The position numbers were made by a program, and so were the translations under genes. DNA of 23,707 bases from a virus. The notes beneath the pieces are model-generated. The model was not told the origin of the DNA. It did not search any database and saw nothing but the letters and a program-made list of their open reading frames with translations. The stretch covers positions 1 through 23,707 of the IMG/VR virus record IMGVR_UViG_3300044630_001514; one strand, 5' to 3'. Position 1 is the first letter of the stretch. The number at the start of each line of letters is the position of its first letter. Shown here piece by piece: positions 1 through 23,707 of the stretch.

Positions 1-1
1 G

Positions 2-412
2 GCATTAGTTAATGGAACAGACCTACGCATATTTGTAGGAACAAAAAAGATAGCATTTGAAACTTCTTGCGACATTGAACTTTCAACTACAATGATTGAA
101 ACTTCTAGCAAAGATAGTGGTGCATGGGAAACTGCAATTCCTGGACGTAAGTCTTGGGGTTTATCAGCTACAATCCAATTGGATTACAATGATGCTGATA
201 CTACAGTTTATACTTATGATGAGTTATTGACTGCTTGGTTAAATCAATCAGTATTAACAGTATCTTTCAAGACTGCAGCTTCGGCAGCAACAGTATTGAC
301 TGGTACAGCATACGTTGAGTCTAAGCCAGTTCAAGGTGGTGACATGGAGATTGCAACAGTAGATGTAACTTTAAGAGGTACAGGCGAATTAGTTAAGACT
401 ACTGCAGCTTAA
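2..412 (+). CDS. Phage tail tube (major tail) protein, 5' end cut off by the window
   Basis: The frame is open from base 2, and the first ATG (base 92) lies well inside it, so the start is outside the window. The visible 136 residues look like the C-terminal half of a TP901-1-type major tail protein, the subunit that polymerises into the tail tube. The tell-tale pattern is a run of beta strands with 'ETSSKDSGAWETAIPGRKSW', then a strand-rich segment ending 'VDVTLRGTGELVK'. The downstream genes (frameshifted chaperone, then tape measure) are the usual neighbours of a tail tube gene. A strong hairpin terminator follows directly, as expected for a highly expressed structural gene. I am fairly sure of the tube assignment and less sure of the exact family. 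Confidence 0.75.
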   Translation, partial: ALVNGTDLRIFVGTKKIAFETSCDIELSTTMIETSSKDSGAWETAIPGRKSWGLSATIQLDYNDADTTVYTYDELLTAWLNQSVLTVSFKTAASAATVLTGTAYVESKPVQGGDMEIATVDVTLRGTGELVKTTAA

Positions 413-444
413 TACTTGCAATTCAGAATTTTTGATTACATTTG

Positions 445-472
445 GGGTAGGGATTTAATCCTTACCCTTTTT
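445..472 (+). terminator. Rho-independent terminator after the tail tube gene
   Basis: Bases 445-454 pair with 458-467 (10 bp including one G-T wobble, loop of three), followed by five T (468-472). It lies in the 84-bp gap after the tail tube stop. It probably trims readthrough so that the tube protein is made in excess over the downstream tail genes. Confidence 0.65.
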
Positions 473-496
473 GTTTAACACAAACCAACAAATACA

Positions 497-874
497 ATGC
501 GTACTATCACATACGAAAACAAAAAAATTAATCTTGATTTTTCATTAGGTTGCATCAATGATGTGTATGTTAAGGAGTTAGGTGGAAACTTTGATGACTT
601 AATTAACATTAGCGAACACGAAAGTAATCCTTCTAAGATGATGGATATTACTCGTGATATGCTACTTAGTGGCCATATATATTGGCTATTTTGTAACGGA
701 GAAGATGAGAAAGCAGAGGAGTTATTAGGTAAGTTAAAGTCATCTAAAATGATTGCAACTAAGTGGCTTATGACTGCTACAATACCTGTTATTGTTGAAT
801 GGTTAAGCAAGGATTTAATGCCAAGTGAAATGGATCAACCTTTAGGGCAAGTTAACACAAAAAAAAAGAGGTAA
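497..874 (+). CDS. Tail assembly chaperone, short form (gpG-like)
   Basis: This 125-residue, mostly helical protein lies between the tail tube and tape measure genes, exactly where lambda gpG and its analogues lie. In that family the short form, together with a longer frameshift product, coats the tape measure protein and recruits tail tube subunits; neither is usually in the mature virion. The start has a typical A/C-rich Bacteroidota leader (ACAAACCAACAAATACA before ATG). The gene ends in a run of lysine codons (N-T-K-K-K-R) made by nine A followed by G, which contains the A AAA AAG slip site. No sequence-level similarity to lambda gpG is visible; the call rests on position, size and the frameshift architecture. 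Confidence 0.7.
   Translation: MRTITYENKKINLDFSLGCINDVYVKELGGNFDDLINISEHESNPSKMMDITRDMLLSGHIYWLFCNGEDEKAEELLGKLKSSKMIATKWLMTATIPVIVEWLSKDLMPSEMDQPLGQVNTKKKR
862..868 (+). promoter_or_regulatory. Programmed -1 ribosomal frameshift site (A AAA AAG)
   Basis: In the reading frame of the 497-874 gene the codons at 857-871 are ACA AAA AAA AAG AGG. Bases 862-868 therefore read A AAA AAG, the same heptamer used in E. coli dnaX. Slipping back one base at the final AAG gives GAG GTA ATT AAG, and that frame stays open to 1182. A small hairpin (880-885 with 890-895, loop AGTG) starts 11 bases downstream and could stimulate slippage. Confidence 0.75.
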
Positions 875-1182
875 TTAAGTGGGGAAGTGTCCTCAAAAGA
901 ATTTATAGAACTGGATTAAAGCCATACGAATGGAAAAGAATGACACTAGGTGAATTTCTTGACTATGAATATGGCTTTGAACTTAGAAAGGCAGAGGAGT
1001 GGGATGGAATAAGAAATTTAATGTGGGCATCCCTAGCTTCTATGGGTGGCGATAAAGTACCTAAGCCAAAAGACCTAATACCGTTGTGGACAGACAAGAT
1101 AACTAAACGTATAGAAAAAACAAAAGAAAAAGAGTATCTTTCGGATGAAGAAGTTATAAATTGGGTTAATACGATTAAGTAA
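868..1182 (+). CDS. Frameshift extension of the tail chaperone (gpT-like part of the gpGT fusion)
   Basis: This frame is -1 relative to the 497-874 gene. It is open from 856 (a stop sits at 853-855) and runs into the end of the preceding gene. If ribosomes slip at 862-868, the fusion has about 124 residues of the short form plus about 104 new residues beginning E-V-I-K-W-G-S. An internal ATG at 940 would give an 80-residue protein, but the reading frame is protein-like upstream of it (R-I-Y-R-T-G-L-K-P-Y-E-W-K), which supports the fusion. The stop overlaps the tape measure start by one base (TAATG). In lambda-like tails the T part binds the tape measure and the tube subunit. Confidence 0.7.
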   Translation, partial: EVIKWGSVLKRIYRTGLKPYEWKRMTLGEFLDYEYGFELRKAEEWDGIRNLMWASLASMGGDKVPKPKDLIPLWTDKITKRIEKTKEKEYLSDEEVINWVNTIK

Positions 1183-3380
1183 TGGCAGAAACTAATGAGT
1201 TTTTTATCAGGGTTGGTGCTGATGTTGAGGATGCAAAAAATAAGCTAAATCAATTAGGTAGCCAACTATCGCAACTTGCGAACTCTACACAAAAAAGTGG
1301 GAATATGATTGGTGGGAGCATGGACAATGCTTCTAAGCAAATATCTTCTGCTTTTCGTGGTATGGGGATAGCCTTAACTACTGCAGGTATTACTGCAGGG
1401 TTATTTGCTTTTGTTAAAAGTGCATTATCTACTGCTGCTCAATTAGAACAAACTTCAGTTGCCTTTGAGGTCTTTACGGGATCAGCAGAAACTGCAAGTG
1501 AGATGCTTGCACAATTAAAAGACCAAGCATTAAAGTCACCAATGCAATTCTTAGATATAACTAAGGGTGCACAAATACTTCTTCAATATGGTTTAACGGC
1601 AGAGCAAGTAGTTCCTATCACTAAAATGTTAGGTGATGTTTCTGCAGGTAATGCTGATAAATTTAATCGTTTAGCCTTAGCATTTGGTCAAGTAAATGCT
1701 TCAGGTCGTTTAATGGGTCAAGAGGCTCGGCAAATGATTAACGCAGGCTTTAATCCATTACAAGCTATTTCAGATAAGACTGGTCTTTCGATGGCAGTTC
1801 TTACTCAAAGAATGCACGATGGTCAAATATCTGTTAAAGAGGTAGGGGATGCTTTTATTGCTGCAACAAGTGAGGGAGGTAGATTCTTTGGAATGGCAGA
1901 TAAGCAATCTCAAACATTACAAGGTGCTTATAATAAGCTTGCAGAAAGCATTTCATTTGCAATGGGCGATGTTGGAGATTCTATTGCTAAAGCATTTAAT
2001 TTAAACGATGTTGCTGAAGGTGCAATTGGGTTTTTTGCTGAAATAAAAGGTGCTTTAAATTCTAATAAAGATGTAGCTGAAACTTTAAGATTAACTGTTG
2101 AGGCACTTAAATTTACTTTTGGATTACTTAAAAATGTCATTATATTTCTTGTTAACTCTTTTCAAGATTTATCTAAGGCTTTTATATTTGTTCTTAATGA
2201 TGGCAAACCTGTTATTGATTTCTTTTCTAATTTAATTAGTAGTGCTTATGAATATTTAAAAAGTATTAAATATGTAGGTGCAGCATTAGAGTTTTTGATT
2301 GGTAAGTTTACTAAGATTGATAATGCTCAACCTAAACTAGAAGCCCCAAAAGTAGAAGAACAACCATTAACTGGATTAAACGCAACTCCTAGTAAAAAAG
2401 AAGGAGGCACAAAGAAAGCAGAAAAGGTAGAGGTTATTGCAGGTACAGATTTCCAAACTAAAGCCTATGGTGAGCATCTAAAGAAACTCATGCAGATGAG
2501 TGCTAATGCGGTAACTGAAATAAATAATATTGGCTTAGATGGTAACAAAAAGAAGTTAGCAGATTTACAAGATTCATTCCAAAAGCAACAACGTGAGTTT
2601 ATGCGTTATGGAATTGATACTACTAACATTACAAGGTCATACTTATTAAAAGTTGCACAATTATCGGCAGAGGTTGAGGCGGAAAAGCAAAATATGCTAC
2701 TTAGTTTAATAAAGCCATTGCCTACTGATGCAGATAGATTAAAAAATGTACTTATATCAGATGAAAGGCTTGGTCAATTAAGTGCAGGTTTAGCAACAGA
2801 ATTAAAACTTATTCAAGATGCTACATTAGCACAACAAAATGCTTGGTTAACAATGTATAATACTGTTAATGCAGCATCTAAATCATTTACTGAATCATTA
2901 TCAGGTTCATTTGCTGATATGTTTATTTCTATTGGACAAGGAGGAAGTGCAGGGGATGCAATCAAAAGTTTTGGTGCAGGAATATTAGGTGCTTTAGGAG
3001 ATATGTTTATTAAGATTGGTGTTGGAGTTGTTGCTGCATCTAAGGCAATGCTTGCGGTACAAGCATTTATAACAAGTATGTTTACCCCATTTGGTGTTGC
3101 AGCAGGATTAGCAGGAGGTTTGGCAATGATTGCAGTAGGAGGTTTATTAAAAGGTACTGCTAGTGCAATGGGTAAAGCTAAATCTCAAGGTGCACCTACA
3201 ACAGGTGGTGCAACAATGAGCCAAAGAGCATCAGGTAGTAATTATAGTTATGGTGGTGGTTCATTCCCTACACAAACTATGAGATTATTAGTTGACCTTA
3301 CAGGATCAATTACTGCGACACAAACTGGATATAGCATAAACAAATCATTCGAAACAACACTTAGAGTAACAGGTAGATAA
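1182..3380 (+). CDS. Tail tape measure protein
   Basis: At 732 residues this protein would set tail length and thread through the tube; at roughly 0.15 nm per residue the tail would be about 110 nm (inference). The N-terminal third carries the conserved tape-measure N-terminal domain (TIGR02675-like), with 'AAQLEQTSVAFEVFTGSAE', 'SPMQFLDITKGAQILLQYGL' and 'LMGQEARQMINAGFNPLQAI'. A charged, lysine-rich linker lies near residues 385-415. The C-terminal third has long hydrophobic glycine/alanine-rich helices (around residues 600-670), as usual for proteins that later insert in the host membrane during DNA entry. The start overlaps the previous stop by one base and the stop overlaps the next start by one base, so the three genes are translationally coupled. 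Confidence 0.92.
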   Translation: MAETNEFFIRVGADVEDAKNKLNQLGSQLSQLANSTQKSGNMIGGSMDNASKQISSAFRGMGIALTTAGITAGLFAFVKSALSTAAQLEQTSVAFEVFTGSAETASEMLAQLKDQALKSPMQFLDITKGAQILLQYGLTAEQVVPITKMLGDVSAGNADKFNRLALAFGQVNASGRLMGQEARQMINAGFNPLQAISDKTGLSMAVLTQRMHDGQISVKEVGDAFIAATSEGGRFFGMADKQSQTLQGAYNKLAESISFAMGDVGDSIAKAFNLNDVAEGAIGFFAEIKGALNSNKDVAETLRLTVEALKFTFGLLKNVIIFLVNSFQDLSKAFIFVLNDGKPVIDFFSNLISSAYEYLKSIKYVGAALEFLIGKFTKIDNAQPKLEAPKVEEQPLTGLNATPSKKEGGTKKAEKVEVIAGTDFQTKAYGEHLKKLMQMSANAVTEINNIGLDGNKKKLADLQDSFQKQQREFMRYGIDTTNITRSYLLKVAQLSAEVEAEKQNMLLSLIKPLPTDADRLKNVLISDERLGQLSAGLATELKLIQDATLAQQNAWLTMYNTVNAASKSFTESLSGSFADMFISIGQGGSAGDAIKSFGAGILGALGDMFIKIGVGVVAASKAMLAVQAFITSMFTPFGVAAGLAGGLAMIAVGGLLKGTASAMGKAKSQGAPTTGGATMSQRASGSNYSYGGGSFPTQTMRLLVDLTGSITATQTGYSINKSFETTLRVTGR

Positions 3381-5446
3381 TGATAGGATACGGAACTATT
3401 TATAGATTTGAGTTTGATGCAACTTGTAAACCATTTGCAACCTTACTCACAACTAAATGCAAGGTATTAATTCTTAAAAAAGGATATAATGCTACTATTT
3501 ACGATATTCCTTATGGACAAGTAACTCCAGTTGAAATTGATTACCCTACTGTAGATGATGACATTTTCTACCCAATTAAGGGTTCATCACTAAGCTTTAA
3601 AGTTCTTGGTGGTGTAATTAATATGGATTCACTTATTAGTGAGGATGAGAAAGATTTCTACTTAGAATACTACAGAGATGAAGCTTTATTTTGGAGTGGA
3701 TTTGTTTCTCCTGAATTATGCGAAGAAGATATATTCTTGCGTTACCCTGCTATTGAGTTTAAAACTATTGATGGCTTAGGTACTTTAAAGACAATGCAAT
3801 TAAACGATTCTGCGGGACGTAAATTGTTTGGTCGAAGGAGTTTATTAGAAATAGTATTATCTGCCTTTAGAGGGGTAGGATTTGGCTATAAGACTAACAT
3901 ATTAGCTAATGTTTGGGCTAATGGTTTTGACAAGTTATTAAATCCACTTGTTCAAGCTATTACTTATATAAATGTTTATAGAGATAAGAATGGTATTCAG
4001 TTATCAACGATAGATATTATAAAGTCTATCTGCTACTTATTTAATGCAGTTCTTTATCAGAATAGAGGCCAATGGTGGTTTGTTAAGATTAAAGACTTAG
4101 CTTTTTCTCTTAACGGAACTCAAGTTTATAATGCTGATGGTACTTTAGCTTCACCTGGTACAGGTACAGTTAAAACTCTTGTGCATGGAACTGACTTCTT
4201 AATTGTAGCAGAACCTAAAAGAAAGATTAGAAGATTTTACAAAGAGGTTGCATTAGATTATCAATTCTACAAGTCTTACAAGAACTTAGATATAAACTTT
4301 TCTTGCTACAATCTTTTTAACACAACTCCTAGAATATTAGAAGCTGACTTTACAGATAACCTATTAGCATTTAATGTTGTAAGAACTGGTAATGAAGCTA
4401 CTTATGAATTTTATACTAAAGTGGGTAGTGTTAAGACTGAATCTTATTACGATCCACGATTAGACAATTATGGCATTGTTGTTTATAGTGATGCAGGTGC
4501 TAATACTGACTATGTAGAATATTCTTATGGTGCATTAATACCAACTGATAAGTTTTCATTTAGTTCTAGTAGTATTACGGGTAATCAAAAAGTAGAGATA
4601 CTTATAGAAACAAATACTGTTAGTCATTACTACGATATATTTGCTGAAACATGGAGTACAACAAGAACTTATAACACAGGAGGTTATTACCCAACATTGT
4701 TTGTTACGGACTTAAATCCTCCTGCTACAGGTATATTAAAGATTAGATTACACTCTGCATTAGAACTTGAGGATTACGGTGAGTTCTTTGCTTTTTATGA
4801 TTACATAACTGCTTATAACGATTTTATTGTTAACATTATTGAAACAACTAAATCTAATCAAGTAACAACAATTACTAATATCAAGAACACCTCTATTGTT
4901 CCTGAAATGGTAACGGTGTACAATGGTGATTCTAAGCAGATACCTCCATTACAAGGAAGCAATATTGAGGATATATCCAATCTACTAACGGGAATCAATA
5001 CTAAGACTAAGGAGTGGTATGAAAGGTCTGAAGAAGATGTTTATGAGTTGCAAGAGTTGTCTGCTCGTAATATTCTTAATCAATACTCTGACTATAGAAA
5101 TATCTTTACAGGTACATTGATTGGTAAGGGATTAGAGTTTGGAAGTATATATACTTTCCCTATGCAAGGTGCTTTAGCAGATAAGAAGTTCTTCCCATTG
5201 TCAATGAAGATGAATGAGAGGGATAATACTGCTGAAGTAGTGTTGATGGAACTCACTTCCAATGAGATAACTGGAACACTAAACCAAGTTATCTACGATA
5301 CTGAAGGAAACATCATTTATCAAACTACGGTTTCTTCTAAAAAAAAAAATCGTAACGGTGTAGGAACTGACTTAGGAGAAGCAGGAGAATCAGGTACATT
5401 ATTCGACAGATTCGTTGCCTTCTTTATGGATGATTTTAAACCTTAA
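3380..5446 (+). CDS. Large tail-tip or baseplate hub protein (distal tail position)
   Basis: This 688-residue protein is not recognised by a catalytic motif. It directly follows the tape measure gene with a one-base overlap, where Dit and hub (Tal-like) proteins are found, and it is rich in beta strands. The N-terminal part (about 1-140) resembles the strand-rich body of Bacteroidota phage tail proteins ('IKGSSLSFKVLGG', 'FWSGFVSPELCEED'). A middle part around residues 200-240 has 'TIDIIKSICYLFNAVLYQNR' and 'GQWWFVKIKDLA', a recurring arrangement in hub-like proteins. A lysine/asparagine-rich stretch lies near residue 655. A role as tail-tip structural protein is likely; a finer role cannot be read from the sequence. 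Confidence 0.6.
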   Translation: MIGYGTIYRFEFDATCKPFATLLTTKCKVLILKKGYNATIYDIPYGQVTPVEIDYPTVDDDIFYPIKGSSLSFKVLGGVINMDSLISEDEKDFYLEYYRDEALFWSGFVSPELCEEDIFLRYPAIEFKTIDGLGTLKTMQLNDSAGRKLFGRRSLLEIVLSAFRGVGFGYKTNILANVWANGFDKLLNPLVQAITYINVYRDKNGIQLSTIDIIKSICYLFNAVLYQNRGQWWFVKIKDLAFSLNGTQVYNADGTLASPGTGTVKTLVHGTDFLIVAEPKRKIRRFYKEVALDYQFYKSYKNLDINFSCYNLFNTTPRILEADFTDNLLAFNVVRTGNEATYEFYTKVGSVKTESYYDPRLDNYGIVVYSDAGANTDYVEYSYGALIPTDKFSFSSSSITGNQKVEILIETNTVSHYYDIFAETWSTTRTYNTGGYYPTLFVTDLNPPATGILKIRLHSALELEDYGEFFAFYDYITAYNDFIVNIIETTKSNQVTTITNIKNTSIVPEMVTVYNGDSKQIPPLQGSNIEDISNLLTGINTKTKEWYERSEEDVYELQELSARNILNQYSDYRNIFTGTLIGKGLEFGSIYTFPMQGALADKKFFPLSMKMNERDNTAEVVLMELTSNEITGTLNQVIYDTEGNIIYQTTVSSKKKNRNGVGTDLGEAGESGTLFDRFVAFFMDDFKP

Positions 5447-5451
5447 CAGAT

Positions 5452-6033
5452 ATGCCAAGAGAAATAGGATACTTTAAATACATAACCCGATCTTCCATTG
5501 AAATATATGGAAGCGGGTCTTTTTCAGGAACAGCAGATACAGGTTATGTATATGGTTGGTCTGAAACACTTACAGAGTTCGAGTTAAGAGGCTATTTAAA
5601 CACCTTTGCAGGCTCTACAGCGAACGCAAAAGCAGGAATGATGCTACGCATCCAAGCTAACGCAAACGTGGCTTATATCGGCATTATGGTGCATGGTGAC
5701 AACACGATTAAAGTCTATGAACGTGATACTACTAATAGTATTACAGATACGGTAGCAACTGCTACAATTGGAGTTAAACAAGGGGTGTGGTTACAGATTA
5801 CTAGAGTAGGAACTACACTAACCTTTAAATACTCTTTAAATGCTGAAGGTACTGCACCAGGAAGTATTGTTTGGACTACTCTACATACTGCTACAGGTAT
5901 CGTAGATGCTTGGCCTACATTAGAGAAACATTTGTGTTGTAGTAGTGGAACAGATAACGTAAATTTGGCTTACTTTACAAAGGTTTACACACAAGATTGT
6001 TGGATTAGTCCAATAGGGCAAAAAGAAGATTAG
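5452..6033 (+). CDS. Probable concanavalin A-like (LamG-type) beta-sandwich tail-tip protein
   Basis: This 193-residue protein has a strand pattern typical of small jelly-roll lectin domains: 'FELRGYLNTFAG', then 'KAGMMLRIQANANVAYIGIM', then 'GVWLQITRVGTTLTFKYSLN'. The K-A-G-[MV]-M-[IL]-R element followed by a 'WLQI.R.G..L.F.YS' strand recalls DUF1349/LamG-like proteins that bind sugars. It lies between the hub and the fibre genes with gaps of 5 and 2 bases, so it is co-transcribed with them and probably part of the tail tip. No glycosidase residues can be identified. A glycan-binding role on the host capsule or LPS is an inference from fold resemblance alone. Confidence 0.5.
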   Translation: MPREIGYFKYITRSSIEIYGSGSFSGTADTGYVYGWSETLTEFELRGYLNTFAGSTANAKAGMMLRIQANANVAYIGIMVHGDNTIKVYERDTTNSITDTVATATIGVKQGVWLQITRVGTTLTFKYSLNAEGTAPGSIVWTTLHTATGIVDAWPTLEKHLCCSSGTDNVNLAYFTKVYTQDCWISPIGQKED

Positions 6034-6035
6034 AC

Positions 6036-8825
6036 ATGGCAATTAAAACATTAAGAGTATTTGCTGAATTTACCTCAACGGGATTTGTACCAATGCCTAC
6101 GGCAGGAAACATTGACTATGGTTATACATTAGCAAGTACATTTCCTTCGGCTACTCCAAGTAGTTTTCAAACTGATGATCCTGACTTAGATGTTACGGTT
6201 ACTGCGATGACTGACTTTTATGTTTGGATTCGTATTAATGGAACTGCATGGAATCCATCTTATACTCGTAATGTTCGTGTTTACCCTGATTCACCCGATA
6301 TTAATAACGTGGTGATGAATATGATTATTGCTACTGGCCCTGCAGGTACTTCAGCTTACTCACAGATTGTCCAAACTTCTAATCGTTTGTACTTTAATGG
6401 AGCTACTGTTGATACTACTTATGATTCTAAGTTTGCAGGTAAAACCTATATAAATGAATTAAACTTTGGTACTGCTCCACAATTAGCTACGGTTGCTACA
6501 AGTGGTGCTTATGCTGATTTAACAGGTAAACCTGCTTTATCTACTGTTGCTACTTCAGGATTATATACTGACTTATCTGCTAAGCCTTCAGGAACTGCAC
6601 CAATAAGTTATAATAGTGGGACTAATAGCTTTCAAATAACACAAGCTAGTACATCCACAAATGGTTTTCTTTCTTCTGCAGATTGGAACACTTTTAACAA
6701 TAAACAAGGCACAATTACATTAACAACAAGTGGCACTTCGGGTGCTTCAACTTTTGTTGGTAATACCTTAAATATTCCTAACTACGCACCTAACTTATCT
6801 GTTTATGTGCCTTATACTGGTGCAACGACAAATGTTAATTTAGGTACTCATAGTTTAACGGCTGCAGATTTAGTAGTTAATCATGTTAGTGGTAGTGGTG
6901 TTGCTGCATCAATTACTAAAGGTGGTAATGGAGAAGCATTAACTGTTGTTAAAACAAGTGGTAGTGGTAATGCAGCATCTATAACAGGAGGTGTTACTTT
7001 GTTAGATGAATTACATTTAAACACAGATTTAGTTGATGCTTACATTGCAAGTGCTACAAATTGGAATACGGCTTATACAAATAGAATTGTAAGTGCATCA
7101 GCACCTTTAAGTATTACTTCTAATGCAATATCAATTACACAAGCAAACACTACTACTAACGGATTCTTATCTTCAACTGATTGGAATACCTTTAATAGTA
7201 AGCAGAATGCTTTGACAATTGGTAACTTTACGGAGGTTAATAGTAATGTGTTTATGTTCCCCGATGGAACTACAGGAAAGACTATTGGCAACTTGAGTAT
7301 TCAAATGATCCAGGCAGGTGCTTCAACTAATGGATATTTAAGTTCTACTGATTGGACAACATTTAATAATAAGCAGAGTTCTTTAACCTTTGGTAATTTT
7401 ACAGAAACTACAAGTTCTGTCCTTACAATTACAGGTGGAACAAATGCTATTATAGGTAGTGGATTAAGTGTTCAAGTTAAACAAGCTAATACAACTACTA
7501 ATGGATTTTTAAGTAGCACAGATTGGAATACCTTTAATAGCAAACAATCTACAATTACATTAACTACAACTGGAACATCAGGTGCATCAACTTTTAGTGC
7601 CAATACTTTAAACATACCTCAATATCAATCAGTATTAACTAATCCTGTAACTGGTACTGGTACTACTAATTATATTCCTAAATGGACTTCAAGTAGTGCA
7701 GTAGGTAATAGTATAATTTTTGCAGATTCAAATAATGTCGGAATTAATGTAACACCACCTACATGGTATTCAAACTTTAAGGGAATTAATTTAGTAAATG
7801 GTTCCTTAATTACATATTCAACAAACCAATCAATATTTTTAACTCAAAATGCTTATTTTAATGCTGCAGGATCATGGACATATTTAAATACTGGTACTGC
7901 AGGTCAATATTCTATTGATGGGACAGGTACACACGTTTTTTACAATGCAGTAAGTGGTACTGGTGGTAATGCAGTTACATTAAACGAACGTATGCGGATT
8001 ACAAGTGAAGGCGTAGTTTCAATAGGAACTACAACACCGCAATATGGGCGTTTAAATGTTAAATCAAATGGAACAGCATCATATCAAGGATTTAATTTAT
8101 ATGCTCAAGGAAATGCAAATTTTACACATATTCAACATTCGGGAAGTTTAGGAATTATTGGTACATCTTATGATGGCACAGGTGGTACAGGATATACACC
8201 ATTAACATTTTGGACAAGTGATGTTGAACGTATGCGGATTGCGAGTGGGGGTTTTGTTGGGATAAATACTACTGCACCAGAGCATAGATTAGATGTAGTT
8301 ACAAGTACTGAAGATTGGGCTGCAAGAATTTATAATACTAATGGAAATGGTAATGGATTATTAATAAGAACTTCTAGTACATCTGCTACTGGATTTGGAG
8401 TTTATAATGGTGCAGCTTACTCAATTCTTGTCAAAAATAATGGCAATACTTTAATGGGTACCACATCCGATCCAGGATATAGACTTTATGTTAATGGGAC
8501 TATCTACGCAACAGGAAACATTACTGCTAACTCTGATTTAACTTTAAAAAAGAACCTACAACTAATTGAGAATCCTGCTGAAAAGTTAATTTCACTTAAC
8601 GGATATTCTTACCAATGGAAATCAGATGACTCTTACCAATATGGTGTTATTGCTCAAGAAGTTGAAAAGGTAATGTCTTATGCAGTTCAAACAGGAAGCA
8701 ATGGTATTAAGGGTGTTGCTTATAACCAACTTACTCCACTTTTAATTGAAGGATTTAAAGTTCACGAAACTGAATTACAAACTCTAAAGAAAAGAGTAAC
8801 TTATTTAGAAACTAAATTAGGATAA
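6036..8825 (+). CDS. Tail fibre with repeated shaft modules and C-terminal S74 self-cleaving chaperone
   Basis: This 929-residue fibre is rich in Ser, Thr, Asn and Gly. The N-terminal region (1-200) probably attaches to the tail. The shaft has four copies of a module of the form Q-A-[NSG]-T-T-T-N-G-F-L-S-S-T-D-W-N-T-F-N beginning at residues 203, 369, 426 and 483, the last three exactly 57 apart. Y-V-P-Y-T-G-A-T-T-N is at 257. E-R-M-R-I occurs at 651 and 731, each followed by a V-G/S-I-x-T-T-x-P turn typical of trimeric fibre repeats. The C-terminus is a Peptidase_S74 intramolecular chaperone. S833 and K838 (S-D-L-T-L-K) have the spacing of the endosialidase S911/K916 dyad, followed by 'YGVIAQEVEKV' and a terminal coiled coil. 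The chaperone (about 97 residues) should cut itself off after trimer folding. Confidence 0.85.
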   Translation: MAIKTLRVFAEFTSTGFVPMPTAGNIDYGYTLASTFPSATPSSFQTDDPDLDVTVTAMTDFYVWIRINGTAWNPSYTRNVRVYPDSPDINNVVMNMIIATGPAGTSAYSQIVQTSNRLYFNGATVDTTYDSKFAGKTYINELNFGTAPQLATVATSGAYADLTGKPALSTVATSGLYTDLSAKPSGTAPISYNSGTNSFQITQASTSTNGFLSSADWNTFNNKQGTITLTTSGTSGASTFVGNTLNIPNYAPNLSVYVPYTGATTNVNLGTHSLTAADLVVNHVSGSGVAASITKGGNGEALTVVKTSGSGNAASITGGVTLLDELHLNTDLVDAYIASATNWNTAYTNRIVSASAPLSITSNAISITQANTTTNGFLSSTDWNTFNSKQNALTIGNFTEVNSNVFMFPDGTTGKTIGNLSIQMIQAGASTNGYLSSTDWTTFNNKQSSLTFGNFTETTSSVLTITGGTNAIIGSGLSVQVKQANTTTNGFLSSTDWNTFNSKQSTITLTTTGTSGASTFSANTLNIPQYQSVLTNPVTGTGTTNYIPKWTSSSAVGNSIIFADSNNVGINVTPPTWYSNFKGINLVNGSLITYSTNQSIFLTQNAYFNAAGSWTYLNTGTAGQYSIDGTGTHVFYNAVSGTGGNAVTLNERMRITSEGVVSIGTTTPQYGRLNVKSNGTASYQGFNLYAQGNANFTHIQHSGSLGIIGTSYDGTGGTGYTPLTFWTSDVERMRIASGGFVGINTTAPEHRLDVVTSTEDWAARIYNTNGNGNGLLIRTSSTSATGFGVYNGAAYSILVKNNGNTLMGTTSDPGYRLYVNGTIYATGNITANSDLTLKKNLQLIENPAEKLISLNGYSYQWKSDDSYQYGVIAQEVEKVMSYAVQTGSNGIKGVAYNQLTPLLIEGFKVHETELQTLKKRVTYLETKLG

Positions 8826-10756
8826 TGGCATTACCTCTAAGTGGTGATTTATCATTCAACCAAATTGGTATCGAAATTCAACGTGCCGATGGTGCTATAT
8901 TGGATATTAAAGATGCCGAACTTGGTGTTTACGTTCCATTAAATGTTTATAGCACTTATAAACCTAATGGAGTAGTACCTTGTTCGGTATCTGAATGGTA
9001 TGGGTATAATCATACACAATCACAATTCACTCCTTTCTTTCAGGTTGTTAAGAGTTCTGTTGCCTCCACTACGGTTAATACCAACTTTGATATGCGTATT
9101 ACCATAGCTAATATTGGTAATGCTCCTACAACAGGTGCTTTAGTGACCTTTACAGACACTTTACCTGCTAATATGCAGATTGTTACTTGGAATGCTCCAG
9201 GATGGTCTGTAAACGTAGTTAATCAAACCTTAACTGCCACAAGAAGTGACTCTATTCCTGCTAATAGTGCTTATAACGATGTAATTATTGTAGCTAAGAT
9301 AATAAATTGTGCTGCAGGGGCTTATTACAATCAAGCTAATGTTACAGGTGGAGGCACAAGTGGTATATTCTATTCTAACACAATAACAATCAATGCTACT
9401 TTATTTTCTTCTACTAGAACAGTAACAAGAAGTATTCAAAAGAATGATTGTGCACCAGGTTGTGTAGGAACTTTTGTTAATGTTACTTCTCCTGAATTTA
9501 CAAGGACATCTTGTACTTCTCAAGCTGATGCAGATAACTTAGCTACACAAGATTGTAATAACTGGTTAGATGCTAATGGTCAAGCTATTGCTAATAGCAA
9601 TGGTTCTTGCGTTTGTAATCCACCTGTATTCTCTTTAAACAAAGGTCGTGTAGGTAGTGGCCCAATAAGTATTGGACAACAATTTAATTGGCAAATAGCA
9701 GTTACTGTTTCTAATAACAACACTACAGGAGCAACGGTAAACATTACAGATACAATAGATTCTAACTTTACTATTATCTCTTGTGAGGTTGTTAATCCTT
9801 CAGGATGGAATACTTTTATTAGTGGTCAAACCGCTAATGCTTATACCAATAATGTTTTAGTAGCAGGACAAACGTATTACTTTGTAATTACTGTCCAAGC
9901 TAACAATTCAGGTACTTATAACAATACTGCTAGTGTATCAGGTGGTGGTGGTAATGTTGCTAGTGGTTCTGCTAGTGTAACTATTGCTGCCCCTTTACCT
10001 ATTGCATTATCAATCTTATCTGCAAACCCTGATCGGGAAATGTATTCATCTACATTCTTGGATGTAAATTATTTTGGTATTTATGCTCAAGATAATGATT
10101 ATTTAAACCACAACATTTCTATTAGGATTGCTAATCAATCTGCTGCACCTAATTCAATTAACATTAAGTGTAACTTCACTAATGGTATATTTATCAACTT
10201 GTTTGGTAGTGCCTTGTTGCCTAATACTACTGATTGGGGATTTGATCCTATTGATAGTATAATCTTTAACAAGACTACTATTAATCCTGGTGATTACTCA
10301 TTTACTTATATAGCATTTATTGCTTCTTTCTTAGGCACAAGTAGTAGTAACTTTAGTTTTGCCCTTAGATACAACGGAAGTACAGTAGATTCAAGAGATT
10401 TAAGTAGGAATATTGTTAGTAGAGTTGAAGTTCAAATTTCTGTTTCCTCAACTACTTCAAATCAGTTTACTGGTCAATTATTATTTGAAAATACTTATAA
10501 AGAACCAGGTCGTAGTGATGTATTTACAAGTCAAGTATTTACTCTACCTGCTCAAAGTTCTACTTCACTTAATAACGCAAGAATATACGTTCAATCAGAG
10601 GGTACGTTTAATTACAACATATTCAATACTGCTAAGACAGTAAGATATAGACTACAAACTGGTAACTCTTGTCCTGTTGGTGCTTATGTAACTGGTGCTG
10701 CTCCTTTTGGTATAATAGTAATGGCTGATGGATTTGGAAACCTAATCCCTTGTTAA
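8825..10756 (+). CDS. Tail adhesin / receptor-binding candidate with two DUF11 domains and a DUF5977-like domain
   Basis: This 643-residue protein overlaps the fibre stop by one base. The N-terminus (M-A-L-P-L-S-G-D-L-S-F-N-Q-I ... W-Y-G-Y, residues 1-61) is a common attachment motif of phage tail proteins. Residues about 72-178 and 268-385 are DUF11-type Ig-like repeats, each with the 'V-F-T-D-T-L' or 'N-I-T-D-T-I' strand and a closing 'Y-x-N-x-A-x-V-x-G-G-G'. Between them (about 195-263) lies a Cys-rich DUF5977-like segment, with 'SQADADNLATQDCNNW', then 'NGQAIANSNGSC'. The C-terminal 250 residues are beta-rich and not recognised; being distal they are the likely receptor-binding part. DUF11 and DUF5977 are typical of Bacteroidota surface proteins, which supports the host call. 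Confidence 0.65.
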   Translation: MALPLSGDLSFNQIGIEIQRADGAILDIKDAELGVYVPLNVYSTYKPNGVVPCSVSEWYGYNHTQSQFTPFFQVVKSSVASTTVNTNFDMRITIANIGNAPTTGALVTFTDTLPANMQIVTWNAPGWSVNVVNQTLTATRSDSIPANSAYNDVIIVAKIINCAAGAYYNQANVTGGGTSGIFYSNTITINATLFSSTRTVTRSIQKNDCAPGCVGTFVNVTSPEFTRTSCTSQADADNLATQDCNNWLDANGQAIANSNGSCVCNPPVFSLNKGRVGSGPISIGQQFNWQIAVTVSNNNTTGATVNITDTIDSNFTIISCEVVNPSGWNTFISGQTANAYTNNVLVAGQTYYFVITVQANNSGTYNNTASVSGGGGNVASGSASVTIAAPLPIALSILSANPDREMYSSTFLDVNYFGIYAQDNDYLNHNISIRIANQSAAPNSINIKCNFTNGIFINLFGSALLPNTTDWGFDPIDSIIFNKTTINPGDYSFTYIAFIASFLGTSSSNFSFALRYNGSTVDSRDLSRNIVSRVEVQISVSSTTSNQFTGQLLFENTYKEPGRSDVFTSQVFTLPAQSSTSLNNARIYVQSEGTFNYNIFNTAKTVRYRLQTGNSCPVGAYVTGAAPFGIIVMADGFGNLIPC

Positions 10757-10781
10757 TTACAAAATAAATAGTTTATATTTG
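10750..10781 (+). promoter_or_regulatory. Bacteroidota-type promoter for the lysis block
   Basis: A -33 TTG (10750-10752) is followed after 21 bases by TATATTTG (10774-10781), an exact TAnnTTTG -7 box. Transcription should begin near 10786, just upstream of the lysis cluster. It lies in the only gap of note between the tail and lysis genes. No terminator is visible before it, so readthrough from the tail genes is also possible. Confidence 0.65.
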
Positions 10782-10843
10782 TCTTGTAATCATTATAATA
10801 TATGGTTGATTCTTATAGAAAACTAATAAACAAACAAATCAAA

Positions 10844-11254
10844 ATGAAGAAAACGTACAAAGACTTGTATATGGTTGCTGCTTATTGTGCTGCTAACATT
10901 TACAACAAGGAAACTAAAGGTCAAATCAAATTGAATAAGATTCGTGAGAAATTACAAACTTATTTAGATGAGTACACCGAGTTGAGAGATGCTTTGAGAT
11001 TAGAGTACGCAATGGTTGTTACTGAAGGAGAGAAGAAGGGTAAGGTTATTATTGAAGAAGATGGCAATTATGCTTATACTCAAGAGAACTTACCTAAGTT
11101 AAATAAAGCAGCAAAAGAATTAGCTGATAAAGAATTTGATTATACACCTATTGTGATTACAAACCCTGAAGAATTAGAAGTTTATACCTTCTTAAAGGAT
11201 TGGGTTACAGGAGTAGATTTTAAAGTAGAATTAGAAGAAGATATAGAATTATAA
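10844..11254 (+). CDS. Phage protein of unknown function, helical, first gene of the lysis block
   Basis: I do not recognise this protein. From ATG 10844 it has 136 residues and is mostly charged helix, with 'YTELRDALRLEYAMVV', a short beta hairpin (G-K-V-I-I-E-E-D-G-N-Y-A-Y), and an acidic tail E-L-E-E-D-I-E-L. An in-frame ATG at 10802 would add 14 residues. I prefer 10844 because it follows the A-rich leader AACAAACAAATCAAA, while 10802 lies only about 16 bases after the expected transcription start. It is the first gene after the promoter at 10750-10781 and is followed after 3 bases by another small gene. Late expression with the lysis genes or attachment to the virion are both possible. 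Confidence 0.65.
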   Translation: MKKTYKDLYMVAAYCAANIYNKETKGQIKLNKIREKLQTYLDEYTELRDALRLEYAMVVTEGEKKGKVIIEEDGNYAYTQENLPKLNKAAKELADKEFDYTPIVITNPEELEVYTFLKDWVTGVDFKVELEEDIEL

Positions 11255-11257
11255 GAT

Positions 11258-11659
11258 ATGGAATACATCATTCGTATTAATCCAATTGAAGCATTCGGGA
11301 CGTTAGCAACACGTTTGCACGTTCGTTTGTTTTATGTTCTTTATGGGACAACTCAAAACTGTTTCATTGAGTATAAGACCTTTGATGGTCAAATGATGTA
11401 CGCAAAGAACTTGACTATCCCTGAAGAAATCATTTCTAAGTGGGGTGTGAATGATGACCTTATCTTAAAGTATATTGTTAAAGCAGAAAATGTAACTATT
11501 GATGACTCTCCTGTTTATATGGTTGATGAGCAAGCACAACTTCAAACTAAAGAAAAGTTGGCTACACCTACAGAGGTTGATTATCAATCTACAGAAGAAA
11601 TAGTTGCAGAGGCATTAGTAGATGAAACAGTTGTTCCACCTTTAACTGCTGAAGGATAA
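11258..11659 (+). CDS. Phage protein of unknown function upstream of the holin candidate
   Basis: I do not recognise this 133-residue protein. It has no membrane segment or signal peptide. The first 90 residues alternate strands ('EYIIRINPIEAF', 'NCFIEYKTFDG') and a helix, and include W-G-V-N-D-D-L-I-L-K-Y-I-V. The last 40 residues are acidic and probably disordered. Its stop overlaps the next start by one base (TAATG), so it is co-translated with the lysis genes. Function is open. Confidence 0.65.
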   Translation: MEYIIRINPIEAFGTLATRLHVRLFYVLYGTTQNCFIEYKTFDGQMMYAKNLTIPEEIISKWGVNDDLILKYIVKAENVTIDDSPVYMVDEQAQLQTKEKLATPTEVDYQSTEEIVAEALVDETVVPPLTAEG

Positions 11660-11958
11660 TGAATTTTGATTTTGAGAATGTAATCTTTCCAACCATTATT
11701 TCAGGTATTACTGGTGTATTTGGTTGGCTTGTAGGCAGAAAAAGAGAGAATGTAGAGGTTGATAGTAATGAAATAGCTAACACTAAAGAAATCATTGAGA
11801 TGTGGAAAGTAACTGCTAAGGAAATGAAAGAGGAGGTTGCAGAGTTAAAAGTTAAGATTGAAGCATTGACTACTGAAGTTCATACATTAAGAGCAGAGAA
11901 TGTTGAGTTAAGAACCAAACTTGGTATCATTACTAATGAAAATCACAAAGATAAGTAG
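11659..11958 (+). CDS. Small membrane protein with coiled coil, holin candidate
   Basis: This 99-residue protein has one hydrophobic segment near the N-terminus (about residues 8-26, 'VIFPTIISGITGVFGWLVG') followed by a basic patch G-R-K-R and a long coiled coil (about 45-90, heptads such as 'ELKVKIEALTTEVHTLRAEN'). It ends inside the lysozyme gene (23-base overlap) and starts on the previous stop. A single-helix membrane protein next to the endolysin is the usual position of a holin. A spanin-like role is less likely because a spanin candidate follows separately. Membrane topology would be a short N-terminus outside and a cytoplasmic coiled coil. The holin call is inference from context. Confidence 0.5.
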   Translation: MNFDFENVIFPTIISGITGVFGWLVGRKRENVEVDSNEIANTKEIIEMWKVTAKEMKEEVAELKVKIEALTTEVHTLRAENVELRTKLGIITNENHKDK

Positions 11959-12391
11959 TAAGGGATTAGAGTTAATTAAGAAGTATGAAGGGTTTAAAGC
12001 TAAACCTTATTTATGCCCAAGTTCGGTAAGCACTATCGGTTATGGTGCAACCTACTACGAGAATGGTACTAAGGTAAAGCTAACAGATACACCAATCACT
12101 AAGGAACGAGCCACAGAACTACTGATGGCTCTTTTAGTTCCCTTTGAGAAAGCAGTAGATTCTTACTGCGTAGATACAATTAATCAGAACCAGTTTGATG
12201 CTTTATGCTCTTTTGTTTATAATTGTGGCTCTAACGCATTAAAGACCTCTACCCTACTCAAGAAGCTTAACAAGAATCCTCAAGACGTTACAATTCGTAA
12301 CGAGTTCCTTAAATGGAATAGGGGAGGAGGCAAGGTTCTTGCAGGATTAACCAAAAGAAGGCAAGAGGAGGCAGACTTATACTTCTCCTAA
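11936..12391 (+). CDS. Phage lysozyme (GH24 muramidase, endolysin)
   Basis: This 151-residue enzyme cuts the glycan strands of peptidoglycan at lysis. The GH24 active-site block is clear: 'KKYEGFKAKPYLCPSSVSTI' followed by G-Y-G, with catalytic Glu at residue 18. The third triad residue Thr is at 33, and the middle position (Asp20 in T4 lysozyme) is Cys27, giving an E-8aa-C-5aa-T arrangement. Further family elements are 'QNQFDALCSFVYNCG' and, at the end, 'LKWNRGGGKVLAGLTKRRQE'. I start it at ATG 11936; an upstream TTG at 11921 is in frame but has no support. No signal peptide or SAR segment is visible, so export through a holin is expected. Confidence 0.9.
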   Translation: MKITKISSKGLELIKKYEGFKAKPYLCPSSVSTIGYGATYYENGTKVKLTDTPITKERATELLMALLVPFEKAVDSYCVDTINQNQFDALCSFVYNCGSNALKTSTLLKKLNKNPQDVTIRNEFLKWNRGGGKVLAGLTKRRQEEADLYFS

Positions 12392-12410
12392 ACAACTAAT
12401 CACAAACAAC

Positions 12411-12872
12411 ATGAAAAACTTAACAATCTTATTCGGTATAATTCCGATATGTTTAGCCTTATCTTGCAAACCTACTAAAGTTGTCACAAATATTAAAGAA
12501 ATTGTGACACACGATACTATTAGAGATGTAAGAATAGTAGAAAGATACAAGGCAGTTATAGATACACTTGTAATAGACAATCCTTGCGATTCTTCGGGCA
12601 TTCTAAGCAACTTTTATAGCAAATTGGTAATACCACAAGGCAAGGTAATTATAAGGTCTTACAAGGGTAGTATTCAAGCCACAGTAAACATTGATTCAAT
12701 ACAATCTGTTTATGAATCTAAATACAAGTCATTGGTCAATAAAAGTGTAGAGAAAGGTCAAATATTCATCAGAACTAATGTGATTCCTTCTTGGGCAATC
12801 ATTACAATATTCTTTGAAAGCTTAATTATCTTATTGTATTTCTACTTTAAGTTTATAAACCCATTTCGATGA
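12411..12872 (+). CDS. Unimolecular spanin candidate (lipoprotein with C-terminal membrane helix)
   Basis: This 153-residue protein begins with a lipoprotein signal peptide: K-N, a hydrophobic stretch, then L-A-L-S-C with the modified Cys at residue 19. It ends with a hydrophobic helix (about residues 126-147) and a short basic tail. The part between is soluble and strand-rich, followed by a helical piece. A protein fixed in the outer membrane by lipid at one end and in the inner membrane by a helix at the other has the topology of u-spanins such as T1 gp11, which fuse the two membranes in the last step of lysis. The residues after Cys (K-P-T-K) are not acidic, so a Bacteroidota surface-export signal is absent, as wanted for a periplasm-facing anchor. 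It follows the lysozyme and overlaps the next start by four bases. Confidence 0.65.
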   Translation: MKNLTILFGIIPICLALSCKPTKVVTNIKEIVTHDTIRDVRIVERYKAVIDTLVIDNPCDSSGILSNFYSKLVIPQGKVIIRSYKGSIQATVNIDSIQSVYESKYKSLVNKSVEKGQIFIRTNVIPSWAIITIFFESLIILLYFYFKFINPFR

Positions 12873-14062
12873 AAACATGGAAAGAATTAGTGATTGATGC
12901 TATTAATATGCACCGGTCTGAAGGAGTTAGTAGACACGAGGCTTCTCGCAGAGTAACTGAAGGTACTGAACATAGTTCTGAAAACATCAGGAAGTCAATG
13001 AGCAGATACGAAAAGAAGATGGATCACGCAGCTTTAGATGTTGAATCTACTGCAATGGGATTTCCGTTAGATAATGTATCATCATATTGGTTGAAATCTA
13101 AACATATCTCTGTACACGTTAAAGGGGATAAGCAAGAGGTTAATTACTTTGATGAAATAGCAAAGATTGTAGAAGGTTATAATCCTGATACGATTAGAGA
13201 AATACCTAAAATTGATATTCCAACTCCTAAAGCAATTAAGGCAACACTTAGTGATATGCACGTTGGCTTAGAACCTAATCCTAATAACAAATCTTTATTC
13301 TCTTACGAGTACAATGCAGAAGTCTTTAAATCAAACCTTGATAAAGTTTTTAATAGTATTCTCAAGGAATATACCGCTAATGGTAGATTTGATTTGCTTA
13401 TTATAGATGACTTAGGAGATGGCTTAGATGGATGGGATGGTTTAACTACTCGTGGAGGCCACAAGCTTGAGCAGAACATGAGTAACCAGGAAGCATTTAA
13501 AAGTTTCGTTGAAGGGAAACTTATGCTAATTGAGAATTGCATTCAAGCAGGTATTGCTAATGAAGTTTTAGTTAGAAATGTAGCTAATGATAATCATAGT
13601 GGTTCTTTTGCTTCTATTGCTAATATGGCTATCCAAATGATTCTTAATAGAACTTACGGAGATGAATCTGTTAAGTTTTACATCTTAGAAAGATTTATGG
13701 AGCACTTTAAATATGGTATGCACACTTATATTCTTACTCATGGTAAAGACTCCCAGTATATGTTTAAAGGATTACCTTTTGAGTTAAATGACAAGGCTAC
13801 ATCTTTTATAAATGATTACATTGACCACTACGAAATAGATAGTCCTTTTATTCACTTAGAGAAAGGTGATTTGCATCGTATTGGCTACTCAAGAACCAAG
13901 AAGTTTGACTATCGTAATTATATGTCATTTGCTCCACCATCTGCTTGGGTGCAACATAATTTTGGCGATTGTTATTCCGGGTATTCAATTGAGATTATTC
14001 CTAAATTTAGTGGAGAAATCTCACACACAGACTACTACTTTGATTTAAGCAAGAAATTATAG
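12869..14062 (+). CDS. Metallophosphoesterase (calcineurin-like) with N-terminal helical domain
   Basis: This 397-residue protein has the ordered metal-binding motifs of the calcineurin-like phosphoesterase fold: D-x-H at 129-131 (L-S-D-M-H-V-G), G-D at 183-184 (D-L-G-D-G-L-D), N-H at 242-243 (N-D-N-H, the GNHD/E position), and H-G at 291-292 (T-H-G-K-D). Residues 1-55 form a basic helical, HTH-like region ('RSEGVSRHEASRRVTEG'). The family includes nucleases and phosphatases; the substrate here is unknown, but the N-terminal domain suggests nucleic acid. It overlaps the spanin stop by four bases and is the last gene of the rightward arm, ending before a terminator. Late expression with lysis genes argues for a packaging, DNA-processing or virion role over replication. 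Confidence 0.75.
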   Translation: MKTWKELVIDAINMHRSEGVSRHEASRRVTEGTEHSSENIRKSMSRYEKKMDHAALDVESTAMGFPLDNVSSYWLKSKHISVHVKGDKQEVNYFDEIAKIVEGYNPDTIREIPKIDIPTPKAIKATLSDMHVGLEPNPNNKSLFSYEYNAEVFKSNLDKVFNSILKEYTANGRFDLLIIDDLGDGLDGWDGLTTRGGHKLEQNMSNQEAFKSFVEGKLMLIENCIQAGIANEVLVRNVANDNHSGSFASIANMAIQMILNRTYGDESVKFYILERFMEHFKYGMHTYILTHGKDSQYMFKGLPFELNDKATSFINDYIDHYEIDSPFIHLEKGDLHRIGYSRTKKFDYRNYMSFAPPSAWVQHNFGDCYSGYSIEIIPKFSGEISHTDYYFDLSKKL

Positions 14063-14117
14063 TACCTTCGTAGCATACGTTTTCATGTATGTTTGTTTGG
14101 GTTAGGTTTCGGTAAAT

Positions 14118-14139
14118 GGGGGGCAATTGCTCCCTTTTT
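14118..14139 (+). terminator. Terminator of the rightward (late) operon
   Basis: A G run and GC at 14118-14124 pair with 14129-14135 around an AATT loop (with G-T wobbles), followed directly by five T (14135-14139). It lies about 55 bases after the metallophosphoesterase stop. Confidence 0.7.
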
Positions 14140-14145
14140 ACTTTT

Positions 14146-14182
14146 AAAACAAAAATACCCACCAACAAAGTCAATGGGTATT
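14146..14182 (-). terminator. Terminator of the leftward (replication) operon
   Basis: AATACCCA (14154-14161) and TGGGTATT (14175-14182) are perfect inverted repeats with a 13-base loop. Read on the - strand they are followed by TTTGTTTT. It lies 34 bases beyond the dnaB stop. Together with the 14118-14139 hairpin it separates the two converging arms. Confidence 0.6.
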
Positions 14183-14215
14183 CTACATAAACATTATGAA
14201 ATCAAATCTACTATC

Positions 14216-15574
14216 TTAAAAAATATTCTTTCTGTTAAAAATATCTTGTTCACTTATTCTTGAGGTTGCTACATCCACAAACATATCATGGGTAGCAGTA
14301 TTACCATCTCGGTTCTTTAAGAAGATATACTCTAGCTTATTGTTAAATGTTACATTAGGATTATTGTTTTCTCTTGCCTCCTCATAAGCATAATAATCTT
14401 CTCGGTATAGGCCCACTACTACTGATGCCATCTGTTCTATCTTTCCTGATGATCGTAGGTCGGAAAGCTTGGGTCTGTGACTACTTCTACCTTCGGATGC
14501 TCTGTTAAGTTGTGCAGCACATACAAAAGGTATATTAAGTTTCTTTGCTAAAGACTGTATCTTATCAGCGACAGTTCCTACCATTGCTACCTCATTAGAA
14601 GCATTAATTGTGCTATCTGTCATTAGTTGCAAGTAGTCAATCATAACCATTTTAATATTCTTTTCTCTTACTATCTTTTGTATCATGCTAGATAGGTAGT
14701 TTACATCTCTATTAGCACCATCATACCAAGTTATTGGCAACTTTTCTAATCTAGTTACGGCCTCTGATTGCACACTTGTAAATTGCTCAATGCTTATCCT
14801 TCCTGTCTTAATCTTAGAGTAAGGTGTAGGATTATCTAATTGTCCTGAAATCATTCGGTATATTAAAGACATTACTGGCATCTCTAAAGAAAGAAACAAG
14901 ACATTGTAATTAAGTTCTGCTGCACACCTTGCGTGTTCTAGTAATGTAATTGTCTTTCCTTGTCCTGGTCTTGCAGCAAATAATATAACATTACCTTTTA
15001 ACCAACCTCCTGTAATCTCATCTAGCTTAGGGTATCCTGTAGGTACTCCTGATAGGCTACCATTAGTCATTACATCACCTAAATTATTAACTGCTGATAA
15101 TAAAGCATCTTTCATTGATACTACTTCCTCTGTATTATCTTTTACTACTTCGTTGCTTATAGTATTATTAATCTTATCTAATAAGGTAAAGTAATCTACA
15201 CCATTTACTAAGTCAGAAGTTATCTCTTTAGATAACATTAGTAAATCTCTTTTACCTTTTAACTCGGCTAACCAAATTAATAACTCACCTGCATTAAGTG
15301 GTGACTTAGTAGATTGTGCAGTCATTACTGATGCCCAGTCTTTACTTCCCTTTGATTTAAGCCTTAGTATTACATCTGATAAGGTGAATGTACCTTTCTC
15401 GGAAAATAACTCAACACAAGTCAAATAAACGTTGCGTGTAGACTCAAAGTGAAATACATCAGGTTTAATTATCTTTTGTACTTCTTTGGTGTAAGTTGGA
15501 TAGTTACAAAGAACTGCTATGAGTTCTTGTTCTGTATCTAAATCCGTTAGTGATATTGTTTGGTTTGATTTCAT
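14216..15574 (-). CDS. dnaB: Replicative DNA helicase DnaB
   Basis: This 452-residue DnaB-type hexameric helicase unwinds the fork for phage replication. The N-terminal DnaB domain spans about residues 10-110 ('LTDLDTEQELIAVLCNYPTY'). The RecA-like motor has a Walker A motif A-R-P-G-Q-G-K-T with Lys207, a Walker B motif M-V-M-I-D-Y-L-Q-L (Asp near 313), and the 'AAQLNRASEGRSSHRPKLSD' to 'LRSSGKIEQMASVVVGLYRE' block of the family. Length is typical. It is the last gene of the leftward operon and is separated from the upstream gene by a 106-bp AT-rich gap with two palindromic repeats, so it may also have its own control. A phage-coded DnaB normally needs a loader; the adjacent 15681-16157 gene is the candidate. 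Confidence 0.93.
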   Translation of the reverse strand: MKSNQTISLTDLDTEQELIAVLCNYPTYTKEVQKIIKPDVFHFESTRNVYLTCVELFSEKGTFTLSDVILRLKSKGSKDWASVMTAQSTKSPLNAGELLIWLAELKGKRDLLMLSKEITSDLVNGVDYFTLLDKINNTISNEVVKDNTEEVVSMKDALLSAVNNLGDVMTNGSLSGVPTGYPKLDEITGGWLKGNVILFAARPGQGKTITLLEHARCAAELNYNVLFLSLEMPVMSLIYRMISGQLDNPTPYSKIKTGRISIEQFTSVQSEAVTRLEKLPITWYDGANRDVNYLSSMIQKIVREKNIKMVMIDYLQLMTDSTINASNEVAMVGTVADKIQSLAKKLNIPFVCAAQLNRASEGRSSHRPKLSDLRSSGKIEQMASVVVGLYREDYYAYEEARENNNPNVTFNNKLEYIFLKNRDGNTATHDMFVDVATSRISEQDIFNRKNIF

Positions 15575-15615
15575 AACTTGAATAGACGCATTTAAAAATG
15601 TAATATTATTGTTTA

Positions 15616-15668
15616 TTTAAAGCTATATCTTTAAAATAATTTTTATTTATTAAATCTATGCCTTTAAA
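15616..15668. repeat. Tandem 20-bp palindrome-like repeats upstream of dnaB
   Basis: TTTAAAG-CTATAT-CTTTAAA (15616-15635) has perfect 7-bp inverted arms. A second, imperfect copy, ATTAAAT-CTATGC-CTTTAAA, is at 15649-15668. The copies are 33 bp apart centre to centre and share CTAT--CTTTAAA. They occupy the only non-coding gap beside dnaB. Operator sites or origin iterons are both possible. No Bacteroidota -7 box was found in the gap. Confidence 0.5.
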
Positions 15669-15680
15669 TATGTTTTGTTA

Positions 15681-16157
15681 TTAAAACTTAAATGCACTTG
15701 CAGTTTGCAAGCTTTCAATCTTTCTTGGCATATACCCTTCATCTTCCCAAGTTCTTTGATTTAAATAAGTTGTTGGGTTCTTTCTAAACTTAATATCGGG
15801 TGTTGATTTTAAGTAGAACGGCAAAGTTTCAAATATTTTATCAATTTCTTTCATTGATAGCTTAATAAACTTTGTCTTTGAATCCTTAGTGCCTACCTTT
15901 TTATTATAAACTTCCCAAAACTTCTCAAAAAGATGTTCTTTTAGGTTTACTTCTTCAAGTATTGCTTGAGCACTTACTTGTGGTAATGTTGGGATGTTTA
16001 TCTTCTTGTCAATGTGGTAGATTAAGTCTAATCCTTGAGTACCAGTTAACTTAGTTTTATTAAGTGAATCAAGTAGTTCTTGATCCTTGATAGAGTATAG
16101 GAACTTACCTAATACTTCTTGGAGAAAATCTCCTAATCCTAATTGCTTGGTTTCCAT
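15681..16157 (-). CDS. Phage replication protein, O/primosome-like C-terminal domain (helicase loader candidate)
   Basis: The C-terminal half of this 158-residue protein has the pattern F-x-K-F-W-x-x-Y-x-K-K-V-G followed about 50 residues later by 'KNPTTYLNQRTWEDEG'. This F-W-x-x-Y ... P-x-T-[WYF]-L-N-x-x-x-W-E-D signature recurs in phage replication initiation and primosomal proteins, where it is found at the C-terminus beside helicase or helicase-loader genes. The N-terminal 80 residues are helical and not recognised. The neighbour downstream is DnaB, fitting a role in origin recognition or helicase loading. No ATPase motif is present, so it is not a DnaC-type loader. The start overlaps the preceding gene by 19 bases. 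Confidence 0.6.
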   Translation of the reverse strand: METKQLGLGDFLQEVLGKFLYSIKDQELLDSLNKTKLTGTQGLDLIYHIDKKINIPTLPQVSAQAILEEVNLKEHLFEKFWEVYNKKVGTKDSKTKFIKLSMKEIDKIFETLPFYLKSTPDIKFRKNPTTYLNQRTWEDEGYMPRKIESLQTASAFKF

Positions 16158-16390
16158 TCTTGTAAGGTTATAAAATCTTTAAACTTTTTTATCTTAATAA
16201 AAGCTGCGTGTTTCTCACGATTCTTTGCGTGTTGTAATCTATAAATCCAAACATTAATAGTGTGATGGGTATCGTGTAATATGTGCCCATCAAAACATTT
16301 AAAGTCCAAAGTTGTAGATGTGGTAGCTAAGTAATCATTAGCCCACTTGAGAGCCATCTGATAATACTCCTCTTGCTTGCTTTCTTCCAT
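16139..16390 (-). CDS. Small protein of unknown function
   Basis: I do not recognise this 83-residue protein. It is helical and basic, with several His (F-D-G-H-I-L-H-D-T-H-H), an aromatic-rich middle (V-W-I-Y-R-L-Q-H) and a lysine-rich end. It overlaps the zinc-ribbon gene upstream by 53 bases and the replication gene downstream by 19, an unusually tight arrangement that shows shared transcription. An internal ATG twelve codons in (16357) would shorten the upstream overlap to 20 bases and may be the true start. Confidence 0.55.
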   Translation of the reverse strand: MEESKQEEYYQMALKWANDYLATTSTTLDFKCFDGHILHDTHHTINVWIYRLQHAKNREKHAAFIKIKKFKDFITLQEWKPSN

Positions 16391-16616
16391 CTTTTTTACA
16401 TATATAGTAATACCGATTCTTCCTTAATGAGTAGAACCCACCTTTATTAAACTGGACTTCTATCTTTTCATTACAATGCTCACAAGTCCAAGCCATTGCA
16501 AACTTATTGCCACTATTCATTGAATACCTAATGATTGGTTCAAGTTTATTATCTATCAAGCAATAAGGGCATTTAGGATCGTGGTCTATAAAATGACCTT
16601 TATACTTGCGTTCCAT
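16338..16616 (-). CDS. Zinc-ribbon protein of unknown function
   Basis: This 92-residue protein has two Cys pairs, C-P-Y-C at 16-19 and C-E-H-C at 45-48, enough to hold one zinc ion in a ribbon fold. The C-terminal part is basic and aromatic ('SLRKNRYYYICKKDGRK'), suggesting nucleic acid contact. Such small zinc ribbons are common among phage early genes; no specific role can be given. The last 18 residues overlap the next gene in another frame. It begins 17 bases inside the upstream gene. Confidence 0.6.
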   Translation of the reverse strand: MERKYKGHFIDHDPKCPYCLIDNKLEPIIRYSMNSGNKFAMAWTCEHCNEKIEVQFNKGGFYSLRKNRYYYICKKDGRKQARGVLSDGSQVG

Positions 16617-16833
16617 AGAATGATTCCTTTAGCTTATTAAATGATGCAACATTAATCTTTAACCATCCTTTACGCATAAGGTAAGCTTCAATTCTGTCCT
16701 CATTAGAACCAAGTAATCTAGTCAACTTACCATCCTTAGAATAGGATTTATAGTTTAATGCGTTGTAGTCTATTTCTGCTACCTCAAGTGATTTATTATC
16801 ACGATAGTATTTAATTGTTATTTGCTTTGCCAT
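16600..16833 (-). CDS. Small protein of unknown function
   Basis: This 77-residue basic protein is not recognised. It starts with a strand (K-Q-I-T-I-K-Y-Y-R) and continues with helix-forming sequence 'RIEAYLMRKGWLKINVASFN'. It overlaps the upstream gene by 23 bases and the zinc-ribbon gene by 17, as is general in this leftward operon. Confidence 0.6.
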   Translation of the reverse strand: MAKQITIKYYRDNKSLEVAEIDYNALNYKSYSKDGKLTRLLGSNEDRIEAYLMRKGWLKINVASFNKLKESFYGTQV

Positions 16834-17017
16834 TTTCTTCTATTTCTTGTGCTAAATCGATTATTGCTTGATTAAATTGTTCAGATGAAAAAGTAAGTCC
16901 CATTGTAATTACTTTAAAGGCATCTAATACCTCTCCTATTGTGCTATCTTCTTCAATTGATATACTTACCTCATTGCAGTAGCTTTGTCCTGTTAATGTT
17001 AGTTTATCCTTAGCCAT
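16811..17017 (-). CDS. Small acidic protein of unknown function
   Basis: This 68-residue protein is acidic, with a strand-rich first 25 residues (K-L-T-L-T-G ... V-S-I-S-I-E-E-D) and then two helices ('TIGEVLDAFKVITMGLTF', 'FNQAIIDLAQEIEENGK'). No family is recognised. The start lies 1 base downstream of the stop of the 45-residue membrane peptide gene. Confidence 0.6.
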   Translation of the reverse strand: MAKDKLTLTGQSYCNEVSISIEEDSTIGEVLDAFKVITMGLTFSSEQFNQAIIDLAQEIEENGKANNN

Positions 17018-17018
17018 G

Positions 17019-17156
17019 TTAATTATTTATAAAGATTAGTAAGTAAGTAAAGTACATTAGTAATGTTAATCCTAATCCAACTACACCTGCAAAAGCCATA
17101 AACTCGGCTGCATCGTGATTCTGTTTTGATTTACCTTGATAATATTTAGTTTCCAT
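17019..17156 (-). CDS. 45-residue single-helix membrane peptide
   Basis: This short gene has an ATG at 17156 and a TAA at 17019-17021. The first 18 residues are polar (M-E-T-K-Y-Y-Q-G-K-S-K), then residues about 19-43 form one hydrophobic helix beginning 'FMAFAGVVGLGLTLLMYF'. The start overlaps the end of the upstream gene by 11 bases and the stop lies 1 base before the next start, so spacing fits the operon. It is one of three such peptides in the arm. Function is unknown; small membrane peptides in early phage operons may act on the host envelope or in superinfection exclusion, but nothing here shows that. Confidence 0.6.
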   Translation of the reverse strand: METKYYQGKSKQNHDAAEFMAFAGVVGLGLTLLMYFTYLLIFINN

Positions 17157-17379
17157 TTTGTTTGATAATTAAGATTCCTGATTTAGTGTATCTACCTGGT
17201 TCTAATTGACCATGCCATTCTTCGTGATCAACTTCTATTGAGAAAGCCTTGTAAGGCTCATATCCCAAGACTGGTTGCGTGTTCATCTTCGTTGACTGGG
17301 TATTCAAGTACAAAATAGTTACGAGATAAAATAGTAAAAGGATTGCAATTGGGAATAGCTTTAAGTTCTTCATATTCAT
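17146..17379 (-). CDS. Small membrane-anchored protein of unknown function
   Basis: This 77-residue protein has an N-terminal membrane anchor (about residues 8-26, 'FPIAILLLFYLVTILYL') followed by a soluble part with 'VDHEEWHGQLEPGRYTKSG'. Its start overlaps the stop of the 54-residue gene upstream by exactly one base (TAATG), the junction used throughout this genome, which supports the start at 17379. The first 41 codons also lie opposite a third frame (17258-17440), so one of the two readings could be spurious. An internal ATG at 17286 would give a 46-residue form without the anchor. Confidence 0.55.
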   Translation of the reverse strand: MNMKNLKLFPIAILLLFYLVTILYLNTQSTKMNTQPVLGYEPYKAFSIEVDHEEWHGQLEPGRYTKSGILIIKQNGN

Positions 17380-17440
17380 TAATTAGTTTTTGAATTTGCT
17401 TTGCGTTTTCCAATAGTATTAGTTTCTGTCGCTTGTCCAT
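17258..17440 (-). CDS. Possible nested overlapping gene (60 residues)
   Basis: From ATG 17440 this frame encodes 60 residues, starting with a charged helix ('MDKRQKLILLENAKQIQKLI') and ending with 'NPFTILSRNYFVLEYPVNED'. It looks protein-like and has normal codon use, but it overlaps both the 54-residue gene and the membrane-anchored gene almost completely, in the third - strand frame. An upstream extension to a TTG at 17488 has no support. It may be the true gene, with the two others being shadows, or all three may be made. I cannot decide from sequence alone. Confidence 0.4.
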   Translation of the reverse strand: MDKRQKLILLENAKQIQKLINEYEELKAIPNCNPFTILSRNYFVLEYPVNEDEHATSLGI

Positions 17441-17543
17441 ATAGCTTCTTGTAGTTAAGTTGAAGTTGGTTGTATAAGTTTTCACCAAATTGTGAGTAGG
17501 TTACTCCTAATTGATTAGTTTGAAATTGGTGTTGTGTTTTCAT
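17379..17543 (-). CDS. 54-residue polar protein of unknown function
   Basis: This short ORF has an ATG at 17543 after the leader AAAACCAATAAC, and its TAA shares a base with the next ATG. The product is rich in Gln, Asn and Thr at the front (M-K-T-Q-H-Q-F-Q-T-N-Q) and basic at the end (G-K-R-K-A-N-S-K-T-N). No family is recognised. It follows the nuclease gene stop by 11 bases. Its support is the leader and the TAATG junction; against it is the overlapping alternative frame at 17258-17440. Confidence 0.5.
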   Translation of the reverse strand: MKTQHQFQTNQLGVTYSQFGENLYNQLQLNYKKLYGQATETNTIGKRKANSKTN

Positions 17544-17554
17544 GTTATTGGTTT

Positions 17555-18301
17555 TTAAAATAAATATTGTTCGGTAAAATATTGGTTAACATCTTCTGTA
17601 GGATTATCTCCGTAGAACTTCTGATAAACTTCTATTGCCTTGTTAACCTTCATAAATCCTGATTCTCTGAAGTCATCTGATACTTTAAACAATCCTAAGC
17701 GATTTGTGCCTTTCTCAATAACTATAAAAGCCATCTGCTTGCCAGTAAGTGTTTCGTAGATATGCGTTTGAGAATCATAGTTATACTTCTTAGCACTATA
17801 CTTAAATTCCTCAATAGAACTTGTGGTTTTAAGATCGTAGATAAAGTCACCATTAATAATATCTGCTTTACCTTTAAAAGTCATTCCATTAACTTCTCCT
17901 AACAAAGGAACTTCGTACTTAACACCATTATCCCACACTAAAGGTGATAGTGTCTTGTTGCCCCTTAGTGCAACTACCATTGCATCTACTTCTTCAGATT
18001 CTTTCTTTAAAAGCATAAAGTCTTGACCCGTAGCTTTGCAAGCATCTTTGTAAAGATTAGTGGTACGAGTGGAGGCATCTACTAACTTAAAGTTCTTTAG
18101 CTTGTAAGGCTCTAAGCAGGCGGTATGAAAGTAATTACCTTGTAACATTGGTAAAGTCTTTTGTGTTGGATAACCAAACATCTTAGGGTTACTAAGTAAA
18201 ATTCCAATATCGCTATTAGACATAAATTGTCTGCCGAATGAACCATAGTATTGGTCATCATCCTTTAGTTTTTCAAGTATTTCTTGGTTTGTCATTGTCA
18301 T
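17555..18301 (-). CDS. PD-(D/E)XK exonuclease, RecE C-terminal-like (DUF3799-like)
   Basis: This 248-residue protein carries the RecB/RecE nuclease motifs in order: G-N-Y-F-H with His59, K-G-K-A-D with Asp147, D-L-K-T-T with Asp156 and Lys158, and Q-T-H-I-Y with Gln178 and Tyr182. In the family these residues bind two metal ions and cut DNA 5' to 3', leaving 3' single strands for annealing. Length matches the isolated nuclease domain of phage RecE-type proteins. It lies a few genes downstream of the SSB-like gene, so the two probably act in recombination and replication of phage DNA. No annealing protein was recognised next to it. The start at 18301 has an alternative two codons further on. 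Confidence 0.75.
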   Translation of the reverse strand: MTMTNQEILEKLKDDDQYYGSFGRQFMSNSDIGILLSNPKMFGYPTQKTLPMLQGNYFHTACLEPYKLKNFKLVDASTRTTNLYKDACKATGQDFMLLKKESEEVDAMVVALRGNKTLSPLVWDNGVKYEVPLLGEVNGMTFKGKADIINGDFIYDLKTTSSIEEFKYSAKKYNYDSQTHIYETLTGKQMAFIVIEKGTNRLGLFKVSDDFRESGFMKVNKAIEVYQKFYGDNPTEDVNQYFTEQYLF

Positions 18302-18304
18302 GGG

Positions 18305-18499
18305 TTATTTTATTCTTACTTGATATTTAGATTTAAAATATTGCTTTACATTTCCATCGGGACTATGTTGGTAAAAATCATCAGGTTGAATGTCATTCAT
18401 TAAGAACTGAAGCAACTCAAAGATTTGATCCCAGTAAGCATTAGAAAGAATCTCTTGTTGTTCTTCCCACTTACCATCATTAATTGGCATACCATTCAT
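18305..18499 (-). CDS. Small acidic protein of unknown function
   Basis: This 64-residue protein is rich in Gln, Asp and aromatic residues ('WDQIFELLQFLMNDIQ', then D-D-F-Y-Q-H-S-P-D-G-N) and is probably helical. It overlaps the upstream gene by 20 bases and ends 3 bases before the nuclease start, so it is co-expressed with the nuclease. No family is recognised. Confidence 0.55.
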   Translation of the reverse strand: MNGMPINDGKWEEQQEILSNAYWDQIFELLQFLMNDIQPDDFYQHSPDGNVKQYFKSKYQVRIK

Positions 18500-18695
18500 T
18501 TGCTATAGATTTTAACATTGTTTCTACTTGCTCATCTTTAATCTTTCCATAAGCATGGGATTGAACTATCCCTATGTTATACTCTCTACCTCTGTAGGGT
18601 AAAGACCCATTTTCGTTTAGCCTCTTGGCTACCTCTTGAAATAACTCCGAGTAAGTCTTACTTCTCGGAATTAATATCTTTTCTTTTAGTTTCAT
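18480..18695 (-). CDS. Small protein of unknown function
   Basis: This 71-residue protein begins with a basic strand (M-K-L-K-E-K-I-L-I-P-R-S) followed by helices ('TYSELFQEVAKRLNENGS') and ends 'VETMLKSIANEWYAN'. It overlaps the upstream gene by four bases (ATGA) and the downstream gene by 20. No family is recognised. Confidence 0.6.
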   Translation of the reverse strand: MKLKEKILIPRSKTYSELFQEVAKRLNENGSLPYRGREYNIGIVQSHAYGKIKDEQVETMLKSIANEWYAN

Positions 18696-18973
18696 AAAAT
18701 CTTAAATCCTAAAATATTATTAAGTGGAATAATCTTAGAAGTCACCAACTTAGGAACCATAACTATACCTTCTTTTTTTGTAAATTCTTGAACTAGGATT
18801 GAAGGGTTTAAAAATGGTTCGGGGTGAGTACAAACTACTGATAATAATGAATCAGTAACTTCTAGTAATCGGGTAGTAATAGTTTCTTCTCCCATTCCTA
18901 GCTTATAAGTCATTAATGCTGACTTACCGATATTCTTATTGATTGTGTTTACTAATGGGTTAATCGTTTCCAT
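18692..18973 (-). CDS. Protein of unknown function between SSB-like and nuclease genes
   Basis: This 93-residue protein has mixed strand and helix content, no membrane segment and no recognisable motif ('LVNTINKNIGKSALMTYKLG' near the start, 'GIVMVPKLVTSKIIPLNNIL' near the end). It starts 19 bases after the SSB-like gene and overlaps the next gene by four bases. Position suggests a part in the DNA replication and recombination block, but nothing in the sequence defines it. Confidence 0.6.
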   Translation of the reverse strand: METINPLVNTINKNIGKSALMTYKLGMGEETITTRLLEVTDSLLSVVCTHPEPFLNPSILVQEFTKKEGIVMVPKLVTSKIIPLNNILGFKIL

Positions 18974-18992
18974 GATGTTGTTTGGTTATAGG

Positions 18993-19631
18993 TTAAAATG
19001 GTAATGAATCTTCTTCTGTTTCCGTATTTACTACATCTAATACAATTGGTGCATTCATTGAGAACTTAGCCTTGTATTCAGGTGTAGAACTAATCTTATC
19101 AGCTAACCATTCAGGCAATGACATAAACACTTCTTGATTCCAGTTATCGTAAGATAAGATACGAGTTGGGTTAACTTGATCGGGGCAAGCAAGACCTTTA
19201 GGAATAGGTGAGATGCTTGCAATGTTTGCATAAGTCTTAGTACCATCCACTGAAGCTTTGTGGATAATGTTAAGCATACAAGTTGCTCCTACTAACTTAG
19301 TAATATCAAAGTTTGCTGCTTCAGCATCTGTAAATGCTTTACCTCTCCAGGATTGTAAGTGTGCTCTAAGAGTAGATTTCTCGTGGAATGATAAAGTATA
19401 TTCCTTAGAGATTACAAATGGTTTCTCGGCCTCTCCTTCACGAAATACTGCAGTTTCTAAAGGAAGTTCAAAGTCAATAATAACCTTGTGCATTACTTTC
19501 TTCTCTCCTTGAAATTCTGATTCTATTGTACCTACTTGAATCATTGAATAGCATCTTGCAACGTGCGAACCTGCGGGTACTACTTTCTTTGGTGCAAATG
19601 AACCTGCACCTGCTTTAGCGATAATTGCCAT
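18993..19631 (-). CDS. Single-stranded DNA-binding protein-like, with acidic C-terminal tip
   Basis: This 212-residue protein has a strand-rich body typical of phage OB-fold DNA-binding proteins ('GSHVARCYSMIQVGTIESEF', 'KVMHKVIIDFELPLE', 'LVGATCMLNIIHKASVDG') with a conserved-looking 'LQSWRGKAFTDAEA' helix. It ends T-E-T-E-E-D-S-L-P-F, the acidic tip ending in Pro-Phe by which bacterial SSB recruits partner proteins. It is larger than E. coli SSB (178 residues) and lacks an obvious Gln/Gly linker, so it belongs to a divergent phage group. It probably coats single strands produced by the helicase and the downstream RecE-like nuclease. I am fairly confident of the role, less of the family. Confidence 0.65.
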   Translation of the reverse strand: MAIIAKAGAGSFAPKKVVPAGSHVARCYSMIQVGTIESEFQGEKKVMHKVIIDFELPLETAVFREGEAEKPFVISKEYTLSFHEKSTLRAHLQSWRGKAFTDAEAANFDITKLVGATCMLNIIHKASVDGTKTYANIASISPIPKGLACPDQVNPTRILSYDNWNQEVFMSLPEWLADKISSTPEYKAKFSMNAPIVLDVVNTETEEDSLPF

Positions 19632-19643
19632 AATTGTTTGTTT

Positions 19644-19793
19644 TTAGTTATAAATAAATTGGATAAATTTTGCGTTACTTTTTTGACACTCATTTTTAAG
19701 AATATCACTAATTGACCATAGGTCGGCATTGAAACTGAAGGTCATGGTGTAGAAACCTGCCTCATCTTGGAACTTTGCTTTGATTACTTTCAT
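19644..19793 (-). CDS. 49-residue protein of unknown function, first gene behind a strong promoter
   Basis: This short gene has ATG at 19793 and TAA at 19644-19646. The product starts M-K-V-I-K-A-K-F-Q-D-E-A-G-F-Y and continues 'FNADLWSISDILKNECQKSN', a strand-then-helix pattern without membrane segment. It is preceded by a promoter (19816-19845) and by the leader AACACAAACAAACACAAAC, which has no Shine-Dalgarno site and is typical of efficient Bacteroidota translation. It is 12 bases upstream of the SSB-like gene. Its position as leader gene of a strong transcript makes it more likely to be real than its size suggests. Confidence 0.6.
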   Translation of the reverse strand: MKVIKAKFQDEAGFYTMTFSFNADLWSISDILKNECQKSNAKFIQFIYN

Positions 19794-19815
19794 GTTTGTG
19801 TTTGTTTGTGTTGTA

Positions 19816-19845
19816 CAAATGTAAACACTTATTATTAATAAACAA
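19816..19845 (-). promoter_or_regulatory. Bacteroidota-type promoter for the SSB/nuclease/helicase block
   Basis: On the - strand TTG (19843-19845) is followed after 19 bases by TACATTTG (19816-19823), an exact TAnnTTTG -7 box. Transcription should start near 19811, 18 bases before the ATG at 19793. It shares TGTTTACATTTGT with the box upstream of the ribbon-helix-helix gene. Confidence 0.75.
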
Positions 19846-19867
19846 TAGAATATTAAAAAATATTTAA

Positions 19868-19899
19868 AAATAGATAAAAAAAAATATAGGAACGGCCTA
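19868..19899 (-). terminator. Possible weak terminator
   Basis: On the - strand, just after the stop of the 19897-20244 gene, TAGG pairs with CCTA around CCGTT and is followed by a run of nine T. The stem is only four base pairs, so termination would be partial. It fits the promoter immediately downstream starting a new transcript. Confidence 0.35.
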
Positions 19900-20244
19900 A
19901 TAATGCCAATTCCTACGTTTTTCTTGATTATAATTTGCTTTCTTTAGTTCTGCAATTTCATCTTCTTGAGATTTAATTACCTTAACTAAGTTCTCAATAA
20001 TCTTATTTTTAAGATGCAATTCTTCTTCAAGCTTACAAGTCCACTCAACCATTCCTTCTACATCTTGATTTAATCTTTTAAGATATAAAGCACCATCTAG
20101 CAATTCCTGGTAAGCATGAGTAATCCAATCAGTAATCTCCAGGTCATCTCTATCAAGAGTGGTATTATACTTCTTAATGCCAACCTCTGATCTATCTAAT
20201 AAATCCTGGCGAACTTCTTCTACAATACTATCTTTCATTACCAT
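19897..20244 (-). CDS. All-alpha NTP pyrophosphohydrolase-like (MazG-like) protein with C-terminal coiled coil
   Basis: Residues about 8-60 of this 115-residue protein read 'VEEVRQDLLDRSEVGIKKYN' then 'DWITHAYQELLDGALYLKRL'. The R-x-x-x-G-x-x-K-Y-x-x-T-L ... W-x-x-H-A-x-x-E-x-x-D pattern is found in phage proteins related to MazG and other all-alpha NTP pyrophosphatases, where the E-x-x-D pair binds magnesium. The remaining 50 residues form a coiled coil ('KLEEELHLKNKIIENLVKVI'). A full second E-x-x-E metal motif is not visible, so activity is uncertain. It could cleanse the nucleotide pool during phage replication. It overlaps the upstream gene by 17 bases. Confidence 0.45.
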   Translation of the reverse strand: MVMKDSIVEEVRQDLLDRSEVGIKKYNTTLDRDDLEITDWITHAYQELLDGALYLKRLNQDVEGMVEWTCKLEEELHLKNKIIENLVKVIKSQEDEIAELKKANYNQEKRRNWHY

Positions 20245-20599
20245 ACATTTTAAGGTCTAAACCATATTCTTCCATTAAGCTATTAACACGATTGTTAAGT
20301 TCTAACTTCTTAGCTTCTTCCATTGTGTCCATTTGTAATCCTAACTCAAAGAAGAACTTCATAATACCACTAGCATTTACAAATTGCTCTACAACATTTT
20401 GCATATCAACTCCATCACCATTTTGTGATTTAAAGATGTGGTCAACATTTTTCTCTAACTCAATCTTTAATTGGTTAGTCAATAATTTAACCTTTCGGAC
20501 ATTACCTGATGACCTTTCCCAATCATCCTCTATAAAGTCATAAAGGAACTGGCAATGGCTGTAGTAAAGCAAGAATTTGTTTGTTTGGGATTGTTTCAT
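20228..20599 (-). CDS. Helical protein of unknown function
   Basis: This 123-residue protein is almost entirely helical, starting with an aromatic-rich segment ([15 protein letters not shown]) and including '[20 protein letters not shown]' and '[20 protein letters not shown]'. No family is recognised. The start overlaps the stop of the HNH endonuclease gene by four bases (ATGA), and the stop lies within the NTPase-like gene. Confidence 0.6.
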
Positions 20600-21162
20600 G
20601 CTAAAATAAAATTTGTGTCGTTTGGTATTAAATTTCTAAGCTTGTATTGAAGTTTTATATAATTGTGATTAACTGATTTAGCTGCCATTTTAATATTATC
20701 AAAATAAATACCGCTATTAGTATTAAGAACCATTTTTTGATTTACTGTTCTTAATCTATTTTTATGTTCTTCACTAAATACAATTAAATTATTTGCCCAA
20801 GCATGATCTACATTTTGCTGATGACTACACCATTCTAAATTTTCAAGTCTATTGTCTGTCTTAATTCCATTTTTATGGTTAACAAAAGGATAATTGTTGG
20901 GATTATCTAAAAATGTTAAACATACAAGCCTATGAACTTTGCAAACATGATTTTTTTTATCATAAAAAATACCAACTACTAAATAACCTTGAGAGTTTTT
21001 TACATTAGTAAGTTCTTTGGGCTTACCCGTACGATTGTAGTTTTTGCTAATAACTTTACCATAATTACTTACTAAATATAATTCAGGTGCAGTTGGAAGT
21101 TCTTTCCAAATTTCTTTTTGTGTCATTTGTTTGGGTAGTTTTCGGTTAATATTCTTCTTCAT
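20596..21162 (-). CDS. HNH homing endonuclease with NUMOD4 domain (first copy)
   Basis: This free-standing homing endonuclease has 188 residues. Residues 17-40 form a NUMOD4 DNA-binding motif ('[20 protein letters not shown]'). The HNH nuclease core spans about 77-120: V-H-R-L-V with His77, V-N-H-K-N-G with His96, and N-R-L-E-N-L-E-W. The C-terminal 50 residues resemble a helical repeat that reads DNA next to the cut site (IENR1/NUMOD1-like, [15 protein letters not shown]). I start it at ATG 21162; the preceding TTG has no support. It overlaps both neighbours by a few bases, so it is translated within the operon and does not interrupt a visible gene. Confidence 0.85.
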
Positions 21163-21259
21163 CAAATCCTAGTAGCTTATTCATTAAAACAAATGGTAAG
21201 CATACTAGAAATATTGTGATGGCTAAAGTCCAGGTTAAGATGTTTCTTATAAGAATCAT
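21146..21259 (-). CDS. 37-residue single-helix membrane peptide
   Basis: The ATG at 21259 shares a base with the stop of the upstream gene (TAATG). The peptide starts M-I-L-I-R-N, has one membrane helix ('[17 protein letters not shown]', about residues 10-26) and ends with an acidic tail G-F-D-E-E-E-Y. It overlaps the HNH gene start by 17 bases. Function unknown; the basic-then-acidic flanks suggest a fixed orientation with the tail outside. Confidence 0.6.
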
Positions 21260-21474
21260 TAGTCAATCAATTTAGAGATAAAGCTTCTCTCTAATGTATC
21301 TTCCCAGTTCTTTACTGCACGATCATTAGCAGAATCTAATTCTGACTTGGTAAATAGTAACTTAAATGGCCCTCTGTTACCTTTAACAATAACGTGGTAG
21401 TATTCTGCATTAGCACCATTCTTTCTTTGTTGGTTGTCAACTTTTACAAGTTCACCGATTCTAACTGTTTTCAT
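21259..21474 (-). CDS. Small phage protein of unknown function
   Basis: This 71-residue basic protein looks like a compact beta domain ('VRIGELVKVDNQQRKNG', 'EYYHVIVKGNRGPFKLLF') with a C-terminal helix (K-N-W-E-D-T-L-E-R-S-F). It carries a good leader (TTAAATAATTAACAA before ATG). It is followed by the membrane peptide gene with a one-base overlap. No family is recognised; a nucleic-acid-binding role would fit the charge but is not shown. Confidence 0.6.
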   Translation of the reverse strand: MKTVRIGELVKVDNQQRKNGANAEYYHVIVKGNRGPFKLLFTKSELDSANDRAVKNWEDTLERSFISKLID

Positions 21475-21492
21475 TTGTTAATTATTTAAAGT

Positions 21493-21690
21493 TTAAGATA
21501 AAGATTCAATTGTTGCATTAAAATCTATGATAGGAATTATTGCTGCATTAATCGTTTGCAGAGTTCCTTCATTATTACCTGCTTCTTCATTTGACCTTTG
21601 TGCTAATTCTATTATTGAATTAATATCAATCCATTCTCTTGCATAACTCCCATCTGAATTTCTTGTGGTAATCTTTACGAATTTTTTCAT
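21493..21690 (-). CDS. Small protein of unknown function
   Basis: This 65-residue protein starts with a strand pair (K-F-V-K-I-T-T-R-N-S-D-G-S-Y-A-R-E-W-I-D) and continues with a helix and a hydrophobic strand (A-A-I-I-P-I-I-D-F). It lies 17 bases after the RusA-like gene and 18 bases before the next. No family is recognised. Confidence 0.6.
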   Translation of the reverse strand: MKKFVKITTRNSDGSYAREWIDINSIIELAQRSNEEAGNNEGTLQTINAAIIPIIDFNATIESLS

Positions 21691-21707
21691 TAGTTATTTT
21701 ATTTTAG

Positions 21708-22061
21708 TTAAATTATATAATCGCATACCCATATACTAAATTCAATTCTTGGATTCTCTTTATCTAATCCTTTCTTTAGATTAAGTTCTGCTACTTTATT
21801 ATCATTATCAAAGGCTTTAACCTTCTGAAGTAAATCTAATACTGCTTTGGTAACTCCATCTAAATCAGACTTTCGGTTAGGGTAATACACCATAATGTTA
21901 ATCCCAATGTTGCCTTCAATGTTTCTATCTTTGTAAACTTTGCACTGATCAATGAAACTTTGTTCGTAATCTTTTAAAGCTTTAGTCTTGTACATGAATC
22001 TACCTGCAATTCGATATGAGTTAGACTTACTGGGTACAAGGCCATAGATAGTTTCGGTCAT
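21708..22061 (-). CDS. rusA: RusA-like Holliday junction resolvase
   Basis: This 117-residue protein matches RusA in size (120 residues in E. coli) and in the active-site block: S-D-L-D-G-V-T-K with Asp66, Asp68 and Lys72, followed by A-F-D-N-D-N-K-V with Asp87. The spacing Asp-1-Asp-3-Lys and Asp66 to Asp87 (21 residues) equals that of E. coli RusA Asp70, Asp72, Lys76 and Asp91. The family cuts four-way DNA junctions as a dimer; in phages it resolves branched replication intermediates before packaging. It overlaps the upstream gene by four bases. Its presence with the RecE-like nuclease and SSB-like protein makes a recombination-based replication set. Confidence 0.88.
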   Translation of the reverse strand: MTETIYGLVPSKSNSYRIAGRFMYKTKALKDYEQSFIDQCKVYKDRNIEGNIGINIMVYYPNRKSDLDGVTKAVLDLLQKVKAFDNDNKVAELNLKKGLDKENPRIEFSIWVCDYII

Positions 22062-22273
22062 AACTTTTCTATTTCTTGTTTAACTTCATTATAAAATACG
22101 ATTGCATTATAAGAGTATGTGTCATAATCTATTTCATTCAATAGCCATAATATCTCATCTACTGCAATTAATGCACATTGCTTAGCTGAATTATAGTTTT
22201 CTCCTATTTCATCACTTGGAATAGCACTATAAAATTTATCAAACAATTCCTTTGATTTTTCTTTCGGTGTCAT
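22058..22273 (-). CDS. Small helical phage protein of unknown function
   Basis: This 71-residue helical protein reads 'MTPKEKSKELFDKFYSAIPS' then 'AKQCALIAVDEILWLLNEID'. I recall short proteins of this form, with the A-K-Q-C-A-L-I-A-V-D-E-I element, in Bacteroidota phage early regions, but none with a known role. Its start overlaps the stop of the membrane peptide gene upstream (ATGA) and its stop overlaps the resolvase start (ATGA). Confidence 0.6.
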   Translation of the reverse strand: MTPKEKSKELFDKFYSAIPSDEIGENYNSAKQCALIAVDEILWLLNEIDYDTYSYNAIVFYNEVKQEIEKL

Positions 22274-22377
22274 ACTTCAGATAATTTAAGGATGAAATGG
22301 GCATATAAGAAGAATAATACGGCAAGTACCCAGTAGGCAATTGCTACAAGCTTTGAATAATCATTGTCATCTTTCAT
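22270..22377 (-). CDS. 35-residue single-helix membrane peptide
   Basis: The ATG at 22377 overlaps the HNH stop by four bases, and the TGA overlaps the next ATG by four bases; both junctions are ATGA. The peptide is M-K-D-D-N-D-Y-S-K followed by one membrane helix ('LVAIAYWVLAVLFFLYAHFI'). Perfect coupling on both sides argues strongly that it is translated. Function unknown. Confidence 0.65.
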   Translation of the reverse strand: MKDDNDYSKLVAIAYWVLAVLFFLYAHFILKLSEV

Positions 22378-22895
22378 ATATAAACTAATGAAGTGTTATT
22401 ATTTGATTTTCCGTTTAGCATTCTATATAATGAACTATATTTAATGTTATTTTCTTTAGATGCAAGTGTAATTGATTCATAAATAACTCCATTGCTATTA
22501 TTTAAAACTCTTTTACAAACAACAGCTTTCATAGCTTTAAAAGCATTTTCACTAATTTTATTTAAACCATTGGCAAAAGCGTGTTTTTGATTTTCTGAAG
22601 CAGTAACCCATTCAAGATTGTTAATATTATTATTAGTCTTAACACCATCAAAGTGGTTAACATAATCTTTATTTTCCTTTTTATATAAAAAACTAATTGC
22701 AACTAGCCTATGTATGAGAAAATGTTTTGCATCGCCATTCTTACATAGTGAAATAGAATTATACCCATTACGATCTAACTTCTGCTTTAACATCTTTTCT
22801 TTCTTTGTAAATTGATTACCCAAAGACTTAACATTACCTAAAGTGCTTATTTGATAAATCCCTTCATATCCGATAATATCTTTCCAAATTTCCAT
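22374..22895 (-). CDS. HNH homing endonuclease with NUMOD4 domain (second copy)
   Basis: This 173-residue protein has the same architecture as the one at 20596-21162 but is clearly divergent. NUMOD4 is at residues 1-25 (E-I-W-K-D-I-I-G-Y-E-G-I-Y-Q-I-S), the HNH core about 62-106 (I-H-R-L-V with His62, V-N-H-F-D-G with His81, N-N-L-E-W), and a C-terminal DNA-reading repeat follows (N-N-S-N-G-V-I-Y-E-S-I-T-L-A-S-K). It stands free in the operon and ends with an ATGA overlap onto the membrane peptide gene. Upstream lies a 118-bp AT-rich gap with a weak CCCA/TGGG hairpin. Confidence 0.85.
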   Translation of the reverse strand: MEIWKDIIGYEGIYQISTLGNVKSLGNQFTKKEKMLKQKLDRNGYNSISLCKNGDAKHFLIHRLVAISFLYKKENKDYVNHFDGVKTNNNINNLEWVTASENQKHAFANGLNKISENAFKAMKAVVCKRVLNNSNGVIYESITLASKENNIKYSSLYRMLNGKSNNNTSLVYI

Positions 22896-23013
22896 GATGC
22901 CTAAAAATTAATTTTTCAAAAAAGGTGATATTTTAAAAATCGATAAAAAAAATATGAGAAAACCCCAAATTAAAAATATGGGCTTTTACTGTAATAAACC
23001 TTTAACCTATTTT

Positions 23014-23202
23014 CTACTTATTCTCTCCTTCGTGCAATAAATAAACTGCAACAAATGACTTAAAAAGTTGCTGCCAGTGCTTACCAAATCTTTCTTCAAC
23101 TTCTACCTTTAATCTAGTTGGTAATCTTACTGAAATTACGGATGTAGGCTCAAGTCTTGGTCTGCCCGCTTTGCGTAAATTTTGTGGTGTTTTTTCTTTC
23201 AT
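23014..23202 (-). CDS. Ribbon-helix-helix (CopG-like) regulator candidate
   Basis: From ATG 23202 the protein has 62 residues. A basic N-terminal arm (R-K-A-G-R-P-R) is followed by a strand T-S-V-I-S-V-R-L-P, then helix 'TRLKVEVEERFGK' and helix F-K-S-F-V-A-V-Y-L-L. Strand-helix-helix with a short basic arm is the ribbon-helix-helix DNA-binding fold, which acts as dimers on operator repeats. A longer reading from 23259 would run through the promoter box at 23228-23235, so I reject it. It may bind the 12-bp repeats at 23564-23650, which are nearby, but that is inference. Confidence 0.6.
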   Translation of the reverse strand: MKEKTPQNLRKAGRPRLEPTSVISVRLPTRLKVEVEERFGKHWQQLFKSFVAVYLLHEGENK

Positions 23203-23227
23203 TTTTATTTGAGTTATTTTCTTATGA

Positions 23228-23235
23228 CAAATGTA
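23228..23235 (-). promoter_or_regulatory. Promoter -7 box for the ribbon-helix-helix gene
   Basis: On the - strand the bases read TACATTTG, an exact TAnnTTTG -7 box, with transcription expected near 23223 and the ATG at 23202. The -33 element is poor: TATG lies 21 bases upstream, not TTG. The 13 bases TGTTTACATTTGT are identical to those of the promoter at 19816-19845. Confidence 0.5.
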
Positions 23236-23266
23236 AACAAATTCTTTTAATAAATTCATACATTTA

Positions 23267-23542
23267 TTACAAATATTTTATTACAAGTATTAGGGTTAAA
23301 AAAATATTTAAAATAATTATTGATCCTAAAAAAATCCCGACTAAGAGAATTATATTTTTCTCCAGGAAATTTAAAAATCTTTCCCAAAATTTTTTGGGAC
23401 TATGACCAATCTGCCCTGTAAGAGCCCGACCAACTTTTCCTGCATTTCCTTGCTTTCGAAATAGCTTATTTAGAATCATTCTAATTACTGTAAAATGGTT
23501 AATTCTATTTATCGTTTTTGGTAATTGTTTATAATTGTTCAT
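23267..23542 (-). CDS. Small membrane protein of unknown function
   Basis: This 91-residue reading has a basic N-terminal half (M-N-N-Y-K-Q-L-P-K ... 'LNKLFRKQGNAGKVGRALTG') and a C-terminal membrane helix (about residues 65-88, 'ILLVGIFLGSIIILNIFLTL'). It is the first gene of the leftward arm after the repeat region. The leader AATTTAAATACAAAATATT before ATG is A-rich as elsewhere. The basic half with a tail anchor suggests a cytoplasmic domain held at the membrane. No family is recognised, and a 17-base inverted repeat inside (23382-23399) raises the chance that this is partly non-coding. Confidence 0.45.
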   Translation of the reverse strand: MNNYKQLPKTINRINHFTVIRMILNKLFRKQGNAGKVGRALTGQIGHSPKKFWERFLNFLEKNIILLVGIFLGSIIILNIFLTLILVIKYL

Positions 23543-23563
23543 AATATTTTGTATTTAAATTGT

Positions 23564-23650
23564 TTTTAAGGTACTATAATTGGCTTTTAAGCTACTCAAA
23601 TAGTGGAGGCAATACGATTGCCTATTTAAGTCTAAAATAGTTGCTTAAAA
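23564..23650. repeat. Three copies of a 12-bp motif TTTTAAG[GC][TA]ACT
   Basis: Copies are at 23564-23575 (TTTTAAGGTACT), 23585-23596 (TTTTAAGCTACT) and, inverted, 23639-23650. The two direct copies are 21 bp apart, two turns of the helix, so they face the same side. Two shorter relatives (TATTTAAG) are at 23623 and 23681. The region is non-coding. Confidence 0.55.
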
Positions 23651-23702
23651 TCAAAGTATTAAAGTAATTAGGCAATAAGGTATTTAAGGCTATTAATAAG
23701 CC
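23607..23702. other. Hairpin-rich non-coding region at the right edge
   Basis: Perfect inverted repeats follow one another: AGGCAAT/ATTGCCT at 23607-23623 (loop ACG), CTATTT/AAATAG at 23622-23640, and GGCT/AGCC at 23688-23702. AGGCAATA recurs at 23670-23677. No reading frame, promoter box or tRNA was seen. The region continues beyond the window. Confidence 0.5.
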
Positions 23703-23707
23703 AATAT

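What the first reader, a model, noticed from the sequence alone, without database searches (positions are those of the whole stretch)
862..895. Tail chaperone made by -1 frameshifting at A AAA AAG
The slip heptamer lies in the correct frame, the -1 frame is open to the tape measure gene, and a 6-bp hairpin lies 11 bases downstream. This mirrors lambda G/GT, in a Bacteroidota-type phage with no visible sequence similarity to lambda. A plain reading of the DNA would list two unrelated genes.
Basis: partly seen in the sequence, partly recalled or inferred. Interest (0 to 1): 0.6.

Follow-up and report, generated by a model that had tools for sequence, protein, structure and literature searches.

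The report
Phage tail-chaperone frameshift at nine A's
This phage almost certainly makes a short and a frameshifted long form of its tail-assembly chaperone at a run of nine A's, as phage lambda does at a different sequence, and a second, longer A run that can shift the frame in the same way is conserved near the end of a neighbouring tail gene.

Summary
ORF 497-874 carries A AAA AAG at 862-868 in the right phase. The -1 frame is open to 1179, the fusion has 228 residues, and the tape measure gene starts at 1182. Fifty-odd IMG/VR relatives (46 distinct junctions) all keep the -1 arrangement, except one contig. The -1 frame is under purifying selection from the slip site on (pN/pS 0.16-0.24), ahead of any start codon. 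The N-half model resembles tail assembly chaperones. So a lambda G/GT-type pair of chaperone products is well supported. The hairpin exists but is no better than chance and does not covary.

45 of 46 junctions keep exactly nine A's, including a wobble A the ribosome does not need, and nearly all lack a Shine-Dalgarno-like stimulator. The one exception has lambda's own G GGA AAG instead, with AGGAGG upstream. All relatives also keep a second run, A10-A11 (window 5339-5349), near the end of the gene after the tape measure; half the family needs a -1 shift there to reach a conserved C-terminal peptide. This favours RNA polymerase slippage slightly (about 0.5 against 0.4 for the ribosome). No expression data exist.

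The parts
2..412 (+). major tail (tube) protein, 5' end cut by the window
   Evidence: Pfam PF06199 E 1.8e-9; phrog_1407 major tail protein E 1.8e-23
497..874 (+). short chaperone product (G-like), 125 aa, zero frame
   Evidence: ORF; 40+ homologues; model pLDDT 85 resembles BFVD tail assembly chaperones
859..867 (+). nine-A run, exact length conserved in 45 of 46 distinct junctions
862..868 (+). slip heptamer A AAA AAG in the zero frame
   Evidence: sequence, phase checked
868..1182 (+). -1 frame extension (T-like), 104 aa plus stop, no ATG/GTG/TTG start before 940
   Evidence: pN/pS 0.16-0.24 in 868-939 and similar after it; phrog_16333 E 7e-4
872..874 (+). zero-frame stop TAA
880..895 (+).
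1182..3380 (+). tape measure protein, 732 aa
   Evidence: PF20155 E 7e-28; phrog_9959 E 5e-50; TIGR02675
3380..5446 (+). tail gene after the tape measure, 688 aa, function unnamed; carries the second A run
   Evidence: phrog_33803 E 3e-14; no Pfam or PDB match
5339..5349 (+). second poly-A site (A11 here, A10 or A11 in all relatives); in half the relatives the conserved C-terminal peptide lies in the -1 frame after it
5361..5363 (+). TAG stop in the alternative frame after the A11 run (short form ..KKKIVTV*), kept in the relatives

Best explanation
Positions 859-868 are a programmed -1 recoding site. Most translation stops at 872 and gives a 125-residue chaperone (G-like). A minority continues in the -1 frame and gives a 228-residue fusion (GT-like) whose extra domain would recruit tail tube subunits while the shared domain coats the tape measure protein. 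Shown by comparative sequence: the frames, their conservation, coding constraint across the junction, and the position between tail tube and tape measure. Inferred from lambda: the roles of the two products and that their ratio matters. Which machine slips is inferred only weakly. I put RNA polymerase slippage on the A9 run (one extra A in some transcripts) at about 0.5, ribosomal -1 slippage on A AAA AAG at about 0.4, both together at about 0.1; all give the same protein sequence. The same phages carry a second conserved A10-A11 site near the end of the gene after the tape measure, which probably makes short and long forms of that protein in the same way. The confidence below is for the shared core (programmed -1 recoding of a tail chaperone).
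For: All relatives but one contig keep the overlap and -1 offset: 46 distinct junctions at 57-100% C-half identity. In codons 868-939, which no start codon can reach, pN/pS is 0.16 (near) and 0.24 (all) in the -1 frame and above 1 in the other frames. A divergent lineage (L093-L095, three contigs) has GGG GGA AAG in place of AAA AAA AAG, i.e. lambda's heptamer in the same phase. N-half model pLDDT 85; best structural neighbours are named tail assembly chaperones, Foldseek prob 1.00, TM about 0.55. The C half is linked through phrog_16333 and phrog_7377 to genes in the same slot of Cellulophaga phage phi39:1 and Bacteroides phage Bacuni_F1. For polymerase slippage: the codon before KKK is T, I, V, A or S yet ends in A in 18 of 18 representatives, while no third position with four-fold freedom is invariant elsewhere in the N half; 41 of 46 junctions have no SD-like motif and the only AGGAGG is in L093; A9 recurs in a different codon phase in Bacuni_F1 and L268; the A10-A11 second site. 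A run of nine A's is a known transcriptional slippage site in T. thermophilus dnaX (PMC3711429), and a 9-A run in Yersinia tssM3 also slips (PMC4256274).
Against: No RNA, protein or reporter data. Foldseek E-values are weak (best 0.016) and no PDB match was found. No sequence or profile match to lambda G or T. Against polymerase slippage in particular: the in-phase heptamer and the L093 swap are what a ribosomal site predicts, and published tail-chaperone frameshifts are attributed to ribosomes (PMC5009743). Shared descent explains part of the run-length conservation.
Confidence: 0.9

Rival explanations
1. One reading: ribosomes slip -1 on A AAA AAG (862-868), as at lambda G/T and E. coli dnaX, and the A9 length is incidental or provides a second overlapping heptamer A AAA AAA.
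For: Heptamer in exact phase in 45 of 46 junctions, and the exception is lambda's G GGA AAG with an AGGAGG 9 nt upstream; [quoted passage not shown] coli (PMC5009743).
Against: Nine A's conserved where six plus G suffice, with the wobble A before KKK under selection; no conserved hairpin or SD element in A9 members; a second A10-A11 site whose frames flip between relatives.
Confidence: 0.4
2. Two independent genes: the downstream protein starts by itself at ATG 940 (80 aa).
For: ATG 940 is the first start codon of the -1 frame.
Against: 24 codons upstream of that ATG are under the same -1-frame constraint (pN/pS 0.16-0.24), including conserved I and W at residues 3 and 5 after the slip.
Confidence: 0.03
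3. The frame break is a sequencing error in a homopolymer and the gene is one continuous ORF.
For: Contig 3300013295_000057 (L053) has A10 and an unbroken ORF.
Against: 45 distinct junctions from many assemblies all read A9, and three contigs with no long homopolymer (GGGGGAAAG) keep the -1 offset.
Confidence: 0.02

Closest known systems
Phage lambda G/GT tail assembly chaperones
   Same: Gene order tail tube - chaperone - extension - tape measure; -1 offset near the end of the first ORF; one relative has the identical in-phase heptamer G GGA AAG.
   Different: No sequence or profile similarity to G or T; A9G run instead of G GGA AAG in the window.
E. coli dnaX -1 ribosomal frameshift (A AAA AAG)
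   Same: Same heptamer in the same phase.
   Different: dnaX has an SD-like element and a stimulatory hairpin (PMC3711429); here neither is conserved.
Poly-A transcriptional slippage genes (T. thermophilus dnaX A9; C. rodentium tssM1 A11; Y. pseudotuberculosis tssM3 A9)
   Same: A run of defined length, two products from one gene, no obvious stimulators; run lengths 9 and 11 as at the two sites here (PMC4256274, PMC3711429).
   Different: Not known to me in a phage tail chaperone; slippage is not shown here; the first site is also a good ribosomal heptamer.
Bacteroides phage Bacuni_F1 / F2 / F4 and Cellulophaga phage phi39:1 genes in the same slot
   Same: Two adjacent 'hypothetical' genes between tail tube and tape measure, C halves related (phrog_16333), A run at the junction.
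   Different: Bacuni_F1 has A9 in another codon phase (GAA AAA AAA AGC TAA); phi39:1 has A8 and a +1 (or -2) offset.

Membership tests
lambda G/GT-type frameshifted tail chaperones | two ORFs between major tail protein and tape measure gene | tested here: met
lambda G/GT-type frameshifted tail chaperones | second ORF in -1 frame, overlapping, no own start at its beginning | tested here: met
lambda G/GT-type frameshifted tail chaperones | in-phase slippery sequence conserved in homologues | tested here: met
   45 of 46 A AAA AAG, 1 of 46 G GGA AAG; one further contig (L053) has the halves in one frame
lambda G/GT-type frameshifted tail chaperones | sequence homology to lambda G or T (not required in the published family, which rests on position and frameshift) | tested here: not met
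   hhalign against lambda G and T: no match; Pfam Phage_tail_T only E 0.08, 2 of 13 members
lambda G/GT-type frameshifted tail chaperones | chaperone fold of the N domain | tested here: inconclusive
   Foldseek prob 1.00, TM 0.55 to named tail assembly chaperones but E 0.016; no PDB match
lambda G/GT-type frameshifted tail chaperones | both products made, in a fixed ratio, absent from virions | not testable with these tools
   needs protein data
stimulated ribosomal -1 frameshift sites (dnaX type) | conserved downstream RNA structure | tested here: not met
stimulated ribosomal -1 frameshift sites (dnaX type) | upstream SD-like element at about 10 nt | tested here: not met
   absent in 41 of 46; AGGAGG only in L093
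poly-A transcriptional slippage sites | homopolymer of 8-9 or more A maintained beyond coding need | tested here: met
poly-A transcriptional slippage sites | mRNA population with extra or missing A's | not testable with these tools
   no RNA data

The most novel reading that the evidence does not exclude
In this phage family the stoichiometry of tail assembly is set by RNA polymerase slippage on two A runs of graded length in one tail module: A9 for the tail chaperone fusion and A10-A11 for short and long forms of the protein encoded after the tape measure gene, with occasional exchange of the first site for a lambda-type ribosomal site.
Probability: 0.42. Interest if true: 0.7.

Novelty: new variant of a known kind. 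Interest (0 to 1): 0.48.

Why it matters
Tail-chaperone frameshifting is a classic case of ribosomal recoding, and ordinary annotation misses it here: in the named relatives the halves are filed as two hypothetical genes. If the A runs work through RNA polymerase, the same assembly problem is solved at the level of transcription, and run length becomes a simple dial for the product ratio. The L093 lineage offers a natural swap between the two solutions, and the second site suggests a further tail protein made in two forms. Both are cheap to test with reporters and with metatranscriptome reads.

Tried and rejected
Hairpin as stimulator: tested on 36 sequences, no consensus fold and no covariation above controls. 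Prophage relatives in bacterial genomes: two scans, none. Relatives of either half in named phages by tblastn: none with the window N half, only a chance hit with the L093 C half; the link to Bacteroides and Cellulophaga phages came through PHROG profiles. Broader viral scans returned the same set of contigs. Structure of the C half: low confidence (pLDDT 55), not used. A mixed alignment of N and C pieces with the fused L053 protein misaligned and was discarded. Homology to lambda G/T by profile: none. DnaB-type helicase as host marker: uninformative. The second site was looked for in phi39:1 and Bacuni_F1 and not found. The fused query typed lacked one lysine, which does not affect the result.

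Full report
Observation. ORF 497-874 ends ACA AAA AAA AAG AGG TAA; nine A's occupy 859-867 and G is 868. A AAA AAG (862-868) is in the zero frame as NNX XXY YYZ. The -1 frame is open 856-1179 and the tape measure gene starts at 1182. The fusion has 124 + 104 = 228 residues. All stated coordinates are right. The hairpin 880-895 is real as a string but not significant (z 0.20).

Surroundings. The upstream gene is a tail tube protein (PF06199). Downstream is a tape measure protein (TMP_3, E 7e-28), then an unnamed 688-aa tail gene, a Con A-like protein, an S74-peptidase tail protein and others. The record is a 23.7-kb virus contig. The tape measure and the C half point to phages of Bacteroidota; this is indirect.

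Conservation. In all of them the halves are offset by -1 and the zero-frame stop lies within two codons of the heptamer: 45 have A9G with A AAA AAG, and one (L093-L095, three assemblies) has GGG GGA AAG followed by TAG. That is lambda's heptamer in lambda's phase. One further contig, L053, has A10 and one unbroken frame. In 868-939, where no start codon exists in the -1 frame, pN/pS in that frame is 0.16 among near relatives and 0.24 overall, against values above 1 in the other frames; after ATG 940 it is similar. The C half is therefore read through from the slip site.

What the proteins are. AlphaFold2 of the N half with 13 sequences gives pLDDT 85. Foldseek against viral models lists several named tail assembly chaperones near the top (prob up to 1.00, TM 0.53-0.57, E about 0.02), none in PDB. 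The C half matches phrog_16333 and phrog_7377 (E 7e-4 and 1.6e-4), which also match genes directly upstream of the tape measure in Cellulophaga phage phi39:1 and Bacteroides phage Bacuni_F1. Similarity to lambda G and T was not found. Function is thus assigned by position, frame arrangement and fold, not by homology to lambda.

Which machine slips. For the ribosome: perfect phase, the G after the run, and the L093 variant. In L093 an AGGAGG stands 9 nt before the heptamer, as at dnaX-type sites. For RNA polymerase: (i) nine A's exactly in 45 of 46. The codon before KKK encodes T, I, V, A or S and ends in A in 18 of 18 representatives below 88% identity, whereas among 108 third positions of the N half only seven are invariant and none is four-fold free. 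(ii) 41 of 46 junctions have no SD-like motif and no RNA structure is conserved. (iii) Bacuni_F1 and L268 have A9 in another codon phase and L269 in the same phase, and phi39:1 has A8 with a +1/-2 offset. (iv) A second site, next paragraph. I weigh these at about 0.5 polymerase, 0.4 ribosome, 0.1 both.

Second site. [quoted passage not shown] In 31 distinct sequences (window included) the run is always A10 or A11. In 15, including the window, the conserved tail peptide NGVGTDLG...FVAFFMDDF is in frame. In the other 16, including L093, the zero frame ends at once (..SKKKIVMG*, TAG) and the peptide lies in the -1 frame, under constraint beyond the stop (pN/pS 0.21), with no start codon near its beginning. 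The TAG is kept in the alternative frame of the in-frame group as well. In 294 kb of non-redundant tail-module DNA, A/T runs of nine or more occur at site 1 (31 of 32 loci), at site 2 (32 of 32) and once elsewhere. Two lengths of run giving the same two products is what slippage by RNA polymerase predicts; a ribosomal -1 shift on A AAA AAA is also geometrically possible in the out-of-frame group.

Literature. Conserved tail-chaperone frameshifting with -1, -2 or +1 direction is established (PMC5009743); two genes of an HK97-like chaperone cluster gave 6-7% frameshifting in experiments (PMC3711429). A9 transcriptional slippage is known for T. thermophilus dnaX (PMC3711429), and A11 and A9 for tssM genes (PMC4256274). 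Searches of the held library found no report of poly-A slippage in a phage tail chaperone or of the second site; subscription papers are mostly not held.

Verdict. What is added is that the nine-A run itself is under selection and that a second conserved poly-A site exists in the same module. These make the mechanism an open and easily tested question.

Noticed in passing
5339-5349 (gene 3380-5446): A11 run; A10 or A11 in all 31 distinct sequences; half of them need a -1 shift to reach the conserved C-terminal peptide RNGVGTDLG..FVAFFMDDF. Likely second recoding site.
   Followed up: partly
L179:2699-3425 (Cellulophaga phage phi39:1 gp19/gp20): Same slot, C half in +1 (or -2) frame relative to gp19 at ATA AAA AAA AGA AGG TAG; annotated as two hypothetical proteins.
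   Followed up: partly
L267:2061-2713 (Bacteroides phage Bacuni_F1): Two annotated hypothetical genes are probably one chaperone plus -1 fusion at GAA AAA AAA AGC TAA.
   Followed up: partly
L053:1143-1826: Single contig with A10 at site 1: chaperone and extension in one 228-aa ORF; fused variant or homopolymer error.
   Followed up: partly
L093 upstream of 1777: Only relative without the A9 run; it has G GGA AAG and an AGGAGG 9 nt upstream of the heptamer.
   Followed up: partly
L270:2641-3092 (phi39:1 gp22/gp23): Two overlapping ORFs, both annotated from MS/MS as structural proteins; the second frame holds a RHRIGVGVNKSGGTG stretch resembling the peptide after the window's A11 run, but there is no A run.
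   Followed up: no
20596-21165 and 22374-22895, minus strand: Two ORFs that by their sequence look like HNH/NUMOD homing-type proteins; not searched.
   Followed up: no

Follow-up and report, generated by a model that had tools for sequence, protein, structure and literature searches.

What is the function of the compact, repeat-rich and gene-free DNA at the right contig edge of this virus record? The window (the whole stretch of DNA that was analysed, a virus record of 23,707 bases) carries its early genes on the minus strand, the last of them encoding a DnaB-type helicase, and the element in question is placed at the head of these genes. A sequence-only reading had proposed an operator cluster or a replication origin, served by a neighbouring DNA-binding regulator. 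This proved to be the right field, the DNA being non-coding in relatives as well, with neither function proven; of the two, an operator is favoured over an origin.

Relatives were gathered from IMG/VR, four loci by a scan with the 62-residue product of the operon's second gene and 20 by a scan with RusA; L-numbers below denote loci and G-numbers whole records, G021 corresponding to L025. No close phage record was found, the helicase, terminase and RusA matches all lying below 60% identity and the 62-residue protein having zero matches among phage records. Phages of Bacteroides, Parabacteroides and Flavobacterium were among the best matches listed for the large terminase of L007 (36-44% identity), and RusA relatives at 45-50% were present in contigs of Sphingobacterium, Bacteroides and Porphyromonadaceae; because of these matches the host is probably a member of the Bacteroidota. 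Searches covering 12 of the 23 records, all of them long, found a tyrosine integrase (PF00589) in none and an HTH_3 repressor (PF01381) in none, with controls positive in 14 of 14, which is suggestive of a lytic cycle. The early operon of the window also includes two genes for HNH endonucleases (NUMOD4 plus HNH_3), at 22374-22895 and 20596-21165.

Repeats, hairpins and the 21-bp sites

The features on which the early reading was built are the following:

23565-23575, minus strand: exact copy of AGTNNCTTAAA, from the motif count
23586-23596, minus strand: exact copy of AGTNNCTTAAA, from the motif count
23639-23649, plus strand: exact copy of AGTNNCTTAAA, from the motif count
23607-23623: hairpin AGGCAAT-ACG-ATTGCCT, perfect in the window, unconserved across relatives
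23583-23592: hairpin GCTTTTAAGC, perfect in the window, unconserved across relatives
23688-23702: small palindrome GGCTATTAATAAGCC, upstream of the element, with a perfect stem of only 4 bp in the window

Three copies of a 12-bp motif had been described, two in phase and one inverted, and all three were located as exact matches packed into 85 bp, the in-phase copies forming a tandem pair with a 21-bp period. Chance frequency had been named as the point to check: the window holds five exact copies in total against a shuffle mean of 0.90, and none of 100 shuffles got to five, whereas with one mismatch allowed there is no excess (13 against 19.3 expected). Since the one-mismatch matches fall below expectation, the rarity is restricted to the exact core. 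The core is thus real, but the size given for the motif had to be revised, the full repeats being 21-bp sites by alignment. Two shorter relatives of the motif are present as described (23623-23634 and 23681-23692), the first partly conserved in related genomes and the second unconserved. The claim of three perfect hairpins stands for two of them within the window, neither of which is conserved, while the third has the 4-bp stem given above; in its counterpart, the stem is retained by 7-9 of nine relatives, depending on the pair (the window is not among the nine). For the most part, the hairpins arise as a side effect of the dyad, together with a palindrome that is specific to the window. That the stretch is gene-free was borne out, as no ORF runs across the element from end to end, either in the window or in four relatives, at a floor of 50 residues (55 in one of the relatives' lists); in L016 an 80-residue minus-strand ORF covers the element in part. 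A coding reading was ruled out by these ORF lists.

When the intergenic DNA of 14 loci was aligned with that of the window, one conserved element emerged, ending at the start of a 91-residue ORF and measuring about 105 bp in its main copy by comparison of related records. Its parts in the window are:

23540..23674, minus strand (early operon direction): whole conserved element, main copy, a profile match of 135 positions
23639..23659, plus strand: site L, AGTTGCTTAAAATCAAAGTAT, 26.5 bits, the top match in the window
23597..23638: centre between L and R1, 42 bp, with a conserved TATT-type core
23576..23596, minus strand: site R1, AGTAGCTTAAAAGCCAATTAT, 22.4 bits, second-best in the window, inverted relative to L at a start-to-start distance of 63 bp
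23555..23575, minus strand: site R2, AGTACCTTAAAAACAATTTAA, 10.4 bits, fourth in the window, abutting R1 in 21-bp phase

DNA alignment A5 comprises 19 of the 20 main copies (L039 was left out) and nine of the 18 second copies described below (the inverted group, L005, L013 and L039 were left out); alignments A1 and A7 hold 15 and nine main copies, respectively. Throughout the 28 aligned copies (19 main, nine second) the order is L, centre, R1, R2, with zero gap between R1 and R2 and a centre of 42 bp in 24 copies and 40 bp in four; no conserved hairpin was found in the centre across them. A 21-bp consensus, AGTnnCTTAAAAnCAAAnTAT, is common to L and R1, which face in opposite directions, and at least seven columns per arm are invariant in the 19 main copies.

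For scoring the window, L and R1 sites other than its own were combined in a matrix. The best score in 100 first-order Markov simulations was 18.4 bits, short of both L and R1, and one window site outside the element (310-330) reached 18.5 bits. The score of R2 alone is within the random range, this site being backed by its exact core and by its position, which is the same throughout the 28 aligned copies. A main-copy matrix, with a chance rate of 0.75 matches per 16 kb, detected both L and R1 in the main copies of all 15 loci that were scanned, copies that had also helped to build that matrix; the start-to-start distance of the two sites is 63 bp in 12 loci and 61 bp in three, and R2 rises above the threshold in only four of the 15. 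The exact motif AGTNNCTTARA was counted in 11 of the 23 records, all long: 29 of its 48 matches lie inside elements, which make up less than 1% of the DNA, and a reversed control pattern occurs zero times or once per record. Against an operator, the site is consensus-like, for the exact motif is absent from the elements of G020 (none of six matches) and from the main copy of G010.

A second copy in most genomes

Of 23 related IMG/VR records, 19 have the element, each time at the head of the same early operon. A sequence-only model run on whole records found two copies in 18 of the 23 and one in G008; the two-copy calls have an E-value of 2.8e-5 or better, the second copy of G013 matching half of the model only, and third matches are weak, at about 1e-3 and worse (e.g., in G007, G008, G010 and G019). 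G005, G007 and G011 yielded no convincing copy (best E 0.007, 6.7e-4 and none), their contigs stopping before the site, and the outlier G021 has no element. Of the loci, L009, L011 and L015 are without a main copy because their contigs end first. From start to start, the two copies are 2,048-3,516 bp apart (mean 2,660 bp, 18 records), counted round the circle in G002 and G016.

A profile made from main copies only, and hence untrained on second copies, found eight of the latter (E 7e-15 to 1e-4) and then a ninth in L043, and a later model found nine further ones that were absent from its alignment. When second copies were scored with the 21-bp matrix, 12 of 15 loci had one site or more, and only three (L018, L023 and L043) had L together with R1; as so few keep both sites, the second copies have clearly diverged. 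For L007, L016, L021 and L023, the second copy was traced to a gap, 1.1-1.7 kb in length, that reaches from the neighbour gene of the large terminase to the accessory operon. The large terminase matches PHROGs terminase families; its neighbour matches families of unknown function only, which is why the name "small terminase" was withheld from it. The second copy scores better when reversed in G006, in G015-G018 and partly in G013, which misfits a simple promoter; an operator could work both ways.

The same gap contains a second dyad family, TCTAAATAA...TTATTTAGA, whose inverted pairs have a spacing of 63-64 bp in six of the 15 sequences that were scanned; a spacing of 72 bp likewise occurs in six of the 15. 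The arms, about 22-25 bp by eye in L016 and L023, differ between these two loci yet stay complementary. One or both dyads are present in L014, L016, L017, L018, L022 and L024, and their positions in two further loci are:

L023, 3554-3626 and 4658-4738: TCTAAATAA...TTATTTAGA dyads
L043, 2146-2218 and 3231-3311: TCTAAATAA...TTATTTAGA dyads

Two further observations concern the accessory side. An accessory early gene of L023 (5567-6109) has PHROGs matches to both RusA-like and DNA polymerase processivity factor families. Just past RusA, Rfam tRNA matches occur in L016 (8353-8467, 36.7 bits) and L023 (8347-8468, 30.5 bits) at a threshold of 29, and are absent from the ARAGORN output.

The comparison by blastn gave two patterns. 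In L021, L022, L023 and L024 the element (74-79%) and the gene for the 62-residue protein align and most of the 91-residue ORF does not, whereas in L010, L013, L017, L019 and L020 the match is continuous through element and ORF at 65-67%; the absence of the contrast in these five speaks against an operator. A DNA pattern scan of viral contigs returned 45 stretches, 11 of which exceed 70 bits by the main-copy profile; all 11 belong to the same phage group, L043 being the sole new record. Weak profile matches below 20 bits (for instance, L046, L062 and L063) were set aside as probably unrelated; those of L063, a different virus record, are two AT-rich inverted-repeat stretches some 850 bp apart (11295-11385 and 12143-12233). 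A scan with the 76-77-residue gene upstream of the element gave five loci, all in already known records, and five cellular genome contigs with RusA relatives contained no element at an E-value of 1 or better. The element is real, conserved, paired and built on 21-bp dyad sites.

The pairing of the copies and the place of the second one bear on a further explanation, namely that the element is a DNA-processing site for packaging, recombination or partition, which is improbable. Sites for recombinases and partition proteins have dyad symmetry with a spaced centre, which the element resembles, and the second copy lies in the gap adjoining the terminase genes. Moreover, the contigs of the window, G002 and G016 end less than 200 bp from the main copy, that of G015 begins 76 bp ahead of the second copy, and those of G005, G007 and G011 end shortly upstream of the gene for the 62-residue protein; these seven contigs belong to loci that had been picked through nearby genes. 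In 16 of the 18 two-copy records, however, both copies stand in series inside the contig, and the tyrosine integrase is absent from the 12 records searched. A fixed genome end was ruled out, because contigs open at many different places, though several of them end near the element.

DNA site or RNA structure

Another rival is a structured RNA (a leader, antitermination element or attenuator) that would fold as a long hairpin. In its favour, the early strand of the window folds better than its shuffles, with a z of -3.1, and L019, L017 and L020 behave likewise (z -3.3 to -3.6); at the arm pairs of the 19 main copies there are 28 G-T cells against 15 A-C cells, and in a longer region of nine relatives 4 of 34 predicted pairs show two-sided change. 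Averaged over the 19 main copies, however, z is -1.85 for the element as a whole, compared with -1.28 for the other strand, and -0.64 for the centre, and in the nine second copies the cells are reversed (A-C 15, G-T 8). The covariation term is -0.38 with one of nine pairs compensated (15 sequences), and +0.15 over the longer region of the nine relatives. Five of the nine outer-arm pairs never vary in the 15 sequences and one has two-sided change, a pattern that is nearer to that of a symmetric protein site than to that of an RNA. No Rfam match was found at the element in the six sources searched. Because the hairpins are unconserved as structures and compensatory change is scarce, the element is read as DNA bound by a protein; folding and alignments, with the unconserved centre hairpin, led to the rejection of the RNA candidate, which is the least probable of the explanations considered.

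The operon head and its candidate regulator

Two genes and a set of terminators frame the element:

23267..23542, minus strand: first operon gene, 91-residue protein from the ORF list, with a hydrophobic C-terminal stretch
23014..23202, minus strand: second operon gene, 62-residue ribbon-helix-helix (RHH)-like protein, the candidate binder
L007, 6919-6999: three tandem terminator-like hairpins of the AGGGCTTTTAGCCCT type
L010, 6107-6189: three tandem terminator-like hairpins of the AGGGCTTTTAGCCCT type

In L007 and L010 these forward terminators lie between the accessory operon and the element, with 0.3 and 0.6 expected by chance in the respective scans. As they stand just upstream in these two genomes, the replication operon should have its own promoter near the element, presumably between the terminators and the 91-residue ORF, which begins about 12 bp beyond R2. 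The Bacteroidota promoter consensus TAnnTTTG, as given in PMC6847099, keeps no constant position around the main copy in the 18 loci scanned for such a host promoter; it does not occur on the early strand of the window, where the scan covered 42 bp upstream. Between terminators and element, a purine-rich ATACAGGGCAAAAGAAAGGG occurs at L007 7049-7068 and, with small variations, at the same place in eight relatives. The 91-residue protein has zero relatives in viral contigs and zero family matches.

The RHH-like gene is present in 23 of 24 sequences, the sole exception, L025, having no element either, and it comes after all 20 main copies, including that of the window; this co-occurrence is weak evidence of binding, because it is confined to one related phage group. 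No RHH-like protein was found in the five cellular-contig loci with RusA relatives. Protein alignment A6 covers 17 of the 23 sequences; those left out (L011, L014, L015, L018, L022 and L039) are mostly near-duplicates. The 62-residue protein has no match in Pfam, PHROGs or the PDB by sequence and structure searches, and Foldseek and VIA-align returned nothing useful for its model. In a single-chain AlphaFold model of middling confidence (mean pLDDT 73, pTM 0.42), an extended N-terminus is followed by helices at residues 29-39 and 43-59, an order that fits the RHH fold; the RHH label is thus a reading of sequence pattern and predicted helix order.

The main rival is a replication origin, in which the 21-bp sites would be iterons for a phage initiator, the AT-rich flank would be melted for the DnaB-type helicase, and the second copy would serve as another origin or as an accessory site. 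What would suit such a role is the AT-rich, non-coding setting of sites of about 21 bp, with only R1-R2 in tandem and L inverted, together with the helicase encoded in the operon and a 158-residue operon protein that matches the C-terminal part of phage replication initiators (phrog_270). That match is, however, restricted to positions 177-253 of 383, and the initiator-like gene is about 7.4 kb distant in the window rather than adjacent. There are only two or three sites per copy; DnaA boxes are not enriched in the window (2 against 4.6 expected); and an origin leaves the terminators and the constant place at the operon head unexplained. An origin is therefore held to be unlikely, if less so than the other rivals.

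With a rough probability of 0.55, the element is a phage operator/promoter site, one of two per genome, that controls early operons via the putative RHH-like binder. In this reading, L and R1, the inverted 21-bp sites, would be bound by a DNA-binding protein acting as a dimer or tetramer, R2 being a weaker target, with all sites on one face of the helix; the likeliest such protein would be the RHH-like product of the operon's second gene. Once bound, it would shut down or pace the early replication operon, repression being the presumed mode. This protein would also occupy the second copy, which lies 2.0-3.5 kb upstream with the terminase genes on one side and the accessory early operon on the other, and by binding both copies one factor would set both gene blocks. 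A bolder version, speculative and rather unlikely, is a lambda-like switch of two clusters 2-3.5 kb apart, run, in phages whose lysogeny genes, if any, escape detection, by a tiny RHH protein that would bridge the clusters, loop out the accessory early genes and time accessory, replication and late transcription in a lytic cycle.

With the operator reading, an uncultured phage group that probably infects Bacteroidota would gain a candidate regulator and a control site that is both defined and conserved; phages of these hosts are, in our judgement, little mapped with respect to gene control. If the paired clusters do act together, phages in which lysogeny genes are not detectable would have a lambda-like layout, and the site could be used as bait for the variable early genes between the two copies. 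The element was not recognised in the excerpts of the literature on RHH proteins with iterons, origins of Bacteroidetes phages and RHH control of early genes, topics queried in place of the exact element.

Comparison with known systems

Four known systems resemble the element in part. Sites for Arc/Mnt/CopG-type tetramers are usually operators of near 20 bp. The candidate is like these autoregulators in being small, with a modelled extended N-terminus and two helices, and in being encoded just downstream of repeated AT-rich sites, but it differs from them in having no family or structure match. Iteron origins are known from lambda O and from iteron plasmids; they share with the element repeats of about 20 bp, AT-rich DNA and a replicon with a DnaB-type helicase, whereas the element lies away from the initiator-like gene, occurs twice per genome and has its main sites inverted. 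The put RNA elements of HK022 are two structured copies per phage genome at early transcription units. The present element likewise has two structured-looking copies per genome at early transcription units, but no conserved RNA pairing, and terminators precede it in the two genomes scanned. The OL/OR pair of lambda with its repressor CI, as given in PMC5880393, is alike in having two clusters, here 2.0-3.5 kb apart with three 21-bp sites each by alignment, and in repeating the recognition sequence at the operon head, here in all 15 loci scanned as well as in the window. CI is an HTH-type repressor, whereas the candidate binder here is RHH-like and the phage group has neither an HTH_3 repressor nor a tyrosine integrase in 12 records. 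Furthermore, the inverted sites L and R1 are separated by 42 bp, R2 is tandem and weak, and the sites of the second copy have diverged, so that the likeness to lambda is one of layout only.
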